Both the position numbers and the translations under genes were made by a program. Below the pieces are notes generated by a model. It saw only the letters and a list, made by a program, of their open reading frames with translations, did not search any database and was not told the origin of the DNA. Positions 1 to 64,000 of a stretch of 64,000 nt of DNA are shown here, in pieces (the stretch's first letter is position 1; every line of letters begins with the position of its first letter). This DNA comes from Arcobacter sp. FWKO B (GTDB lineage Bacteria > Campylobacterota > Campylobacteria > Campylobacterales > Arcobacteraceae): assembly GCF_014844135.1 (NCBI RefSeq), contig NZ_CP041403.1, positions 1,984,001 through 2,048,000 on the forward strand, written 5' to 3'.

Positions 1-51
1 GTAACATATTTAGTGTTAGATCAAAAAGATGTTTTAGGTGTATTAAAATAG
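1..51 (+). CDS. groES: Co-chaperonin GroES, C-terminal end (partial)
   Basis: The first 16 codons visible, ending in a TAG at 49-51, encode a tail with LVLDQKDVLGVLK, which matches the usual GroES ending. GroES caps the GroEL barrel in the cytoplasm. The gene is cut by the window edge, so its promoter and any HrcA/CIRCE site are not visible. groEL follows on the same strand, as expected for a groESL operon. Recognition rests on this short tail and on the neighbour. Confidence 0.8.
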   Translation, partial: VTYLVLDQKDVLGVLK

Positions 52-1904
<1,853 letters not shown>

Positions 1905-1912
1905 AAAGCCGT

Positions 1913-2095
1913 CTAAAATCGTGAACTGCTTCACGATTTTAGGCTTTGCACCAGAAGTCGATGTGCTTTAGCACCGACGAAGGGCGGGAGAACCGTAAAG
2001 AAAACGACTTGTGCTTGCACTCTCTTTGAGAGCTGCTTGTCGTTTTTAGGTTCGCACCGAACTTGTTGTGTGCTTTAGCACCACAAGTCGGAAAC
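1913..2095. repeat. Cluster of four hairpins after groEL
   Basis: Between groEL and the hemerythrin gene lie four successive inverted repeats. A 12-bp stem at 1913-1924/1931-1942 with an ACTGCT loop is the probable groEL terminator. The next surrounds GTGCTTTAGCAC near 1968-1979. A third has AAAACGAC/GTCGTTTT arms at about 2002-2047. The last again carries GTGCTTTAGCACC, between ACTTGT and ACAAGT arms. The GTGCTTTAGCACC core therefore occurs twice. The block is GC-richer than its surroundings. The rest of the spacer (2096-2258) is AT-rich leader with nothing further I can identify. Confidence 0.55.
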
Positions 2096-2258
2096 CTTAA
2101 TTTACAATATACTTAACTTAAACAATCTATAAACATTATAAACTACAAACAATCCTTCTCTATATATAGCAAAGAAATCATAAATACAAATAATTTTAAG
2201 CTTTTTTATATATTTTTTAGTTAGAATTACAACTCTATTAAAAAGACAAAGGTTATTA

Positions 2259-3074
2259 TTGAAAGAGTGTAGAGAATTTATTTGGACTCAAGCATATGAA
2301 ATTGGGCATCAAAAAATTGATAATGAGCATAAAAAACTATTTGAATTAGCTAATGATATTTTACATTTAGATGGGAATCAAGATAAAATAAAATTAGCAA
2401 TAAAAGAATTAATAAAATATACCAAGTTTCATTTTTTTAATGAAGAAAACTATATGAAGTCAGTTGAATATGATAAAATACATGAGCATCAACAGATGCA
2501 TAAAAATATTGTAGATTTATTGAATGAATTGATTGATGACTTAGATTATTTACCACAGCAAGAAATTTCTAGACAACTTAATATATTTGTAAATCAATAT
2601 ATAGTTCAGCATATACTAATAGAAGATAAAAAAGTACACCATTTTAGAAGAAATAGGGATGAACTTAAAGATATGTTTGAATGGAAAGATGTGTATAAAA
2701 TCAATCATAATTTAATTGATACAGAACATATACATTTATTTGAGATAGCTTTTAAAGCTTTAGAAAATTGTGATAGTCAAGATATTAAATCTCATGTTAG
2801 AAACATAATAATAGAACTATATGATTATATGAAAATACATTTTGAACATGAAGAAAATTTTATGAAAGAAATTGGTTATATTGATTTTGATGAGCATAAA
2901 ATGATTCATGAAAATATAATTATTCAAATCAATGATTTTATAAAACAGATTTCTACTTTAAGTTTAGAAGAATTTGAACGAAAACTTATAGAATATATAG
3001 ATATTTGGCTTGTGAATCATATTGTTTATGAGGATAGGAAAATAGCCTGTTTTATGAAAAAAAATCAAAAGTAA
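2259..3074 (+). CDS. Tandem-domain hemerythrin-like protein
   Basis: Probable oxygen- or iron-binding protein with two hemerythrin domains (about residues 5-130 and 140-268). Each repeats the di-iron ligand pattern: NEHKKLF, FHFFNEENYM, HEHQQMH and HILIED in the first; TEHIHLF, IHFEHEENFM, DEHKMIH and HIVYED in the second. No signal peptide or membrane segment is present, so it should be cytoplasmic. The start is TTG at 2259; no ATG fits better. Hemerythrins in microaerophiles are thought to bind oxygen or protect iron-sulfur enzymes. Its convergent neighbour is an encapsulin iron store, suggesting a shared oxygen/iron theme, which is inference. Confidence 0.88.
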   Translation: MKECREFIWTQAYEIGHQKIDNEHKKLFELANDILHLDGNQDKIKLAIKELIKYTKFHFFNEENYMKSVEYDKIHEHQQMHKNIVDLLNELIDDLDYLPQQEISRQLNIFVNQYIVQHILIEDKKVHHFRRNRDELKDMFEWKDVYKINHNLIDTEHIHLFEIAFKALENCDSQDIKSHVRNIIIELYDYMKIHFEHEENFMKEIGYIDFDEHKMIHENIIIQINDFIKQISTLSLEEFERKLIEYIDIWLVNHIVYEDRKIACFMKKNQK

Positions 3075-3094
3075 GATGGAAAACCATCTTACTT
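3069..3094. terminator. Bidirectional terminator, hemerythrin/encapsulin
   Basis: A perfect 11-bp stem (AAGTAAGATGG / CCATCTTACTT) with an AAAA loop overlaps the stop codons of the two convergent genes. It should end transcription from both sides. Confidence 0.8.
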
Positions 3095-3889
3095 AATATT
3101 GATTAAAACTGCAGCTTCAGGAGTAATTGTTCTAAATGCACAACTTTGAAGTAAAAATAGTTCAATACTGTCTTTGCTTTCACCTTCAAAGCCTACACAT
3201 ACATCAAGTCCACTAAAATATTCAAAATCACCACCTCGTTGTGATATAATAAGAGCTTTATCATCACCTATATCATTGTTGATGATTATTGATCCTTTGC
3301 CTATGATCTCTTCTATTTTAGATTTAAGACTTTTACTATCAAAACTTTCAGTAAGTAGTTTTGCCATAGTAGCACTTGATATTACTAATGTAAATCCACC
3401 ATCAATAAAATTTGAATTAAAAAGACCCATTGACTTTGCCACACTAATTAGTATCTCTTTAGGATTAGAAGCACTTAATGTTGGAGTCTCTTTTGTGATA
3501 ATTCCACTAATATTTGCTTCTTTTAATCCGTGCATTATAATATCATTCTCAACTTTTGAAAAAGTATTTGCAACAGATGTAAAAGAGGAATTATCAAAAT
3601 CAACTTTACCTCTTTTTATTTCTTCAATTACAGATTTAGGCACACTAAAAACCTGTTTAATTTCAACCATTTTAATTGGTTCTCTTGTATTTATACTTAA
3701 ACCTGATTTAGAAGAAACTTTTTTTAATTCACCAGTAGAAATAGCATCAGTTTCAAAGCTATAATTCTCATTAAAATCTACAACACTTCTTAAAGTAAGT
3801 CTTTTAGATAAACACTCACCCAGTTCACTCTCTATAGTATTCCATACATTTGCACCAAATGGAGCAATAGATTTGTTTAATATTTCCAT
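3089..3889 (-). CDS. Encapsulin shell protein
   Basis: Shell protein of a protein nanocompartment with the HK97 capsid fold. Its 266 residues match the family size (about 265 for small T=1 shells). The N-terminal LNKSIAPF, the middle QRGGDFEYFSGLDVCVGFE and the C-terminal FRTITPEAAVLI are typical of the Linocin_M18/encapsulin family. It lies 12 bases downstream of an encapsulated ferritin gene on the same strand, so the two form an operon in which the cargo gene comes first. It is not a phage capsid: no other phage genes are nearby. It ends at a shared terminator with the hemerythrin gene. Confidence 0.9.
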   Translation of the reverse strand: MEILNKSIAPFGANVWNTIESELGECLSKRLTLRSVVDFNENYSFETDAISTGELKKVSSKSGLSINTREPIKMVEIKQVFSVPKSVIEEIKRGKVDFDNSSFTSVANTFSKVENDIIMHGLKEANISGIITKETPTLSASNPKEILISVAKSMGLFNSNFIDGGFTLVISSATMAKLLTESFDSKSLKSKIEEIIGKGSIIINNDIGDDKALIISQRGGDFEYFSGLDVCVGFEGESKDSIELFLLQSCAFRTITPEAAVLINIK

Positions 3890-3901
3890 GATAAAGTCCT
3901 T

Positions 3902-4273
3902 TTATCTTTTATTTTTTCCGATATTTAAGCCACTTTTTTTAGAAGTACTACTTATAGAAGTAGCATCTTTACCTGTTAGTTCAGCTTCTTTACCAACAAT
4001 TGGTTGGTCACTAAATAAAAACTCTCTAAGCATTTCATCCCAAACAGGAGAGTTTCTTCTTAACCATTCTATTCCCATACAAGCATGTTCAATCTCTTCA
4101 TCACGATTATGTTCCATAATAGCTTTTGCTTCTGGATCTGAGGCACATTCAGCCCTTTGATTGTACCAATCAACAGCCTCAAGCTCTTCCATAGTACTTT
4201 GTATGATTCTATGATAATCTTTTGCAAAATCTGATAATTTATTTGGATCTTCGTGAAAGCCTTCATGAGCCAT
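3902..4273 (-). CDS. Encapsulated ferritin-like protein (EncFtn), encapsulin cargo
   Basis: Iron-oxidising cargo of the adjacent encapsulin. The two-helix core carries EELEAVDWYNQRAE (residues 29-42) and NRDEEIEHA (56-64); E30, E60 and H63 align with the family's metal ligands. After a flexible linker the protein ends SGLNIGKNKR, resembling the short C-terminal loading peptides that dock cargo inside encapsulins. The 123-residue length fits the family. In characterised systems, EncFtn oxidises Fe(II) and the shell stores the mineral; that role here is inferred from homology and operon structure. The ATG at 4273 follows a GGATAG ribosome site. Confidence 0.9.
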   Translation of the reverse strand: MAHEGFHEDPNKLSDFAKDYHRIIQSTMEELEAVDWYNQRAECASDPEAKAIMEHNRDEEIEHACMGIEWLRRNSPVWDEMLREFLFSDQPIVGKEAELTGKDATSISSTSKKSGLNIGKNKR

Positions 4274-4396
4274 ATTCTATCCTTTAAAGTAAAATTTTAT
4301 ATACGACTCAATTTTAGTCCAATTTTTATAAAATGTCAATAAGTATTTGGATAATTTTTTTCTTTTAGAAGAATTTATTAGGATTATTTATTAGAA

Positions 4397-4423
4397 AGAA
4401 TTACGATTTGATATCGTAATTCT
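4397..4423 (-). terminator. dnaJ terminator hairpin
   Basis: An 11-bp perfect stem (AGAATTACGAT / ATCGTAATTCT, loop TTGAT) sits exactly at the dnaJ stop codon on the minus strand. Confidence 0.7.
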
Positions 4424-5547
4424 TAAGAGAACCATTTTTTAGCTTTTTCAAACATACTTTCAAAAATGCTTTCATGAGGCTTGCTCTCTATACCAAAACT
4501 CTCTTGAAGTTTTTTTAGTAGTTCTTCTTGTTCGCTATTTAGTGAAGTTGGATATTTTATATTGATTTGTACTATTAAATCCCCTTTACCATACCCTTGT
4601 ACAGACTTAACACCTTCACCTTTAAATCTGAATTGTTCCTTATCTTTAGTAGCCTGAGGAATTTTCAGCTCAAGTTCGCCTCTTAGTCCTGGTATTTGTA
4701 TGGTATCACCTAATGCAACTTGTGTAAAAAATAGTGGTACCTCTATATAAATATCGTTATCATACCTGACAAAATGTTTATCTTCTTTTACTTTAATTTG
4801 AACATACAAATCACCTCTTGTACCATCTGGGGCAATATTTCCTTTTCCAGAAACTCTCATTCTATTGCCGTTATCAATACCTTCAGGAATATTTATTTCA
4901 AATTCATCTGAAACTTCTTCATACCCTTTTCCAGCACATTTTGTACATTTACTAGAGATTATTTCACCACTTCCACTACAATGTGGACAAGTTTGAGCAA
5001 AAGTCATAAAACCTTGTCTCATATGAATCTGTCCATGACCACCACAGTGTGGACAAGCTGACATTTTACCATCTTTTGCACCTGTACCGCTACAAGTACT
5101 ACATGCTTTTTTGTATTTGTAGTTAATTGTTTTTTTACATCCAAATACAGCTTCATTAAATTCTACAGTTATATTTATAGCATTGTCTATATTATAAGTG
5201 TATGATTTTTTCTTTTGTCTACTTCTAGCTCCGCCACCAAAAGCAGAACCAAACATCTCTTCAAATATAGAGCCAAGATCATCAAATCCACCTCCACGGC
5301 TAAAACCACCATGCCCTTCAAGTCCAGCTTTACCATATCTATCATATATAGATCTTTTTTCATCATCACTTAGCACTTGATAAGCTTCATTAATAGTTTT
5401 GAATTTTTCTTCAGCTTCTTTATCACCTGGATTTTTATCTGGATGATATTGCATAGCAAGTTTTCTATAGGCTTTTTTTATAAGTTGTTTGTCTGCATTT
5501 TTTTCAATTTCTAGTACTTGATAATAATCTATTTCAACCAAATTCAA
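4423..5547 (-). CDS. dnaJ: Chaperone DnaJ (Hsp40)
   Basis: Co-chaperone that delivers clients to DnaK and stimulates its ATPase. Domain order is complete: J domain with HPD (residues ~5-70), Gly/Phe-rich stretch (~78-108), four CxxCxGxG zinc repeats ([32 protein letters not shown]) and the C-terminal substrate domains. The 374-residue length is standard. The start is TTG at 5547, which gives the expected beginning DYYQVLEI. It is transcribed divergently from recR, with only 68 bases between them. Confidence 0.97.
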
Positions 5548-5602
5548 TCTCCGTTAGTAAAATTTTAAATTTATTAAGGTATATATTATAGCAAAAATTT
5601 GT

Positions 5603-5608
5603 TATAAT
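5603..5608 (+). promoter_or_regulatory. recR -10 box; possibly leaderless transcript
   Basis: TATAAT preceded by TTTGT lies only 7 bases before the recR ATG at 5616, so the predicted start of transcription is at or within a base or two of the start codon. No ribosome-binding site precedes the ATG. Confidence 0.55.
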
Positions 5609-5615
5609 ATCGCTT

Positions 5616-6188
5616 ATGAAATACAATTTATCCAAGTTCCAAACTTTAGTTGAAACATTTGAAGCATTACCAACTATTGGTAAGAAAACAGCTCAGAGAC
5701 TAGCATACCATATAGCTATTAATGACCCTTTTTTAGGAAAAAAACTCTCTTTTGCAATTGAAAATGCAATTACTCATGTTTGTAAATGCACAAAATGTGG
5801 ATTTATTTGTGAAGATGAGTTATGTAATATATGCCTTGATGAGACAAGAAATAGTGATATATTATGTATTGTTCAAAGTTCTAAAGATATTTTTGCAATA
5901 GAAGAAACAAGTAATTTTACTGGTAAGTATTTTGTGATTGATGAACTTAATATGCACAATATTGAAAGTTTAAAAGAGATAGTTGTACATAACAAAACAA
6001 AAGAAGTTCTGTTTGCAATAACACCATCTTTAGCTAATGAGGCATTTATTTTATTTATAGAAGATAAATTAAATGGATATGATTTACAGTTTACAAAGCT
6101 AGCTCAAGGAGTACCAACAGGGGTGAGTTTGGAAAATGTAGATCTTTTATCGTTGTCAAAATCAATAGAAATAAGAGTTAAAGCATAA
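5616..6188 (+). CDS. recR: Recombination mediator RecR
   Basis: Acts with RecO to load RecA onto gapped DNA. The 190-residue protein shows the helix-hairpin-helix segment LPTIGKKTAQRLAYHI near residue 17, a four-cysteine zinc finger (CTKCGF...CNIC, about residues 54-72), and a Toprim domain from about residue 80 containing KLAQGVPTG. Length and order match the family. Its stop codon overlaps the ATG of the next small gene, indicating coupling. Confidence 0.95.
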   Translation: MKYNLSKFQTLVETFEALPTIGKKTAQRLAYHIAINDPFLGKKLSFAIENAITHVCKCTKCGFICEDELCNICLDETRNSDILCIVQSSKDIFAIEETSNFTGKYFVIDELNMHNIESLKEIVVHNKTKEVLFAITPSLANEAFILFIEDKLNGYDLQFTKLAQGVPTGVSLENVDLLSLSKSIEIRVKA

Positions 6189-6358
6189 TGAATCAAAGAG
6201 TTATTTGTCAAAAATGTATACACTATTTTGTGACTTGGGAACCAGCAAAACCTCATGGTTGTAGGGCATATGGCTTCAAATCTAAACTTATTCCATCTAT
6301 GGTTGTAAAACAAAGTAGTGGAATGGAGTGTTCATTTTATGAATTAAAAAGAAAATAA
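6188..6358 (+). CDS. Small cysteine-rich protein coupled to recR
   Basis: A 56-residue ORF whose ATG overlaps the recR stop (TAATG). It has CQKC near the N-terminus, then single cysteines at HGC and MEC, a spacing that could hold one zinc ion. The composition (CIHYFVTWEPAKPHGC) resembles small uncharacterised zinc-ribbon-like proteins. No function is assigned. The tight overlap and clean codon use make it a likely real gene. Confidence 0.65.
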   Translation: MNQRVICQKCIHYFVTWEPAKPHGCRAYGFKSKLIPSMVVKQSSGMECSFYELKRK

Positions 6359-6397
6359 AAGGTATCATACAGATAATTAAGTGTACCAAGGTAAACA

Positions 6398-7900
6398 ATG
6401 CTAACAATAATAAAAGAAAATGTTGAATTAATAGTAAACGGCAAAGATGAAATTTTAAAATCATGGATTCATGATAATGATGTTTTAAAAGTTCTTAAAG
6501 CTCATCATATTAATCAAGATTTTTTTATAAAGAATTATGCTTTAGAGATACTTGAGTACTATATTGATGTTATTGTTGGTAAAAAAGACATTGGTGATTG
6601 TCCTATTATTTCTAAACTTATAAGTTACCTCAAAGGTAAACATATAAAAGTTGATGAGCTGTTTTTACTTTGCAATGGCTTTAGAAAGTCAATAGTATCT
6701 TATTTATACGATATTAATGTTAGTGACAAAAAGATATTTGATTCTGTAGAATATATATTTGATCATAACTTTATGGGAGTTTTGAAAAAATATTCACAAA
6801 ATATAGATGATGTTGAGATAAAACTTGATAAGTCTTTGGGTATCGTTGATAAATATATCATTATGTCTAGCACTGATGTAAAGGGGATGATTGTTTATGC
6901 GTCAGAGGCTTTTTGTACAATAAGTGGTTATACAAAAAAAGAACTTTTAGGAAGCCCTCATAATATCGTAAGACATCCAGATATGCCACAGTCTTTGTTT
7001 GAGAATATGTGGAAAACTATTCAAAATGGCAACATATGGCATGGAGAAATAAAAAATAGAAAAAAAGATGGTGGTTATTATTGGGTAGATGCAACAATAG
7101 AACCAAGGTTTGATTCTAATGGTAAAATTATAGGTTATGATGCTATAAGACAAGATATAACATCTAAAAAGCTTGTACAAGAACAACAATCTGTACTAAT
7201 AGAACAATCCAAAAGTGCTGCTATGGGTGAAATGATATCAATGATTGCACACCAGTGGAGACAGCCACTTCAAGCAGTATCAATACTCATACAAAAACTT
7301 TCAGTTACAAAGATGATAGAAGGTGATATTACTGATGAGTTGTTAGAACAAGTTGTAGATGATGTTGCCAAACAGCTTGATTATATGTCTAAAACTATAG
7401 ATGATTTTAGGGATTTCTTTAGACCTGATAAACATAAAGAGTTTATTAGAGTTTCTCAGTTGGTAGATAGAGCAAGAGATTTTTTACAGTATATGATGAA
7501 AACTGACAGTATAAACTTTAAAGTAGAATCAAGTGAAGATATAAATATATCATTACATATCAATGAAGTGATACAAGTTTTAATTAATATTATAAAAAAT
7601 GCACGGGATGCAATTATAATAAATAAAGTTCAAAATGGACAAATAATTGTAAGATATTATACAAGTGGTAATATGTGTATTATTGAAATTGAAGATAATG
7701 CTGGTGGTATTCCAGAAAATATAAAAACTAAAATATTTGAACCATATTTTTCTACTAAAACAAATAAAAATGGTACTGGGTTAGGTTTATACATGTGTAA
7801 AACTATCATAGAGCAACATTCATCTGGAAGAATATTTGTTGAAAATGTAAATGGTGGTGCAATGTTTAAAATAGAACTACCTTTATCAATAGGTAGATAA
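6398..7900 (+). CDS. PAS-domain sensor histidine kinase
   Basis: Cytoplasmic two-component sensor. Residues 1-150 form a helical region of unknown type. A PAS domain follows (about 155-262; GYTKKELLGSPHNIVRHPDMP and GYYWVDATIEP, as in energy-taxis/redox PAS modules). The H-box AHQWRQPLQAV (~283) is next, then the ATPase boxes NIIKNARDAI (~398), DNAGGIP (~432) and GTGLGLYMCK (~459). No transmembrane segment is seen, so the signal is probably internal, such as redox or a ligand. No response regulator adjoins it, so the partner is unknown. Confidence 0.88.
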   Translation: MLTIIKENVELIVNGKDEILKSWIHDNDVLKVLKAHHINQDFFIKNYALEILEYYIDVIVGKKDIGDCPIISKLISYLKGKHIKVDELFLLCNGFRKSIVSYLYDINVSDKKIFDSVEYIFDHNFMGVLKKYSQNIDDVEIKLDKSLGIVDKYIIMSSTDVKGMIVYASEAFCTISGYTKKELLGSPHNIVRHPDMPQSLFENMWKTIQNGNIWHGEIKNRKKDGGYYWVDATIEPRFDSNGKIIGYDAIRQDITSKKLVQEQQSVLIEQSKSAAMGEMISMIAHQWRQPLQAVSILIQKLSVTKMIEGDITDELLEQVVDDVAKQLDYMSKTIDDFRDFFRPDKHKEFIRVSQLVDRARDFLQYMMKTDSINFKVESSEDINISLHINEVIQVLINIIKNARDAIIINKVQNGQIIVRYYTSGNMCIIEIEDNAGGIPENIKTKIFEPYFSTKTNKNGTGLGLYMCKTIIEQHSSGRIFVENVNGGAMFKIELPLSIGR

Positions 7901-7932
7901 ATTATTAAATATATCATAAAGGGAGAATTGTT

Positions 7933-8850
7933 TTGTTATTTGAAGAATTAAAAATTATTACTAAAAAACTGGGTTTTAATACTATTGAAGAATTTGGAGC
8001 GTATATTGGTGCTACTCCAATAGAAGTACTAAAATGGGAAGAAAAAGATGAAATACCTTATACTGTTTCACTAATAGTTCACCTTTTAAAGGGTGAAAAA
8101 AAACTACCATTTGATCTAAACCTTGATAATTTGGTTGAAGAGTGTTTGCCTTTAGCAAAATTATTAGATGAAGCATCTAGCTTTCCTCATAAGCTTGAAG
8201 AGATGTTTTTACTACAAAAACAATTAAATGATGCAACAAATGGAAAAAACTGGGAACTTGGTATAAATAAATTTGATAAAGAGATAAATTGGCTTAGATG
8301 TATACATATGGAAGTGTGTGAACTAATAGATTCAACTCCTTGGAAGCATTGGAAAAATATAAAAGATGAGCCTGATATGAATAATATACATATTGAGCTT
8401 GTTGATATTTGGCACTTCCTAATGAGTTTTTTACTACAAGAGACAAATGTACCAAAAGCAGTATCTTTAACAAATACACATTGTATATATGAAGCTGTTG
8501 AGAATGTTGATATAAAAGTTGTTGTTAAAGAAGCAGAAAAGTTATCATATATAGCACTAGCAATAGAAACTGGTAATATGCCAATTTTTAGTGGTATAGA
8601 GAGATTTATTGATCAGTTTTTTAGATGTTGTAAATTAAGTGGACTTAGTTTTACATGGTTACAAAAACTATATATTGGGAAAAACTGTTTAAATCAGTTT
8701 AGGCAAGATAATGGTTATAAAGAGGGGCTATATAAAAAAATATGGCAAGGAAAAGAAGACAATGTGGTATTGATAGAAATCTTAAACTCTCTTGAAGATG
8801 CAGATTTTAAAACAGTTTATGATAGATTACAAAGTGCATATCAGGCATAA
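7933..8850 (+). CDS. dut: Dimeric (all-alpha) dUTPase with N-terminal HTH-like extension
   Basis: Hydrolyses dUTP to dUMP, keeping uracil out of DNA. Residues ~80-300 match the dimeric MazG-superfamily dUTPases of Campylobacterota: EINWLRCIHMEVCELIDSTPWKHWK and IELVDIWHFLMS give the acidic metal ligands (ExxE and ExxD). The first ~70 residues are extra and resemble a CI-repressor-type helix-turn-helix (FGAYIGATPIEVLKWEEKDEIP). The start is TTG at 7933 after GGGAGAA. The HTH fusion is unusual; DNA binding is unproven. Confidence 0.82.
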   Translation: MLFEELKIITKKLGFNTIEEFGAYIGATPIEVLKWEEKDEIPYTVSLIVHLLKGEKKLPFDLNLDNLVEECLPLAKLLDEASSFPHKLEEMFLLQKQLNDATNGKNWELGINKFDKEINWLRCIHMEVCELIDSTPWKHWKNIKDEPDMNNIHIELVDIWHFLMSFLLQETNVPKAVSLTNTHCIYEAVENVDIKVVVKEAEKLSYIALAIETGNMPIFSGIERFIDQFFRCCKLSGLSFTWLQKLYIGKNCLNQFRQDNGYKEGLYKKIWQGKEDNVVLIEILNSLEDADFKTVYDRLQSAYQA

Positions 8851-8862
8851 TTACGAGATATT

Positions 8863-9186
8863 ATGAAAAATCAATTAAGTATTCAAGAGCTTAAAAATAT
8901 GCTAGAACTTAGAAAACAAGGTGAAGAAGATTTTCTACTTGTTGATGTAAGAGAACTTGATGAGTTTGAAACAAAGCATATTATGGGAACAGATTATCTT
9001 ATTCCTATGAGTGATTTTGATAATAATATAAAAGTATTAGATGAATATAAAGATAAAAAAATAGTCCTTTATTGTAGGGCTTCAAGAAGAAGTTTAGTGG
9101 CTCAAAAAAGGATGTTTGAATTAGGCTACAACAATGTATATAATATGCTTGTTGGAATTATTGGATATGATGGAGAAACAAAATGA
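8863..9186 (+). CDS. Single-domain rhodanese
   Basis: A 107-residue sulfurtransferase-type domain. [16 protein letters not shown] near residue 26 and the active-site loop YCRASRRS with the catalytic cysteine near residue 70 are characteristic. No signal peptide. Its stop overlaps the rplI start (AAATGA arrangement), so it is co-transcribed with rplI-hslV. Substrate unknown; such proteins transfer sulfur or act as phosphatase-like domains. Confidence 0.85.
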
Positions 9187-9629
9187 AAGTATTATTAATT
9201 AAAGATGTAAAAAGTTTAGGTAAAGTTGGTGAGATAAAAGAGGTAAAAGACGGATATGGACAAAACTTTTTGATAGCTAAGGGCTTTGCAAAAAGAGCAA
9301 CACCAGAAGTTATACAAGAGTGGGAAATAGAACAAGCACAAATTGCAAAAAAACTTCAAGAAGAGATAAATGAAGCTAAAGTTTTGGCTAAAAAATTTGA
9401 TACTATAATTGTAAAAATAGCTCATAAAGTTGGTGCTAATGGTTCATTATTTGGTTCAGTTACAAAAGATGAAATTGCTGATGAGTTAAAAAAACAACAC
9501 AATATCGAAATAGATAAAAAAGACTTCAATATTAAAAATGCTATCAAATCAACAGGGGTATATGAAGTAGATGTAAAGCTAGGACATGCTGTTCATGGTA
9601 CATTAAAAGTTGAGATATTAGGAGTTTAA
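9183..9629 (+). CDS. rplI: 50S ribosomal protein L9
   Basis: Binds 23S rRNA and helps keep the reading frame. The start [30 protein letters not shown] is diagnostic, followed by the long connecting helix and the C-terminal domain with [13 protein letters not shown]. 148 residues, as expected. It overlaps the rhodanese gene by 4 bases and is followed at once by hslV, an order common in Campylobacterota. Confidence 0.97.
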
Positions 9630-9630
9630 T

Positions 9631-10161
9631 TTGTTTGATGCAACAACCATATTAGCTTATAGAAGTGATGACTTAGCCGTAATTGGTGGTGATGGTCAGG
9701 TGACTTTTGGAAATACTGTATTAAAAAATAATGCAGTAAAAATTAGAAAACTTTATAAAGACCAAATTTTAGCTGGATTTGCTGGAAGTACAGCTGATGC
9801 TTTTAATTTATTTGAAATGTTTGAAGGGCACCTAGAAGCAAAAAAAGGGGATTTACTAAAAGCTGCTGTAGAATTTAGTAAAGCTTGGAGAAAAGATAAA
9901 TATCTAAGAAGATTAGAAGCTATGATGATAGTACTTAATCGTGAAAATATATTTATATTAAGTGGGAATGGTGATGTTGTTGAGCCTGAAGATGGTAAAA
10001 TTGCTGCTATTGGAAGTGGTGGAAATTATGCACTAAGTAGTGCAAAAGCACTAGATCGTCATGCAAAGCTTAGCCCTGAAGAACTTGTAAAAGAGTCTTT
10101 AATGATTGCAGGAGAACTTTGTATTTATACAAATCAAAATATAAGATTATTGACAATATAA
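9631..10161 (+). CDS. hslV: ATP-dependent protease subunit HslV
   Basis: Threonine protease of the HslUV (ClpQY) complex. The TTG start gives [10 protein letters not shown], so a four-residue propeptide must be removed to expose the catalytic threonine; this short propeptide is typical of Campylobacterota. [12 protein letters not shown] and [14 protein letters not shown] mark the proteasome-beta fold. 176 residues. One base separates it from rplI, and hslU follows after an 84-base gap. Confidence 0.95.
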
Positions 10162-10245
10162 AATAGTAAGTAGTGAGTAGTGTGTTTTTTAACGACATAT
10201 TACTCATAAAACTTACGATTCACGAACAAAACGGAGTTTTTAAAA

Positions 10246-11574
10246 ATGGATATGACACCAAAAGAAATTGTAAAATATTTAGATGATTATATTATAGGGC
10301 AAAAAGATGCGAAAAAAACTATAGCACTAGCTCTTAGAAGTAGATATAGAAGAATGAGTCTTTCACCAGAATTACAAGAAGAAATTACACCAAAGAATAT
10401 ACTTATGATAGGTAGTACTGGAGTAGGAAAAACAGAAATAGCTAGAAGACTAGCAAAAATGATGAACCTCCCTTTTGTAAAAGTAGAAGCTAGTAAATAT
10501 ACTGAAGTTGGTTTTGTTGGGCGAGATGTTGAATCTATGGTAAGGGATTTGGTTTTTGAATCAATTAATATTGTAACAAAAGAATATGAAGGCAAAATTG
10601 AAGATCAAATTACTAACGAAGTAAATAAACTGATAATTGAAAAACTTGTTCCTCCACTACCAAATGGTGCAACAGAGCATGCAAAAGAGTCTTTTATAAA
10701 TACATATAATAAAATGGAAGCAAAGCTTTTAAATGGTGAACTTGATGATAAAAAAATAGAAATTGAAGTATCAAAAAAAGCAAGTGTTGAGATTATAGAT
10801 AGTAATCTGCCCCTTGATATGAGTGCAGTTCAAGATTCACTAAATAAAATGTTAGGCGGTCTAAATAAAGACAAAATCAAAAAAGATGTTACTATCAAAG
10901 ATGCAAAAATTATTTTAAGAAGTGAAGTGAGTGAAAAACTTCTTGATAAAGAATCCTTAAAATTAGAAGCTCTTAAACGAGCACAAAATGGTGGGATTAT
11001 ATTTATTGATGAGATTGATAAAATTGCTTCAAGTAAAGATGGAAGAAATTCTGATCCTAGTAAAGAAGGGGTACAAAGAGATTTGCTCCCTATAGTTGAA
11101 GGAAGTACAGTTAATACAAAATTTGGTCAAGTAAAAACTGATCATATATTATTTATTGCTGCTGGTGCTTTTCATGTTAGCAAACCTAGCGATTTATTAC
11201 CAGAACTTCAAGGAAGATTTCCCCTAAGAGTTGAGCTTACTCCTTTAGATGAAGATGCATTATATATGATTTTAACAAATACAAAGAATTCACTTCTAAG
11301 ACAGTACAAAGCATTACTTGAAGTAGAAGGTGTAGAATTGGAATTCAGTGATGAATCTATAAGAGCATTTGCTAAATTTTGTTTAAATGCAAATGAAAAA
11401 GCTGAAGATATTGGTGCTCGTCGTTTGCATACAGTTCTTGAAAAAGTACTTGAAGATATAAGTTTTGATGCAGATTTGCACAAAGGTGAAAAAATAGTTG
11501 TAACAAAAGAACTTGTAGAAGAAAAATTAGGTGATATTATCCAAAGTGAAGATATGACAAGGTATATTCTTTAG
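10246..11574 (+). CDS. hslU: ATPase HslU of the HslUV protease
   Basis: AAA+ unfoldase that feeds HslV. Walker A is GSTGVGKTE (~residue 57), Walker B is IIFIDEIDKI (~253), with the insertion I-domain between them and the sensor/arginine segment GARRLHTVLEKVLEDI near the C-terminus. It ends with the characteristic YIL tail that docks in HslV to activate it. 442 residues. Confidence 0.97.
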   Translation: MDMTPKEIVKYLDDYIIGQKDAKKTIALALRSRYRRMSLSPELQEEITPKNILMIGSTGVGKTEIARRLAKMMNLPFVKVEASKYTEVGFVGRDVESMVRDLVFESINIVTKEYEGKIEDQITNEVNKLIIEKLVPPLPNGATEHAKESFINTYNKMEAKLLNGELDDKKIEIEVSKKASVEIIDSNLPLDMSAVQDSLNKMLGGLNKDKIKKDVTIKDAKIILRSEVSEKLLDKESLKLEALKRAQNGGIIFIDEIDKIASSKDGRNSDPSKEGVQRDLLPIVEGSTVNTKFGQVKTDHILFIAAGAFHVSKPSDLLPELQGRFPLRVELTPLDEDALYMILTNTKNSLLRQYKALLEVEGVELEFSDESIRAFAKFCLNANEKAEDIGARRLHTVLEKVLEDISFDADLHKGEKIVVTKELVEEKLGDIIQSEDMTRYIL

Positions 11575-11722
11575 TAATATTGGGATATTAATGCATTAGT
11601 TATTGGTTTATAGGTATTTATTATTAGATGCCTAATTAATTACTATTTTCCACTACTGCATTTTATCTTTTTACAAGCATTTAATAGTTATAATGAACAA
11701 AAAATAATTTTGGGAGCTCAAC

Positions 11723-12031
11723 ATGAACATTGTTACATTTGGTGAGATAGAAGATAAATACATAGGTTCTAAACATAATGTTACACATTTTCACAGTGGT
11801 TGTGAGGATCAAAGTGCTGATGTTGCTATAATTGATATTAATACAATTTTTGATTATGAAGAAAATAAGACTCATGCATGTAAAGACAAGTATGTATCTG
11901 TAGCCATTATAGATGATGAGAGTGATTATGATGCCTTCAAAAATTTTGGAATAGATGCCTGGATACAAAGAGATGAGCTTGGAGAGTTAAACAGCTTGTT
12001 AAATTTAATAGAAAAAAGGTTTTTGTCATAA
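11723..12031 (+). CDS. Small receiver-like protein of unknown function
   Basis: A 102-residue protein with alternating hydrophobic strands (DVAIIDINTIF, VSVAIIDDESDYDAF, GIDAWIQRDELGEL) that read like a degenerate response-regulator receiver with an Asp near residue 35. Standard receiver features, such as the N-terminal acidic pair and the conserved Lys, are not clear. A good GGGAG site precedes the ATG. Its TAA stop overlaps the proposed tatD start by 3 bases, implying coupling. Function unknown. Confidence 0.65.
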   Translation: MNIVTFGEIEDKYIGSKHNVTHFHSGCEDQSADVAIIDINTIFDYEENKTHACKDKYVSVAIIDDESDYDAFKNFGIDAWIQRDELGELNSLLNLIEKRFLS

Positions 12032-12801
12032 TTATAGATACACATTGTCATCTTGATCATAGGGATTTTTATGATGATTTGGATGAGGTAATAAAAAGAG
12101 CTTTAGATAGTGGTGTTGAGAAGTTTATTATACCAGGTGCATCTTTAGAAGATTTGCCAAGGGCAGTTGAGATAGCACAAAGGTATGATAGTGTATATTT
12201 TAGTGTGGGTGTTCATCCTTATGATATAGCTTCTTTTGATATAGATATTTTAAAAAAATATATTACTCATCCCAAATGTGTAGCTGTTGGTGAATGTGGT
12301 TTGGATTATTATAGACTTGAAGGAACTGAAGAAGAAAAACTCAATGAAAAAAAGCAACAAGCAGAAGTTTTTATAAAACAAATAGAGCTTTCTATTCAAT
12401 ATAAAAAACCTTTAATAGTCCATATTAGAGATGCAAGTCATGATTCATTGGAAATATTACAACAATATGCTTCATCAACTTTGGGTGGGGTTTTACATTG
12501 TTATAATGCTGATTCACAGCTTTTGATTTTGGCTAAAAAAAATTTTTATTTTGGAATTGGTGGTGTTGTTACTTTTAAGAACGCAAGAAAGCTTATTGAA
12601 GTTTTACCAAAAATTCCCCTTGAAAAACTTATATTAGAAACAGATGCACCTTATCTTACTCCCCATCCTTTCAGGGGAACTAGAAATGAACCTTCATACA
12701 CTACTTTAATTGCAACAAAGGTTTCAGAAATTTTAAATATTGATGAAAACACTTTAAAATCAATTACTGCAAATAATTCAAAATCACTTTTCTCGTTTTA
12801 A
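12028..12801 (+). CDS. tatD: TatD-family metal-dependent hydrolase with a non-canonical start
   Basis: Metal-dependent deoxyribonuclease/hydrolase with a TIM-barrel. The essential metal motif DTHCHLDH is encoded from 12037, upstream of the first canonical start (TTG at 12079). The natural start MIIDTHCHLDH would begin with the ATA at 12028, which overlaps the previous gene's TAA. An in-frame TGA at 11974 closes the frame, and no ATG, GTG or TTG lies between. Later metal and catalytic motifs (GECGLDYY, VHIRDASHD, LHCYNADS, LETDAPYLTP) are intact. So either ATA/ATT is used as the start, or one base differs from the ancestral ATG, or the gene is N-terminally damaged. Confidence 0.75.
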   Translation: MIIDTHCHLDHRDFYDDLDEVIKRALDSGVEKFIIPGASLEDLPRAVEIAQRYDSVYFSVGVHPYDIASFDIDILKKYITHPKCVAVGECGLDYYRLEGTEEEKLNEKKQQAEVFIKQIELSIQYKKPLIVHIRDASHDSLEILQQYASSTLGGVLHCYNADSQLLILAKKNFYFGIGGVVTFKNARKLIEVLPKIPLEKLILETDAPYLTPHPFRGTRNEPSYTTLIATKVSEILNIDENTLKSITANNSKSLFSF

Positions 12802-12855
12802 ATATTTTTAACTAAAAAAAAGATATAATAAAGAGTATTTTATTAAGGGGAAAAT

Positions 12856-14253
12856 TTGAGAGTACTATTTACAATATTTTTATTTAGCGTTTTGGCATTT
12901 GGTAATTTAATTAGTTTTAATTATGACAATAGAGAAGATATACAAATTCTTAGAGAACTTGACATAGAGTCTGAATTTATAAGAGATTTAGAGTTACAGT
13001 CTATGTATGTCAAATATTTAACACAATACAAAGATTATTATATAAAAAGTTTTAATGAATCTGGACTTTTAATACCAAAATTAAAAGAAATTTTGAAGAA
13101 TGAAGGGATACCTACATCAATTTTGTATCTAGGTATGGCAGAGTCAAATTTTAATTTGGATGCTAAATCTACAATGAGAGCAAAAGGGTTGTGGCAGTTT
13201 ATTCCAGATACTGCAAAAAGGTTTGGACTTAAAAACGATGAGTATCTTGATGAGAGACTTGATATTGAAAAGTCTACATTAGCAGCTGCAAAATATCTAA
13301 AATACTTACATGGGATATTTGGTAAATGGTATTTGGCTACAATAGCGTATAATTGTGGTGAGGGAAGACTTATTGAAGGGATTGTTAGGCTAAGTATTGA
13401 TATTTATTGCCAAGAAAATCCAGAGTTTTGCAATTCTAAAGAGTATATACAATATAAAGATATTATTTCTAAATATCAGCAAAGACAAGTTGGTTTTAGT
13501 GAGCTTAACAAAGTTTATAACGAAGTAAAAAAGCTTGATGTTAGTTTTGGTTTAGCTGATTTATCGATTGTGCAAGAAGGTATTTCTAGGCAATATATAC
13601 CTTATGAGAGTAGAAATCATATTAAAAAAATAGTTTCCTTTGCAATTATGATGAACAAAAATAATGTTTTAGAAGATGCAAATGCACATTTATTAAATAG
13701 GGGAATAAGTACACCAATAGTTCCTGTACAAGTCAAAGGTGGTGTTCATTTAAAGAATATTGCAGATGTTATTGATGTTGAGTATGATACATTAATTTCT
13801 TTAAATAAACATCTTAAAGAACAAATTGTTCCAATACATAAAAAACAGTATAAGATTTATATTCCATATGAATCATTAAATTCTTTTATTCAAAATGTAG
13901 ATAATATTAAACAAGTTGAATATCAAGTTCACTATGTTGTTGCTGGTGATAACTTAGGTAAAATTGGGAAAAAATATGGCATTAGTTACAAAATGTTAAA
14001 AGAACATAATCAACTTACATCAGATGCCTTAAAAATTAATCAAAAACTAATTATTCCAATACCAAAAATTGAAACAACAAATAAAGTTGCAACATCAAAA
14101 GCAAATTTAACTAGGGAATATATAGTTAAAAAAGGTGACACTTTAGGTTCTATCGCTAAAAACAATAAAATACCATTAAACAAGCTTGTTAGTGATAATA
14201 AACTTGGTTCAACAGTAATAAAAGAAGGAGATAAACTTGTTATTAAAAATTAG
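12856..14253 (+). CDS. mltD: Membrane-bound lytic transglycosylase (MltD-like) with LysM
   Basis: Cleaves peptidoglycan glycan strands in the periplasm. Residues 1-16 form a signal sequence. The SLT domain (about 75-200) has the catalytic Glu in [12 protein letters not shown], then ALGLWQF-type [17 protein letters not shown] and AYNCGEG. At least two LysM repeats follow (~355-400 and ~418-463; [30 protein letters not shown]), which bind glycan. The start is TTG at 12856 after GGGGAAAA. It overlaps rlpA by 17 bases, an arrangement shared with other Campylobacterota. Confidence 0.9.
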
Positions 14254-15040
14254 AAATTTTGTTCTTTTATCAAGTACAGTTTTTTTATTTAGCGGTTGTT
14301 TTTTTACAAAACAAGTAAGAAGTACAGGGTATTACTCACCAACACCAAGTGGTAGTTATATACAAGGTAATGAGGAGATTAAAAACTCTCCAGCTATGCA
14401 TAGAGCTACTATGAGACCTTATCAGGTATTTGGTAAATGGTATCATCCAACTACAGCTGGTGTTGGAGATGAACAAAGAGGTATAGCATCTTGGTATGGA
14501 CCTAAGTTTCATGGTAAAAAAACAAGTAATGGTGAGATATATAATATGCACGCAATAACTGCAGCACATAAGACCTTGCCAATGAACACTATTGTTAGAG
14601 TAGATAATCTTGATAATGGTAAGTCAGTAGTTGTAAGAGTTAACGATAGAGGTCCTTTTGTTGGAGATAGGATTATAGATTTATCATATGCAGCTGCTGG
14701 TGCTATTGATATGCAAAAAAAAGGGCTTGCTAATGTTAAGCTTACAATTTTAGGTTTTCATGGGAAAGTGGCTACAACTGAAGCTGAAAAACAAGAAAAG
14801 GCAAGTGTAAGTAGTTATTATATTCAAGTTGGAGCATTTAGAAACTATAGTGGAGCTAAAATTACTCAAGATAAATTTAAAATGATACTAGATGGTAACT
14901 ATAATGTTATTATAAAAGAGGGTGAGTTTGAAGATAAACCAATCCATCGTGTGTGGCTAAGTGGGTTTAGAAGTATAGAAGAAGCAAATGACTTTAAGGC
15001 AGCAAATAATTTAGACGGTGCTATGATTATAGCTGAATAG
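14237..15040 (+). CDS. rlpA: Septal ring lytic transglycosylase RlpA family lipoprotein
   Basis: Lipoprotein with lipobox LFSGC (Cys near residue 21). The double-psi beta-barrel (about 75-170) has [19 protein letters not shown] and [17 protein letters not shown], including the usual acidic and His/Asp residues. A C-terminal SPOR domain (about 190-265; [14 protein letters not shown]) targets denuded glycans at the septum. The TTG start at 14237 lies inside the end of mltD; both act on cell-wall remodelling. Confidence 0.9.
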
Positions 15041-15068
15041 TCTATTCATTAATTAAAGGTAACAACAA

Positions 15069-15638
15069 ATGAAAGAGATACATAGAGTAACAAAAGAAAC
15101 AGATATAAAATGTAAACTTGATTTAGAAAGTAAAGAGTTTACAATTAATAGTGGTATAGGTTTTTTTGACCATATGCTTGAAGCACTTTCAAAACATAGT
15201 GGTATAGGTATTGAGCTTAAATGCAAAGGAGATACTCATATTGATGACCATCATAGTGTTGAAGATTGTGGTATTGTAATAGGACAGGCATTAAAAGCTG
15301 AGATTTTTCCAATAAAAGCTGTTGAAAGATATGGTAATGCTACTGTTGTTATGGATGAAGCTAGTGTTACAGTTGCACTTGATCTTAGTAACCGCCCATA
15401 TTTACATTATGATGTAAATGTTGTTGGCAAAGTTGGGGATTTTGATACAGAACTTGTAGAAGAGTTTTTTCATGCATTAGTACAAAATGCTGGTATTACT
15501 GCTCATATAGTATTAGATCGTGGCAAAAATAAACATCATATTATTGAAGCAGTATTTAAAGCTTTTGCAGTAGCACTAAGAAGAGCATTAGCAAAAAATG
15601 AAGCTTTAGGAATACCAAGTACAAAAGGTGTTTTATGA
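15069..15638 (+). CDS. hisB: Imidazoleglycerol-phosphate dehydratase
   Basis: Histidine biosynthesis, dehydrating imidazoleglycerol phosphate. Monofunctional (189 residues, no phosphatase domain). The metal-binding repeats are FFDHMLEALSKHSG, DTHIDDHHSVEDCGI and FFHALVQNAGITAHI...NKHHIIEAVFKAF. Its stop overlaps the kdsC start by 4 bases. The hisB-kdsC pairing inside an envelope cluster matches related genomes. Confidence 0.97.
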   Translation: MKEIHRVTKETDIKCKLDLESKEFTINSGIGFFDHMLEALSKHSGIGIELKCKGDTHIDDHHSVEDCGIVIGQALKAEIFPIKAVERYGNATVVMDEASVTVALDLSNRPYLHYDVNVVGKVGDFDTELVEEFFHALVQNAGITAHIVLDRGKNKHHIIEAVFKAFAVALRRALAKNEALGIPSTKGVL

Positions 15639-16153
15639 TAAAACTTCTTGTAATAGATGTTGATGGTACTTTAACTGATGGTAAGATTATATATTCATAC
15701 ACAAAAGACGACCACCAAGAAGTTTTAAAAGAGAGTAAAGAATTTGATGTAAAAGATGGATTGGCTATAGCAGTCTGGACAAAAAAGTTAGGGTTAAAAG
15801 CAGCTATTATAACAGGAAGAAAATCTAAAGTTGTAGAACATAGAGCAAAAGAGCTTGGTATTACTCATCTTTATCAAGGGATTGACAATAAACTTGAAGT
15901 ATTAGAAGATATTATTTCTAAAGAAGGTATTTTATATACTGAAGTTGCAGGGATTGGTGATGATTTGAATGATTATCAAATGCTAAATAGAGTAGGGCTA
16001 TCATTTTGTCCAAATGATGCAAGTGAGTATATACAAGAAATTGTTGATATTGTTTGTAAAAATAAAGGTGGTAGTGGTGCTGTTAGAGAGATGATAGAGT
16101 ATATTTGTAAACAATATAACCTAGAAGAGCAGTTTTTAAAAGCATGGCTATAA
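15635..16153 (+). CDS. kdsC: KDO 8-phosphate phosphatase (HAD family)
   Basis: Removes phosphate from KDO-8-P, supplying KDO for lipopolysaccharide. HAD motif I is DVDGTLTDG (residues 7-15), motif II ITGR (~59), motif III and IV GDDLNDYQML (~113). 171 residues, cap-less C0 type. It overlaps lptC by 10 bases, placing LPS sugar synthesis with LPS transport. Confidence 0.93.
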   Translation: MIKLLVIDVDGTLTDGKIIYSYTKDDHQEVLKESKEFDVKDGLAIAVWTKKLGLKAAIITGRKSKVVEHRAKELGITHLYQGIDNKLEVLEDIISKEGILYTEVAGIGDDLNDYQMLNRVGLSFCPNDASEYIQEIVDIVCKNKGGSGAVREMIEYICKQYNLEEQFLKAWL

Positions 16154-16659
16154 GATATTTTTTAATTGCCACTTTTTTTGTTGCCATTGTATCACTATTT
16201 TTAAGTTTTGAAGATCAAAAAACCGATACTCTAAGTGCAGAAAAGCCATCTATGATTTTTAATAATTCTGTGCTGTTTACTATTAATGATAAAGAGGTAG
16301 AAAGAGTTGTGGACTCTAAAAAGACTTTTATTTTTAAAAATAAAGAAGAGATGTATGAATCTAAATTTGTATTTAAAACAAAAGAAGTAGATATATTTGA
16401 TACTTTAGTATCAGATGTTGCATTTAAAGAGGGTGAGTTTTTGAGTTTTTTTGGAAATGTTGTATTTAAAAGAAGTGATTATATTACTGTTACTACTGAT
16501 GAGGCATTTTATAATTTGACTGATAAAACAGCATATAACAGCAAAGATTTTGTAGCAATGTACTATAATAACGAATTATATGGTAACAGTTTTTATATTA
16601 TGGATAATTATTATATGAAATCAAAAAATGTTACTTTTAAGATAGATATGAAGGAATAA
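16144..16659 (+). CDS. lptC: LptC-like LPS transport protein
   Basis: Bitopic inner-membrane protein that passes LPS from LptBFG to LptA. One N-terminal transmembrane helix (about residues 3-20), then a periplasmic beta-jellyroll (ITVTTDEAFYNLTDKTAYNSKDFV is the clearest LptC/A-like segment). Sequence is divergent; the call relies mainly on position between kdsC and lptA. Confidence 0.8.
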   Translation: MAIRYFLIATFFVAIVSLFLSFEDQKTDTLSAEKPSMIFNNSVLFTINDKEVERVVDSKKTFIFKNKEEMYESKFVFKTKEVDIFDTLVSDVAFKEGEFLSFFGNVVFKRSDYITVTTDEAFYNLTDKTAYNSKDFVAMYYNNELYGNSFYIMDNYYMKSKNVTFKIDMKE

Positions 16660-16660
16660 A

Positions 16661-17152
16661 ATGAGATTTTTTATTGGGCTTGTTGTTTTATCTGTTTGTT
16701 TATTTGCAGATAATAAACTTATTATAGATGCAAATCATTTTGAGGGTAATGACCAAGATGGGATAGTGATTTTTACTGGTAATGTAAAAGTTACAAAAGT
16801 AAAAGATAAACTAAATAGTGATAGATTAGAAGTAGAGATGGTGAGTACTGCTAATAATGAAAAAACACCAAAAAAATATACAGCAACTGGTAATGTTGAT
16901 TTTTTAGTTTATGCAAATGAAAAAATATATGTTGGTAGAGGGACAAAAGTAATCTATGAACCTTTAAATAATAAGTATACAATATTAGGTAATGGATATC
17001 TTGAAGAAAAAGTTGACGGGCGACAATTGTATGGAAAAGAGATATATTTAGATGAAATTACAGGTCGTGCAGAAGTAGTTGGAGATGATAAAAAACCTGT
17101 AAGATTTATTATGAAATTGGATGAAAATCAAAAAGAAGGTGATATAGAGTGA
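16661..17152 (+). CDS. lptA: LptA/OstA periplasmic LPS transport protein
   Basis: Periplasmic bridge for LPS. Signal peptide of about 16 residues (FFIGLVVLSVCLFA), then the OstA fold with IDANHFEGNDQDGIVIFTGNVKVTK and DKLNSDRLEVEM, the classic strand pattern. 163 residues. One base follows lptC, and its stop overlaps the engB start by 4 bases. Confidence 0.9.
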   Translation: MRFFIGLVVLSVCLFADNKLIIDANHFEGNDQDGIVIFTGNVKVTKVKDKLNSDRLEVEMVSTANNEKTPKKYTATGNVDFLVYANEKIYVGRGTKVIYEPLNNKYTILGNGYLEEKVDGRQLYGKEIYLDEITGRAEVVGDDKKPVRFIMKLDENQKEGDIE

Positions 17153-17748
17153 AAATAGTAGAAGCGATATTTGTTAAGTCTGCAACATCATTAAAAGACT
17201 CTTTGTCTCCAGATATTGCTGAAGTTGCTTTTTTAGGTAGAAGTAATGTCGGCAAAAGTTCATTATTAAATAGTTTGACACATAAAAAAGCATTGGCAAA
17301 AGCTTCATCAACTCCTGGTAAAACTAAGTTAATTAATTTTTTTGATATAAGATTTAAGGATGAAGAAGGTGAAAACTTTAATGCAAGATTTGTAGATTTA
17401 CCAGGTTTTGGATATGCAAAAGTTGCAAAAAGTCTGAAAGAAGAGTGGGATAAAAATTTGACAGATTTTTTACATAAAAGGGATAGTCTTAGAATATTTG
17501 TACATTTGATAGACTCAAGACATCCTGAACTTGAAATAGATAAAAGTGTAGATGAGTTTTTAAGATATATAAAAAAGGGCGATCAAATAATTATCAATGC
17601 TTTTACAAAAATTGATAAATTGACACAAAGTGAATTATCAAAATTAAAAGCAAAATATCCAGAAGGTATATTTATAACTAATCTAAAACAAAAAGGGGTT
17701 GATGATCTTACTAATAAGATAGCAACATATCTTTTTGGAATAAAGTAA
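17149..17748 (+). CDS. engB: Ribosome biogenesis GTPase EngB (YsxC/YihA)
   Basis: GTPase needed for 50S assembly. G1 GRSNVGKSSLL (~residue 31), G2 STPGKT, G3 DLPGFGYA (~84), G4 TKID (~154). 199 residues. The GTG start at 17149 overlaps lptA by 4 bases. Confidence 0.96.
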   Translation: MKIVEAIFVKSATSLKDSLSPDIAEVAFLGRSNVGKSSLLNSLTHKKALAKASSTPGKTKLINFFDIRFKDEEGENFNARFVDLPGFGYAKVAKSLKEEWDKNLTDFLHKRDSLRIFVHLIDSRHPELEIDKSVDEFLRYIKKGDQIIINAFTKIDKLTQSELSKLKAKYPEGIFITNLKQKGVDDLTNKIATYLFGIK

Positions 17749-17759
17749 GAGGATTATTG

Positions 17760-18224
17760 ATGTCAAACATTACATATCATAAACCCCTTGTATATGACAT
17801 TGAAGCTATGCAAAATCTGGTAGCTGAAGAGGTAGAAAAAGGGCTTATTTTATACAGAACTGCAAATGAAATGGCTACAACAATAAGGTCATATATTGTT
17901 GCAAAGGATGGTGATATGATTGTTGGCTTTGTAGCTTTACATATCCATTCAGTAACTTTAGGAGAAGTTAGAAGTTTGATAGTAAAAGAGGGGTATAGAA
18001 ATCAAGGTATTGGGCAAAATCTTATTAAAAGATCTTTACATGAAGCAAGTGCCCTTGGATTAAAAGAAGTTCTTACTTTAACATATCAAAAATCTTTATT
18101 TGAAAAACTAGGTTTTAATGAAATCCCAAAAGAGTCTATTCCAGAACAAAAAATTTGGGCTGATTGTATTAGATGTAAACACTTTCCAATATGCGACGAA
18201 ATATCATTAATTATCAAATTATAG
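17760..18224 (+). CDS. GNAT N-acetyltransferase, probable N-acetylglutamate synthase
   Basis: A 154-residue GNAT protein. The acetyl-CoA loop is VRSLIVKEGYRNQGIGQNLI (about residues 72-91). The C-terminus has IWADCIRCKHFPICDE, typical of short ArgA-like N-acetylglutamate synthases of Campylobacterota. I chose ATG 17760 over the TTG just before it. It overlaps the next gene by 34 bases. Substrate specificity is inferred. Confidence 0.75.
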   Translation: MSNITYHKPLVYDIEAMQNLVAEEVEKGLILYRTANEMATTIRSYIVAKDGDMIVGFVALHIHSVTLGEVRSLIVKEGYRNQGIGQNLIKRSLHEASALGLKEVLTLTYQKSLFEKLGFNEIPKESIPEQKIWADCIRCKHFPICDEISLIIKL

Positions 18225-18631
18225 TATTTTTTACTTCATTTATTGCAGTAGTTATAAATCTTATAGCAAGTACACATTTTATCGCACTTACTTTTGCTGG
18301 TGTTGTTTTTTATGCTAGTTTAATTTGTTTTCAAAAAAAACTTTACTATTCTTTGTTTTTTGTTTTGGTGGCATTTTTAGTAATAGAAACTACACAGGGG
18401 TTAAAACCTTTTTCATTAATCTTAATATCTTTTATTTTATATAGTATTATACTGCCAATTGTTAAAAGATTTTTTTCAGTTGATGAAATAAATAAAATTA
18501 TAGATGTTGTATTATTTTATATTTTAGTAACTATTATTTATTATATTTCAAATGGATACTTATTTATAGATATTGTATATTTACTTTTAAATATAGTTAT
18601 TGATATAGCTATTGTAGGATTGTTTTTATGA
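18191..18631 (+). CDS. Integral membrane protein upstream of mrdA
   Basis: A 146-residue protein made almost entirely of four to five hydrophobic helices. It sits directly before mrdA and overlaps it by 4 bases, the place of mreD-like proteins in rod-shape operons and of a conserved membrane protein in Campylobacter. Sequence similarity to MreD is not evident by eye, so the elongasome role is inference. Confidence 0.6.
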   Translation: MRRNIINYQIIVFFTSFIAVVINLIASTHFIALTFAGVVFYASLICFQKKLYYSLFFVLVAFLVIETTQGLKPFSLILISFILYSIILPIVKRFFSVDEINKIIDVVLFYILVTIIYYISNGYLFIDIVYLLLNIVIDIAIVGLFL

Positions 18632-20391
18632 GAATTAAGCTTATTGTCTATTTTATATCTTTTATTATGTTACTTATTATCATACGAGTATATAATATAT
18701 CTATAAAATCAAATACTTATTATGATGAACTTTCAAAACAAAATCATATAAAAAAAGTATATCAAGCCCCTACTAGAGGAATTATTAGAGATAGGAATGG
18801 AATCCCAATAGCCATCAATAATGTAGGTTTTTCACTAAGTTTGAAGCCACATATGACATCATCTAACTCAATACAAGAATTAGAAAGGATAGCAGAACTT
18901 ATAAGTGACCATTTTAAAGAATACTCAAAAGATGATATTATTGACAGATATAAAAGACAAAATTCACCATATAGGCATGACTATATTAGTGTTGTTGATT
19001 TTATTTCATATGAGGATTTTTTCCCAAAATTTACATTATTCAATTCTATAGATAATCTTCAAATTAGTGATGCAACAAAAAGGTTTTATCCTTATGGTGA
19101 AGTAGGAGCACATATTATTGGATATGTGGGAAAGGCAAATAGGGTAGATTTTAATAATGATGAAGTAACAAAATACACAAGTATAATAGGAAAAACAGGA
19201 CTTGAACAACAGTATAATTCTATTTTGCAGGGAAAACTTGGCTATAAAGAGATAAAAGTAAATGCTTTAAATCAAGAAATAGAAGTGATTGATTTTGTGT
19301 CACCATCAAATAACAATGATATAGTAACCACTATAGATATCAATTTACAAAAATATATACACGAGATTTTTAGAGGAAAAGGTGGGGTTGTTGTTGTTCA
19401 AGATGTACAAAATGGAGAAATATTAGCAGCAGCAAGTTTTCCTGAGTATGATAATAATATATTTGTATCAGGAATAAGTCATGAACAGTGGCAAGAGATG
19501 AGAAATGATTTTAATAATCCTTTTGCGAATAAGATAATTAATGGGCTTTATCCACCAGGTTCTGTTATAAAAATGGGAGTTGCCCTTTCATTTTTGGAAA
19601 ATGGACTTGGTAGAAATTTCAATGTATATTGTAGTGGCGAAATACTTGTAGGAAACAGAAGATTTAGATGCTGGAAAGATGAAGGACATGGAAGAACTGA
19701 TTATGTAAAAGCTATTGCTGAAAGTTGTGATGTCTTTTTTTATGAGGGAAGTTTAAAAATAGGGATAAGTAAAATAGCTCAAAGTTTACAAAAACTTGGT
19801 TTTGGAGAAAAAACTGGTGTAGATTTACCTAATGAATTTGTAGGAATTAATCCAAGTAGAGAATGGAAAATAAGTAGATATAATAAACCATGGTTTATTG
19901 GTGAAACAATAAATACTTCAATCGGACAAGGATATTTCTTAGTTACTCCATTACAAGTTTCTAGATTTACATCTTACTTGGCTTCTGGTGTATTAACTAC
20001 ACCACATTTTGTGAAAAATGACAATGTTGAGGCAATTGAACTTGATTATTTAAGTCGTGATTTGGAATTAATGAGAAAAGGGATGTATGAGACTGCAAAT
20101 ACATCTGTAGGGACAGCAACTAGACATATAAGAACAAAAGTTCCTCTAGCTGCTAAAACTGGTACAGCTCAAGTTGTTGGGATTCCTCAAGATCAAAAAC
20201 AAAGAATGAAAGAAGATGAACTAGAATATTATCAAAGGTCACATGCTTGGCTTACAACATATGGACCATATGATTCACCACAATATAGTGTAACAGTATT
20301 AAAAGAACATGGTGGATATGGTGCCTCGGCAACTGGATATGAAGTAAGCAAGATATTTGATAAGTTGATTGAATTAGGATATATTAAATAA
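18628..20391 (+). CDS. mrdA: Penicillin-binding protein 2 (elongation transpeptidase)
   Basis: Cell-wall transpeptidase of the rod-shape machinery. N-terminal membrane helix (~4-22), dimerisation region with APTRGIIRDRNG (~50), transpeptidase motifs SVIK (in YPPGSVIKMG, ~312), SCD (AESCDVFF, ~370) and KTGT (~511). 587 residues. It overlaps the preceding membrane-protein gene and ends the long run of envelope genes. Confidence 0.95.
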   Translation: MRIKLIVYFISFIMLLIIIRVYNISIKSNTYYDELSKQNHIKKVYQAPTRGIIRDRNGIPIAINNVGFSLSLKPHMTSSNSIQELERIAELISDHFKEYSKDDIIDRYKRQNSPYRHDYISVVDFISYEDFFPKFTLFNSIDNLQISDATKRFYPYGEVGAHIIGYVGKANRVDFNNDEVTKYTSIIGKTGLEQQYNSILQGKLGYKEIKVNALNQEIEVIDFVSPSNNNDIVTTIDINLQKYIHEIFRGKGGVVVVQDVQNGEILAAASFPEYDNNIFVSGISHEQWQEMRNDFNNPFANKIINGLYPPGSVIKMGVALSFLENGLGRNFNVYCSGEILVGNRRFRCWKDEGHGRTDYVKAIAESCDVFFYEGSLKIGISKIAQSLQKLGFGEKTGVDLPNEFVGINPSREWKISRYNKPWFIGETINTSIGQGYFLVTPLQVSRFTSYLASGVLTTPHFVKNDNVEAIELDYLSRDLELMRKGMYETANTSVGTATRHIRTKVPLAAKTGTAQVVGIPQDQKQRMKEDELEYYQRSHAWLTTYGPYDSPQYSVTVLKEHGGYGASATGYEVSKIFDKLIELGYIK

Positions 20392-20398
20392 AACATTA

Positions 20399-20433
20399 GT
20401 GTGAATAGTGGGTAAAAAAAGCCACTATCACAC
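20399..20433. terminator. Hairpin between mrdA and fliW
   Basis: GTGTGAATAGTGG and CCACTATCACAC form a near-perfect stem with a loop of about 10 bases between the convergent genes; probable bidirectional terminator. Confidence 0.6.
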
Positions 20434-20446
20434 GCATCAGAGTTAA

Positions 20447-20818
20447 TTAAGCATTGAAAAGTTCAGAAACTGTTCCAATTTCACTATTTATTGCCACTTG
20501 TGCCATAGTTTTGTTATCTTCATTAAAAATCATAGGTGCACCTAGATTGATTGAAGAATTTTGTAAGTTAGATTTATTTAAAACAACAACAAAATAAACT
20601 GAGAAGTTCGTATTATCATTCATATCAAGTAAAGCTTTTACTGAAGCAGGTACATCAAAACCATCGCCATCAACAAAGGTATTAAGAAGTGTAATACTAA
20701 TACCACTTTTTGGATCACTTAAAACACTAGTAATACCATCATTTTTCTCTAAATTTACTGACTCGATTTCTTCAAAACCTAAAATAGGTTTTTTAACCTC
20801 ATATGTAACTGTGCTCAT
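20447..20818 (-). CDS. fliW: Flagellar assembly factor FliW
   Basis: FliW binds flagellin and antagonises the translational regulator CsrA, coupling flagellin level to its translation. The 123-residue protein has the family features: PILGFEEIES at the N-terminus and the central NFSVYFVVVLNKSNLQNSSINLGAPMIFN segment. No signal peptide. It stands alone, with fliP upstream on the same strand. Confidence 0.88.
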   Translation of the reverse strand: MSTVTYEVKKPILGFEEIESVNLEKNDGITSVLSDPKSGISITLLNTFVDGDGFDVPASVKALLDMNDNTNFSVYFVVVLNKSNLQNSSINLGAPMIFNEDNKTMAQVAINSEIGTVSELFNA

Positions 20819-20896
20819 TTCTACTCCTTATTTAGTGTATACTCAGTACCATTATATCAAAGTTATTTATAAATATCAAGATATTTTATTAAAATA

Positions 20897-21625
20897 TCAC
20901 CGAAAACTTTGAGCCAAATTGCCGATTATTAACTGCCATCCATCTATTACAATAAAAAATATAATTTTTATAGGTAAAGATATCATAACAGGTGGTAACA
21001 TCATCATACCTAGACTCATCAAAATAGAAGCAACTATAATATCTATTACTAAAAATGGTAAAAAAATCAAAAAGCCTATTTCAAAAGCAGTTCTAAGTTC
21101 ACTTACAATAAAAGCTGGCATTAAAATAGTTAATTTTACATCTTCAATAGTTGCGGGATTGTCTTCTTTTTTTATTCTATAAAAAAGGGCTAGATCTGAT
21201 TCTCTAGTGTTTTTCATCATAAATTCTTTAAATGGTGCAACCCCTTTTTCAATAGCTACTTCATAGTCAATTTGCTCTTGCATATATGGTTTAATAGAAT
21301 CTTCATAGGCAACTTTTGCATAAGGCTCCATAATAAAAGCAGTCATGATTAATGATAATGAGATAATAATTTGTGTAGGTGGAGTTTGTTGCAAACCCAT
21401 TGCTTGTCTTAAAAGTGAAAATACAATAATAAGTCTTGTAAAGCTTGTTACCATCAAAAGTAATGTAGGTGCAAGAACCATTAATGCTAGTATAATAGCA
21501 ATATTAATAGTTTTTACAAATTGTGCAGGTTCTTCAATTGCTGCTACTGATAGATTTATAACAGGAAGGTTATCTGCAGCAAAAATATTTGTAACAAAAA
21601 CAAAAAATAATATAAATAATTTCAC
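20897..21625 (-). CDS. fliP: Flagellar type III export protein FliP
   Basis: Core of the flagellar export gate. N-terminal signal sequence, then four membrane segments with the signatures TSFTRLIIVFSLLRQAMG, QTPPTQIIISLSL and the C-terminal LGMMMLPPVMISLPIKIIFF. 242 residues. Monocistronic here, 79 bases from fliW. Confidence 0.95.
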   Translation of the reverse strand: MKLFILFFVFVTNIFAADNLPVINLSVAAIEEPAQFVKTINIAIILALMVLAPTLLLMVTSFTRLIIVFSLLRQAMGLQQTPPTQIIISLSLIMTAFIMEPYAKVAYEDSIKPYMQEQIDYEVAIEKGVAPFKEFMMKNTRESDLALFYRIKKEDNPATIEDVKLTILMPAFIVSELRTAFEIGFLIFLPFLVIDIIVASILMSLGMMMLPPVMISLPIKIIFFIVIDGWQLIIGNLAQSFR

Positions 21626-21702
21626 AAAATAAACCTTTTAAATAAACTTTTATAATTTAGAGAGTATTATAACTAATAGCAAATTAAAAAAAGGTGGACA
21701 AG

Positions 21703-22299
21703 ATGAAACAAATAGAAATTCTAAAAACTAGTAGGAAGTATATAATTAGCTCTGTTGTGGCAGTTGCACTTTTGAGTGGTTGTTCTGATACAAAAGAGGA
21801 AGCTAAGACTTCTTTAGTACAAGAAAGTACAAGAACTGCTTCTGCACCAGTTGTTACTCAAGAGACACCAGCAATAGTTGATGATAAAGTTGAAGAGATT
21901 ATTGAAACATCAAAAGAAGTTGTAGTGCAGTTATCAGAAGAAGCAAAGGAGACAATGGATGAAGTAGTAGAAAAAGGTGTTGATGTAGTAAGTCAAACTG
22001 TTGAAACTACTAAAGAGAAAGTTGATGAAGTAATTGCTCCAACTACAGAAACTTCAACATCTTTAGATGCAGTAAAATTGTATGCTAAGTGTGTAGCATG
22101 TCATGGTACAAATGGTGAAAAAGTTGCATTAGGTAAAAGTAAAATCATAAAAGATATGAGTAAAGAGGATTTTATTGCTGCAATGAAAGGGTATCAAGAT
22201 GGTACATATGGTGCTGCTATGAAAGGAATAATGGCTTCTCAAGTTAAAGGCTTGAGTGAAGATGAAATAAAAGCTATAGCGAATTATATAGTAAAATAA
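21703..22299 (+). CDS. Lipoprotein c-type cytochrome
   Basis: Lipobox LLSGC (Cys ~residue 27) predicts membrane anchoring. A long charged, coiled-coil-like spacer (about 40-115, rich in EE, KE, VV) leads to a C-terminal monohaem domain with CVACH (haem attachment, ~129) and a methionine in GIMASQVKGLS as likely axial ligand. It resembles small class I (c553-type) electron carriers on a tether. ATG 21703 has a better ribosome site than the upstream GTG at 21694. Confidence 0.82.
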   Translation: MKQIEILKTSRKYIISSVVAVALLSGCSDTKEEAKTSLVQESTRTASAPVVTQETPAIVDDKVEEIIETSKEVVVQLSEEAKETMDEVVEKGVDVVSQTVETTKEKVDEVIAPTTETSTSLDAVKLYAKCVACHGTNGEKVALGKSKIIKDMSKEDFIAAMKGYQDGTYGAAMKGIMASQVKGLSEDEIKAIANYIVK

Positions 22300-22307
22300 A
22301 TGATGTA

Positions 22308-22335
22308 CAGTAACTGTAATTTTATGCAGTTACTG
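22308..22335. terminator. Bidirectional hairpin, cytochrome/yihY
   Basis: CAGTAACTG and CAGTTACTG form a perfect 9-bp stem between convergent genes. Confidence 0.65.
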
Positions 22336-22337
22336 CA

Positions 22338-23096
22338 CTAAACCTTATGAATTTCTTTTGTATTTATGGTATGACAAAGTTTCATACCGTAAAGGTATAT
22401 AATCCATGAAATATAAATCCATAAAATAAAAAATAGTATTGCACTAAAAGAACCATAGAGTGTAGTGTATGTTGTATTTAATAAAATATATTGTATAAAT
22501 AAACTTTTTGTAATTGTTAAAGCAGTTAATGTAATAAAAGATGAACTCAAAAGTGCAATTAAAGATATCTTTCTATTAATTGATATTTTAAATATTATCA
22601 TAAATAATACCCATATGAATAAAAATGTTAAGACTTTTATACTAAGATTATCACTTGTAAATGATATAGAAAAAATAAAAATACCAAAAATAATTGGAAT
22701 AATTAAAAGTAATAATAAATATACAAACATTGATTGATAAAGTGGCCGATTAGGTACATTATGTATTTTATTGACTATATATTCATAATCTTTAAAAAAC
22801 ATAGTAAATACAAATATCAGGTATATTATACCTATACTTCCTAATGAGTCAGAATTTACCAAAAAGTTATTTATAAAAGTGTTAATTCTTTCTGAATGGA
22901 TTGGATTTATTAAATCAAGTAAATAATGAAGTAGTAGCTCACTATGTTCTTTTAAAAATTCCATAGATGATACAAACCAGATAATCAAAGCAATAATAGG
23001 CAATAATGCAAATATCGTAAAAAAGCTTAGACTTGCTGCATAATATGGTGTATCATCATCAACAAATTCATAAACTTTTTTAAGAAAATTGATCAA
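22338..23096 (-). CDS. yihY: YihY/Rbn-type inner membrane protein
   Basis: Multi-pass membrane protein of the YihY/BrkB family, once mis-named ribonuclease BN. The N-terminal YYAASLSFFTIFALLPIIALI is the family signature, followed by about five more helices. 252 residues. It lies 2 bases after glcD, the same pairing as in Campylobacter. Function unknown. Confidence 0.85.
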   Translation of the reverse strand: MINFLKKVYEFVDDDTPYYAASLSFFTIFALLPIIALIIWFVSSMEFLKEHSELLLHYLLDLINPIHSERINTFINNFLVNSDSLGSIGIIYLIFVFTMFFKDYEYIVNKIHNVPNRPLYQSMFVYLLLLLIIPIIFGIFIFSISFTSDNLSIKVLTFLFIWVLFMIIFKISINRKISLIALLSSSFITLTALTITKSLFIQYILLNTTYTTLYGSFSAILFFILWIYISWIIYLYGMKLCHTINTKEIHKV

Positions 23097-23098
23097 TA

Positions 23099-24481
23099 TT
23101 ATAGCCCCATTTTGTGAGGATTTAGTATATTATTTGGATCAAATGCTTTTTTGATACTTCTAAAAAGTTCCATTTCTGCTTCGTTAAATGCCATGTGCAT
23201 AAAAGGTGCTTTTGCTATACCAATTCCATGCTCACCACTTAGTGTTCCACCCATATCTACCGTAATTTGGAAAATTTCTTCTATAGCTTTATGTCCAAGT
23301 TCAACTGAGTGAGGGTCATTTCCATCACACATAACATTTGTATGTACATTTCCATCACCTGTATGTCCAAAGCAAGGAACTTTAAGTCCATATTTTTTGC
23401 TAACAATTGCAATCTTATCAAGAAGTTCTGGTAATTTACTTCTTGGAACAGTGATATCCTCATTTAGCTTTTTGCTTCCATAAACTGCTAGGGAAGGACT
23501 TGCATTTCTTCTTGCAAACCATAAATTAGCAGACTCTGTTTTGTCACGAGCTATTTTAAATTCACTACATCCATTTTCTTTAAATTTCGCTTCAATAATA
23601 CCTAATTGTTCATCAAGATCTGCATCAGAATTTCCATCTACATCTGTTACAAGTATTGCACCAGCATCAACTGGAAGACCTTTTGAGAATTTTTGCTCAA
23701 CTGCTCTAATTGTCATATTGTCCAAAAATTCCATAGCAACAGGAGTAACACCACTCGCCATAGTTTTATATACAGCATTCATAGCGTCATTAACAGTTGG
23801 GAAAACTCCCATTGCAGTTTTCGTCATTTTTGGTTTTGGAATAAGTTTTAGTGTAATTTCTGTAATTACTGCTAAAGTACCTTCACTAGCACATAAAATA
23901 CCAGCTATATTATACCCAGCAACATCTTTTATCGTTCTCTTTCCTGCACGGATTATCTCTCCATTTGGTAATACTGCTCTTAAAGCCATCACATAATCTT
24001 TTGTTATACCATATTTAGCTGCTCTCATACCACCAGCATTTTCACTTACATTACCACCAAGTGTTGAGTAGTTTTCACTTGCAGGATCAGGTGGATAAAA
24101 AAGTCCAACTTCTTCAACAGCTTTTTGCAACTCCATATTAACAAGTCCTGGTTGAACAACTGCCACCATATTTTGCATATCAATTTCAAGAAGTTTATTC
24201 ATATGGCGTTCAAGTGAAAGTATAATACCACCACTTGCTGGTAATGCTCCACCAGTAAAACCACTTCCAGCTCCTCTAGGTACAATTACAATTTTATGTT
24301 CGTTACAATATTTTAATATATTGCTTACATCTTCTTCATTTCTAGGGAAAATTACAGCATCTGGCTCAAATCTAGTTTTTGTCGCATCATAACAATAAGC
24401 TATCAAGTGTGCTTTGTCACTTTTTATATTTTCTTCACCGACTATTGATTTGAAATGATTTAAATGAACTATATCTAACAT
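23099..24481 (-). CDS. glcD: FAD-linked oxidase, GlcD/D-lactate dehydrogenase type
   Basis: Flavin-dependent 2-hydroxyacid dehydrogenase. FAD-binding segment VIVPRGAGSGFTGGALP (about residues 62-78) and DPASENYSTLGGNVSENAGG; C-terminal FAD-oxidase domain with PCFGHTGDGNVHTN and GGTLSGEHGIG. 460 residues. Substrate could be glycolate or D-lactate. It is co-transcribed with yihY and a pgbA-like gene. Confidence 0.9.
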   Translation of the reverse strand: MLDIVHLNHFKSIVGEENIKSDKAHLIAYCYDATKTRFEPDAVIFPRNEEDVSNILKYCNEHKIVIVPRGAGSGFTGGALPASGGIILSLERHMNKLLEIDMQNMVAVVQPGLVNMELQKAVEEVGLFYPPDPASENYSTLGGNVSENAGGMRAAKYGITKDYVMALRAVLPNGEIIRAGKRTIKDVAGYNIAGILCASEGTLAVITEITLKLIPKPKMTKTAMGVFPTVNDAMNAVYKTMASGVTPVAMEFLDNMTIRAVEQKFSKGLPVDAGAILVTDVDGNSDADLDEQLGIIEAKFKENGCSEFKIARDKTESANLWFARRNASPSLAVYGSKKLNEDITVPRSKLPELLDKIAIVSKKYGLKVPCFGHTGDGNVHTNVMCDGNDPHSVELGHKAIEEIFQITVDMGGTLSGEHGIGIAKAPFMHMAFNEAEMELFRSIKKAFDPNNILNPHKMGL

Positions 24482-24482
24482 A

Positions 24483-25199
24483 TTAAAGTCCTAGAAGTTT
24501 AGAATAATAACTATTGTAATCTTTAAATGAGCTCTCACCAAAACTAAACAAACCTAATTTTATATCCTCTACATTTGTATAAAAAGGGCTCATAAATGAG
24601 TTTGTATTATTGTCTATTTTGATTTTATACTCTTCAAGAATGGTAAAAGTTTGAGAATCAACAATATAAATATTTTCATCTACTACAAAAAAGATTGTTC
24701 CAATATTGTGTTTTTTACAAAAAGCAGAAAAATTCTCTCTTTTTGGTACTGGTTGATTATTTGTTTTTAAATATGATGCAAATAAATCACTGTGTAAAAA
24801 GTTTTGTTTAGGAAAATTTTTAGTCACAACTCTAAAGCTTTCAATATTTGGTACTATTAAAATTGAAGTATTATACATATGGTTTAATATAGCTGTGTCC
24901 CCATTTTTTACACTAATATTTGGAGTAGGTATTGCTACTTCATTTTCATATATTGGTTTTTTAAATATAATAGAAGAAGATGAAATAGTTGTAGAAACAA
25001 CTTCAAAATCAGCAATTATAATTGATTTACTTTCATCGAAGTTATGCAATATAACACCAGTTTGTCCTATTGTTAGGTTGCCTATTCCTATAGTTGCATT
25101 GTTTTTTGAAACATTTGTTACTGTAGTTGTTTGTTGATTTAGATTTGCTACTGCAAAACTAAGCATCAAGCATATAGATATTATAAGTCTTAAAATCAT
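24483..25199 (-). CDS. Exported protein, PgbA N-terminal-like
   Basis: A 238-residue protein with a signal peptide (first ~18 residues). The region with IGQTGVILHNFDESKSIIIADFEVVS resembles the N-terminal domain of the plasminogen-binding proteins of Helicobacter and of exported proteins next to glcD in Campylobacter. The lysine-rich C-terminal region responsible for plasminogen binding in Helicobacter is not obvious here, so that activity should not be assumed. Confidence 0.6.
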   Translation of the reverse strand: MILRLIISICLMLSFAVANLNQQTTTVTNVSKNNATIGIGNLTIGQTGVILHNFDESKSIIIADFEVVSTTISSSSIIFKKPIYENEVAIPTPNISVKNGDTAILNHMYNTSILIVPNIESFRVVTKNFPKQNFLHSDLFASYLKTNNQPVPKRENFSAFCKKHNIGTIFFVVDENIYIVDSQTFTILEEYKIKIDNNTNSFMSPFYTNVEDIKLGLFSFGESSFKDYNSYYSKLLGL

Positions 25200-25310
25200 C
25201 TAATCTCCACCTTTTTATTTTGTTTGTTCAAATTTTATCCAAAATATCTTTAAAAAATATATTGTTTGAAAGTATCTATTAGTTTAAATAAAATTTTAGG
25301 AAACTTTGGA

Positions 25311-25316
25311 TATAAT
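25311..25316 (+). promoter_or_regulatory. rplY promoter -10 box
   Basis: TATAAT 30 bases before the rplY ATG, with a poor -35, as is usual in this phylum. Confidence 0.55.
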
Positions 25317-25346
25317 TCGCAACTTTAAAAAAACAAAAGGTGTAAC

Positions 25347-25883
25347 ATGTTAGAAGGAATAATTAGAGATAGTATTGCAAAAAGCTCTACAAAGGCTTTA
25401 AGACAAGATGGTTATCTAATTGCAAACATTTATGGAAAAGGTTTAGAAAACATAAATGCAGCATTTAAGAGAAATGATTTTATAAAAGCAGTTAAAGCTA
25501 AAGATACATTAGCTTTTGATGTAAAAGTTGGTGAAAAAACACTAAATGTTGTAATTAATGAATATCAAAGAGATCCTGTAACTAGTGATCTTTTACATGT
25601 TGATTTAATGGTAGCACAAGTTGGTGTAAGAACAACATATAAAGTTCCTGTAACTGTAGAAGGTACTCCAAAAGGTCTTAAGAACAAAGGTCTTTTCGTA
25701 TTTCATAAGAAAAGAGTTCCAGTAAAAGCTGCAATTGAGAATCTTCCAAAAAGTTTCCATTTAAAAATTGATGATCTTGATACTGGTGATAACATTCTTA
25801 TAAGAGATTTATCATTACCTACTGGTGTACAATGTTTCTTAGATCCAAGAGTACCTGTTGTTGGTGTAATTAAAGCTAAATAA
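25347..25883 (+). CDS. rplY: 50S ribosomal protein L25/general stress protein Ctc
   Basis: Binds 5S rRNA. 178 residues with the L25 domain ([32 protein letters not shown]) and the TL5/Ctc C-terminal domain ([16 protein letters not shown]). The stop TAA overlaps the pth ATG by one base (TAATG). Confidence 0.95.
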
Positions 25884-26434
25884 TGCATCTAATAGTAGGA
25901 CTTGGTAATCCTGGGGAAAAGTACTCAAATACCAGACACAATGTGGGTTTTTTAGTAATCGATGCGATTACTAAAAACTTACAAACAACTTCAATAAACA
26001 AATCAAACTTCAAAGCAATAGTCCAAAAAGCAGGTGAGTGTATATACGCAAAACCTCAAACTTATATGAATTTATCAGGTGATAGTGTCGTAGTAATAAA
26101 AGAATATTTTAAAGTAGATACATCAAATATAATAGTAATCCATGATGATTTGGATTTGCCATTTGGAACTGTAAAATTCAAAAGAGGTGGTGGTCATGGC
26201 GGTCACAATGGCTTAAAATCAATTGATTCTCATATTGGTAAAGAATATACAAGAGTTAGAATTGGTATTGGTAAACCTACAGATAAAAACGAGATAGCAA
26301 ATTATGTGCTAGATGATTTTTCTAAAGAGCAATTTTATAAATTAAACGATATAATCTTTAAGTGTATTGAAGCAATAGAAGCTCTTAAAGTTACCTCATT
26401 GGAAGTCGTTCAATCAAAATATACAATCAAGTAA
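25883..26434 (+). CDS. pth: Peptidyl-tRNA hydrolase
   Basis: Recycles peptidyl-tRNA. GLGNPGEKYSNTRHNVGF contains the catalytic His (~20) and Asn; KPQTYMNLSGDSV and IVIHDDLDLPFG give the remaining active-site residues; GGGHGGHNGLKSI follows. 183 residues. Coupled to rplY, a common bacterial pairing. Confidence 0.97.
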   Translation: MHLIVGLGNPGEKYSNTRHNVGFLVIDAITKNLQTTSINKSNFKAIVQKAGECIYAKPQTYMNLSGDSVVVIKEYFKVDTSNIIVIHDDLDLPFGTVKFKRGGGHGGHNGLKSIDSHIGKEYTRVRIGIGKPTDKNEIANYVLDDFSKEQFYKLNDIIFKCIEAIEALKVTSLEVVQSKYTIK

Positions 26435-26458
26435 GTTTTTACTTAAAAGGGGTAGTAT

Positions 26459-27529
26459 TTGACTATACTTAGCAAGTATTTATTATTAAAATATTTGAAA
26501 CTTTTTTTTATGATATTGATATCATTAGAATTGTTTTTTGTAAGCTTTGAATTTATTCAAAACTTAGATTCTATACCACAATCAGCAAATTTAACTGCAT
26601 TATATATTTTTTACAATACTTTTTTTACATTAACAATTACATTGCCACTTTCACTTGTTTTTGCGTGGATATTATTACTTGTAATAATGATTAAAAATAA
26701 TGAGTTGGTTAGTATTTACTCATTAGGGTCAAGTAAAAGAAAACTATTTTTGCCTATATTATATGTTAATTTTTTAGCACTTGGAATACTTATTGCACTT
26801 CAAACTACACCTTTAGCATATGCTTATGAGAAGAAAAAGCAAATTCTTGACGGTGATTATTTTAGTTCTTTAAAAGAAGATATTTTTGTAAAATACAATA
26901 ATGTGTATGTTTACTTTAAAAAACTTTATCCACTTGAACAAAGGGCTGAAGGTGTTGAAATATTTGAAGTTGTTGAGCAAGATTTAGCAAAAACAATTTC
27001 TGCACAAAATGCATATTTTCAAAATAATAAATGGTATATAGTCGATGCTAATATTATGAATAAACCAGTTAATATTAGTTTTTTGGAGTCAAAATTAGTC
27101 TATGAATTTGAAGAATCTATTGATACTCTAGATGGTTTTAAACCAAAAATACTAGATAATGTATATACTGCAAATGCAAATTATTCAATCATAGATGCCA
27201 TTGATGCATTAAATGTATTAAGAAATCAAGAAGTTAATACAGACAAAATAAGGGCTATTATTTATAATCAGACAGTTGTACCATTGTTTGTACTTCCTTT
27301 AATATTTTTGTTTTATATGTTTATATCATTGAATAATAGGTTTTTTGAATCAAGACTTTTTGCTAGTAGTACAATTTTTGCTACTTTATTTACATGGGGT
27401 GCTTTTTTCTTAGGATACAAGTTTGCAATGGGTGGTGTTTTCTCTCCTGAAATCGCTTTGTTACTTCCTTTTGCTATAATGGTTGTTACAGTTTTTATAA
27501 TGTTCAATAAAAAGGTTATTCCATCATGA
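26459..27529 (+). CDS. LptF/LptG (YjgP/YjgQ) family permease
   Basis: LPS export permease of the inner membrane that works with LptB. Three N-terminal helices, a periplasmic jellyroll (about 130-245) and three C-terminal helices fit the family. LSLVFAWILLLVIMIKNNELVSIYSLG is a typical cytoplasmic coupling region. TTG start at 26459. Only one such gene is in the window; which of LptF or LptG it is cannot be told. Substrate transfer would go to LptC/LptA encoded at 16-17 kb. Confidence 0.85.
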   Translation: MTILSKYLLLKYLKLFFMILISLELFFVSFEFIQNLDSIPQSANLTALYIFYNTFFTLTITLPLSLVFAWILLLVIMIKNNELVSIYSLGSSKRKLFLPILYVNFLALGILIALQTTPLAYAYEKKKQILDGDYFSSLKEDIFVKYNNVYVYFKKLYPLEQRAEGVEIFEVVEQDLAKTISAQNAYFQNNKWYIVDANIMNKPVNISFLESKLVYEFEESIDTLDGFKPKILDNVYTANANYSIIDAIDALNVLRNQEVNTDKIRAIIYNQTVVPLFVLPLIFLFYMFISLNNRFFESRLFASSTIFATLFTWGAFFLGYKFAMGGVFSPEIALLLPFAIMVVTVFIMFNKKVIPS

Positions 27530-27553
27530 AAAAAATATATTTTATGAGATATT

Positions 27554-28000
27554 ATGTCTAGTGTCAAATCATATGGTGTAGCACCATATATGTTAAAAGA
27601 TGGCAGAGTTTATCTATTTTTATGTAGAGCAAGTGATAGTAGATATAAGTGGGGGTTTTTAAAAGGGACGAAAAGTCCAAAAGAAACTCCAAAAGAGTGT
27701 GCAAGAAGAGAGTTTTATGAAGAGTCTGCAATATTGATTGAATATGACTTCTTTGAAGAATATTTTGAACAAGGAAATGATCGAAAAGATGTAGGTGTTT
27801 GGCTTGTAAATGCACAGAATATTAAAAATCTTGATAAATTTTTAAATAAAGATTTAACTTTAAAAGCAAAATATAGATCAAAAGAGATTAATGGTGCAGG
27901 GTTTTTTCCTATTGATGATTTTCCTCCGATTAAAAATAACCAATATCAAATGATGTTTGAAGTGGTTGATTTTTTAAAGCATTATAAATTACATGGATAG
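27554..28000 (+). CDS. Nudix hydrolase
   Basis: 148 residues. The Nudix box is GTKSPKETPKECARREFYEE (about residues 37-56), with the REFYEES core binding metal. Substrate unknown; diadenosine polyphosphates and oxidised nucleotides are usual possibilities. Four bases precede the aldo/keto reductase gene. Confidence 0.88.
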   Translation: MSSVKSYGVAPYMLKDGRVYLFLCRASDSRYKWGFLKGTKSPKETPKECARREFYEESAILIEYDFFEEYFEQGNDRKDVGVWLVNAQNIKNLDKFLNKDLTLKAKYRSKEINGAGFFPIDDFPPIKNNQYQMMFEVVDFLKHYKLHG

Positions 28001-28003
28001 ATT

Positions 28004-29023
28004 ATGCAACATAGATATATAGGTAAAAGTGGATTAAGAGTAAGTCCAATATGTATGGGAACTATGACATTTGGGACTAGTTGTGATAAGCAAGAGGCTT
28101 TTAGGATACTAGACTATGTGTATGATAAAGGGATAAACTTTTATGATACAGCTGAGCTTTATCCTGTACCTCCTAGTAGGGAGTTGGCTGGTATTACAGA
28201 AAAGTGGGTAGGGGAGTGGATGGCTACCAAACCAAGAGATAGTATCATACTTGCTACCAAAGTGGCTGGAGCAGCTAATGGATGGTTTGTACCACCTATT
28301 CGTCATGGACTCACTGCAATAGATAGATTTCATATCAAAAGGGCTGTTGAGGGGAGTCTAAAAAGACTTAGGACTGATTATATTGACCTTTATCAGATGC
28401 ATTGGTCAGATACCATAGTGCCTATAGAGGAGTCTTTGAGAGCTTTTGATGAGCTAGTGCGTGAGGGGAAAGTAAGATATATAGGTACATCCAATGATAC
28501 AGCTTATGGACTTACAAAAGCAAATGAAGTGGCAAAATATGAAAAACTGGCTCGTTTTGAATCAATACAAAACAATTTTTCACTAAATAATCCAAGATTT
28601 CTTGATGAGTTGGCTGGGGTATGCAAAAAAGAGCAAATTTCACTTCTTCCATATTCTCCAATAGCAGGGGGAGTCCTTAGTGGAAAATATAATCAGCCAT
28701 TTATTGATGAAAATGCAAGATATGCGTGGTATCTAAAAAACAAAAATCCTAGAGTTCAGTCTCAAGCTACAAGATTTGTAAATGAAAAATCTTTGGCTTC
28801 AACTGCGAAATTTGTAGAGATTGCAAAAAAATATGAAATGTCACCTGTAACTTTGGCAGTTGCATGGAGTATGAGCTTTGATTTTGTGGCATCTACCATC
28901 ATAGGTGCTACAAAACTATCTCAACTTGATGAGTCACTAAAAGCTCTTGAAATTAAACTTTCAAGTGAAATGTTAAATGAAATTAAAAAAGTTCAAAGTG
29001 AGATAATGTACCCTATGGGTTAA
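28004..29023 (+). CDS. Aldo/keto reductase
   Basis: NADPH-dependent oxidoreductase of the Tas/YajO type, 339 residues. Catalytic tetrad in NFYDTAELYP (Asp, Tyr ~50), LATKVAG (Lys) and LYQMHWSD (His ~128); C-terminal cofactor segment VASTIIGATKLSQLDESL. Codon use is slightly richer in G than neighbours. Substrate unknown. Confidence 0.92.
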   Translation: MQHRYIGKSGLRVSPICMGTMTFGTSCDKQEAFRILDYVYDKGINFYDTAELYPVPPSRELAGITEKWVGEWMATKPRDSIILATKVAGAANGWFVPPIRHGLTAIDRFHIKRAVEGSLKRLRTDYIDLYQMHWSDTIVPIEESLRAFDELVREGKVRYIGTSNDTAYGLTKANEVAKYEKLARFESIQNNFSLNNPRFLDELAGVCKKEQISLLPYSPIAGGVLSGKYNQPFIDENARYAWYLKNKNPRVQSQATRFVNEKSLASTAKFVEIAKKYEMSPVTLAVAWSMSFDFVASTIIGATKLSQLDESLKALEIKLSSEMLNEIKKVQSEIMYPMG

Positions 29024-29048
29024 AAACTATTAAGACTATGCACTGGTC

Positions 29049-29414
29049 TTACAGTAGTCTTTTTAGCTTAGTGATTTTTTCTTCAAGTTCAACTAAATTA
29101 TTTGCACAAATATCATAAACTGCTTCAGCATCAAGGTCTATATAATGGTGTGATATAAAATCTCTTGTTTTGATGATTTCACTCCAATATATAGAATCTG
29201 CGACTTGAAGTAAAAATTCTTTTTCTCTTTTATTCAAATTTTTAAGTGCCTCAACTATTGATTGGATTCTCATAGCTATAGAATCTAGTTTTTCAAGTCC
29301 ATCATCATCTTTCAAAAAATCTTCACTTGTAGATATTTTAGAAAATCTTTTTTTGATAATATTTATACTATCGATGATAAAATCTATTAGCTCTTTAGTG
29401 GTAGCTTTATCCAT
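29049..29414 (-). CDS. hepT: HepT toxin of a HepT/MntA pair
   Basis: HEPN-domain ribonuclease of a type VII toxin-antitoxin system. The 121-residue all-helical protein has RDFISHHY (about residue 81), fitting the RX4HXY active-site pattern. It overlaps mntA by 8 bases. In characterised pairs MntA AMPylates HepT to neutralise it. The HEPN motif is intact, so the toxin may be active. Confidence 0.85.
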   Translation of the reverse strand: MDKATTKELIDFIIDSINIIKKRFSKISTSEDFLKDDDGLEKLDSIAMRIQSIVEALKNLNKREKEFLLQVADSIYWSEIIKTRDFISHHYIDLDAEAVYDICANNLVELEEKITKLKRLL

Positions 29415-29697
29415 ATATCACTTCCTTTTGTATAGCATCAAATATTGCACCTTTACTTTGTTTGTGTTTGTGTACTAAATCTACTTTTTTATGATATAAG
29501 TTTTCAAGATAGACCCAAAGTCCAGCTATATTTTTGAAAGTTTTATTTTTAAATTCTACATAAATATCTATATCGCTTTGTTCTGTTTGTGTGTTTTTGG
29601 CATAACTTCCAAATAGTCCTATTTTTTCCACTTCATAGTTTGTTTGTATATACTCTTTTTGTTCTTCTAGAACTTTTAATATTTCATTTTTTGTCAT
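29407..29697 (-). CDS. mntA: MntA antitoxin nucleotidyltransferase
   Basis: Minimal nucleotidyltransferase, 96 residues. LFGSYAKNTQTEQSDIDIYVEF shows GSX10DXD, the catalytic motif. Precedes hepT in the same operon. Expected to AMPylate HepT at tyrosine. Confidence 0.87.
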   Translation of the reverse strand: MTKNEILKVLEEQKEYIQTNYEVEKIGLFGSYAKNTQTEQSDIDIYVEFKNKTFKNIAGLWVYLENLYHKKVDLVHKHKQSKGAIFDAIQKEVIYG

Positions 29698-29892
29698 ATG
29701 ATTGTCCTCTGTATATTTTATAATAGAAACACTTCTACAAGCTATGCTAGCATATTTTTTATGTATACCTAAATTGTACCAATTTTAATATCAATAATGA
29801 TTTAAATTTAATTTAGTTAATGCCAAATTTATCCTTCAACCTCTTTTCATTAACTATATGGTATGATATCAAAAATTTAAACGGAAAAATTA

Positions 29893-30987
29893 ATGGATAA
29901 TTACGAATACACAGAACTTTTGAAAGTATTGAATAAAAAACTACAAAATATAAAAGATATATTAAGTCCTGATGATATAAAAGCTAGACTTAAAGAGATA
30001 GAAGAGCTTGAAGCTGGTGAGAATTTCTGGTCAGATATTGCAAAAGCTACAGAACTTGGAAAAGAAAAAAATAGACTTCTTTCGAGACTTGCAAAATACT
30101 CAAGAGCAAAGGGTGCAATAGAAGATGCAAATGAGCTTTATGAAATGGCAAGTGAAGAGGATGATACAGATACATTACAAACTTTATATTCTGATGCAGG
30201 TAAGTTAGAAGAGATAGTTAAAAAAACTGAAATTGAAGTAATGCTAAGTAATGAGCATGATGCTTTTAATGCAATAGTTTCTATTCACCCTGGAGCTGGT
30301 GGAACTGAGTCGCAAGATTGGGCTAGTATTTTATATCGTATGTATCTTAGATGGGCTGAGCTTAAAGGCTTTAAAGTAGAAGTACTTGACTATCAAGATG
30401 GTGAAGAAGCTGGTATAAAAGATGTATCATTTATCATAAGAGGAGAAAATGCTTATGGTTACCTCAAAGTAGAAAATGGGATACATAGATTGGTGCGAAT
30501 CTCACCTTTTGATAGTAATGCAAAAAGACATACTTCGTTTGCTTCTGTTATGGTAAGTCCAGAAATAGATGATAATATAAATATTGTCATAGAAGACAAA
30601 GATATAAGAGTAGATACTTACCGTGCAAGTGGTGCTGGTGGACAACATGTTAATAAAACAGAATCAGCTATTAGAATCACTCATATAGCTACAAATATAG
30701 TAGTACAATGTCAAAATGACAGATCACAGCACAAAAACAGAGATACTGCTATGAAAATGTTAAAATCAAGACTTTATGAATATGAACTTGAAAAACAACA
30801 AGCAGAAATTGATGGTAAACCAAAAAGTGAAATAGGTTGGGGACATCAGATACGAAGTTATGTTCTTCAACCATACCAACAAATCAAAGATACAAGAAGC
30901 AATATAGGGTATTCAAATGTATCTGCTATACTTGATGGAGATTTGGATCAGATGATAGAGGATGTTCTTATATCAATGGCTAGATAA
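29893..30987 (+). CDS. prfB: Peptide chain release factor 2
   Basis: Reads UGA and UAA. GGQ motif in GAGGQHVNK (~residue 242), decoding-loop region SPFDSN (~199). The 364-residue frame is continuous: the programmed +1 frameshift near codon 25 found in many bacteria is absent. Lies alone between HepT/MntA and a convergent hypothetical gene. Confidence 0.96.
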
Positions 30988-31000
30988 AAGGTTAACAACC

Positions 31001-31330
31001 CTATTTATCTAGAGAAAAAGCAGTTTCTGCTATTTTTTTGTCGTTTTTAAATACAGAAAACTTCCATCTTCCTGATTCTCTACCATCTAAATATCTAAAG
31101 TCATATATAGATACATTATGTGCAGGGATTGTAATATCTCTTTGTCTGTCTATTTCGTTTAGTGGATTTATCCACATTATTGTAAATGTTTGATCAATAT
31201 TTTGTGCAGGTGTTGTAAATTTACATACAATTGAATTTTCATCTTCCAAAATAGTACACTCAGCTTCTGGTTCAAAAGCAAGGATATAGTTAAACGATAA
31301 AAAAGCTAATAATAGTATTTTAGCTATCAT
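31001..31330 (-). CDS. Small exported protein of unknown function
   Basis: 109 residues with a signal peptide (cleavage near ILAF) and two cysteines (ECTILED, IVCKFT) that may form a disulfide. The rest looks like a beta-sandwich (WKFSVFKNDKKIAETAF). Overlaps the upstream membrane-protein gene by 11 bases. Not recognised. Confidence 0.65.
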   Translation of the reverse strand: MIAKILLLAFLSFNYILAFEPEAECTILEDENSIVCKFTTPAQNIDQTFTIMWINPLNEIDRQRDITIPAHNVSIYDFRYLDGRESGRWKFSVFKNDKKIAETAFSLDK

Positions 31331-31538
31331 TGGAATCCTCTACATTGAAGTATGCAAACAAATTTCTTTTTAAGAATGGATAGAATGTTGTTATTGTAAA
31401 CAAAGCTGTTAACAAATGGATTACATCTTGTAAGGTTTCATTTTTATCAAAAAATGAAGAAACTAGTAAACCACAAACATACCCAGTAGTTGCCAAAATT
31501 ACAAAGCAAGCTACGATAATTTTATTTTCTTTAGTCAT
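31320..31538 (-). CDS. Small two-helix membrane protein
   Basis: 72 residues with two hydrophobic segments (about 7-27 and 38-55). Overlaps both neighbours, indicating a small operon with bpt. Function unknown. Confidence 0.6.
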   Translation of the reverse strand: MTKENKIIVACFVILATTGYVCGLLVSSFFDKNETLQDVIHLLTALFTITTFYPFLKRNLFAYFNVEDSNDS

Positions 31539-31866
31539 TTATCTCCATTAAAAAGCCATCATTTTCAATAGTAATTGATACTTTAAAAGTTGGTTCATCT
31601 TTTTGAACCTCTAATATTATCAATTTTTTCTCTATATTGAAGTCGAATTTTAATATATCGATGTTTAAGAGAGATTTTAAATTATAAATTAGTTTTTCAA
31701 ATAAAACTAAACTCTTTCTTTTTAACTCTTGATGTTCATCAAAATTAAGTCCATTGCTATCTATAATAAAATTGTCATATTCATGTACAAGTTTTATCAT
31801 TTTTTCACATATTCTATCTTCTTTGATTAAACCTTGTTCAATCTCATTTAAAATTTCATTTTTCAT
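31531..31866 (-). CDS. Conserved-looking hypothetical protein after bpt
   Basis: I choose ATG at 31866 (MKNEILNEIEQGL, 111 residues), which overlaps the bpt stop by 11 bases, over a longer frame reaching 31920. Helical N-terminus, beta-rich C-terminus (FNIEKKLIILEVQKDEPTFKVSITIEN). Not recognised. Confidence 0.6.
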   Translation of the reverse strand: MKNEILNEIEQGLIKEDRICEKMIKLVHEYDNFIIDSNGLNFDEHQELKRKSLVLFEKLIYNLKSLLNIDILKFDFNIEKKLIILEVQKDEPTFKVSITIENDGFLMEIND

Positions 31867-32599
31867 ATAACTCCCATATTGCTTTTTCTTCATCATCTGG
31901 TCTATTTTTAAGTATTTCAAATGGATGATATTTTTCTTTGTAACCCATACTAAAATGGTCTTTTATCCAATACCCAAGGTAGATATAAGGTATATTTAAT
32001 TCTTGAGCAATTTTTATCTGAAAAAGAATAGAAAACTGCCCAATAGATCTCTCTTCATAATCATGGTCATAGTAACAGTATATTGCAGATATCCCTGCAT
32101 CTAAGATATCAACAAGTGCGACACCAATGAGTTTGTTCTCATCAAAATACAAAATTTCTCTAGCAAATCCACTATTTTTGCCATCTACATATGAGCGGAT
32201 ATACTCACCTATTTCAATTGGATTGTAACTCCACCCTTTTTTGTCACTCATATACTCATGATATTTGTTGTATAGCTCAATATGCTCGTATGAAACACTT
32301 GGTGGTTGTATAAATACCTTAGTATCTTTATTCTTATTTAATACCCTTTTTTGAGATTTGGAAAATTTAAAATCATCTACCACAATTCTCATGCTAGTAC
32401 ACTTTGTGCAGCTTTCACATATTGGCACAAAGTGCATTTTCCCAAATCTTCTCCATCCTTTTTGAAGCATATCTAAATATTGCTCTTTTGTGCAATTATG
32501 AATTAATCTATACTTAATATCTGATGTTTCATAGTCTTTAAAATAGGAACATTCTCTTTGTTTTTCAATAAATTCTATATCGTGATTAAAAGTTATCAT
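31856..32599 (-). CDS. bpt: Aspartate/glutamate leucyltransferase (Bpt/Ate family)
   Basis: Adds Leu from Leu-tRNA to proteins with N-terminal Asp or Glu, marking them for degradation (bacterial N-end rule). 247 residues; CTKCTSMRIVVDDFKFSKSQKRVL, the cysteine-containing SYFKD segment near residue 17, and YLGYWIKDHFSMGYKEKYHPFE are family signatures. Confidence 0.9.
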   Translation of the reverse strand: MITFNHDIEFIEKQRECSYFKDYETSDIKYRLIHNCTKEQYLDMLQKGWRRFGKMHFVPICESCTKCTSMRIVVDDFKFSKSQKRVLNKNKDTKVFIQPPSVSYEHIELYNKYHEYMSDKKGWSYNPIEIGEYIRSYVDGKNSGFAREILYFDENKLIGVALVDILDAGISAIYCYYDHDYEERSIGQFSILFQIKIAQELNIPYIYLGYWIKDHFSMGYKEKYHPFEILKNRPDDEEKAIWELYEK

Positions 32600-32658
32600 A
32601 CGCTATAATACCATAAAATAGGTAAAACCTAAAAGCTAAAAACTAAAAAGTCAAAGGA

Positions 32659-34020
32659 TTGCTAGTGGGTTATTTACAAAATGTTAAAGAAAATTTACAA
32701 AAAAATAGTTCTTCATTTGATCAGATTTTTTTTCAAGCAGTTTTTGAGGTGTTAGACTCATTAGAACCAATTTTACAAAGTGATAAAGTATATGAAGAAT
32801 TTGGTGTATTAGAAAGACTAGTTGTTCCTGATAGAGAAGTTAAGTTTAAAGTTTCTTGGTTTGATGATAGTAATAAGGTTCAAGTAAATACTGGTTATAG
32901 AATTCAGTTTAATAATGCATTAGGACCTTATAAAGGTGGACTTAGATTTCATCCAAGTGTAAATAGTAGTATATTGAAATTTTTAGGGTTTGAGCAGATA
33001 TTTAAAAACTCTTTAACAGGGCTAATGATGGGTGGTGCTAAAGGTGGCAGTGACTTTGACCCAAAAGGCAAGAGTACATCAGAAGTAATGAAATTTTGTA
33101 CTGCTTATATGACAGAATTACATAAATATATCGGTCCTAGAGTTGATATTCCAGCAGGTGATATTGGCGTGGGGCCTAGGGAAATTGGCTTTTTATTTGG
33201 GGAATACAAAAAGATTACTTCAAGATATGAAGGTATCATTACAGGAAAGCCATATATGTTTGGTGGTTCTTTACTTCGCCCTGAAGCTACTGGTTATGGG
33301 GTTGTGTATTTTGCAGATGAGCTACTAAGATTTGAAAATAAAGAACCATTTAAAGATAAAATATGCTGTGTAAGTGGAAGTGGGAATGTTGCTATTTATA
33401 CTATAGAAAAACTTCAAAGTTTTGGTGCAATTGTGGTAAGTTGTAGTGATAGTAAAGGGACTATTTATGATAGTAGGGGACTTGATATTAACTTACTCAA
33501 AGATATTAAGTTTCACAAAAGAGCATCTTTAGAAGAATATGTTCTTACCCATTCAAGTGCAATATATACAAAAGTTGAAGATTATCCTGATGGTGCTCAT
33601 GAAGTATGGACAATACCATGTTATGGAGCATTCCCTTGTGCAACTCAAAATGAGTTAAATATTAATGATGCAAGAAATTTGATAGAAAATGGATGTCAAA
33701 TAGTCGTTGAAGGTGCAAATATGCCATCAACTCCAGAGGCTATTGAGCTATTTTTACAAGAACAAATAATATTTGCCCCAGCAAAAGCTGCAAACGCTGG
33801 AGGAGTAGCTGTAAGCAACTTTGAGATGAGCCAAAATGCAGCACTACAAAGATGGGATATGGATAAAGTAGATGAAAGTTTAAGAACTACTATGAAAAGC
33901 ATTTGTAAAAGAGTATATCTTACATCCAAAGATTATGGAGTAGATGGGAACTATGTAGATGGTGCAAATATTGCTGCATTTAAAAGGGTTGCTGAGGCTA
34001 TGATAGCAGAGGGCATTTGA
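32659..34020 (+). CDS. gdhA: NADP-type glutamate dehydrogenase
   Basis: Makes glutamate from 2-oxoglutarate and ammonium. Catalytic region GLMMGGAKGGSDFDPKGKS (~residue 118), AGDIGVGPREIGFLFG (~170), nucleotide-binding SGSGNVAIYTIEKL (~240), and AKAANAGGVAVSNFEMSQN (~375). 453 residues, hexameric type. TTG start at 32659; a GTG five codons on is less likely. Confidence 0.95.
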   Translation: MLVGYLQNVKENLQKNSSSFDQIFFQAVFEVLDSLEPILQSDKVYEEFGVLERLVVPDREVKFKVSWFDDSNKVQVNTGYRIQFNNALGPYKGGLRFHPSVNSSILKFLGFEQIFKNSLTGLMMGGAKGGSDFDPKGKSTSEVMKFCTAYMTELHKYIGPRVDIPAGDIGVGPREIGFLFGEYKKITSRYEGIITGKPYMFGGSLLRPEATGYGVVYFADELLRFENKEPFKDKICCVSGSGNVAIYTIEKLQSFGAIVVSCSDSKGTIYDSRGLDINLLKDIKFHKRASLEEYVLTHSSAIYTKVEDYPDGAHEVWTIPCYGAFPCATQNELNINDARNLIENGCQIVVEGANMPSTPEAIELFLQEQIIFAPAKAANAGGVAVSNFEMSQNAALQRWDMDKVDESLRTTMKSICKRVYLTSKDYGVDGNYVDGANIAAFKRVAEAMIAEGI

Positions 34021-34073
34021 ATATAGGTATAGGTAAAATCTAATATCTAAAATCTAAAAGGTAAAAATAAACA

Positions 34074-34391
34074 ATGACAAAACAAGAAATAGATGAACTA
34101 ATACAAACCAAACTTGGTGTGATGATTTATTTTGAGGGTACTAATTGCTCTGTTTGTAGTGTTTTAAAGCCAAAAATAGATACAATGTTTAAAGAGAATT
34201 TTTCTAAAATTGAAAGAATTTATATCAAAGCTGATGAAGAACCACAACTTAGTGCTGATTTTGTTGTGTTTAGTGTACCTACGGTTTTGGTTTATCTTGA
34301 TGGCAAAGAGTTTATGAGGTATTCACGCAATATATCATTAGTTCAAATGGAAAATGATTTAAAAAGATTATATGAAATGTTGGAGAATTGA
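34074..34391 (+). CDS. Thioredoxin-like protein with CSVC
   Basis: 105 residues with a thioredoxin fold. The active site is CSVC (residues 25-28) in place of CGPC, and the cis-proline loop is VPTVLVY. No signal peptide, so cytoplasmic. Its stop overlaps the next gene by 4 bases. Partner unknown. Confidence 0.85.
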   Translation: MTKQEIDELIQTKLGVMIYFEGTNCSVCSVLKPKIDTMFKENFSKIERIYIKADEEPQLSADFVVFSVPTVLVYLDGKEFMRYSRNISLVQMENDLKRLYEMLEN

Positions 34392-34837
34392 TGAAGATAA
34401 CTTTGATTACACTGATTTTGATTTTTATAGGGATGCAGTTTATTCCAGTAGATAGAACAAACCCAGAGTTTGATAAATCAAAAGAGATATTTTTACCAGA
34501 GCATATAAAGCCTCTTATTAAAGATGCTTGTTATGATTGTCACTCGTATGAGACAAAATGGCCTTGGTATAGCTCTATTGCACCTATGTCATATAGTGTT
34601 AGCAAAAATGTGGCACATGCAAGGCAAGGGCTTAATTTTTCTATTTGGGAAGATTATGATGATGAGACAAAACACAAAAAAATGAGAGAACTTTTTAGAG
34701 CTGTTTATGCTGCAATGCCTTTGGGTGATTATATAAGGTTTCACGCTGAAGCTGACCTTACAAAAGAGCAACGAACACTTATTAGAGATTGGGCAAAAGA
34801 AATAATAGATGCTAAGGAAATGAGTGCTAGTAAATGA
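34388..34837 (+). CDS. Haem-binding domain protein
   Basis: 149 residues: N-terminal membrane anchor or signal, then a periplasmic domain with CYDCH (CxxCH haem attachment, ~53) and WPWYSSIAP, matching the small haem-binding domain family. The C-terminus (LTKEQRTLIRDWAKE) is typical of c-type cytochromes. Overlaps the mutS start by 14 bases. Confidence 0.8.
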   Translation: MMKITLITLILIFIGMQFIPVDRTNPEFDKSKEIFLPEHIKPLIKDACYDCHSYETKWPWYSSIAPMSYSVSKNVAHARQGLNFSIWEDYDDETKHKKMRELFRAVYAAMPLGDYIRFHAEADLTKEQRTLIRDWAKEIIDAKEMSASK

Positions 34838-37784
34838 GTCAATTGAAATACTGCAAAAAAAGCAGTTATTAACTATTACTTATTTTGAATTACAAAGACT
34901 ATTTGAGCAAAAATATGGCTCCAATGCTCTTGTGATGATGGAAGTTGGAACTTTTTTTGAAGTTTATGAAGTAAATAATGATGAGTTACAACTTGGAAAA
35001 GCAAAAGAGATTTCAGAAGTTTTAAATATCCAACTTACTAGAAAAAACAAAAATATACTTGAAAATTCTATTGAAAACCCACTTATGGCAGGAGTTCCTG
35101 CTGTTAGCTTTGATAAGCATTTGGCTAGAATTGTAAGTGAGCAAAAATACACAATAGCAGTTATCAAACAAAGAGGTGTACCTCCTAGCGTATCAAGATA
35201 CCTAGATGTTGTAATTTCTCCAGGGACAAATTTTGATTTTGTACAAAGTAGTGATGAAAACTTTTTAACTTCTTTGGTGATTGATAAAAACAAAGAGATA
35301 TATTCTATAGGGTATAGCTCTATAGATGTCACCACAGGAAAGTGCTACTACGCTGAGATACATAGTACTAGTGAAGATAAAAGTTTTGGACTTGATGAAG
35401 CTTTTAATTATATGAATATGTACAAAACTAGTGAAGTTGTAATCTCTTTTTTAGACAAAAGTATCAACCAAGCAGAAGTTATTAGGTATTTAGAACTTAC
35501 AAATAAAACATATCATATAAGAGATTTTAGGGCTAAAATTGCTTATCAAAATGAGCTTTTCAAAAATGTCTTTAGTATAGAATCTTTGCTGACTCCCATA
35601 GAGCATCTTGACCTTGAAACTTCACAGCTTGCTAGTGAGTCTTTGGCACTTTTGATAGATTTTGTGATAGAACATGATTCTAAGATAATCCAAAAGCTTC
35701 TTCCCCCAACAAAGCTAGATATTGCCAAATATGTATATCTAGGGAATAATGCACTAGAACAGCTAAATATCATAGATACTCCACATAATATCTCTTTACA
35801 AAAGATAATTACACAAACATCAACTGCAATGGGTAAAAGACTTCTAAAAGAGCGACTTACAAACCCTATAAAAGAGTACAAAGAGATATTAAGAAGACAA
35901 TCACTTTCAAAAGAATTGTTTGATTATTACAGCCCCATAGATAAAGAACTAGCAAAAATATATGATATAGCAAGGCTGAGTAGAAGAATCAAACTAAATA
36001 GACTTCATCCATTTGAGCTAAATTATCTTTTTGATTCACTTTTTAGTATCAAAGAGATAGTTAAGTTTATGGAAAATTATAAATTTTACAAACCCCCTTG
36101 TAGTGAGGCTGAATTAAACTCATTTTTGAGTGATATAGATAGTACTTTTGATTTGTTTGCTACTGGTAAATTTATGCTAAAAGATGTCAATGAAAATATG
36201 ATAAAAGGTGGTATTAATCCAAAGATTGATCATCTAGTAGGGTGTAATGATGAGCTTCTTGGTAAGCTAGATATTATAAGACATACTATTGTCAAGCTTT
36301 TAGGCAGTGATGATATGAATCTTGTGCAGATAAATAGACTTGATAAGGAAGGGTTTTTTATTAGTCTAACAAAAAATAGGTATCACTCCATAAAAGAGGA
36401 GTTTGATAATACTCATATCATAATAGATGATAAGCTATATCTTTTTAAAAACTTTAATACAAAAATCCAAACCAATAATGTAAAAATTACAAATGAACTC
36501 ACATCTTCTATTACCGACCAATATGCTGGAAATATGTCTAAAATAATAGAGCTAAATAAGCTAGTATTCAAAGAAAAAATAGCAGATTTTGATAAAAAAT
36601 ATACCAAGTTACTTGAAGATTTGGTGGATTTTATTGCTGAAATTGATGTAACCATATCAAATATAAAAGTAGCCAAGAAGTATAACTTCGTATGCCCAAA
36701 AATAGTCAAAACAAAAAACAATGAAAACTTTTTAGAAATAGTTGGACTTAGACACCCTATCATAGAGCAAACTGTAGATGTGGTAGAGTATGTACCAAAT
36801 GATATAGTAATGGGGGACTTGACCCTTATAAAAGATGATCTAAAAGAAAATGTAATAGTTCAAAACTCTCGCCCACTCAATCTTCTTGACAACCATATAA
36901 ACGGAATCTTGCTTTATGGGATAAACAGTGCAGGAAAATCATCTTTGATGAAAGCAGTTGGTATTAGTGTTATATTAGCTCAAGCTGGATTTTTCGTACC
37001 TGCGAAGTCGATGAGGTTTTCTATCTTTGAGTCATTATTTACAAGGATTAGTGGAGCTGATAATATCTCAAAAGGGCTTTCATCTTTTGCTGTGGAGATG
37101 ATGGAACTTAAAAATATATTTAACCGTGCTGGCAAAAAATCACTTATCTTAGGTGATGAGATAAGTCACTCTACAGAGACTATGAGTGGAGTTAGCATAG
37201 TTGCAAGTGCAATACTTAAACTATCGAAATTTGAATCACTTTTTATATTTGCTACTCACTTACATCAGTTAGCTCAAATAGAAGAGATTGCAAATTTGAG
37301 AAATGTTATGCCACTACATTTGAGTGTATTTTATCAAGAAAGTGATGATAAGCTAGTCTTTGATAGAAAGTTGAGATATGGACAAGGAAGTAGTATCTAT
37401 GGTTTGGAGTTTGCAAAGTCACTTCATATTGATGAAGAGTTTTTAAAAGTAGCAAATGAGATAAGAAAAAAAATTTCAGATGAGAGCAATGCTCTTGATA
37501 GACTAGCTAACAAAAAAACAAGTAAATACAACAAAAACTTGTATCTAGTATCTTGTGCAATATGTGGTGAAGCAGTAGATGATGTGCATCACCGCTTAGA
37601 GCAAGCTAGTGCTGATGAATGGGGTTTTATTGGGCATATTCATAAAAACCAACGATCAAATCTTATTCCATTATGTAAACTCCACCACAAAATGGTACAC
37701 GATGGTACATTGGTGATAGAAGGGTTTGTAAGTACAAGTAAAGGTGTTGAGCTCAAATGGAAAGATTCCATTAATAAAGGATAG
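34824..37784 (+). CDS. MutS7-type mismatch-repair-like protein with C-terminal HNH domain
   Basis: 986 residues. N-terminal mismatch-binding domain (MMEVGTFFEVYEVNN; the Phe-x-Glu type motif is FFE), core/clamp, then the ATPase with Walker A GINSAGKSSLMK (~695) and Walker B LILGDEISHST (~770). The C-terminus (from ~900) has CAICGEAVDDVHHR and NLIPLCKLHHKMVHDG, a metal-bound HNH-like nuclease module. This architecture is known in the MutS7 subgroup of epsilonproteobacteria, octocoral mitochondria and giant viruses. No mutL is visible, fitting a self-contained nuclease. Start choice at 34824 is not certain. Confidence 0.88.
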   Translation: MLVNESIEILQKKQLLTITYFELQRLFEQKYGSNALVMMEVGTFFEVYEVNNDELQLGKAKEISEVLNIQLTRKNKNILENSIENPLMAGVPAVSFDKHLARIVSEQKYTIAVIKQRGVPPSVSRYLDVVISPGTNFDFVQSSDENFLTSLVIDKNKEIYSIGYSSIDVTTGKCYYAEIHSTSEDKSFGLDEAFNYMNMYKTSEVVISFLDKSINQAEVIRYLELTNKTYHIRDFRAKIAYQNELFKNVFSIESLLTPIEHLDLETSQLASESLALLIDFVIEHDSKIIQKLLPPTKLDIAKYVYLGNNALEQLNIIDTPHNISLQKIITQTSTAMGKRLLKERLTNPIKEYKEILRRQSLSKELFDYYSPIDKELAKIYDIARLSRRIKLNRLHPFELNYLFDSLFSIKEIVKFMENYKFYKPPCSEAELNSFLSDIDSTFDLFATGKFMLKDVNENMIKGGINPKIDHLVGCNDELLGKLDIIRHTIVKLLGSDDMNLVQINRLDKEGFFISLTKNRYHSIKEEFDNTHIIIDDKLYLFKNFNTKIQTNNVKITNELTSSITDQYAGNMSKIIELNKLVFKEKIADFDKKYTKLLEDLVDFIAEIDVTISNIKVAKKYNFVCPKIVKTKNNENFLEIVGLRHPIIEQTVDVVEYVPNDIVMGDLTLIKDDLKENVIVQNSRPLNLLDNHINGILLYGINSAGKSSLMKAVGISVILAQAGFFVPAKSMRFSIFESLFTRISGADNISKGLSSFAVEMMELKNIFNRAGKKSLILGDEISHSTETMSGVSIVASAILKLSKFESLFIFATHLHQLAQIEEIANLRNVMPLHLSVFYQESDDKLVFDRKLRYGQGSSIYGLEFAKSLHIDEEFLKVANEIRKKISDESNALDRLANKKTSKYNKNLYLVSCAICGEAVDDVHHRLEQASADEWGFIGHIHKNQRSNLIPLCKLHHKMVHDGTLVIEGFVSTSKGVELKWKDSINKG

Positions 37785-37787
37785 CAC

Positions 37788-38936
37788 ATGATAAAAAGTA
37801 CTATGTTCAATTTAGGTATTGTAGATGGTACTTTAGTAGTGAAGTGTTATGATAAATGGACAAAAGATAGTGTTCATAGAGTTTTACAAAATATCGATTA
37901 TTTTACAAGAGAACAAAAAAATATTCTATTTGATTTATCAGATGTTACATCATTTGATAGTGCAGGGGCACTTGTTGTTTTGCATATACAAAAAGTTATA
38001 CAAGATAATGGCTTTAGATTTGATATTAATGGATTAGATAGTAAAAAGAGTTCATTAATTAAGCTTTGTAACACATATGATGTAACATTAGATGTTGCAT
38101 CTGCTCAAAATGCACAAAAAACTAAATATAGCATTGACAAATATAAAATATTTGATATATTCGGAAGGTATATAATCAATAGTACAACTGTTTTAATTGC
38201 TTTTTTATCATTTGTTGGTGGGGCATTTGTACATTTGATAAAAAGTATTTTAAATCCCAAAAAAATAAGATTTAGTGCAACGATATACCATATAGAACAA
38301 AGTGGTTTGTATGCAGTTCCGATAATAGTAATAACATCATTATTAATAGGTGTTGTGCTTGCGTATCAAGGTGCAGTGCAATTGGCACAATTTGGAGCAA
38401 ATATTTTTATTGTAGAGATGATAGGCATTGCAGCAACTAGAGAACTAGCTCCTATGATTGCAGCTATTGTAATAGCTGGAAGGAGTGCATCATCTTTTAG
38501 TGCTCAAATTGGTGTAATGAAACTTACTGATGAGGTTGATGCAATGAAAACCATGGGATTTACTCCTTGGGAGTTTTTAGTATTACCTAGAGTGATTGCA
38601 CTTATGATAGCAGTACCTTTACTTGTCATAGTTGCAGATATTACATCAATACTTGGCGGTATGTTAATAGCTTATAGTGAGTTAGGAATATCTTATATTG
38701 AGTTTATTGACAGATTTAAAGAAACTGTTGCTTTAAAACATATTTTAATAGGATTGATTAAAGCACCTGTTTTTGGATTTATTATTGCAATGATAGGTTG
38801 TTTTAGAGGATTTGAAATAAATTCTAGTACTGAAAGTGTAGGAAAATATACAACTATTAGTGTTGTAAATGCAATATTTTGGGTGATTGCTTTTAATGCA
38901 TTATTTTCAATAGTCTTGACGGAGATTGGTATATGA
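37788..38936 (+). CDS. mlaE: MlaE-type lipid ABC permease with fused STAS domain
   Basis: Permease of a phospholipid transport system. Residues 1-105 form a STAS domain (DLSDVTSFDSAGALVVLHIQ), the role played by separate MlaB in E. coli. The DUF140 permease follows with ATRELAPMIAAIVIAGRSASSFSAQIG and EVDAMKTMGF. 382 residues. Start of a four-gene operon with 4-base overlaps. Confidence 0.92.
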   Translation: MIKSTMFNLGIVDGTLVVKCYDKWTKDSVHRVLQNIDYFTREQKNILFDLSDVTSFDSAGALVVLHIQKVIQDNGFRFDINGLDSKKSSLIKLCNTYDVTLDVASAQNAQKTKYSIDKYKIFDIFGRYIINSTTVLIAFLSFVGGAFVHLIKSILNPKKIRFSATIYHIEQSGLYAVPIIVITSLLIGVVLAYQGAVQLAQFGANIFIVEMIGIAATRELAPMIAAIVIAGRSASSFSAQIGVMKLTDEVDAMKTMGFTPWEFLVLPRVIALMIAVPLLVIVADITSILGGMLIAYSELGISYIEFIDRFKETVALKHILIGLIKAPVFGFIIAMIGCFRGFEINSSTESVGKYTTISVVNAIFWVIAFNALFSIVLTEIGI

Positions 38937-39655
38937 TTATTGAAGCTAAAAACATAGTAACAACTTTTGGCACAAATATTGTTCATAATGGTGTAAGTTT
39001 TCATATAAATAAAGGTGAAATCTATGGACTTTTAGGGGGTAGTGGTAGTGGAAAGACCACACTTCTTAGGCAGATGATTCTTTTGCAAAAACCTACTAGT
39101 GGCAATATGATAGTACTTGATAAAGATATTAGCAATTTAACTTTAGAAGAAGAAAATGAATTAAGACTTCAGTGGGGGGTGTTATTCCAATTTGGTGCTT
39201 TATTTAGTTCCATAAGTGTTTTAGAAAATATTATGTTCCCATTAAAAGAATATACGAAATTACCAGATTTTTTTATTAAAAAACTGGCATTATTGAAGTT
39301 ACAAATGGTTGGATTATCTAAAGAGGTAGCAACTTTATATCCAAGTGAGTTAAGTGGTGGTATGAAAAAAAGAGTAGCACTTGCTAGGGCTTTATCTCTT
39401 GATCCAAAGCTTTTATTTTTGGATGAACCTACAAGTGGGTTAGATCCATCAAGTGCAAGAGCTTTTGATAAATTGATATTAGAACTCAGAGATTTGTTGG
39501 ATATAACTATTGTTGTTGTTACCCATGATAAAGATACAATATCAAATGTATTAGATAGATTTGTTATTTTGGGAGATAAAAAAGTTCAAGCTGAGGGTAG
39601 CTTTGAAAGTTTAAGTAAAACACATCCAGATTTAATAAAAAACTTTATGGAGTAA
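38933..39655 (+). CDS. mlaF: MlaF-type ABC ATPase
   Basis: ATP-binding subunit. Walker A GGSGSGKTT (~36), signature LSGGMKKRVALARAL (~140), Walker B LLFLDEPTSGLDP (~162). 240 residues; overlaps mlaE by 4 bases. Confidence 0.94.
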   Translation: MIIEAKNIVTTFGTNIVHNGVSFHINKGEIYGLLGGSGSGKTTLLRQMILLQKPTSGNMIVLDKDISNLTLEEENELRLQWGVLFQFGALFSSISVLENIMFPLKEYTKLPDFFIKKLALLKLQMVGLSKEVATLYPSELSGGMKKRVALARALSLDPKLLFLDEPTSGLDPSSARAFDKLILELRDLLDITIVVVTHDKDTISNVLDRFVILGDKKVQAEGSFESLSKTHPDLIKNFME

Positions 39656-39658
39656 TAT

Positions 39659-40561
39659 ATGGAAACAAGAGTTAATTATATGTTAGTAGGGTTATTTGTA
39701 GTTACTGTATTTGTAGGGTTAATCATATTTCTTTTATGGCATACAAATTATTCTCAAAGCAAACATTACAACTATTATAAAATCAATATTAAAGAATCAG
39801 TTGCAGGATTAAATCAAAAAGCCCCTGTTAAACTAAGAGGGGTAAATGTTGGTGAGGTTGATAAAATTTTTATAAATCCTGACAATACGGAAGAAGTTTC
39901 TATTATCATAAAAGTAGACTCAAAAACACCCATAAAGGTAGATAGTTACGCATTACTTAAACCGCAGGGGATTACAGGGCTTATTTATCTTGAAATAGAA
40001 GGTGGTTCTAATAAATCTGAAATCTTAAAAAGTGATAATTATGATGAAATGGCGACTATTGCCGTCAAGCAGTCTTTGTTTACGATGGTTGATAGATCTT
40101 TTGAGTCTTTAATCAATAAGTTAGCTATGATTTTAAATGATAAGAATATTGAAAATTTTGAGAAACTTTTAGATAATAGTGCAAAAAGCTCTGAACACAT
40201 CGCAAAGATATCAAAGTCACTTTTAGATGAAGAAAATAACATAAAAGAGTTTATATCTCAAGCAAAATATAGTATAAAAGCACTAGAAAATATGTCAAAT
40301 GTTATAGCTAAAATAGGTACTGATGATGCTACACTGATGTTATCTAAGATAACGGCAGTAGCTGAATCTATTAATACTTTGGTGGAAAAAATAGATCAAA
40401 AAGTAGTTGAACAAAATATAATGCCTCTTGAAGGAACACTAAGTGAGCTAAATTTATTGATAATAGAAACTAATTCATTGATTCAAAGATTACAAGAGAG
40501 TCCATCTGATTTGTTTTTTAAATCAACACCAAAAAAACTAGGTCCAGGAGAACATAGATGA
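39659..40561 (+). CDS. mlaD: MlaD-type MCE substrate-binding protein
   Basis: Periplasmic lipid-binding subunit anchored by an N-terminal helix (~8-26). The MCE domain (about 38-118) has LNQKAPVKLRGVNVGEVDKI and LLKPQGITGLIYLEIEGG. A helical C-terminal tail follows (ENIEKLL..., SLLDEENNI). 300 residues. Overlaps the lipoprotein gene by 4 bases. Confidence 0.93.
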   Translation: METRVNYMLVGLFVVTVFVGLIIFLLWHTNYSQSKHYNYYKINIKESVAGLNQKAPVKLRGVNVGEVDKIFINPDNTEEVSIIIKVDSKTPIKVDSYALLKPQGITGLIYLEIEGGSNKSEILKSDNYDEMATIAVKQSLFTMVDRSFESLINKLAMILNDKNIENFEKLLDNSAKSSEHIAKISKSLLDEENNIKEFISQAKYSIKALENMSNVIAKIGTDDATLMLSKITAVAESINTLVEKIDQKVVEQNIMPLEGTLSELNLLIIETNSLIQRLQESPSDLFFKSTPKKLGPGEHR

Positions 40562-41148
40562 AAACAATAATAGTTATAACTTTTTTAATATTATTTAGTG
40601 GTTGTTCATATAAAAAAACACAATCTACACAAAGCCTTAATTTAAGGTTACAAACTCCAAAAGAAATATCTATATATGAAAATGTTCCTAAAGTTTTATT
40701 TATAAATAAAATAAAAGGAGTTAACTATATATCTACAAGAGATTTTATATATAGTGATACAAACGGAGTTTATGGTGCATATGCATATCATAAATGGGAT
40801 GAGCCTTTATCAAAGCAAATTGAGAATATATTAACTCAAACTTTCACACAAAGTGGACTTTTTAAAAGTGTAACTACATCTTCAAGTATATTAAGTTACG
40901 ATTTAGTTCTTGAGTGTAATATATATGATTTTAAGCATATTGTAGATGACAATACTTCAAAGGTTATTTTAAATATAGAGTTAAAAATTATTGATGTTAA
41001 AACTAAACAGTTAATTAATAGTGAAATTTTTATATTAGAAAAAGATACACAAACAGTAGATGGAAAAGGAGCTTTACAAGCTTATAACTTAGCTATACAA
41101 GAGTTTGTACAAAATGCCTTGCATTGGCTAGAATCATCTTTAAGGTAA
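40558..41148 (+). CDS. ABC-transport auxiliary lipoprotein
   Basis: Lipobox LFSGC (Cys 16). About 196 residues resembling the ABC_trans_aux family (LSKQIENILTQTFTQSGLFKSV; ISYDLVLECNIYDFKHI), the outer-membrane-associated partner often found with MCE systems (PqiC-like). Closes the mla operon. Confidence 0.82.
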   Translation: MKTIIVITFLILFSGCSYKKTQSTQSLNLRLQTPKEISIYENVPKVLFINKIKGVNYISTRDFIYSDTNGVYGAYAYHKWDEPLSKQIENILTQTFTQSGLFKSVTTSSSILSYDLVLECNIYDFKHIVDDNTSKVILNIELKIIDVKTKQLINSEIFILEKDTQTVDGKGALQAYNLAIQEFVQNALHWLESSLR

Positions 41149-41152
41149 AAAT

Positions 41153-41175
41153 AGGTGCTACTTTTGATAGCACCT
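41153..41175. terminator. Bidirectional hairpin, mla operon/tatA
   Basis: AGGTGCTA and TAGCACCT form an 8-bp perfect stem with a CTTTTGA loop between convergent genes. Confidence 0.7.
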
Positions 41176-41181
41176 AATATC

Positions 41182-41403
41182 TTATACTTTTAGATTCTCT
41201 TCTTTTTTGATCGTAGAGTCAGATTGTACACTACTGTGAACAACTTTAGCTTCAACTTCATTTTCATTACTATTTAAAGCATTTTTAAAGTTCTTAATGC
41301 CACTTCCTAGACCTTTTGCAAGTTCTGGTATTTTTTTACCACCAAAAAGTAGTAGTATAACTACAACAATAACAACTAATTCCATTCCACTTGGAACACC
41401 CAT
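41182..41403 (-). CDS. tatA: Twin-arginine translocase subunit TatA/E
   Basis: 73 residues: short periplasmic N-terminus with Glu in the membrane helix ([15 protein letters not shown]), hinge [20 protein letters not shown], then a charged tail. Forms the pore of folded-protein export. tatBC are not in the window. Confidence 0.93.
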
Positions 41404-41545
41404 AAGAACTCCTAATAAATAAATTGCAAAATTCTACTCCTGATAAGCTTAAAAATTGTTTGATCTTCTTAACTTACTTTAACTAAACATTTTTCTATAA
41501 TAATTTTGATACAATCCCAAATATTTTATTTAGAGGTAAAAGATT

Positions 41546-42523
41546 ATGATATTGTTTTTATTATCCATTGTAATAGGATTTATACTTTTGGTTTGGAGTG
41601 CAGATAAATTTGTAGATGGTGCAGCTACAACTGCAAAGCATCTTGGTATGCCTGCTTTACTTATTGGTATTTTGATAGTCGGCTTTGGTACAAGTGCACC
41701 TGAAATGGTAGTATCAGCAATTGCAGCATTTGAAGGCAATCCTGCTTTGGCTTTAGGTAATGCATTAGGGTCAAATATTGTAAATATTGCTTTGATACTA
41801 GGAATTACAGCACTAGTTGCACCTATTGCTGTTCATTCTAATATAGTAAAAAAAGAGATACCACTTTTGTTAATATTAGTTTTGGTTACAGGATTTTTAC
41901 TATTAGATGATACTCTAAGTTTTTATGAAGGATTATTCTTATTAATAGGCTTTTTTGCACTTATTGGATGGTCAGTATATACTGCTATAAAAGGAAAGGG
42001 TGATACTCTAGAATCTGAAATGCAAGAAGAACTAGAAATAAAAACTATGAGTTTAAAAGAGGGTATTTTATGGCTTGTAATAGGGCTTGTTTTACTTATT
42101 ATTAGTTCAAGAATACTTGTTTGGGGAGCAGTTGGTGTAGCTACTGAGTTTGGTGTAAGTGATTTGATAATTGGTCTTACTATAGTAGCACTTGGAACAT
42201 CTTTACCAGAACTTGCAGCTTCAGTTATAGCTGCTAAAAAAGGGGAACATGATATTGCAATAGGTAATGTTGTAGGTTCAAATATGTTTAATCTTTTGGC
42301 GGTAATTGGTATAGCAACAGTTATTCATCCAATGAGTGCAATTCCTGCTGAAGTACTTCAAAGAGATTGGATAGTAATGTTTGTGCTAACTATTGCATTA
42401 CTGGCTATGGCATATGGATTTAAGGATAGAGAAGGAAGAATTAATAGAGTAGAAGGAACAATACTTATACTTTGTTATATTGCATATAATACATATTTAG
42501 GATTTAGTTTAATGGGTGTTTAG
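41546..42523 (+). CDS. Calcium/sodium antiporter (YrbG/CaxA type)
   Basis: 325 residues with two inverted halves, each with the alpha-repeat signature: GFGTSAPEMVVSA...LGNALGSNIVNIALILG and ALGTSLPELAASVIA...IGNVVGSNMFNLLAVIG. About ten membrane helices. Transported ions inferred from family. Confidence 0.92.
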   Translation: MILFLLSIVIGFILLVWSADKFVDGAATTAKHLGMPALLIGILIVGFGTSAPEMVVSAIAAFEGNPALALGNALGSNIVNIALILGITALVAPIAVHSNIVKKEIPLLLILVLVTGFLLLDDTLSFYEGLFLLIGFFALIGWSVYTAIKGKGDTLESEMQEELEIKTMSLKEGILWLVIGLVLLIISSRILVWGAVGVATEFGVSDLIIGLTIVALGTSLPELAASVIAAKKGEHDIAIGNVVGSNMFNLLAVIGIATVIHPMSAIPAEVLQRDWIVMFVLTIALLAMAYGFKDREGRINRVEGTILILCYIAYNTYLGFSLMGV

Positions 42524-42541
42524 TAAACTTTACTAAACACC
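42515..42541. terminator. Bidirectional terminator, antiporter/oadB
   Basis: A perfect 12-bp stem (GGTGTTTAGTAA / TTACTAAACACC, loop ACT) spans the antiporter stop codon and faces oadB. Confidence 0.8.
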
Positions 42542-42547
42542 ATAATA

Positions 42548-43874
42548 TTATTTAAAAATTGAAAGAAGTACACCAGCTGCTACTGCTGAGCCTATAACTC
42601 CTGCTACATTTGGACCCATTGCGTGCATTAACAGTACATTTGAAGGATCTGCTTCTTGTCCAACTTTTGTAGCAACTCTGGCAGACATTGGCACTGCTGA
42701 GACTCCAGCAGCTCCAATAAGTGGATTTATTTGATTATCTTTATGACTAAATTTATTCATAATTTTAGCCATAATAACCCCACCAGCAGTCCCAAGAGAA
42801 AATGCTATCAAGCCAATTATAATAATACCTAAAGTTTCAGGTGCCAAAAATTGCTCAGCAGCAAGTTTTGACCCAACTGCAAGACCTAGCATAATTGTAA
42901 CTATGTTAATAAGAGCATTTTGCATAGTATCACTAAGTCTTGAAACAACACCAGATTCTCTTGCAAAGTTACCAAAGCATAACGCACCTATAAGTGGTGT
43001 TGCATCTGGAAGTACTAAAATAGTAATTATCAAAACAGTAAGTGGAAATATAATTTTTTCTAATTGACTCACTTTTCTAAGTGCTTTCATTTTTATTTTT
43101 CTTTCTTCGACTGTTGTTAAAGCTCTCATAATAGGAGGTTGTATCACTGGAACTAGTGCCATATATGAATATGCTGCAACTGCAACTGCTCCTAAAAGTT
43201 CAGGAGCCAAAGCATTGGCTATAAATATAGAAGTTGGTCCATCCGCACCACCAATGATAGCAATAGCTGAGGCTTGTTCTAAAGTAAAAGTAAAAATTCC
43301 TGTATACTGAGATAACATGATAGCTCCAACTAATGCTCCAAATATACCAAATTGAGCCGCACCACCAAGTAATGCAGTTTTAGGATTTGCAAGAAGTGGA
43401 CCAAAGTCAATCATCGCACCAACACCCATAAATATCATAAGAGGAAATAAACCAGTAGAAATGCCAAATTCGTAAATAATCCCTAAAAAACCATCAGGTC
43501 CAGCAATATTAGCTATTGGAATATTTGCTAGTAATCCACCAAAGCCAATTGGAAGTAAAAGTAGAGGTTCGAAATTTTTCTTTATTGCTAGATAAAATAA
43601 CACTAAGCAAATCAATATCATTATAATTCTTCCAACTCCTTGAGTAAAATGGCTCATTTCATGACCATGAGAGTCAAGTACACCATCTTTTGGTTATACC
43701 AGTTTTATGATAAAAAGACTCCAGTAACTCAAGTATTGTTTTTGAGTGATAATTACTTGTCGTAGGTGTTGTTGTTTCTTCAATACTCTCAACAAGTTGT
43801 ACATCTATAAGAGTAGCATTTGCATTTATAGATAAAAACAAACCTACTAAGAAAGTGTAAATTAATTTTTTCAT
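42548..43874 (-). pseudogene. oadB: Oxaloacetate decarboxylase-type beta subunit, frameshifted
   Basis: Sodium-pumping membrane subunit of a biotin-dependent decarboxylase. The main frame (42548-43657, from [12 protein letters not shown]) holds the membrane core with [13 protein letters not shown] and [16 protein letters not shown]. The N-terminal extension with signal peptide lies in another frame (43674-43874: MKKLIYTFLVGLF...[13 protein letters not shown]). Removing one base from the four-T run at 43688-43691 joins them as [18 protein letters not shown]. So the gene is frameshifted by one base, by mutation, phase variation or sequencing error. The core might still be translated from the internal ATG. 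Confidence 0.8.
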
Positions 43875-44044
43875 ATTTTACCTTTCACATTTGTATTTGA
43901 TAATGAGTCTGATGAAAAATATTTTTGTATTACAAATGCTTGAATTTTAAGAACATATACAAGCATAATAAGAAAACAAAATACAACTCCCATACCCAAG
44001 AACATAAACTTTATTGCTTCATAAACTAAGTTTATATTTTCCAT
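43871..44044 (-). CDS. oadG: Oxaloacetate decarboxylase-type gamma subunit
   Basis: 57 residues with one membrane helix (about 12-33; FLGMGVVFCFLIMLVYVLKI) and a polar tail, typical of OadG, which holds the complex together. Its TGA overlaps the oadB ATG (ATGA). The biotin/carboxyltransferase alpha subunit is not adjacent, so it must be elsewhere. The gene is too short for standard ORF cut-offs. Confidence 0.8.
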   Translation of the reverse strand: MENINLVYEAIKFMFLGMGVVFCFLIMLVYVLKIQAFVIQKYFSSDSLSNTNVKGKI

Positions 44045-44170
44045 AAATCCCCCTTTTTTATATTTGGTTTGGCATTATATGAAAAAACAAAGCTTAATTC
44101 TCAATCTTTAGTGTTGTAAATATTATCCATTATTGTTTTTTTTATGATTAGTTTGTGCTATAATTTTATC

Positions 44171-45043
44171 ATGAAAAAAGACACATTTGATAAAAGAACA
44201 AAAATAGCTAATGACATAATGTTTTATATCTATACACATATAGACACCGATATAGATATAGAAGAGTTAAGTTTTGATTTAAGAATTAGTAAATTTCATA
44301 TGCATAGAATTTTTAAAGAAGTATTTGGTAGAAATATATATGAAAGTATCAAATTAATAAGACTTCAGAAAGCTTCAAATTTATTAATAACTAATAATCT
44401 ATCGACCATATCTAATATTGCAAATTTATGTGGATATAGTTCTCAAACATCGTTTATCAAAGTCTTTAAAAATCGTTTTAATATGACTCCTAAAGAGTGG
44501 AGAAATGGAGGATATAAGGTATACTCTTCACAAATTTTAGAACAATCAAAAAAATCTATGGAGTCAAATGCTAATTTCTCACATTTAGAACCAACTATTG
44601 TAAAAATGCCAATAATGCATAGTTATTATGTTAGAAATCAAGGGTATGACATAAGTATTAAAAAAACTTGGCAAAAACTCTATACTTGGGTTTTGGGTAA
44701 TGAGTTCAAGAATTATAAACAAATAGCTCTGTATCATGATAATCCTACAATCACTCCATTGGAGTCTTGCCAATATATAGCATGTATTGTTACTGATGAG
44801 CCAATTTTATTAAATAGTAGATTGCCAAAGTTTATTATTTCAGATGGAGTTTATGCAAAATTTGATTTGCAAGGTGTTTATGGAGATGTATTAAAGTTTA
44901 TTCATTGGGTTTATCATGAATGGCTACCATCTAGTGGTTTTGAAACTACTACAAAGCCATCTTATAGTATTTACAAAAAGAACCATTTTCTATCGGATGA
45001 TAATAGTTTTGAGTTAAGTTTTTATGTGCCAATAAGATACTAA
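44171..45043 (+). CDS. AraC-family regulator with GyrI-like effector domain
   Basis: About 290 residues from ATG 44171 (MKKDTFDKRTKIANDIM); an ATG at 44144 adds nine unlikely residues. The N-terminal two-HTH AraC domain (FHMHRIFKEVFGRNIYESIK; ISNIANLCGYSSQTSFIKVFKNRFNMTPKEWR) is followed by a GyrI-like small-molecule domain (from ~140; PIMHSYYVRNQGYD...CQYIACIVTDEP), as in Rob/SoxS-type drug sensors. Transcribed away from oadG. Target unknown. Confidence 0.88.
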   Translation: MKKDTFDKRTKIANDIMFYIYTHIDTDIDIEELSFDLRISKFHMHRIFKEVFGRNIYESIKLIRLQKASNLLITNNLSTISNIANLCGYSSQTSFIKVFKNRFNMTPKEWRNGGYKVYSSQILEQSKKSMESNANFSHLEPTIVKMPIMHSYYVRNQGYDISIKKTWQKLYTWVLGNEFKNYKQIALYHDNPTITPLESCQYIACIVTDEPILLNSRLPKFIISDGVYAKFDLQGVYGDVLKFIHWVYHEWLPSSGFETTTKPSYSIYKKNHFLSDDNSFELSFYVPIRY

Positions 45044-45078
45044 AATTGGTATAGTAAAACTGCTGTCACACTTGAGTA

Positions 45079-45405
45079 TTGAATGGGGGATTAAGAAAGT
45101 TATGGTATAAAACAGATAAGGAATTAGTCGATAAATTAGGTGTTTCTAGGCATACTGTTAGTGCATGGAATGAAAGAAAATCACTTCCTAAGAAAATTTA
45201 GCAAATAGTAACTCAAATTGAGTTACATAATGCACTAAAAAACAAAACAGAGATTGAACAAATAAAGTTGTCAGAACAACAAATTGAGATTTTACAAGCT
45301 TTTGATGAATTAGATTCTGATGAAAAAGAAATATTCTTTTATGAATTGAAAGCAGCAGCTGCTAAAGCAAGAAAAAGAGCTAAAGAAGTTAATCAAAAAT
45401 CTTAA
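45079..45405 (+). pseudogene. CI-type HTH regulator with in-frame TAG and missing N-terminus
   Basis: Reading from the TTG at 45079, the frame gives KELVDKLGVSRHTVSAWNER, a clear helix-turn-helix, then an in-frame TAG at 45199-45201, then continues QIVTQIELHNALKNKTEIEQ to AKKRAKEVNQKS-like end at 45405. The post-stop part has normal codon use, so the gene was whole recently. The beginning also looks truncated. It precedes the large helicase gene by 25 bases and was probably its regulator. Confidence 0.75.
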
Positions 45406-45430
45406 AAGTTATAAAATAAAAGGGAAAATA

Positions 45431-48400
45431 TTGAAAGCAAAAATAGAAAAAATTATTAGTAATTGGCTTACTTTTATGGATCTTGAAAAATTGCATAAAT
45501 TAAGGATAGATAAAAAAGGTAAATCTGGGGTACTGAATGAGCAATTTCTCAACTATGATCAAGTAAAAGAAGAAAATAGTTTTTTATCATTTTCTATCAC
45601 TCAAAAACAATATGATACATTTATTGATATCTCAAAATATTTTAAATTCTTGACATTGTCCCTAGAAGAAAAAGAAAAATTTATTAAAAATGATGAAATA
45701 GATGATAATATTTATATGTCTGCTATTTTGATAGGTGTTGAAGAGAACGATAAAACAAACAATAAAAAATCAAGATATATTTATCCCCTTTTGTCCATAC
45801 CACTAAAACATTTCCAACTTATTGGTAAAGATTTAAAAATTGAATCAATAAATAAACTGCAAACATACAACATTTTCAAGAATTTTCTAATGGATACTCT
45901 ATTAATAGATGAGTCAGATATAATTGATGGTGAAAATTTAATTGAATTTTTCTCAAAACTAACTAATACAAATCTTAGACAACACAATTTTCTAGAGATT
46001 ATTGATTTTGTAACAGAATGGGTTGAACAAAGATTATCAGCAATAGATAGCGATATGAAAGTACATAAAACAGCAAATAAACCAGATTTCTTGATCTCTA
46101 AGCTTGATGTAGAAGATTACACCCTATCAATTTATAATGATTTAAAATATAAAAAAGATAATGGATTGGATTTTTTATCAAATAATGAGCTAGTTGCTGA
46201 TTACTTATTTGGCAAACCAACCAATACATATAATCAAGAATTGCTTCAAGTTTACCACGGTGCATTTGGTTCTCATCAACTTGCAAAAGGACAAGCTATT
46301 ACTATGCAAAAAGTTGAAAATGAAGATAGGCTTATTTCTGTACAAGGTGCACCAGGAACTGGTAAAACTACTCTTTTATTATCAATTATGGCAAATAGAA
46401 TTGTAAAAAGAGCTTTGGCAATTATTGACAATAAAGATTTTGATAATTTAATATTGATAACAAGCACTAGTAATAAAGCCGTAGATAATATTAGCGATGA
46501 GTTTGCTAAAGAGTTCAAAGACTATAATTGGCTCTATTTTATATGGGGTAATGATAATAAAAGAAATCATTCGTTTAACAGACTTCAACAAACTATAGCA
46601 TTACTTAAGGATGATAATAATCAACATAATGAAACTAAACTAAAAGGTCTAAAAGCTCAAATATTACAACTAAATAAAGAACTTGATGATGCTCAGGGTG
46701 AGTATAAAATGTTACTTGTAAATATCGAAAAAACTCAAGCAGAAATTACCAAAATTAAAAAAGACATATTGATATATGAATCAGATAAATCAAAATATGA
46801 AACTCAAAAATCACAAGCACTAAGTCTTATAAAATCAAAGTTTTTAGAACTGCCTATGGATACAAATTCAAATTTGAAATCAATGTTGCCTGATACTGAT
46901 ATAGTTCAAAATTTAAAACAAATCAAAATACAAGAACCTTTTTCATTAACGGTTACAAAATATCAACAAGACTATGACATACTCTCAAAATTATCAACTG
47001 AATACAATATAAGTGAAATTACAAATAATAAAATGTTGTTTGATAAATTACATAGCGATATAGATAATTTGCATAGTGATATTAATAACAGCTCATTTAT
47101 CAATATAATTAAGAATTTATTTGGTAGAAGAACGAGGCTTATTGAAACATTTACAGCATTAAATGAACATTTTGTTAAAAAAGCTTTTTATAATATTGAG
47201 ATTAAGAACTTAAATGATATATTAAAAATAAAGTCTAAAATTGGTTACTATAAATCAAATATAGATAATACCTCTTTTACAATAGAAGAGTGCAACGAGT
47301 TTTTAAATGCATTTAAAATATACGAAACATTTATTGATTTTTATAATGGAAAAGTCAAAGAAATAGAAACTTTTGATACTTCTATAGTTGAAATTATTAG
47401 AAATATTGATAGCTTAGTAAATAGATTAAAAAATGCAGATTTGGAACTTATCAATTTTCAAGAATCTTACAATAATAAATATAGTCAAGGATTTTTGGAA
47501 TACTTCAAAAATCATTTCCAAGAAACAAATAATACTTTATTTAAATTATCATTAGATTATATGTGGCAAACTATTCTTTTAAACAAAAAAGATATTATTA
47601 AAAGCCTTGAAGAGTGGGAATATTCTATGAAAACATTTAGCAACGATGATAGAAAATCAGAATTTAATAATAATCTAGAAAAACATAAAAAGAATGTTTC
47701 TTTGGTTTATCCGTTCATGACAAGCACTTTAAGCTCAGCTCTTAGTTTATTTTATTCACCTAAACCAAATATCTACGATTATCTTATTGTCGATGAAGCT
47801 GGTATGATACCGCCTCATCTATTGTTCCCGTTAATCACAAGAAGTAAAAGAGCTATAGTCGTCGGAGACCCAAAACAATTAGAACCTATTATTTCTATTA
47901 GCGATACCCAAAAAGAAGAATATAAAGAAAAACTTTGGGATTATATTGAATCAGATGAGACAAATAGATATATAGAGTACCAGAAATATTCTCCGACAAT
48001 GAGTACTGCTTACAATAGAGCTGCTAAATGTCAAACAGTTGAATTTGATGATATCGGTGATGGGATTGTTCTTGATGAGCATCGAAGATGTTTACCTGAT
48101 ATTGCAGAAATCTTTATTGATATTGCAAATTACGATAAACTTAAAATTAAAACACAACCTATGGATGCAAAACATCAATTTTATGAAAGCTACAATAGTT
48201 TTGGCGGTAAAAGTTTATATTTTAGCAATATTGAAATTGATGCGATGCAAGATAATGTCAATATAAAAGAGATTGATCATATATCAAAACTATTAAATAT
48301 ACTTAAAGAATGTGGATTTGATTTAGAAAGTGATATCGGTATAATAACACCATATAGAAATCAGGCATCTAAGTTAATATCTCAATACAAAAAAACTATA

Positions 48401-48658
48401 AATCATACAAGAAAACTTGAAAAAATAGGAACAGTTCATAAATTTCAAGGTGCAGAATTTCCTGTAGTTATATTTTCATCTGTAATAGGGAAAAATGATT
48501 CTATAAACTTTATCAATAGTAAACCAAATATGCTTAATGTCGCTGTATCAAGAGCTAAAACTATTTTTATTGTAGTTGGTAATATTGAACTTCTAAAAAA
48601 AGGAACATATTCAGGAAAAATGATTAAACATATAATAGAAAAAGGACAAAGAATATGA
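45431..48658 (+). CDS. Large SF1 (Upf1/Dna2-like) helicase, possible defence gene
   Basis: 1075 residues. Motif I GAPGTGKTTLL (~302), motif II IVDEAGMIP (~782), motif III VVGDPKQLEPI (~811), motif V KFQGAEFPVVIFSS (~1003), motif VI NVAVSRAKT (~1035). Between motifs I and II lies a ~450-residue insertion with coiled-coil (LKAQILQLNKELDDAQGEYK) as in Upf1/Dna2-like helicases of defence islands. No nuclease domain is recognised in the N-terminal 290 residues. TTG start at 45431. Context (broken regulator before, truncated ORF after, IS remnant, integrated element) suggests horizontal transfer; a defence role is inference. Confidence 0.75.
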   Translation: MKAKIEKIISNWLTFMDLEKLHKLRIDKKGKSGVLNEQFLNYDQVKEENSFLSFSITQKQYDTFIDISKYFKFLTLSLEEKEKFIKNDEIDDNIYMSAILIGVEENDKTNNKKSRYIYPLLSIPLKHFQLIGKDLKIESINKLQTYNIFKNFLMDTLLIDESDIIDGENLIEFFSKLTNTNLRQHNFLEIIDFVTEWVEQRLSAIDSDMKVHKTANKPDFLISKLDVEDYTLSIYNDLKYKKDNGLDFLSNNELVADYLFGKPTNTYNQELLQVYHGAFGSHQLAKGQAITMQKVENEDRLISVQGAPGTGKTTLLLSIMANRIVKRALAIIDNKDFDNLILITSTSNKAVDNISDEFAKEFKDYNWLYFIWGNDNKRNHSFNRLQQTIALLKDDNNQHNETKLKGLKAQILQLNKELDDAQGEYKMLLVNIEKTQAEITKIKKDILIYESDKSKYETQKSQALSLIKSKFLELPMDTNSNLKSMLPDTDIVQNLKQIKIQEPFSLTVTKYQQDYDILSKLSTEYNISEITNNKMLFDKLHSDIDNLHSDINNSSFINIIKNLFGRRTRLIETFTALNEHFVKKAFYNIEIKNLNDILKIKSKIGYYKSNIDNTSFTIEECNEFLNAFKIYETFIDFYNGKVKEIETFDTSIVEIIRNIDSLVNRLKNADLELINFQESYNNKYSQGFLEYFKNHFQETNNTLFKLSLDYMWQTILLNKKDIIKSLEEWEYSMKTFSNDDRKSEFNNNLEKHKKNVSLVYPFMTSTLSSALSLFYSPKPNIYDYLIVDEAGMIPPHLLFPLITRSKRAIVVGDPKQLEPIISISDTQKEEYKEKLWDYIESDETNRYIEYQKYSPTMSTAYNRAAKCQTVEFDDIGDGIVLDEHRRCLPDIAEIFIDIANYDKLKIKTQPMDAKHQFYESYNSFGGKSLYFSNIEIDAMQDNVNIKEIDHISKLLNILKECGFDLESDIGIITPYRNQASKLISQYKKTINHTRKLEKIGTVHKFQGAEFPVVIFSSVIGKNDSINFINSKPNMLNVAVSRAKTIFIVVGNIELLKKGTYSGKMIKHIIEKGQRI

Positions 48659-48729
48659 AGTCTTGCCTATTCCAAAACAAATATGATTATAGAATTAAAG
48701 CCGACTTTATCGATGAAGAGCTTGATTAA
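48655..48729 (+). CDS. Truncated 24-codon ORF coupled to the helicase
   Basis: ATG overlaps the helicase TGA (ATATGA), the usual sign of a coupled second gene. It reads MKSCLFQNKYDYRIKADFID and stops after 24 codons, just where the repeated promoter region of the peptide loci begins (about 48723). It looks like the 5' stub of a larger partner gene that was cut off by a later insertion or deletion. Confidence 0.45.
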   Translation: MKSCLFQNKYDYRIKADFIDEELD

Positions 48730-48743
48730 ATTCTAACAAAACA

Positions 48744-48772
48744 TTGACATTTAAAACATTGTGTGATATAAT
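48744..48772 (+). promoter_or_regulatory. Consensus promoter of peptide locus 1
   Basis: TTGACA (48744-48749), 17-base spacer, TATAAT (48767-48772), preceded by TGTGA. One of the best sigma-70 promoters in the window. Predicted transcript start near 48779-48780. Confidence 0.85.
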
Positions 48773-48779
48773 TCTAGCA

Positions 48780-48868
48780 TTGAGAAGCTTGATGTTAATT
48801 CTAGTTGGAAGTGGTTATCTGACTTATTAACGCAGAAAAGGTGGAGTCTTAGGACTTCACCTTTTTTT
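48780..48868 (+). ncRNA. Small RNA/leader of peptide locus 1 with terminator
   Basis: From the predicted start, about 85 bases run to a strong terminator: 11-bp stem (AAGGTGGAGTC / GACTTCACCTT, loop TTAG, 48838-48863) and T-run. The first 16 bases (48780-48795) pair with 48907-48922, the start region of the downstream peptide, at 15 of 16 positions (one G-U, one T-T mismatch). So the terminated RNA could act in trans as an antitoxin, or the read-through RNA could fold to hide its own start codon. Confidence 0.65.
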
Positions 48869-48911
48869 ATGTGGGTAGTGTTGGGTGGGAGCGTTGATAC
48901 AAGGGGATATC

Positions 48912-48974
48912 ATGCTTCTCAAAATAGCAATACTTCTTTTGATAATATTAGTCTTTGCGACTAAACTTTATTAA
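48912..48974 (+). CDS. Hydrophobic 20-residue peptide 1 (candidate type I toxin)
   Basis: ATG 48912 follows AAGGGG by 5 bases. The peptide begins MLLKIAILLL and ends FATKLY: one membrane-spanning stretch then a short basic tail. Size and composition resemble Ibs-type type I toxins. A second locus 327 bases on encodes a 19-residue peptide ending ITKLH, sharing the TKL(Y/H) end. Too short for ORF tracks. Toxicity is inferred, not shown. Confidence 0.6.
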   Translation: MLLKIAILLLIILVFATKLY

Positions 48975-48983
48975 AAGTGACAT

Positions 48984-49008
48984 ACAAAGGGATTAACCAC
49001 CCCTTTGT
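48984..49008 (+). terminator. Hairpin after peptide 1
   Basis: ACAAAGGG / CCCTTTGT stem of 8 bp; no strong T-run, so a weak terminator or mRNA end stabiliser. Confidence 0.45.
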
Positions 49009-49101
49009 TGTATTGCTCATAACTTTATTTCATATACTTCAAATGATAAACTTAATTAAATTCTTACAAAACATTGACTTTTAAAATATGGTATATATAC
49101 C

Positions 49102-49130
49102 TTTACAAACTTGAAATATTTTGATATAAT
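49102..49130 (+). promoter_or_regulatory. Promoter of peptide locus 2
   Basis: TTTACA (49102-49107), 17-base spacer, TATAAT (49125-49130). A stretch upstream (about 49054-49085, TTACAAAACATTGACTTTTA) repeats the -35 region of locus 1 (48731 on), showing the loci arose by duplication. Confidence 0.75.
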
Positions 49131-49136
49131 TTCCCC

Positions 49137-49206
49137 GTAACAATCCTTAATGCGAACAAAAGGGAACACATGGGTAAGAGGAGTAATTAACCTCTTACCT
49201 TTTTTT
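49137..49206 (+). ncRNA. Structured small RNA/leader of peptide locus 2
   Basis: Predicted start near 49137. The 9-bp terminator GGTAAGAGG / CCTCTTACC (49173-49199) with seven Ts gives a ~70-base RNA. If read through, outer helices form: AGGGAACACA (49161-49170) with TGTGTTCTCT (49206-49215), and 49141-49157 with 49218-49236 (17 pairs, two single-base bulges). The last helix covers the AAGGAG ribosome site of peptide 2. Confidence 0.65.
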
Positions 49207-49238
49207 GTGTTCTCTAAGTTCGCAATTAAGGAGTTGCC

Positions 49239-49298
49239 ATGCAACAGTTACTTTTAATTGTGATTTTGCTGATGTTTGTCATCACAAAGTTACATTAA
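49239..49298 (+). CDS. Hydrophobic 19-residue peptide 2 (candidate type I toxin)
   Basis: ATG 49239 lies 5 bases after AAGGAG (49228-49233). The peptide starts MQQLLLIVIL and ends FVITKLH, a single hydrophobic helix and basic end like peptide 1. Its ribosome site is predicted to be hidden by the transcript's own 5' end. Candidate membrane toxin; unproven. Confidence 0.6.
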   Translation: MQQLLLIVILLMFVITKLH

Positions 49299-49303
49299 AA
49301 ACT

Positions 49304-49320
49304 GGGGAGATTTTCTCCCC
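49304..49320 (+). terminator. Hairpin after peptide 2
   Basis: GGGGAGA / TCTCCCC, 7-bp stem with TTT loop, 5 bases after the stop. Positionally matches the hairpin after peptide 1. From here to 49406 I see no gene. Confidence 0.5.
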
Positions 49321-49406
49321 TCCTGAAAACTACTCAATTCAAAATTACTTCAATTTAAGAAAATATAAATCGCCCATTCAAGAGATAAATGCATATTTTC
49401 ACCAAA

Positions 49407-49631
49407 TTAAGCTGTTAAGACTTTTGCTACTTTAGCATAAAAAACCTCAGATGGAGTTTTATATCCAAGTGATTTTCTAGGTCTGTTATTTAATCTGTTT
49501 TGGATTTCTCTAATTTCTTTTCTTTTAACTTTAGTGAAATCTGTCTGTTTGGGTAAATATTGTCGTATTAGACCATTTGTATGTTCATTTAATCCTCTCT
49601 CCCAAGAGTGATATGGATTTGCAAACGCCAA
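49407..49631 (-). mobile_element. IS30-family transposase, C-terminal remnant
   Basis: About 73 codons encode FANPYHSWERGLNEHTNGLIRQYLPK and IREIQNRLNNRPRKSLGYKTPSEVF, the conserved C-terminal end of IS30-type DDE transposases including the catalytic-Glu region. The N-terminal three quarters are missing, so it is inactive. It sits between the peptide loci and the tRNA fragment. Confidence 0.85.
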
Positions 49632-49702
49632 TTAAAATATTCTTACACAGTGGGGTAAAAAGTGGAGTAAGGTTTTTTATGATTTTTAAAACTTCGATGT
49701 AG

Positions 49703-49747
49703 TGGTGGGTCCAGAAGGACTCGAACCTTCGACCACTCGGTTATGAG
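49703..49747 (-). other. tRNA-Met(CAU)-like 3' fragment, left attachment site
   Basis: On the minus strand: anticodon loop CTCATAA, half stem CCGAG, variable loop, T arm GAAGG-TTCGAGT-CCTTC, acceptor TGGACCC, A, CCA. The 5' half is absent (upstream TCAAG cannot pair with CCGAG). This is what remains when an element integrates at the anticodon loop of a tRNA gene. Across the break, TTATGAG-CTTGA-CTCATAA (49741-49759) is a perfect 7-bp inverted repeat, fitting a tyrosine-recombinase core site. The intact tRNA should be at the right end of the element. From 49748 to 49896 nothing else is visible. Confidence 0.85.
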
Positions 49748-49896
49748 CTTGACTCATAAAAAATTCTATATTCCACAATATCACATAACATCACTCAAAG
49801 TACCGTAAAATAAGACTTGTATTGAAAGCGACTTTTTGCTATAATCTATAAATATTTCTATAAAATATAATATCAGGGTAGATATAGGGTAGAAAA

Positions 49897-50988
49897 ATGG
49901 AACGCTTTAAAACAAAATTTACTGGTGTATATTATCATCTTTTGCAAGACAATGAGAAAGTTTATTATATCACATACAAAGACTTACTTACAAATAAAAA
50001 AGTTTGGCTAAAAATTGGCAAATATTCAGAGGGAGTCAGAGAAGCTTACTGTAATCAAAAACGCAATGAAATAATTACTAAACTTAGACTTGGTGAAGAA
50101 CCACCAGTTGCTGCTAAAAATAAACAAAAGAAAATAAACTTTTTATCTGATATTGCTGAACAATATTTTGCACAAAGAAAAGATAATGAAACTACGAAAT
50201 CAGACATGGCAATTTTTGAACATTATATAAGTCCATATTTTAACGATATAGATTCAATTGATAGAAACTCACTTGATAAATGGAATAAATACTTACAAAC
50301 AGCTAAGCAAAAACACAATGACAAAAAAGACTTATCTATTAAATATCAAAATGATATAAAAGGACTTTTAGTATCTATTGGTAGATATGCACTTAAAAAT
50401 GACCTCACGAAAAATGACTACACAAAATACATTCAAAAAACTACTATTGACAATACTAGAGAAAAGTTTTTAACAAAAGAAGAAATCAAACAGCTTTATG
50501 ATTACTTTGAATATGAGCCTGAAAACTTACTCTTTGTTAAACTAGCACTTACAACAGGTGCAAGACTTATGAGTATTGTAAACCTACAAAAAAAAGATAT
50601 TGATTTAACACATAAGCTCATCACACTAAAAGACTACAAAAACAACTCTACATATAAAAACTTTTTAACAGATGAAGTCACAGAACTACTAAAAGATCAT
50701 ACTAAAACATTAAAGGCATCTGATAAGATATTTACAAGAAACCCACAAACAATTTTATTGAGTGTACTAGATAATCTTTTTAACAAAGGCTTATCAGCAG
50801 ATGATTCAAAAAATAGAGTGGTTATACATACACTAAGACATACTTTTGCTTCTCACTTAGCTATTAATGGAACTCCAATATATACTATTCAAAAACTTAT
50901 GAATCATAAAGATATAAAGATGACTTTGAGGTATGCAAAATTATCACCAGATAGTGGAAGAGAATCTATTTTGAATTTAGGTTTTTAA
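49897..50988 (+). CDS. int: Tyrosine-recombinase integrase
   Basis: 363 residues. N-terminal arm-binding region (~1-60), core-binding SAM-like domain (~85-175), catalytic domain with Arg in TTGARLMSIVNL (~225), Lys in TLKDYKN, HTLRHTFASHL (His/Arg ~310) and the final Tyr in TLRYAKLS (~347). It starts 150 bases from the tRNA fragment, pointing into the element, the usual place for an island or plasmid integrase. Confidence 0.93.
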   Translation: MERFKTKFTGVYYHLLQDNEKVYYITYKDLLTNKKVWLKIGKYSEGVREAYCNQKRNEIITKLRLGEEPPVAAKNKQKKINFLSDIAEQYFAQRKDNETTKSDMAIFEHYISPYFNDIDSIDRNSLDKWNKYLQTAKQKHNDKKDLSIKYQNDIKGLLVSIGRYALKNDLTKNDYTKYIQKTTIDNTREKFLTKEEIKQLYDYFEYEPENLLFVKLALTTGARLMSIVNLQKKDIDLTHKLITLKDYKNNSTYKNFLTDEVTELLKDHTKTLKASDKIFTRNPQTILLSVLDNLFNKGLSADDSKNRVVIHTLRHTFASHLAINGTPIYTIQKLMNHKDIKMTLRYAKLSPDSGRESILNLGF

Positions 50989-51010
50989 ACCACATAAAAC
51001 CTCACAAAAA

Positions 51011-51284
51011 GGCATATTGGCTAACCTTAAAGATACCTAATAGCACCAAACTAATTTTTAGGGTACTTTTGAGTTTTCTATAATCCACAATATCATATAT
51101 TTAACTACAATAATCTATCAGGTTTATAAGACGAAATTACCATAAGGTATTTTACCCTATATGGGGGTTTTCGTTTTCACCCTTGCCTATCTTGAGAGAG
51201 AAAAGAGATTTTATAAAAGAAACACTACTATGAGTACTAGTAGAGATATGACAAGCTAACAGAGACCAACTGAAAGGCGGTAGT
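51011..51284. repeat. Non-coding direct repeat, copy 1 (274 bp)
   Basis: Near-identical to 52916-53197. It begins with the last codons of the replication gene (GILANLKDT and stop), here without the gene, then a conserved non-coding stretch ending GAAAGGCGGTAGT. Hairpin positions differ from copy 2 while keeping pairing: ACCC-TATAT-GGGGGT and CTACT...AGTAG. Could be a replication origin, a structured RNA, or the scar of a lost second rep gene. Confidence 0.85.
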
Positions 51285-51314
51285 AAGAAATTATGATTTT
51301 ATGCAAAAAAGTAC

Positions 51315-51344
51315 TTGACAATAAAGTACCAATTTAGGTACAAT
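51315..51344 (+). promoter_or_regulatory. higBA promoter and operator
   Basis: TTGACA (51315-51320), 18-base spacer, TATA-like TACAAT (51339-51344). The inverted repeat GTACC-AATTTA-GGTAC (51326-51341) lies inside, a likely HigA operator. The predicted start falls about on the higB ATG (51350), so the transcript may be leaderless. Confidence 0.65.
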
Positions 51345-51349
51345 ACTTT

Positions 51350-51694
51350 ATGAAAAAAATAATATCACTATTTTATACCACTAGTACAGGAAACAAACCA
51401 GTTAGAGAATGGCTTTTATCACTCGATAAAGAAGATAGAAAAATTATAGGTGATGATATAAAAGCTGTTGAATATGGATGGCCTATAGGTATGCCAGTGT
51501 GTAGAAAATTAGTAGGTACAAAATTGTATGAGGTAAGAAGTAATATATCAAGCCAAAGAATAGCAAGAGTGATTTTTGTGATAATGGATGAATATATGAT
51601 TTTGTTAAATGGTTTTATCAAAAAAGACCAAAAAACACCAAAGAATGAAATTGATATTTCTTTACAAAGAATGAAGGATATAACATGGAACTAA
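51350..51694 (+). CDS. higB: HigB-type toxin (RelE superfamily)
   Basis: 114 residues of the phage Gp49/RelE-like family: GNKPVREWLLSLDKEDRKIIGDDIKAVEYGWPIGMPVCRKL is typical. RelE toxins cleave mRNA on the ribosome. Toxin precedes antitoxin, as in HigBA. Overlaps higA by 10 bases. Likely stabilises the element. Confidence 0.87.
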   Translation: MKKIISLFYTTSTGNKPVREWLLSLDKEDRKIIGDDIKAVEYGWPIGMPVCRKLVGTKLYEVRSNISSQRIARVIFVIMDEYMILLNGFIKKDQKTPKNEIDISLQRMKDITWN

Positions 51695-51969
51695 GAAAAA
51701 ATATGGAAAGTGATTTTGATGCTTTCTTAAAAGAAGATGGTATTTATGAAGAAGTAAATAACTCAGCTATAAAAAAAGTTATTGCTTATCAAATAGAACA
51801 AGAGATGAAACAACAGCATATTACTCAAACAGAGTTAGCTAAAAGAATGCAAACAAGTAGAACTATGATACATAGAATGTTAAATCCTGAAAATGAATCT
51901 TTGACATTACAAAGTTTACAATCAGTTGCGTCCGCTCTAGGAAAAAGATTAAATATAAGTTTCGTGTGA
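51685..51969 (+). CDS. higA: HigA-type antitoxin
   Basis: 94 residues with a C-terminal HTH_XRE domain (ITQTELAKRMQTSRTMIHRMLNPENE, about 45-72). It should neutralise HigB and repress the promoter. Confidence 0.88.
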   Translation: MELRKNMESDFDAFLKEDGIYEEVNNSAIKKVIAYQIEQEMKQQHITQTELAKRMQTSRTMIHRMLNPENESLTLQSLQSVASALGKRLNISFV

Positions 51970-52048
51970 TAAATTAGATTTTAAATAAGTTCAACTCAAG
52001 AGTTTACTTTGGCGAGTGCTACTCTTGAGTTATTGAAAGGTTTTTGTA

Positions 52049-52945
52049 GTGAGTATTGTACCAAATTTACTTAAAAATAGCAATAGTTTGAGAGACTTTT
52101 TTGAAGAAAATATACATTTTAGAGTATTGCAAGTACAAAAAAATGATGGATACTTTGGGAAAGTCAAAAAAACTACAATTTCAAAAAATCCAAACAGATA
52201 TAATGGTATTCAAATCAACTGGAACGGATATACTAATGCACTAGCATTTGATTGCGATCATGATGATGTTTTGTTATACCAAGACCATAATCTACCACAA
52301 CCAACAATAACAACAATCAATGAAAAAAATGGAAGACATCACCATTTATATTTTTTGGAAAATCCAATACCACTTTTAGCGGATAGTAAAAAAGCAAAAG
52401 ATTTATTAGCCGACATAAAAAATGGACTAACAAAGACTTTACAAGCAGATGTAAATTACACAGGCTTTATTACAAAGAACTTTACAAATACTGATTATAG
52501 AGTGATAGGAAGCCTTGAAAAATATAAACTAGCAGACTTCACGGAATATACAGCAACAAATATCAAAAAAACTAAGCCAGATATACAAATAGAACAATCA
52601 GCTTTCAGTAGGCACTTAAATCTTTTTGATGAGATAAGATTCTACGGCTACACAATAGCCAAGAAGACAAGAAACAAGGATGAACTATACCTTAGTCTAT
52701 TTCATTATGCTGAGGGTGTTAATAAAGGCTATAATGAACCAATCGTTACAAAATATATAATTAAGAGCGTAACAGAGTTTTGCTGGACCAATAGACACAA
52801 CTTTAACGAAAATAAGTGGAATTGGGAAGGATACATAAAACAAGATAATGATACAAACTATAAAAGTAGAAGTGAAAGAGAAAAAGCAAGAAGAATGAAA
52901 GAAGCCCTAAAAAAGGGCATATTGGCTAACCTTAAAGATACCTAA
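52049..52945 (+). CDS. rep: Plasmid replication protein, AEP-primase-like
   Basis: 298 residues from GTG 52049. ALAFDCDHDD (~68-77) fits the metal-binding acidic motif and NGRHHHLYFL (~104) the histidine motif of archaeo-eukaryotic-type primases; this matches the plasmid Replicase family (ColE2-Rep-like), which primes at a specific origin. C-terminal basic helix (SRSEREKARRMKEALKK). Its 3' end lies inside the direct repeat. Indicates the element derives from a plasmid. Confidence 0.8.
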   Translation: MSIVPNLLKNSNSLRDFFEENIHFRVLQVQKNDGYFGKVKKTTISKNPNRYNGIQINWNGYTNALAFDCDHDDVLLYQDHNLPQPTITTINEKNGRHHHLYFLENPIPLLADSKKAKDLLADIKNGLTKTLQADVNYTGFITKNFTNTDYRVIGSLEKYKLADFTEYTATNIKKTKPDIQIEQSAFSRHLNLFDEIRFYGYTIAKKTRNKDELYLSLFHYAEGVNKGYNEPIVTKYIIKSVTEFCWTNRHNFNENKWNWEGYIKQDNDTNYKSRSEREKARRMKEALKKGILANLKDT

Positions 52946-53197
52946 TAGCACCAAACTAATTTTTAGGGTACTTTTGAGTTTTCTATAATCCACAATATCA
53001 TATATTTAACTACAATAATCTATCAGGTTTATAAGACGAAATTACTATAAGGTATTTTACCCCTTGGGGGGTTTCCCTTTTCCCTCTTTGCTATTTTGAG
53101 AGACCTTAGCGAGAAAAGAGATTTTATAAAAGAAATACTCATAATAGTATTAGTAGAGATATGACAAGCTAACAGAGACCAACTGAAAGGCGGTAGT
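52916..53197. repeat. Non-coding direct repeat, copy 2 (282 bp)
   Basis: Starts within the last codons of rep and ends GAAAGGCGGTAGT, where the minus-strand gene 53201-53473 terminates. Versus copy 1 the differences gather in hairpin loops and stems: ACCCC-TTGG-GGGGT here, ATACT-CATAAT-AGTAT here, and a small insertion (CTTAGC) near 53106. Position directly after rep suits an origin or its regulatory RNA. Confidence 0.85.
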
Positions 53198-53200
53198 TTT

Positions 53201-53473
53201 TTATTTATTTAATTTCTTATTTAACATTGCATAAGCCTGGCAACCTTGTATAGAATAGTTTATACTATCTAAAATCATAGCTTCATCAGGATTTGACTCC
53301 AAATGATTGCATAAATATATCACAGTTGTAGCAACTATACCAAAACTATAATTTTTTGTGAAGGAATCATCATTTTTCCATTCACTATTGATACTAGTGT
53401 TATTGGTATAAAAATAGCTGTAAGTAAGGTATATTCCTATAGAAACTAATATGATTGAAATAATTCTTTTCAT
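53201..53473 (-). CDS. Small membrane-anchored protein
   Basis: 90 residues: one N-terminal membrane helix (about 4-22), then a polar domain with two cysteines (YLCNHLES, IQGCQAYAML). Oriented opposite to its neighbours and 15 bases from the next lipoprotein gene, so the two form an operon. Unknown function, perhaps surface or entry exclusion. Confidence 0.6.
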   Translation of the reverse strand: MKRIISIILVSIGIYLTYSYFYTNNTSINSEWKNDDSFTKNYSFGIVATTVIYLCNHLESNPDEAMILDSINYSIQGCQAYAMLNKKLNK

Positions 53474-53488
53474 TAAAGACCTTTGTAT

Positions 53489-53788
53489 TTATTGATTATC
53501 TTGGTAAGTCGCTTCTTTATTTCCAGTAATCGCTTCTTTATTTTCTTGCTCTTCAACTTCTTCAACTTCTTTTTTCTTCAATAGTAGCAAAGGACTTAGT
53601 CCTACTGCAACTGCCGTTTTAAGAACTTCTGTTGCCACATAGCCAGTACCGACTAGTACATAAGCAGGACTATTTACAGTATGCTTCATTGTTTTTGTTG
53701 CAGTGCTATCTTCTTGCTTTACTGCACAACCTGTTAAACCTAATCCTAAAGTTACAATGATAGCAATTTTTGATAAATGTTTTTTCAT
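53489..53788 (-). CDS. Small lipoprotein
   Basis: 99 residues, lipobox LTGC (Cys 21). A hydrophobic central part (VLVGTGYVATEVLKTAVAVGLSPLLLL) and acidic tail (KKEVEEVEEQENKEA). Good TTTTCC-rich upstream but clear AAGGAAAAT ribosome site on the minus strand. Function unknown; conjugation or exclusion role is possible. Confidence 0.65.
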   Translation of the reverse strand: MKKHLSKIAIIVTLGLGLTGCAVKQEDSTATKTMKHTVNSPAYVLVGTGYVATEVLKTAVAVGLSPLLLLKKKEVEEVEEQENKEAITGNKEATYQDNQ

Positions 53789-53839
53789 TATTTTCCTTTT
53801 TTATTATTTTAGCAAAAAGAAAATTAAAGATTTATTTTC

Positions 53840-53864
53840 TTGAAATTGTGAATATATATATAAT
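53840..53864 (+). promoter_or_regulatory. Promoter/operator of the relaxase gene
   Basis: TTGAAATTGTGAA (from 53841) then a palindromic AT run GAATATATATATAATATATATTC-like (only the first part quoted: GAATATATATA, 53850-53872) with TATAAT at 53859-53864. AAATTGTGAA (53843-53852) is the shared element described at 60097 and 62319. AGGAG lies before the ATG. Confidence 0.5.
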
Positions 53865-53885
53865 ATATATTCAGGAGTTTTTAAA

Positions 53886-56800
53886 ATGGTAAGTTTTCCT
53901 ACATGGGTGACGGCAAATGGAGCAGTCAATTATCTCGCAAAAGAAAGAGACAATTATTATCAGCAAGATGGCAGTCTTGGTGAGTGGCAAGGTAAGCTTG
54001 CTGAGGAATTAGGTTTCAAAACAGGATTAGTAAACGAAATAACAAAAGAGCAATTAGAAAATGCTCTTTGGGGCAAAGATGCAAAAGGGGAACAATTAGT
54101 AAATGCAAGACTTGATGCTGATGGTGATAGAAAACGAGCTGCTATTGACTTAACTTTCTCAGCTCCAAAAAGCGTATCTATAGCTTATGAATTGGCTAAA
54201 GCAAAGGGAAATCATGAGCTTGCAAATCAGATATTGTCAGTTCAAGAAAAATCAGTATCCATGGTACTTAGCAAAGTTGAAAACAATCTTCAAACTCGAA
54301 CTACTCTTGACGGTGAGACCTCAAAAGTTCAAAGTCAAGGTGCACTTATTGCAAAGTTTAACCATGAAGTAGCAAGACCTGTTACAGACAAAGATGGCAC
54401 AACATATGTAGATCCATCTTTGCACACTCATGCTATTGTAATGAATGTCGCTAAGCTTGAAAACGGTGAGCACAGAGCTATTGAAACTCAAAAAATATTT
54501 GATGGCTATATGGATTGGGGGCAACAATACAGAAGTGAATTTGCAGCAGGTTTGAAAGATATCGGATTTGAGCTGATGGTAACAGACCCAAAAAAAGGTT
54601 TTTACGAAATTGTTTTGGGCGATGTCGACACGACCGTAAAAGCAGTTGATGAGTACTCGAAACGAAGTGAGCAAATGGAAGAAAAAGTCGCTGAACTTAG
54701 AAAACAGTATCCAAATAAGAGCGAAAGTGAACTTAAGCAGTTAGCAGCTCACCAAAGTCGTGAGTGGAAAGGCGATATTGATAGAGATAAAGTTTTAAAA
54801 GATAATTTAGAAAGAGCTGAAAGTTTAGGTATAGATGTAAATAAGATTCTAACCACCTCAAAAGCAAATGCACTATCACCAGAGCAACAACTCGAAAAAG
54901 CTCAAATCGCACTTAATAACGCACTTCAAGCAATAACAGACTCAAAATCTGTATTCACAAAAGATAATATTCTATCGACAGCTGGAAAATTATCGTTAAA
55001 AGATGGAATTGGTTTGGAAATGCTTGAAAAAGCTATCTCACTTCAAGAAAAAGAAAAAGGCGACAATAAGCTTATAAATTTCAAAGAAGAACTATACACA
55101 ACAAAAGAGATTATCAATAAAGAAAGAGATCTACTAGACACGCTTCAAAGCGATAGAACTGTTAAAGCTGATATGTCAAAGACTTATGCAAGTCAAGAAG
55201 TTGACAGATACTCAAATTTAAAAGAAGATAAAACAGGTTTTGGTTTGACTGATGGGCAAAAAGACGCTGCAAAAGCAATTCTTAGTGATGATAAGCCGTT
55301 CGTTTTGATTCAAGGTGATGCAGGAACTGGTAAGACAACTATGTTAAAAGCAGTGAATGAGTTAAAAAACGATGATACAAAAATCATCGGTTTATCATAT
55401 ACTGGTAAAGCAGCAAGTGAAATCGAAAAAGCAACTCAGAAAGATAAAGAAGCTGATTCACAAAAAGTCAATTTATCTAAAGAAAGTTTTGAGCAGTCAG
55501 GCATAAAGTCATCAACGATTGCTTCGTTTCTTGGTGGCATTGAGAGAATGACTGATGAGGACAAATCAGAGTTTAAAAATTCTAAACTAATTATTGATGA
55601 AGCTTCTATGCTTGGACTCAAAGACGCTCACAAGCTAAATGAGTTCGCAAAAGAAACAGGTTCACAATTGGTTCTTATTGGTGATATTAAGCAGTTTGTA
55701 GCCATAAATGCAGGTTCACCTTTTCGATTATTGCAAGAGCACGGTGCAGAAGTTACGCAGATGAGCGAAGTATTAAGACAAGAAAAGTTCATTAAAGATG
55801 AACACGGCAAAGATACAAAAGAGATAAATCCTTTGTGGCAGTCAGTGCAGCATATCAATAAATTTGAAAGTGAAAAAACATTTGATGTTTTAGATAAAGC
55901 AGGAAAGATTGAAGTTGTATCTGATGGTTCTATGATCGAAAAAGCTAAAGAAAAATATCTTAATAGTAATGATATAAAAAACACTGAAATTATGACGCTC
56001 GACAAAGATATTTACAGAAATAATCTAATCTTAACAAATACGAACATAACAAAAGATGAGTTAAATTTTGAGATAAGAAGTGATCTACAGAAGATGAATA
56101 TCTTGTCACAAGATGACTTCAATATTAAAGTTAGAGAAAGTACACGACTATTACCTACAGATAGATATATAGCCGATAATTACCAAAAAGGTCATAGTTT
56201 GTTTTTGCAAGACAATATCGCAAATCTTAAAAAAGGAAGTGAGTTCGAGATTGTGGGAGTTAACAGCAAGAATAACACTCTTACTTTGTTGGATAAAGAA
56301 TCAAAATCGCACATCATCAATCTTGATACTTATGGAGCTAGCATTCAATCGTATGAAACAAAAGAAAAATCTTTTGCGATGGGCGAAAAAATCGTGTTTG
56401 AAAAAAACGATAAAAAGCTTGGTGTAAACAACGGTAACACTGCAATAATTCAAAACATTGACGATAAAGGAAACATTACAGCTTTACTTGAAGACAATAA
56501 AACTTTAACTTTTAATACAAAAGATTATAATTATTTTAATCATGGTTACGCAGTTACGAATTATAAAGCTCAAGGACAAACTACTCAAAATGTTATCGCA
56601 TTGATGGACTCAAAAGCACAAAATTTTAACTCTTTTTATGTTGGACTTACAAGAGCTCAAAAAGACATCTCTATACTAACAGATGATAAAGAGACTTTAA
56701 AAGATTTAATATCTGCAGAGCAAATTAAATCAAATTATCACACAAATGATAAAGATGAAAAGAAGTTTGAAGAGCAAAGAGAAAATATAAAAAATGCAAG

Positions 56801-58400
56801 AGTTGAAAGAGCAGTAATAAAACAAGAAGCAGAGAAAGAGAAAACTAAAGATGAGCAACAATCACAAAAGACAAGACCAGGTAGCTATAAATCAAATGAA
56901 ATAGTGCTTGATTATAAAACAACAAATCATGCACTTGCACAACTTGACAATGCTTTAAAGTCAAACAACACCAGAGAAGCTGCAAAAATATTTAATTCAG
57001 TAAAATCAAATTTGGATGATAATACTTTTGAAAGATACGAGAACAAAATCGATAAAATCGCACATCAAAAACAAAGAAGTAACTATACAAAAATTACAAA
57101 AGATGAAATCTTGGAGCTCTCAAAACAAACAGTTCAGGAGCTAAGAACGGAACATCCAGGAGCGGTACTTAACGCTTTGGGTATTGACTACAAAGAAAGT
57201 AGTAAAAGAATCACTTTCAAAATGGGTAGAGAGTTGACAAGTGCGAACATGTACATAGCAAAAGACGGTGACTGGAAATATCATCGTTTTTCAAGTGGTG
57301 CGAGTGGAAGCATTGAAACTGTTGTTATGGAACATTTAGGAACGAGCTATAAAGAAGCTTTAAATTTTGCGGTAAATGCTGCAGGTACAAAAGACCATGT
57401 AGCTGAAAGATTCGACGAAATCAAGAGAGAATCAGAGCCAAAAAAACCATTTGAAATAAAAGAAGAACATCAGAGAATTATCGAAGAAAAAAAACAAGCA
57501 AATAAAGAGTTAGCAAAAGAAAGCGACTCAAATTCAAAAGTTGTAAGCGTTAAAGAAATTACATCAGACGACAAACAAGCCATTGAATTTTTACAAAATC
57601 GTGGCATCAAAGAAGTACCTGAAAACTTCTATCGCATTACAGGCGAATTTACGGCTAGTAATGGAAATACATACAAAAACGAGGGTGTTGGTGTACTTAC
57701 AGGCAATATGAAAGATGTTGATTTGAACAATATCGACTTAGATAAAGTGGGAGCTGATATTCACTTGTTTAACAGAGTTGAACTTCGCGATGGTGGAACG
57801 CTTAAAACTCAATCTTTTGGAAACAAAGATATCACAATTATCAATGATAAAGATGATAACAGCAATGTTGCTATTTTTGAATCTAAAATGGATTACGCTG
57901 CTGCTGCTTCACAACATCCTGAAAAGTTTGAAGACACTACATCTATAATTGCGAATGGTACAGGAAACTATCACAAAGTCGCTGATGAACTTAGAGAAAA
58001 TCACGAAAATAAAGATGTTACATTCTATAATCAAAATGATGCTCCTGGAGAATTATTCGTTAAACAAGTCGCGGAAGAAGCAGAGTTAAAAGAGTTCAAT
58101 TATATCTCTTACGAGAAAGATGAAGAAAAGCAAGACATTAACGACTTAGTTAAAAACGATGTTGATTTAGAAGATAGAATCAAAGAAGACAGAACTATTG
58201 AAGATTTTGAAAAAGAAGCTATTGACAAAGAGCTTGATAAAGATGATATAAAATCATCTGATGAAGTTGAAAAAGATGATAAATCTGATTCAAAAGATGA
58301 TAGAACTAAAGATGATGAAAATGATAAATCTGATGATAAGTCAGATGATAAAGAAATTGAAAAAGAGCAACAAAAAGAAGAAATTGAGCATGAAAGATAA
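53886..58400 (+). CDS. traI: MobF relaxase-helicase with primase/Toprim-like C-terminus
   Basis: 1504 residues. N-terminal TrwC/TraI relaxase with Tyr pair (RDNYYQQDG, ~22-30), DLTFSAPKSVSI (~88) and the HUH-like LHTHAIVMN (~178). SF1 RecD-like helicase: Walker A GDAGTGKTT (~476), LIIDEASML (~568), KAQGQTTQNVI (~890), GLTRAQKDI (~919). From ~1085, HPGAVLNALGIDYK...WKYHRFSSGASGSIETVVMEHL resembles a zinc-less CHC2-like primase part, followed by a Toprim-like domain (VAIFESKMDYAAA, ~1340). Acidic repetitive tail (Asp/Lys-rich, from ~1430). Nicks oriT and unwinds DNA in conjugation; the added primase-like half would prime in the recipient (inference). Confidence 0.88.
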   Translation: MVSFPTWVTANGAVNYLAKERDNYYQQDGSLGEWQGKLAEELGFKTGLVNEITKEQLENALWGKDAKGEQLVNARLDADGDRKRAAIDLTFSAPKSVSIAYELAKAKGNHELANQILSVQEKSVSMVLSKVENNLQTRTTLDGETSKVQSQGALIAKFNHEVARPVTDKDGTTYVDPSLHTHAIVMNVAKLENGEHRAIETQKIFDGYMDWGQQYRSEFAAGLKDIGFELMVTDPKKGFYEIVLGDVDTTVKAVDEYSKRSEQMEEKVAELRKQYPNKSESELKQLAAHQSREWKGDIDRDKVLKDNLERAESLGIDVNKILTTSKANALSPEQQLEKAQIALNNALQAITDSKSVFTKDNILSTAGKLSLKDGIGLEMLEKAISLQEKEKGDNKLINFKEELYTTKEIINKERDLLDTLQSDRTVKADMSKTYASQEVDRYSNLKEDKTGFGLTDGQKDAAKAILSDDKPFVLIQGDAGTGKTTMLKAVNELKNDDTKIIGLSYTGKAASEIEKATQKDKEADSQKVNLSKESFEQSGIKSSTIASFLGGIERMTDEDKSEFKNSKLIIDEASMLGLKDAHKLNEFAKETGSQLVLIGDIKQFVAINAGSPFRLLQEHGAEVTQMSEVLRQEKFIKDEHGKDTKEINPLWQSVQHINKFESEKTFDVLDKAGKIEVVSDGSMIEKAKEKYLNSNDIKNTEIMTLDKDIYRNNLILTNTNITKDELNFEIRSDLQKMNILSQDDFNIKVRESTRLLPTDRYIADNYQKGHSLFLQDNIANLKKGSEFEIVGVNSKNNTLTLLDKESKSHIINLDTYGASIQSYETKEKSFAMGEKIVFEKNDKKLGVNNGNTAIIQNIDDKGNITALLEDNKTLTFNTKDYNYFNHGYAVTNYKAQGQTTQNVIALMDSKAQNFNSFYVGLTRAQKDISILTDDKETLKDLISAEQIKSNYHTNDKDEKKFEEQRENIKNARVERAVIKQEAEKEKTKDEQQSQKTRPGSYKSNEIVLDYKTTNHALAQLDNALKSNNTREAAKIFNSVKSNLDDNTFERYENKIDKIAHQKQRSNYTKITKDEILELSKQTVQELRTEHPGAVLNALGIDYKESSKRITFKMGRELTSANMYIAKDGDWKYHRFSSGASGSIETVVMEHLGTSYKEALNFAVNAAGTKDHVAERFDEIKRESEPKKPFEIKEEHQRIIEEKKQANKELAKESDSNSKVVSVKEITSDDKQAIEFLQNRGIKEVPENFYRITGEFTASNGNTYKNEGVGVLTGNMKDVDLNNIDLDKVGADIHLFNRVELRDGGTLKTQSFGNKDITIINDKDDNSNVAIFESKMDYAAAASQHPEKFEDTTSIIANGTGNYHKVADELRENHENKDVTFYNQNDAPGELFVKQVAEEAELKEFNYISYEKDEEKQDINDLVKNDVDLEDRIKEDRTIEDFEKEAIDKELDKDDIKSSDEVEKDDKSDSKDDRTKDDENDKSDDKSDDKEIEKEQQKEEIEHER

Positions 58401-58404
58401 TATT

Positions 58405-58433
58405 AAAAGGGGAGTTATTAACTCCCTTTTTTT
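58405..58433. terminator. Terminator after the relaxase gene
   Basis: GGAGTT-ATT-AACTCC stem flanked by AAAAGG and CCTTTTTTT; functions on the plus strand and possibly for the convergent HTH gene. Confidence 0.75.
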
Positions 58434-58645
58434 ATTTCTTCGGCAAACAAGAATAACTTCTCTTTGAAATCATCTATTTTTTTAGTTTTTTCGTACATTT
58501 CAAACCAACTACGAACCCAGACAGGCATCTCATCTAAATATTTCCACTTTGTTACAGCACTATAGGACAAGCTAGTCAAATCCGAAAAGTCTTTTAAGCT
58601 CAGTGAATTGTTATCTAACAACTCTTTAAATTCATCAAATTTCAT
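58418..58645 (-). CDS. Small HTH protein, probable repressor
   Basis: 75 residues with an XRE-like HTH (LSLKDFSDLTSLSYSAVTKWKYLDEMP, about 15-41) and a helical tail. Divergent from gene 58798; the intergenic CATAATAT repeats are likely its operators. May control the transfer or maintenance genes to its right. Confidence 0.72.
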   Translation of the reverse strand: MKFDEFKELLDNNSLSLKDFSDLTSLSYSAVTKWKYLDEMPVWVRSWFEMYEKTKKIDDFKEKLFLFAEEIKKGS

Positions 58646-58673
58646 AAATACCCTTTTTTTTCTTGTATTATAT

Positions 58674-58763
58674 CATAATATTTCATAAAATGCAACTAAA
58701 TTCATTAAAAAATTGCATAATATGATAAAAACACTTGACAAATGTTTCATAATATGCTATAAT
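58674..58763. promoter_or_regulatory. Divergent promoter with three CATAATAT operators
   Basis: TTGACA (58735-58740), 17-base spacer, TATAAT (58758-58763). CATAATAT(G) occurs at 58674, 58716 and 58748; the last lies between -35 and -10, so a bound repressor would block transcription. The HTH gene on the left is the obvious candidate binder. Confidence 0.7.
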
Positions 58764-58797
58764 TACAGTATAAAAAGTTTCACATAAGGAAAGAAAA

Positions 58798-59196
58798 ATG
58801 GCATATATCAAAACAGAACAAGTAAAAGCAATTAGAGACCAAATTAAAAAAGAGTTTCCAAATGTTAAATTTTCAGTTACTAGAGAGCATTACTCAAGTG
58901 TTAAAATAGTTATATTGTCTAGCGAAATTGATTTTTTTGCAGACTATATCAAAACTATAGAAAGATATGAAGCTGAAAGAACTTATTTACAAGTAAATCA
59001 TCATTACATTGATACAAGCTTTACAGGTTTATCAAAAGAGGTTCTAAGCAAAATTAGTGAAATAGCTCACAGTCAAAATTGGTTTGATGAAAGTGATTCA
59101 ATGACTGATTATTTCCACACTGCGTATTATGTTGGAATTAGTATAGGTGATTGGTCAAGACCTTATCAATTGAAAATATTAAAAGAAGTGGCTTAA
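58798..59196 (+). CDS. Hypothetical protein, LPD29-like
   Basis: 132 residues. TEQVKAIRDQIKKEFPNVKFSVTREHYSSVKIVI resembles the polyvalent-protein-associated domain LPD29 of mobile-element proteins; the C-terminal part has GISIGDWSRPYQL. No signal peptide. Strong promoter (58735-58763) and ribosome site AAGGAAAG. First gene of a run of small ORFs. Domain match is by eye. Confidence 0.65.
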   Translation: MAYIKTEQVKAIRDQIKKEFPNVKFSVTREHYSSVKIVILSSEIDFFADYIKTIERYEAERTYLQVNHHYIDTSFTGLSKEVLSKISEIAHSQNWFDESDSMTDYFHTAYYVGISIGDWSRPYQLKILKEVA

Positions 59197-59223
59197 AAGC
59201 TACTTCCACAAGGAGATGACAAA

Positions 59224-59331
59224 ATGGCAAATATTTTAGAAACAAAAAAACTAATTGAAGAAGCTCTTGCCGCTGGATGTAAAACTTGGGAAGATTTTGA
59301 AAATTTCAGAAAAAAACGGAATTTTCAGTAA
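59224..59331 (+). CDS. Small ORF (35 residues)
   Basis: ATG 59224 follows AAGGAGATGAC. Encodes MANILETKKLIEEALAAGCK and an aromatic/basic end (WEDFENFRKKRNFQ). Fully helical prediction by composition. Position and ribosome site make it plausible. Function unknown. Confidence 0.5.
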   Translation: MANILETKKLIEEALAAGCKTWEDFENFRKKRNFQ

Positions 59332-59382
59332 AAAACAATGAAAAAACTGTGAATATAGTAAATCAAAAAAAAAGGGAAAAAG

Positions 59383-59592
59383 ATGACAAAAAATATCACA
59401 AAAATTCTAAATGAATTTATAGACAAAATGGATTATGCAGTTACAAAAACAAGACCTACAAATTGTATATTGTCGATTAAAGAAGTTGAAAACAATTTAA
59501 ACTTTTTTAATCAAAATTGTAGTTTATTGTCAGATGTTGAACTGAAAAAGATGAATACACTTGTTAATAAATTTTTGTGGAGGTATTTATAA
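59383..59592 (+). CDS. Hypothetical protein (69 residues)
   Basis: Helical, two cysteines (TNCILS, NQNCSLL). ATG after AAGGGAAAAAG. Its TAA overlaps the next ATG (TAATG), so the two are coupled. Not recognised. Confidence 0.55.
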   Translation: MTKNITKILNEFIDKMDYAVTKTRPTNCILSIKEVENNLNFFNQNCSLLSDVELKKMNTLVNKFLWRYL

Positions 59593-59720
59593 TGGAACTT
59601 TTTATTGAAATATTAATCAATCAATTTCAAAATGACTTTCCTATTTTTTTAAAAGTGTGTGGTATTATGGTAGTTGCTACTTTTGCAGCTTACAAATTTG
59701 CATTAAAAAGAGGACTTTAA
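59592..59720 (+). CDS. Single-span membrane peptide (42 residues)
   Basis: Starts at the stop of the previous gene. One hydrophobic segment (LKVCGIMVVATFAAYKFAL) and a basic end. Small transfer-system pilin or accessory protein is possible but unsupported. Confidence 0.5.
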   Translation: MELFIEILINQFQNDFPIFLKVCGIMVVATFAAYKFALKRGL

Positions 59721-59723
59721 GTA

Positions 59724-59999
59724 ATGGAATTATTTTTGTATATTGTTATGATTATCGCAATTATAACAATATACTTCAAATTCGTTAAATATACTTATAG
59801 AAAATTTAAAAAATCTAAAGGACTGGAAAGTTTCTTTTGGCTTATGATACTTATCTTAACTCTTTCTTGGATATTTCAAAACTCATCAAACAATAATAAC
59901 TCATCAAATTTTTATGATCATGATGGCGGATGTGATGATGATAACTACGATAACTGCGACTATTCTTTTTTTACTACTGCACAATTTTGGGTCAAATAA
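59724..59999 (+). CDS. Two-span membrane protein with Asp/Asn-rich tail
   Basis: 91 residues: helices at about 2-20 and 37-52, then a tail rich in N and D (DHDGGCDDDNYDNC). Its last codons (AQFWVK and stop) are formed by the first TGCACAATTTTGG repeat, so the end of the gene may be a repeat-derived extension. Unknown function. Confidence 0.5.
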   Translation: MELFLYIVMIIAIITIYFKFVKYTYRKFKKSKGLESFFWLMILILTLSWIFQNSSNNNNSSNFYDHDGGCDDDNYDNCDYSFFTTAQFWVK

Positions 60000-60060
60000 A
60001 TAAAATCATTGCACAATTTTGGCGGAAATCTTAGTGCTTCTGCACAATTTTGGGTCAAAT
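59978..60060. repeat. Three TGCACAATTTTGG iterons
   Basis: TGCACAATTTTGG at 59978, 60010 and 60041; copies 1 and 3 extend identically by GTCAAAT (20 bases in all). Start-to-start spacing is 32 and 31 bases, three helical turns, so they lie on one face of the DNA. Iteron-like; may be operator or origin repeats. Confidence 0.8.
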
Positions 60061-60071
60061 TTTCAAAAAAT

Positions 60072-60134
60072 AAATATTCAAAGATTCAAAATCTTTAAAT
60101 TGTGAAGAAGTTAAGAAACAGATTTAATCTGATT
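60072..60134 (+). promoter_or_regulatory. Shared upstream element A, copy before 60161
   Basis: Hairpin AAAGATT-CAA-AATCTTT (60081-60097 area), then AAATTGTGAA (60097-60106), then palindrome CAGATTTAATCTG (~60119-60131). The same order occurs at 62293-62355. Position 25-70 bases before the gene suggests promoter/operator or leader function. Confidence 0.65.
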
Positions 60135-60160
60135 CAAAAATTCACAAACGGAGAAAGAAA

Positions 60161-60751
60161 ATGAGAGTAGTAGTAGCAACAGCAGGTTTATTTTTGGCAG
60201 CAACAGTAGTATCAGCAAATGTAGAAAGTGCAACAGGTGGTTCATTTAGTGCCGAAAGCGTTCACACGCATATTTCGGCAGGGCTTAATAATTATCTTGG
60301 TGCTGGCGGTGTAGCTTACATGAACGATAATATCGTGATGATTGATTATTCGCAAGGAAAAAATAGTGATGGCAAATTTAAGCAAATTTCACTTAGTTAT
60401 GGTCACGAAAAACTTGGATTTAGCTCAGATAATACATTGATGATGCCTTATTTGTCTTTGAAAAAAAATAAAGTTACAACAGAGACAAACTCAAGTGTTT
60501 GGGTAAGTCCGACTGGTTCTGTAGGTCATTGGGAAACTCAAAAAGTTGAAAAGAATGTAAATAAAAATCGTGTCGCGGTAGGTGTTCAAAGTCAAGGAAC
60601 TGTAGTTAATAATTTGGTGTTAACAACAAATATAGAATTATCAGACAAAAACAATTATTCAGCTGCTGGAAGTGTTAGTATGTTTTTTATAAAACATCAG
60701 GTTATCGAGGGTGAAGTCTTCAATACTGCCGGTATAAGATTAGTGTTTTAA
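60161..60751 (+). CDS. Exported beta-rich protein, possible small outer-membrane barrel
   Basis: 196 residues with a signal peptide (cleavage after VVSA, ~19). The mature part alternates hydrophobic and polar residues in strands and ends IRLVF, with the terminal Phe usual for outer-membrane barrels. Ribosome site CGGAGAAAG. GC content is higher than flanking spacer. Not recognised. Confidence 0.6.
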   Translation: MRVVVATAGLFLAATVVSANVESATGGSFSAESVHTHISAGLNNYLGAGGVAYMNDNIVMIDYSQGKNSDGKFKQISLSYGHEKLGFSSDNTLMMPYLSLKKNKVTTETNSSVWVSPTGSVGHWETQKVEKNVNKNRVAVGVQSQGTVVNNLVLTTNIELSDKNNYSAAGSVSMFFIKHQVIEGEVFNTAGIRLVF

Positions 60752-60757
60752 AAAAAC

Positions 60758-60868
60758 ATGCTTAAGATAGTTTTAATAATAGTCTTAGCTGTTTTTTTAA
60801 ACGGGTGTGTAAGTGTAAGCGTCGTTTGCTGCACTTACAAATCTGAAAATGCAGTAAGAGTAAATTGA
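60758..60868 (+). CDS. Small lipoprotein (36 residues)
   Basis: MLKIVLIIVLAVFLNGC gives a lipobox LNGC with Cys 17; the mature 20 residues contain a CC pair. It starts 6 bases after the previous stop. Size resembles entericidin-like or entry-exclusion peptides of mobile elements. No ribosome site is obvious, so it may be coupled to the upstream gene. Confidence 0.55.
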   Translation: MLKIVLIIVLAVFLNGCVSVSVVCCTYKSENAVRVN

Positions 60869-60900
60869 CACAAAAAAATAGAAAGGAGAGATATATTAAT

Positions 60901-61095
60901 ATGTTAGTAGAAAAATTGATTGATAAAATTAAACTAGTCGAAAATGTTTTGGTTCGATATCAAATACCAAAAGATGATAATGAAAAAGCGATTAAAAAAT
61001 TACTTGAAGATGAGCTTGATGAGCTTCATTTTACAAGACAAATTTTAACGATTAAATCTTCAATCATCGCACCAAAAAAATTCATCGAAAATTGA
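60901..61095 (+). CDS. Helical hypothetical protein (64 residues)
   Basis: I take ATG 60901, with AAAGGAGAG upstream, rather than the TTG at 60865. Charged helical sequence (LIDKIKLVENVLVRYQ; LLEDELDELHFTRQIL), could be a coiled-coil. Unknown. Confidence 0.55.
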   Translation: MLVEKLIDKIKLVENVLVRYQIPKDDNEKAIKKLLEDELDELHFTRQILTIKSSIIAPKKFIEN

Positions 61096-61148
61096 TACTC
61101 AATCATCCCCCATTCTTCAAAATCAAAAAAATCTTCCTAAAAAATTTT

Positions 61149-61212
61149 CGCTCTGCGAAAGCAGAGTGAATCCGCTCTTGCAACGCTTGCGTTGCTCAAA
61201 ATTTTTTTTTGC
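61149..61212 (+). terminator. GAAA-loop hairpin and CTTG-loop terminator
   Basis: CTCTGC-GAAA-GCAGAG (61151-61166) followed by GCAACG-CTTG-CGTTGC (61180-61195) and a T-run. Both loops are extra-stable tetraloops. Ends the run of small genes. The rest of 61213-61340 is AT-rich with an A7/T7 hairpin near 61225 and no gene I can support. Confidence 0.65.
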
Positions 61213-61349
61213 TAAAAAACTGCTCACAAAAAAATTGCATTTTTTTGTTCGCGGAAATGAGCTCAAATTTTTTCTAGCTTGTTTTAGCTTTTTGTGTGTT
61301 TTAGCTTTTTTTGCACCGAAATTTTTTCTTTGCGAATTAATTTTTCCTG

Positions 61350-61450
61350 TATAATACTTAAACCCCTCTGATAGTTAGACACCATACGCAAGGTGTTGAC
61401 AGTAGGAGGAAATACCAGTCCTTGGGTGTTCTGTAGGCTTCTTTAAATGT
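61350..61450 (+). ncRNA. Possible small RNA before the phased array
   Basis: TATAAT at 61350-61355 would start an RNA near 61362. It contains ACACC-ATACGCAA-GGTGT (61379-61396) and further CCTTGG/GGGTGTTC pieces that could pair alternatively. No ORF is present. Could be a copy-control RNA or part of an oriT or origin. Weak evidence. Confidence 0.3.
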
Positions 61451-61508
61451 GATATTTTTTTGACTTTAAAGGGAAATGTGATTTTATCGCTATCCCAAAA
61501 AGTTAAAC

Positions 61509-61670
61509 TTCCTTTTTGTTCCTCTAATACTTCCTATTGCTTCCTTTTTATTCCACTAATACTTCCTATTGCTTCCCTAATATTCCTTTTTGTTCCCATT
61601 GCTTTCACTAATACTTCCAATAACTTCCTTTTTATTCCAATTGCTTCTTTTTGTACTTCCCTTTGCTTCC
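61509..61670. repeat. Array of 16 TTCC boxes phased at 10.5 bp
   Basis: TTCC-like boxes start at 61509, 519, 531, 541, 551, 563, 573, 583, 593, 603 (TTTC), 615, 625, 635, 645 (TTCT), 657 and 667. Intervals are 10 or 12, averaging 10.5, one DNA turn. The 12-base units are mostly TTCC(N)CTAATAC; the 10-base ones TTCCTTTTTA/G or TTCCTATTGC. All boxes face one side of the helix. It lies 50 bases before a small HTH-like gene and near parA, fitting a centromere-like or origin site. Confidence 0.85.
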
Positions 61671-61689
61671 ATATCTTTGAATTGTGAAG
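61671..61689 (+). promoter_or_regulatory. Shared element A, short form, before 61720
   Basis: ATCTTTGAATTGTGAAG (61673-61689) matches the core of the element at 60091 and 62313 but lacks the flanking palindromes. It directly follows the phased array. Confidence 0.6.
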
Positions 61690-61719
61690 CTATTGAAAAA
61701 CAAATTAAGGAGTTGTGAA

Positions 61720-62295
61720 ATGCATAAAAAAATTGAAGATTTTGTAGCAAAGCTTCAAAAAACAAAAAAGAAACAATCATCACTTGAAAAATTCATTGAT
61801 GATATTTTTTATTTGCGAGATAAAAAAGATTGCTCTTTTGAGCAAATTCAGTTGTATCTTTTTGAGGTTGGGAAAATACAAATTACAAGAAAAGCAGTTG
61901 GTAATTTCTACAATTTGAACAAAGAAAAGTATCAAAAGAAATCTAAAAATTTAGAGAATTTATCTTTTGATACTCCTAAAAAAGAAGAGCAAATACCAGT
62001 AAAAATTGAAAAAGAAAATTCAATTTTAGAAGATAAAAAAGATGTAATTGATAAAAAAAATAAAACAAAAAACGATATATTGTATCGCGAAAATGATATT
62101 GAAGTTATCCAAAATGATTCAACTTTAAGTGCAGATGAGAAGATAAAAAAACTTCAAAAGTATGTTGATAATTTAGAAAATCTTGAGCGTAAGAATATTC
62201 TACACTATAGTGAAATTCTAATAATAGACAAAGCAAAACCTGTAATCGAAAAATTAAAAGCACCTCATGTAACATATTACAAAGGTTCAAAATAA
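61720..62295 (+). CDS. Small HTH-like DNA-binding protein near parA
   Basis: 191 residues from ATG 61720 (AAGGAG 13 bases before); an upstream TTG-type start is less likely. CSFEQIQLYLFEVGKIQITRKAVGNFYNL (about 42-70) looks like a helix-turn-helix, with a lysine-rich charged remainder. Position between the phased array and parA suggests a partition or relaxosome accessory protein that binds the array. Not recognised by family. Confidence 0.6.
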   Translation: MHKKIEDFVAKLQKTKKKQSSLEKFIDDIFYLRDKKDCSFEQIQLYLFEVGKIQITRKAVGNFYNLNKEKYQKKSKNLENLSFDTPKKEEQIPVKIEKENSILEDKKDVIDKKNKTKNDILYRENDIEVIQNDSTLSADEKIKKLQKYVDNLENLERKNILHYSEILIIDKAKPVIEKLKAPHVTYYKGSK

Positions 62296-62355
62296 AGATT
62301 CAAAGATTCAAAATCTTTAAATTGTGAAGTTGGTAAGAAACAGATTTAATCTGAT
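62293..62355 (+). promoter_or_regulatory. Shared upstream element A, copy before 62382
   Basis: AAAGATT-CAA-AATCTTT, AAATTGTGAA (62319-62328) and CAGATTTAATCTG (62341-62353), in the same order as at 60072. Begins at the stop codon of the previous gene. Confidence 0.65.
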
Positions 62356-62381
62356 TCAAAAATTAAAAAAAAAGGAAAACA

Positions 62382-62540
62382 ATGAGAAAGTTTAAAATAA
62401 TGCCGAAAGTAAAACTGTATTTAGCTTGCTACAAACATGCTAAATTAATTCATAGTGAATTTGTTTATAACAAAGAGTCAGAGGTGAGCTACAAAGAGCA
62501 GCTCAAAAAATTTTTAATATTAAAAGGAGTTAAATTATGA
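62382..62540 (+). CDS. Small basic protein coupled to parA
   Basis: 52 residues, basic (MRKFKIMPKVKLYLACYKHA). Its TGA overlaps the parA ATG (ATGA). Ribosome site AAAGGAAAAC. Could be a DNA-binding helper of ParA; no family recognised. Confidence 0.55.
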   Translation: MRKFKIMPKVKLYLACYKHAKLIHSEFVYNKESEVSYKEQLKKFLILKGVKL

Positions 62541-63340
62541 TTCATGTAACTATTAGTACAAAGGGCGGTGTCGGTAAATCTACCGCAGCTCTTCAAGTTT
62601 TGTCAGCTTATGTATCAAATAAAAACCCAGACAAAAGATTAAATTTTGTGGAGATTGATGATGAAAATAGAAGCGTAGCTAAATTTAGTCAATCTAAAAT
62701 ACTAGAATTTGCTAGAGTCGTCAGCACAGAGTTTATTGAAGATTTTATTGACGACTCTGCTTTTGCTTCTGATGATATTGTAGTTGATGTGGGCGGAAAT
62801 AAAACAGCGACAATGTTTCTTCAAACTTTGTCTAAAAAAGGGGGTTTTTTGGATGAAGTAACTTATTATATTCCGATGATGGATGGAGACCAAGACGCTC
62901 AAAACGCCCAAGAAACATTTGAAATTATTAGACAATTTGATAAAAAGAATAAAATTGTCTATGTATTAAATAGATGTCAAAAAAAAGAAAATAAAGATTT
63001 GCTTGAGCGTCAATTTCTTTTTTACTTTGGTAACGATTCATTGGACATTCAACCAATTACAAAAGATGAAAAAACATTTGAAATTGGTATAAATTATGCT
63101 GATATCTACAAAGTTGCTGGCAAATTGCAAAAGTTAGTCTATGAGTTAGCTGATGAGGATCATCAAGAGGAATTTGAAACTTTAGCAAAACTTTATTGGG
63201 AAGACAAAAACAACAAAGAAGTCTACAAAAAAGTAAGAAAGATTCAAAAACTCAAAGATAGTGCAAGAGAAGCAAAAGAGCTAGTTCGTAATGAATATCT
63301 GGCTTTATTTAATTCCATCGATAAAATCTTGGAGGCATAA
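62537..63340 (+). CDS. parA: ParA/MinD-family ATPase
   Basis: 267 residues. Deviant Walker A KGGVGKSTAA (residues 9-18) is classic for ParA. Acidic Walker B region DDIVVDVGGNK (~78). The C-terminal half is longer and charged. No ParB is evident next to it; the small neighbours or the 61720 protein may replace it. Segregates or positions the element, or drives a conjugation-linked ATPase. Confidence 0.85.
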   Translation: MIHVTISTKGGVGKSTAALQVLSAYVSNKNPDKRLNFVEIDDENRSVAKFSQSKILEFARVVSTEFIEDFIDDSAFASDDIVVDVGGNKTATMFLQTLSKKGGFLDEVTYYIPMMDGDQDAQNAQETFEIIRQFDKKNKIVYVLNRCQKKENKDLLERQFLFYFGNDSLDIQPITKDEKTFEIGINYADIYKVAGKLQKLVYELADEDHQEEFETLAKLYWEDKNNKEVYKKVRKIQKLKDSAREAKELVRNEYLALFNSIDKILEA

Positions 63341-63673
63341 ATGAGCGATGATAAAGAAGTTGATAAATTACTGGTAGAAATAGGTACGGTGATTCCCCTA
63401 TTTCACATGGTGCTTAAGCAAAATAAAGAAATCATCGCTATTAATGAAAATTTGATGGATAGAATCGCAACACAAGATATTATCGAATCAAAAGAGTTTC
63501 ATTTTATTGAAGAAATGAGATTTGCTAAAATCATCAATCGTTCATTAATGTATGCTATTGTTACTGATCATCAAATGGTGTTAGATGTTATAGGTGCTGC
63601 AAAAGAGCAAAACGACAAAGAAGTCGTTGACTATTGGACTCTTAAATTAGAGTCCAATACCTCTAAATTTTAA
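63341..63673 (+). CDS. Helical hypothetical protein after parA
   Basis: 110 residues, all-helical, no motif recognised (VDKLLVEIGTVIPLFHMVLK; FHFIEEMRFAKIINRSLMYAI). Starts on the base after the parA stop, so co-transcribed. May be an adaptor of ParA. Confidence 0.6.
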   Translation: MSDDKEVDKLLVEIGTVIPLFHMVLKQNKEIIAINENLMDRIATQDIIESKEFHFIEEMRFAKIINRSLMYAIVTDHQMVLDVIGAAKEQNDKEVVDYWTLKLESNTSKF

Positions 63674-63684
63674 AGGGGTCAAAG

Positions 63685-63972
63685 ATGAAATTCGGTTTTT
63701 TTGGTGGAGCAATATTGCTCATTCTTACTTTAGTGTTCGCTAAACTCGCGATGGACACCGATAGAATGACAAAAGAAATAGTCGCAGATGCTTTTCAACT
63801 TGAAGAAAAACAAATTCAAAAAGAAGCAAAAACAAATCAAAATGTCGAACAACCTGTACAAGCTCATCAAAATGTTGAAGTTGTACAGCAAGTTCAAGTT
63901 CAAAAAGATGACAAATGGTCTGACTTTGATTCAAAATTTGACAAATTTGAAGAAAAATTCAAAAATTTCTAA
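63685..63972 (+). CDS. Membrane-anchored coiled-coil protein
   Basis: 95 residues: N-terminal hydrophobic helix (about 3-18), then a Gln/Lys/Val-rich coiled-coil stretch (NVEQPVQAHQNVEVVQQVQV) and an acidic-aromatic end (DFDSKFDKFEEKF). Ribosome site AAAGGGG. Unknown; conjugation apparatus or maintenance factor possible. Confidence 0.55.
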   Translation: MKFGFFGGAILLILTLVFAKLAMDTDRMTKEIVADAFQLEEKQIQKEAKTNQNVEQPVQAHQNVEVVQQVQVQKDDKWSDFDSKFDKFEEKFKNF

Positions 63973-63983
63973 TTCATTAATTT

Positions 63984-64000
63984 GAAATCTTTGAATTGTG
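63984..64000 (+). promoter_or_regulatory. Shared element A at the window edge
   Basis: AAATCTTTGAATTGTG, the same core as at 61673, cut off by the window end. Implies another gene of the same set follows. Confidence 0.5.

Follow-up and report, generated by a model that had tools for sequence, protein, structure and literature searches.

The phased array of short TTCC boxes described here, next to a helix-turn-helix (HTH) gene and parA, is probably, judging from sequence comparison, an StbA-type binding platform at the transfer origin of an integrative mobilizable element, worked by a ParA-type ATPase. It lies in the window, by which we mean the whole stretch of 64 kb that was analyzed, which belongs to a complete chromosome of 2.24 Mb. 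The array and its immediate surroundings are listed below; the neighbors that an earlier note had named were right, with the HTH-protein gene starting at 61720 and parA at 62537.

61374–61400, minus strand: predicted MobF oriT core, AGACACCATACGC, identified by comparison
61507–61670, no strand: phased array of 16 boxes, consensus (t)nCTTCC, mean step 10.53 bp
61720–62295, plus strand: 191-aa protein with an N-terminal HTH, in an StbA-like position, proposed array binder
62382–62540, plus strand: 52-aa ORF between the HTH gene and parA
62537–63340, plus strand: ParA-superfamily ATPase, StbB-like, with a KGGVGKS Walker A and DVGGN replacing DxPP
63341–63673, plus strand: 110-aa protein directly after parA, conserved in the G112 and G131 elements
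63685–63972, plus strand: 95-aa protein with an N-terminal hydrophobic segment, conserved in the G125 and G131 elements

The span 61509–61670 contains 14 exact TTCC boxes (starting at 61509, 61519, 61531, 61541, 61551, 61563, 61573, 61583, 61593, 61615, 61625, 61635, 61657, and 61667) and two more with one mismatch, TTTC at 61603 (alternatively TTCA at 61604) and TTCT at 61645, which bears out the sixteen boxes counted before. Taking 61603 as the start, there are eleven steps of 10 and four of 12, which add up to 158 over the 15 intervals and average 10.53 bp, exactly as had been claimed; if the degenerate box is TTCA at 61604, two 11s replace one 10 and one 12. The boxes do fall on one face of the helix, as had been proposed, with a vector strength for the 16 positions of 0.95 at 10.5 bp compared to 0.25 at 10 and 0.31 at 11, so that the 12-bp steps appear to keep the helical phase; random steps of 9–13 bp give a mean best vector strength of 0.73 and a 95th percentile of 0.87. 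The extended box is approximately TTTnCTTCCnnTT, and a 32-bp repeat (10+10+12) makes up part of the array, which suggests that it has partly grown by phase-keeping duplication. TTCC-N6-TTCC occurs nine times in the array compared to 1.2 expected for the whole window, its 14 TTCC compare with a maximum of four (five GGAA) in any 160-bp stretch elsewhere, and its motif-chain score (10–12 bp steps) is 124 versus 63 in dinucleotide shuffles (z 14), with no shuffle coming close to it. No comparable array was found elsewhere within the window. A coding repeat was rejected, since steps of 10 and 12 break the reading frame.

The array forms part of an element of about 27 kb, integrated in tRNA-Met and bounded by 48-bp direct repeats, with these other features:

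49701–49748, no strand: attachment repeat, left 48-bp copy
76653–76700 in window-equivalent numbering, outside the window: attachment repeat, right copy, in tRNA-Met
49897–50988, plus strand: tyrosine integrase, first gene of the element
52049–52945, plus strand: Replicase-family protein, about 9 kb from the array
53886–58400, plus strand: MobF (TrwC/TraI-type) relaxase-helicase
L002:6065–7948 and L002:12404–13654: two TrwB/TraD-type coupling proteins

A search of the genome for a VirB4-type ATPase found none, and for this reason the element has the appearance of an integrative mobilizable element dependent on a helper; the two coupling proteins are present despite a genome with no detected VirB4. 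Relatives of one of the element proteins, where named, come from Campylobacterales, Nitratifractor, and Helicobacteraceae assemblies. An Rfam scan of 49–64 kb gave no match, and a sigma-70 scan found no promoters above chance. A 17-mer, ATCTTT(A/G)AATTGTGAAG, has six plus-strand copies, five exact and one with a mismatch (window 60091, 61673, 62313, and 63987; L002:8242 and 11087), each upstream of element genes and none elsewhere in the genome with one mismatch allowed. Four of them run into a small hairpin with covarying arms, and the 17-mer is possibly an element-wide operator or a leader RNA. Repeated N-terminal segments of the MSGNAM/MSGHNAM type were also seen in two proteins (L002:4620–6065 and L002:11731–12123).

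About 120 bp upstream of the array, in the predicted oriT, we found AGACACCATACGCAAGGTGT. The core contains an inverted repeat (ACACC at 61379–61383, GGTGT at 61392–61396) and its bottom strand, CAACACCTTGCGTATGGTGTCTA, resembles GGTGCGTATTGTCTATAG of the R388 nic region (read in NC_028464). A single exact match in the window, versus 0.45 expected at two mismatches or fewer, is weak taken alone, so the prediction of the oriT rests on conservation and position. The core AGACACC(A/T)TACGC is exact and in the same place in the window element (G000), G112, and G125, while a related core followed by a short hairpin adjoins the arrays of most other elements, the hairpin and a GCGTAT-GGTGTCTA-like region (the predicted nic region) being conserved across elements. 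In G000, G112, and G125 it is the hairpin side of the predicted oriT that faces the array; in the others it is the nic side. Folded as a single strand, the DNA of the oriT region did not stand out (z 0.81). Several inverted repeats (TTTCGC..GCGAAA, AACGCTTGCGTT) occupy 61140–61240, within the AT-rich sequence that separates 61095 from the oriT core; they could be either terminator-like or part of the oriT.

The putative binder, the 61720 protein, is preceded by AAGGAG 8 bp ahead of its ATG, and the N-terminal HTH is common to the members of its family. A model of residues 1–79 matches HTH DNA-binding domains (DeoR, SorC, and LsrR, with Z about 5.5); in a fold search with the full-length model the C-terminal helices dominate the matches. 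The HTH family shows weak similarity to StbA (hhalign 86%, P 4.7e-6, 63 columns, 8% identity), and StbA orthologues rank 1, 3, 4, and 6 among 504 ORFs in the comparison with this family. The absence of the StbA structure 7pc1 from the Foldseek list for the N-terminal domain decides nothing. We found no family for the protein in Pfam, NCBIfam, or PHROGs, no TraM-like family, no relatives in plasmids and viral contigs, and no meaningful match of the HTH profile to PDB sequences.

The ATPase has 267 aa, starts with MIHVTISTKGGVGKS and carries no N-terminal HTH. Its family aligns with StbB over the full length (hhalign 98%, P 1.6e-13, 225 columns), within what is a broad superfamily, and both have D-x-G-(G/A) in place of D-x-P-P. 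This motif also occurs in chromosomal ParA-like proteins of Campylobacterota, which have 35% identity to the ATPase, a similarity at least as high as that to StbB, so its StbB membership is not proven. It is of the ParA/CbiA type and not an actin-like ParM as in type II ParMRC; its match to the VirC1 family was not significant, and no parA was found in viral contigs. A protein with a hydrophobic segment neighbors ParA in most elements. In the window element the 95-aa protein (63685) has one at its N-terminus, and the 110-aa protein (63341) has neither a clear transmembrane segment nor a recognizable DNA-binding domain. A recurring arrangement on chromosomes of the host's family places a ParA-like ATPase gene ahead of one for an 82–89-aa protein with a hydrophobic segment at its end, and a ubiE-like methyltransferase gene comes immediately after (L013:1486–2525, L018:1486–2542, L017, and L025). 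Four ParA proteins beside HTH genes look circularly permuted, with clean reading frames, an EIDDNN strand at the start and a KGGVGK(S/T) P-loop at the C-terminus (L060:10265–11026, plus; L084:6449–7195, plus; L095:11882–12637, minus; L096:12256–13014, minus); no ParA permuted in this way was found in the literature searched.

Searching 200 and 397 genomes for the relaxase brought up about 20 elements in which an HTH-ParA pair lies next to it or close by, and an array detector was run on their whole 13–34-kb segments. The search for arrays near related parA genes, which had been suggested as a check, gave a strong array (motif-chain score at least 1.6 times that of shuffles) beside the HTH-ParA module in 15 of 20 MobF elements, usually adjoining an oriT-like hairpin, and in most elements the top array of the segment is the one adjoining this module. 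Counterparts near related HTH/parA genes thus sustain the idea that the boxes form a putative protein-binding site on one helix face, connected with the HTH gene and parA. Only a minority of homologous elements are without the array, the finding that the earlier note had named as evidence to the contrary: two have no clear array (G086 and G163) and three a weak one (G125, G457, and G274a). G131, whose contig begins at parA, was left out of this judgement. The box word, number of boxes and mean step (bp) are as follows:

Window element: CTTCC, 16 boxes, 10.53
G112: TCAAGA, 18 boxes, 10.53
G046: TTGACA, 13 boxes, 10.17
G443: GTGAA, 13 boxes, 10.42
G378 and G481: GTAACC, 13 boxes, 10.50
G342, G361, and G322: GCAACC, 11 boxes, 10.40
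G326: GCTCAC, 12 boxes, 10.27
G451: AGAACC, 10 boxes, 10.44
G391: TATTA, 9–10 boxes, about 10.4–10.6
G441: TTGAGA, 6–8 boxes, 10.7–11.0
G274b: GTCAAC, 8 boxes, 11.0
G069: TTGCAA, 14 boxes, 10.38

Across elements the mean steps stay within 10.2–11.0 bp and the words differ (TCAAGA, TTGACA, GTGAA, GYAACC, GCTCAC, or TTGCAA), each being well conserved within its own element (several columns are close to 2 bits). Most relatives switch between steps of 10 and 11 and so average near 10.5, which fits a model where the phase is constrained and not a whole-number step, and in a scan of step sizes (centers 7–17) the strong arrays peak at 10–11. The array is found directly upstream of the HTH gene in G000, G112, and G125, and in most other elements downstream of the HTH/ParA genes, between these and the oriT. 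In 20 ParA-like loci without a MobF relaxase, some of them with an HTH neighbor, no array was found near ParA, and their motif-chain scores are at most about 1.25 times those of shuffles, versus at least 1.6 in the 15 MobF elements. The difference is significant (Fisher p below 1e-5, even with one clade collapsed) in a sample that, being gathered via the relaxase, favors the transfer reading, and with array regions picked after inspection and trimmed by eye. Some control flanks reached z 6.8–7.7 from weak region-wide chains, so we required the score ratio of at least 1.6 and did not use z alone; the R388 stbDRs escaped the simple chain detector, a limit of the detector itself. At the control locus L110 (8278–12445 and 14560–14650), a 10-bp array was rejected as a simple perfect tandem repeat (GTAGAAAAAA) lying ahead of a type I restriction locus. 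L110 also contains, near this repeat, an HTH-ParA-coiled-coil module with an apparent MobP-type relaxase adjoining and no phased array. Overall, conserved phase and conserved place point to a functional site. Array-word similarity correlates with HTH identity (Mantel r 0.37, p 0.005, near-duplicates removed) and with relaxase identity (Mantel r 0.26, p 0.04); the word follows the former somewhat better, which is suggestive, not proof, of a pairing between word and HTH protein.

The most likely scenario is that copies of the 61720 protein would bind the TTCC boxes on one face of the helix and form a row or filament adjoining the oriT hairpin. By analogy, this lining up of HTH proteins by the oriT would serve a ParA-type motor: the ATPase (62537) may engage the row and move or tether the complex, positioning the oriT/relaxosome at the nucleoid, membrane, or cell pole. 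The excised element could in this way reach the secretion channel of a helper, escape loss, or both, and binding over the upstream region of the operon would probably autoregulate it as well. We infer here which protein binds, that it contacts the ATPase, where the nic site lies, and that transfer or stability is affected.

The parC-type centromere put forward in the earlier note was half right. The direct repeats are phased and precede a ParA operon, the ParA carries no N-terminal HTH, and the element has a Replicase-family gene of its own, all of which would suit a parS/parC-like site of a type Ib-like ParA, segregating the excised replicating form with no direct role in transfer. As a complete account, however, we consider it unlikely: the array lies beside the predicted MobF oriT and abuts the oriT in most elements, the 20 other ParA loci show none (although elements were collected via the relaxase), the gene of the putative binder is upstream of parA in the window element, the ATPase has D-G-G-N and not D-x-P-P, and the layout matches the oriT-stbDR-StbAB region of R388 (PMC3098194). 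Origin iterons, the other possibility raised at that time, would be bound by the Rep protein of the element, and direct repeats in a mobile element encoding a Replicase-family protein could suggest as much, but the Rep-like gene (52049–52945) is about 9 kb away from the array (61509) and not next to it, the spacing is one turn instead of about two (half the usual iteron length), and the arrays of the relatives adjoin HTH/ParA/oriT, which leaves this explanation with a negligible chance.

A multi-site operator, with the 61720 protein or another regulator controlling its own operon and nothing else, would agree with the position directly upstream of the HTH gene in G000, G112, and G125 and with the 17-bp leader common to six genes that follows the last box. 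It seems quite improbable, though, with most other elements carrying the array downstream of the HTH/ParA genes and with 8–18 phased boxes, more than simple repression needs. Still harder to believe is a purely architectural role, in which GC boxes and AT spacers at one turn would give bent or flexible DNA that aids oriT melting with no dedicated protein. In the window array, C-rich boxes and AT-rich spacers do alternate in phase with the helix, but bending alone does not predict a specific conserved word per element, near 2 bits at several columns, and some words are AT-rich (TATTA) and others not.

Our understanding of how the DNA-protein transfer complex reaches its secretion channel is still limited, and hints have repeatedly come from partition-like genes located at origins of transfer. 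ParM and ParR of R1 aid transfer, and VirC1 brings the relaxosome to the pole (PMC4949242). With the phase kept and the word changing, the arrays amount to a natural experiment that could show which protein recognizes the site and what makes helical phase important, and they point to transfer origins, predicted by comparison, in Campylobacterota integrative elements. A bolder view, which we regard as possible yet doubtful, is that the MobF elements of Campylobacterota might use a fast-diversifying one-face code in which the 10.5-bp phase and the number of boxes are selected, the word changes with its HTH reader, and every relaxosome is thereby directed to a ParA-type motor of its own, circularly permuted in some elements.

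In the VirC1/VirC2-overdrive system of the Agrobacterium Ti plasmid, a ParA/MinD-like ATPase and a DNA-binding protein act beside the nick site. The likeness lies in this pairing of a ParA-like ATPase with a DNA-binding protein at a site by the nick, although overdrive is not an array of the kind found here. TraM of F-like plasmids binds cooperatively to phased sites (sbm) between nic and its accessory gene, linking the oriT to the coupling protein, but its site includes no ParA-type ATPase. In parC-ParR-ParM of R1, one-turn iterons line up adaptor proteins on one helix face, with an ATPase that is actin-type and not ParA. Type Ib parC sites with ParA (pB171, TP228) are short-repeat arrays upstream of the ParA operon, with a small ParB gene downstream of ParA and no involvement of an oriT; the ATPase of the element shares with them the lack of an N-terminal HTH, but instead of a small ParB just downstream of parA there is the 191-aa HTH protein encoded upstream.

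The closest known system is the stbDRs-StbA-StbB-StbC region beside the oriT of the IncW plasmid R388 (PMC3098194; L100). There, StbA binds two sets of five 9-bp repeats, 2 bp apart, beside the oriT, and the oriT-stbDR-StbAB region has a role in both transfer and stability; without StbA transfer goes up 50-fold and the plasmid is destabilized, and without StbB transfer is abolished (PMC3098194). Both R388 and the element have a MobF relaxase and, between the oriT and the HTH gene, a series of direct repeats whose length is close to one turn (9 bp + 2 bp in R388); a ParA-superfamily ATPase comes next, and the HTH protein and the ATPase show profile similarity to StbA and StbB. The operon of the element is next to a MobF oriT, itself predicted, with the core (61377), the array, the HTH gene (61720), and parA (62537) contiguous, and the array at its start has a mean step of 10.53 bp compared to 11.04 bp in the R388 control, with a different word (TTGCATCAT in two sets of five in R388, 16 TTCC boxes in the element). 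Unlike R388, the element keeps a canonical KGGVGKS, is integrated and without a secretion channel, has the hairpin-to-array orientation reversed, and its third gene is not a clear StbC (coiled coil plus transmembrane segment), even if the hydrophobic-segment protein beside ParA in most elements is reminiscent of it. As homology to StbA, StbB, and StbC is in each case inconclusive, we do not file the module as a member of StbABC; going by the sequence features, the most fitting description is that of an StbA/stbDR-like array linked to the oriT, a variant of the R388-type arrangement.
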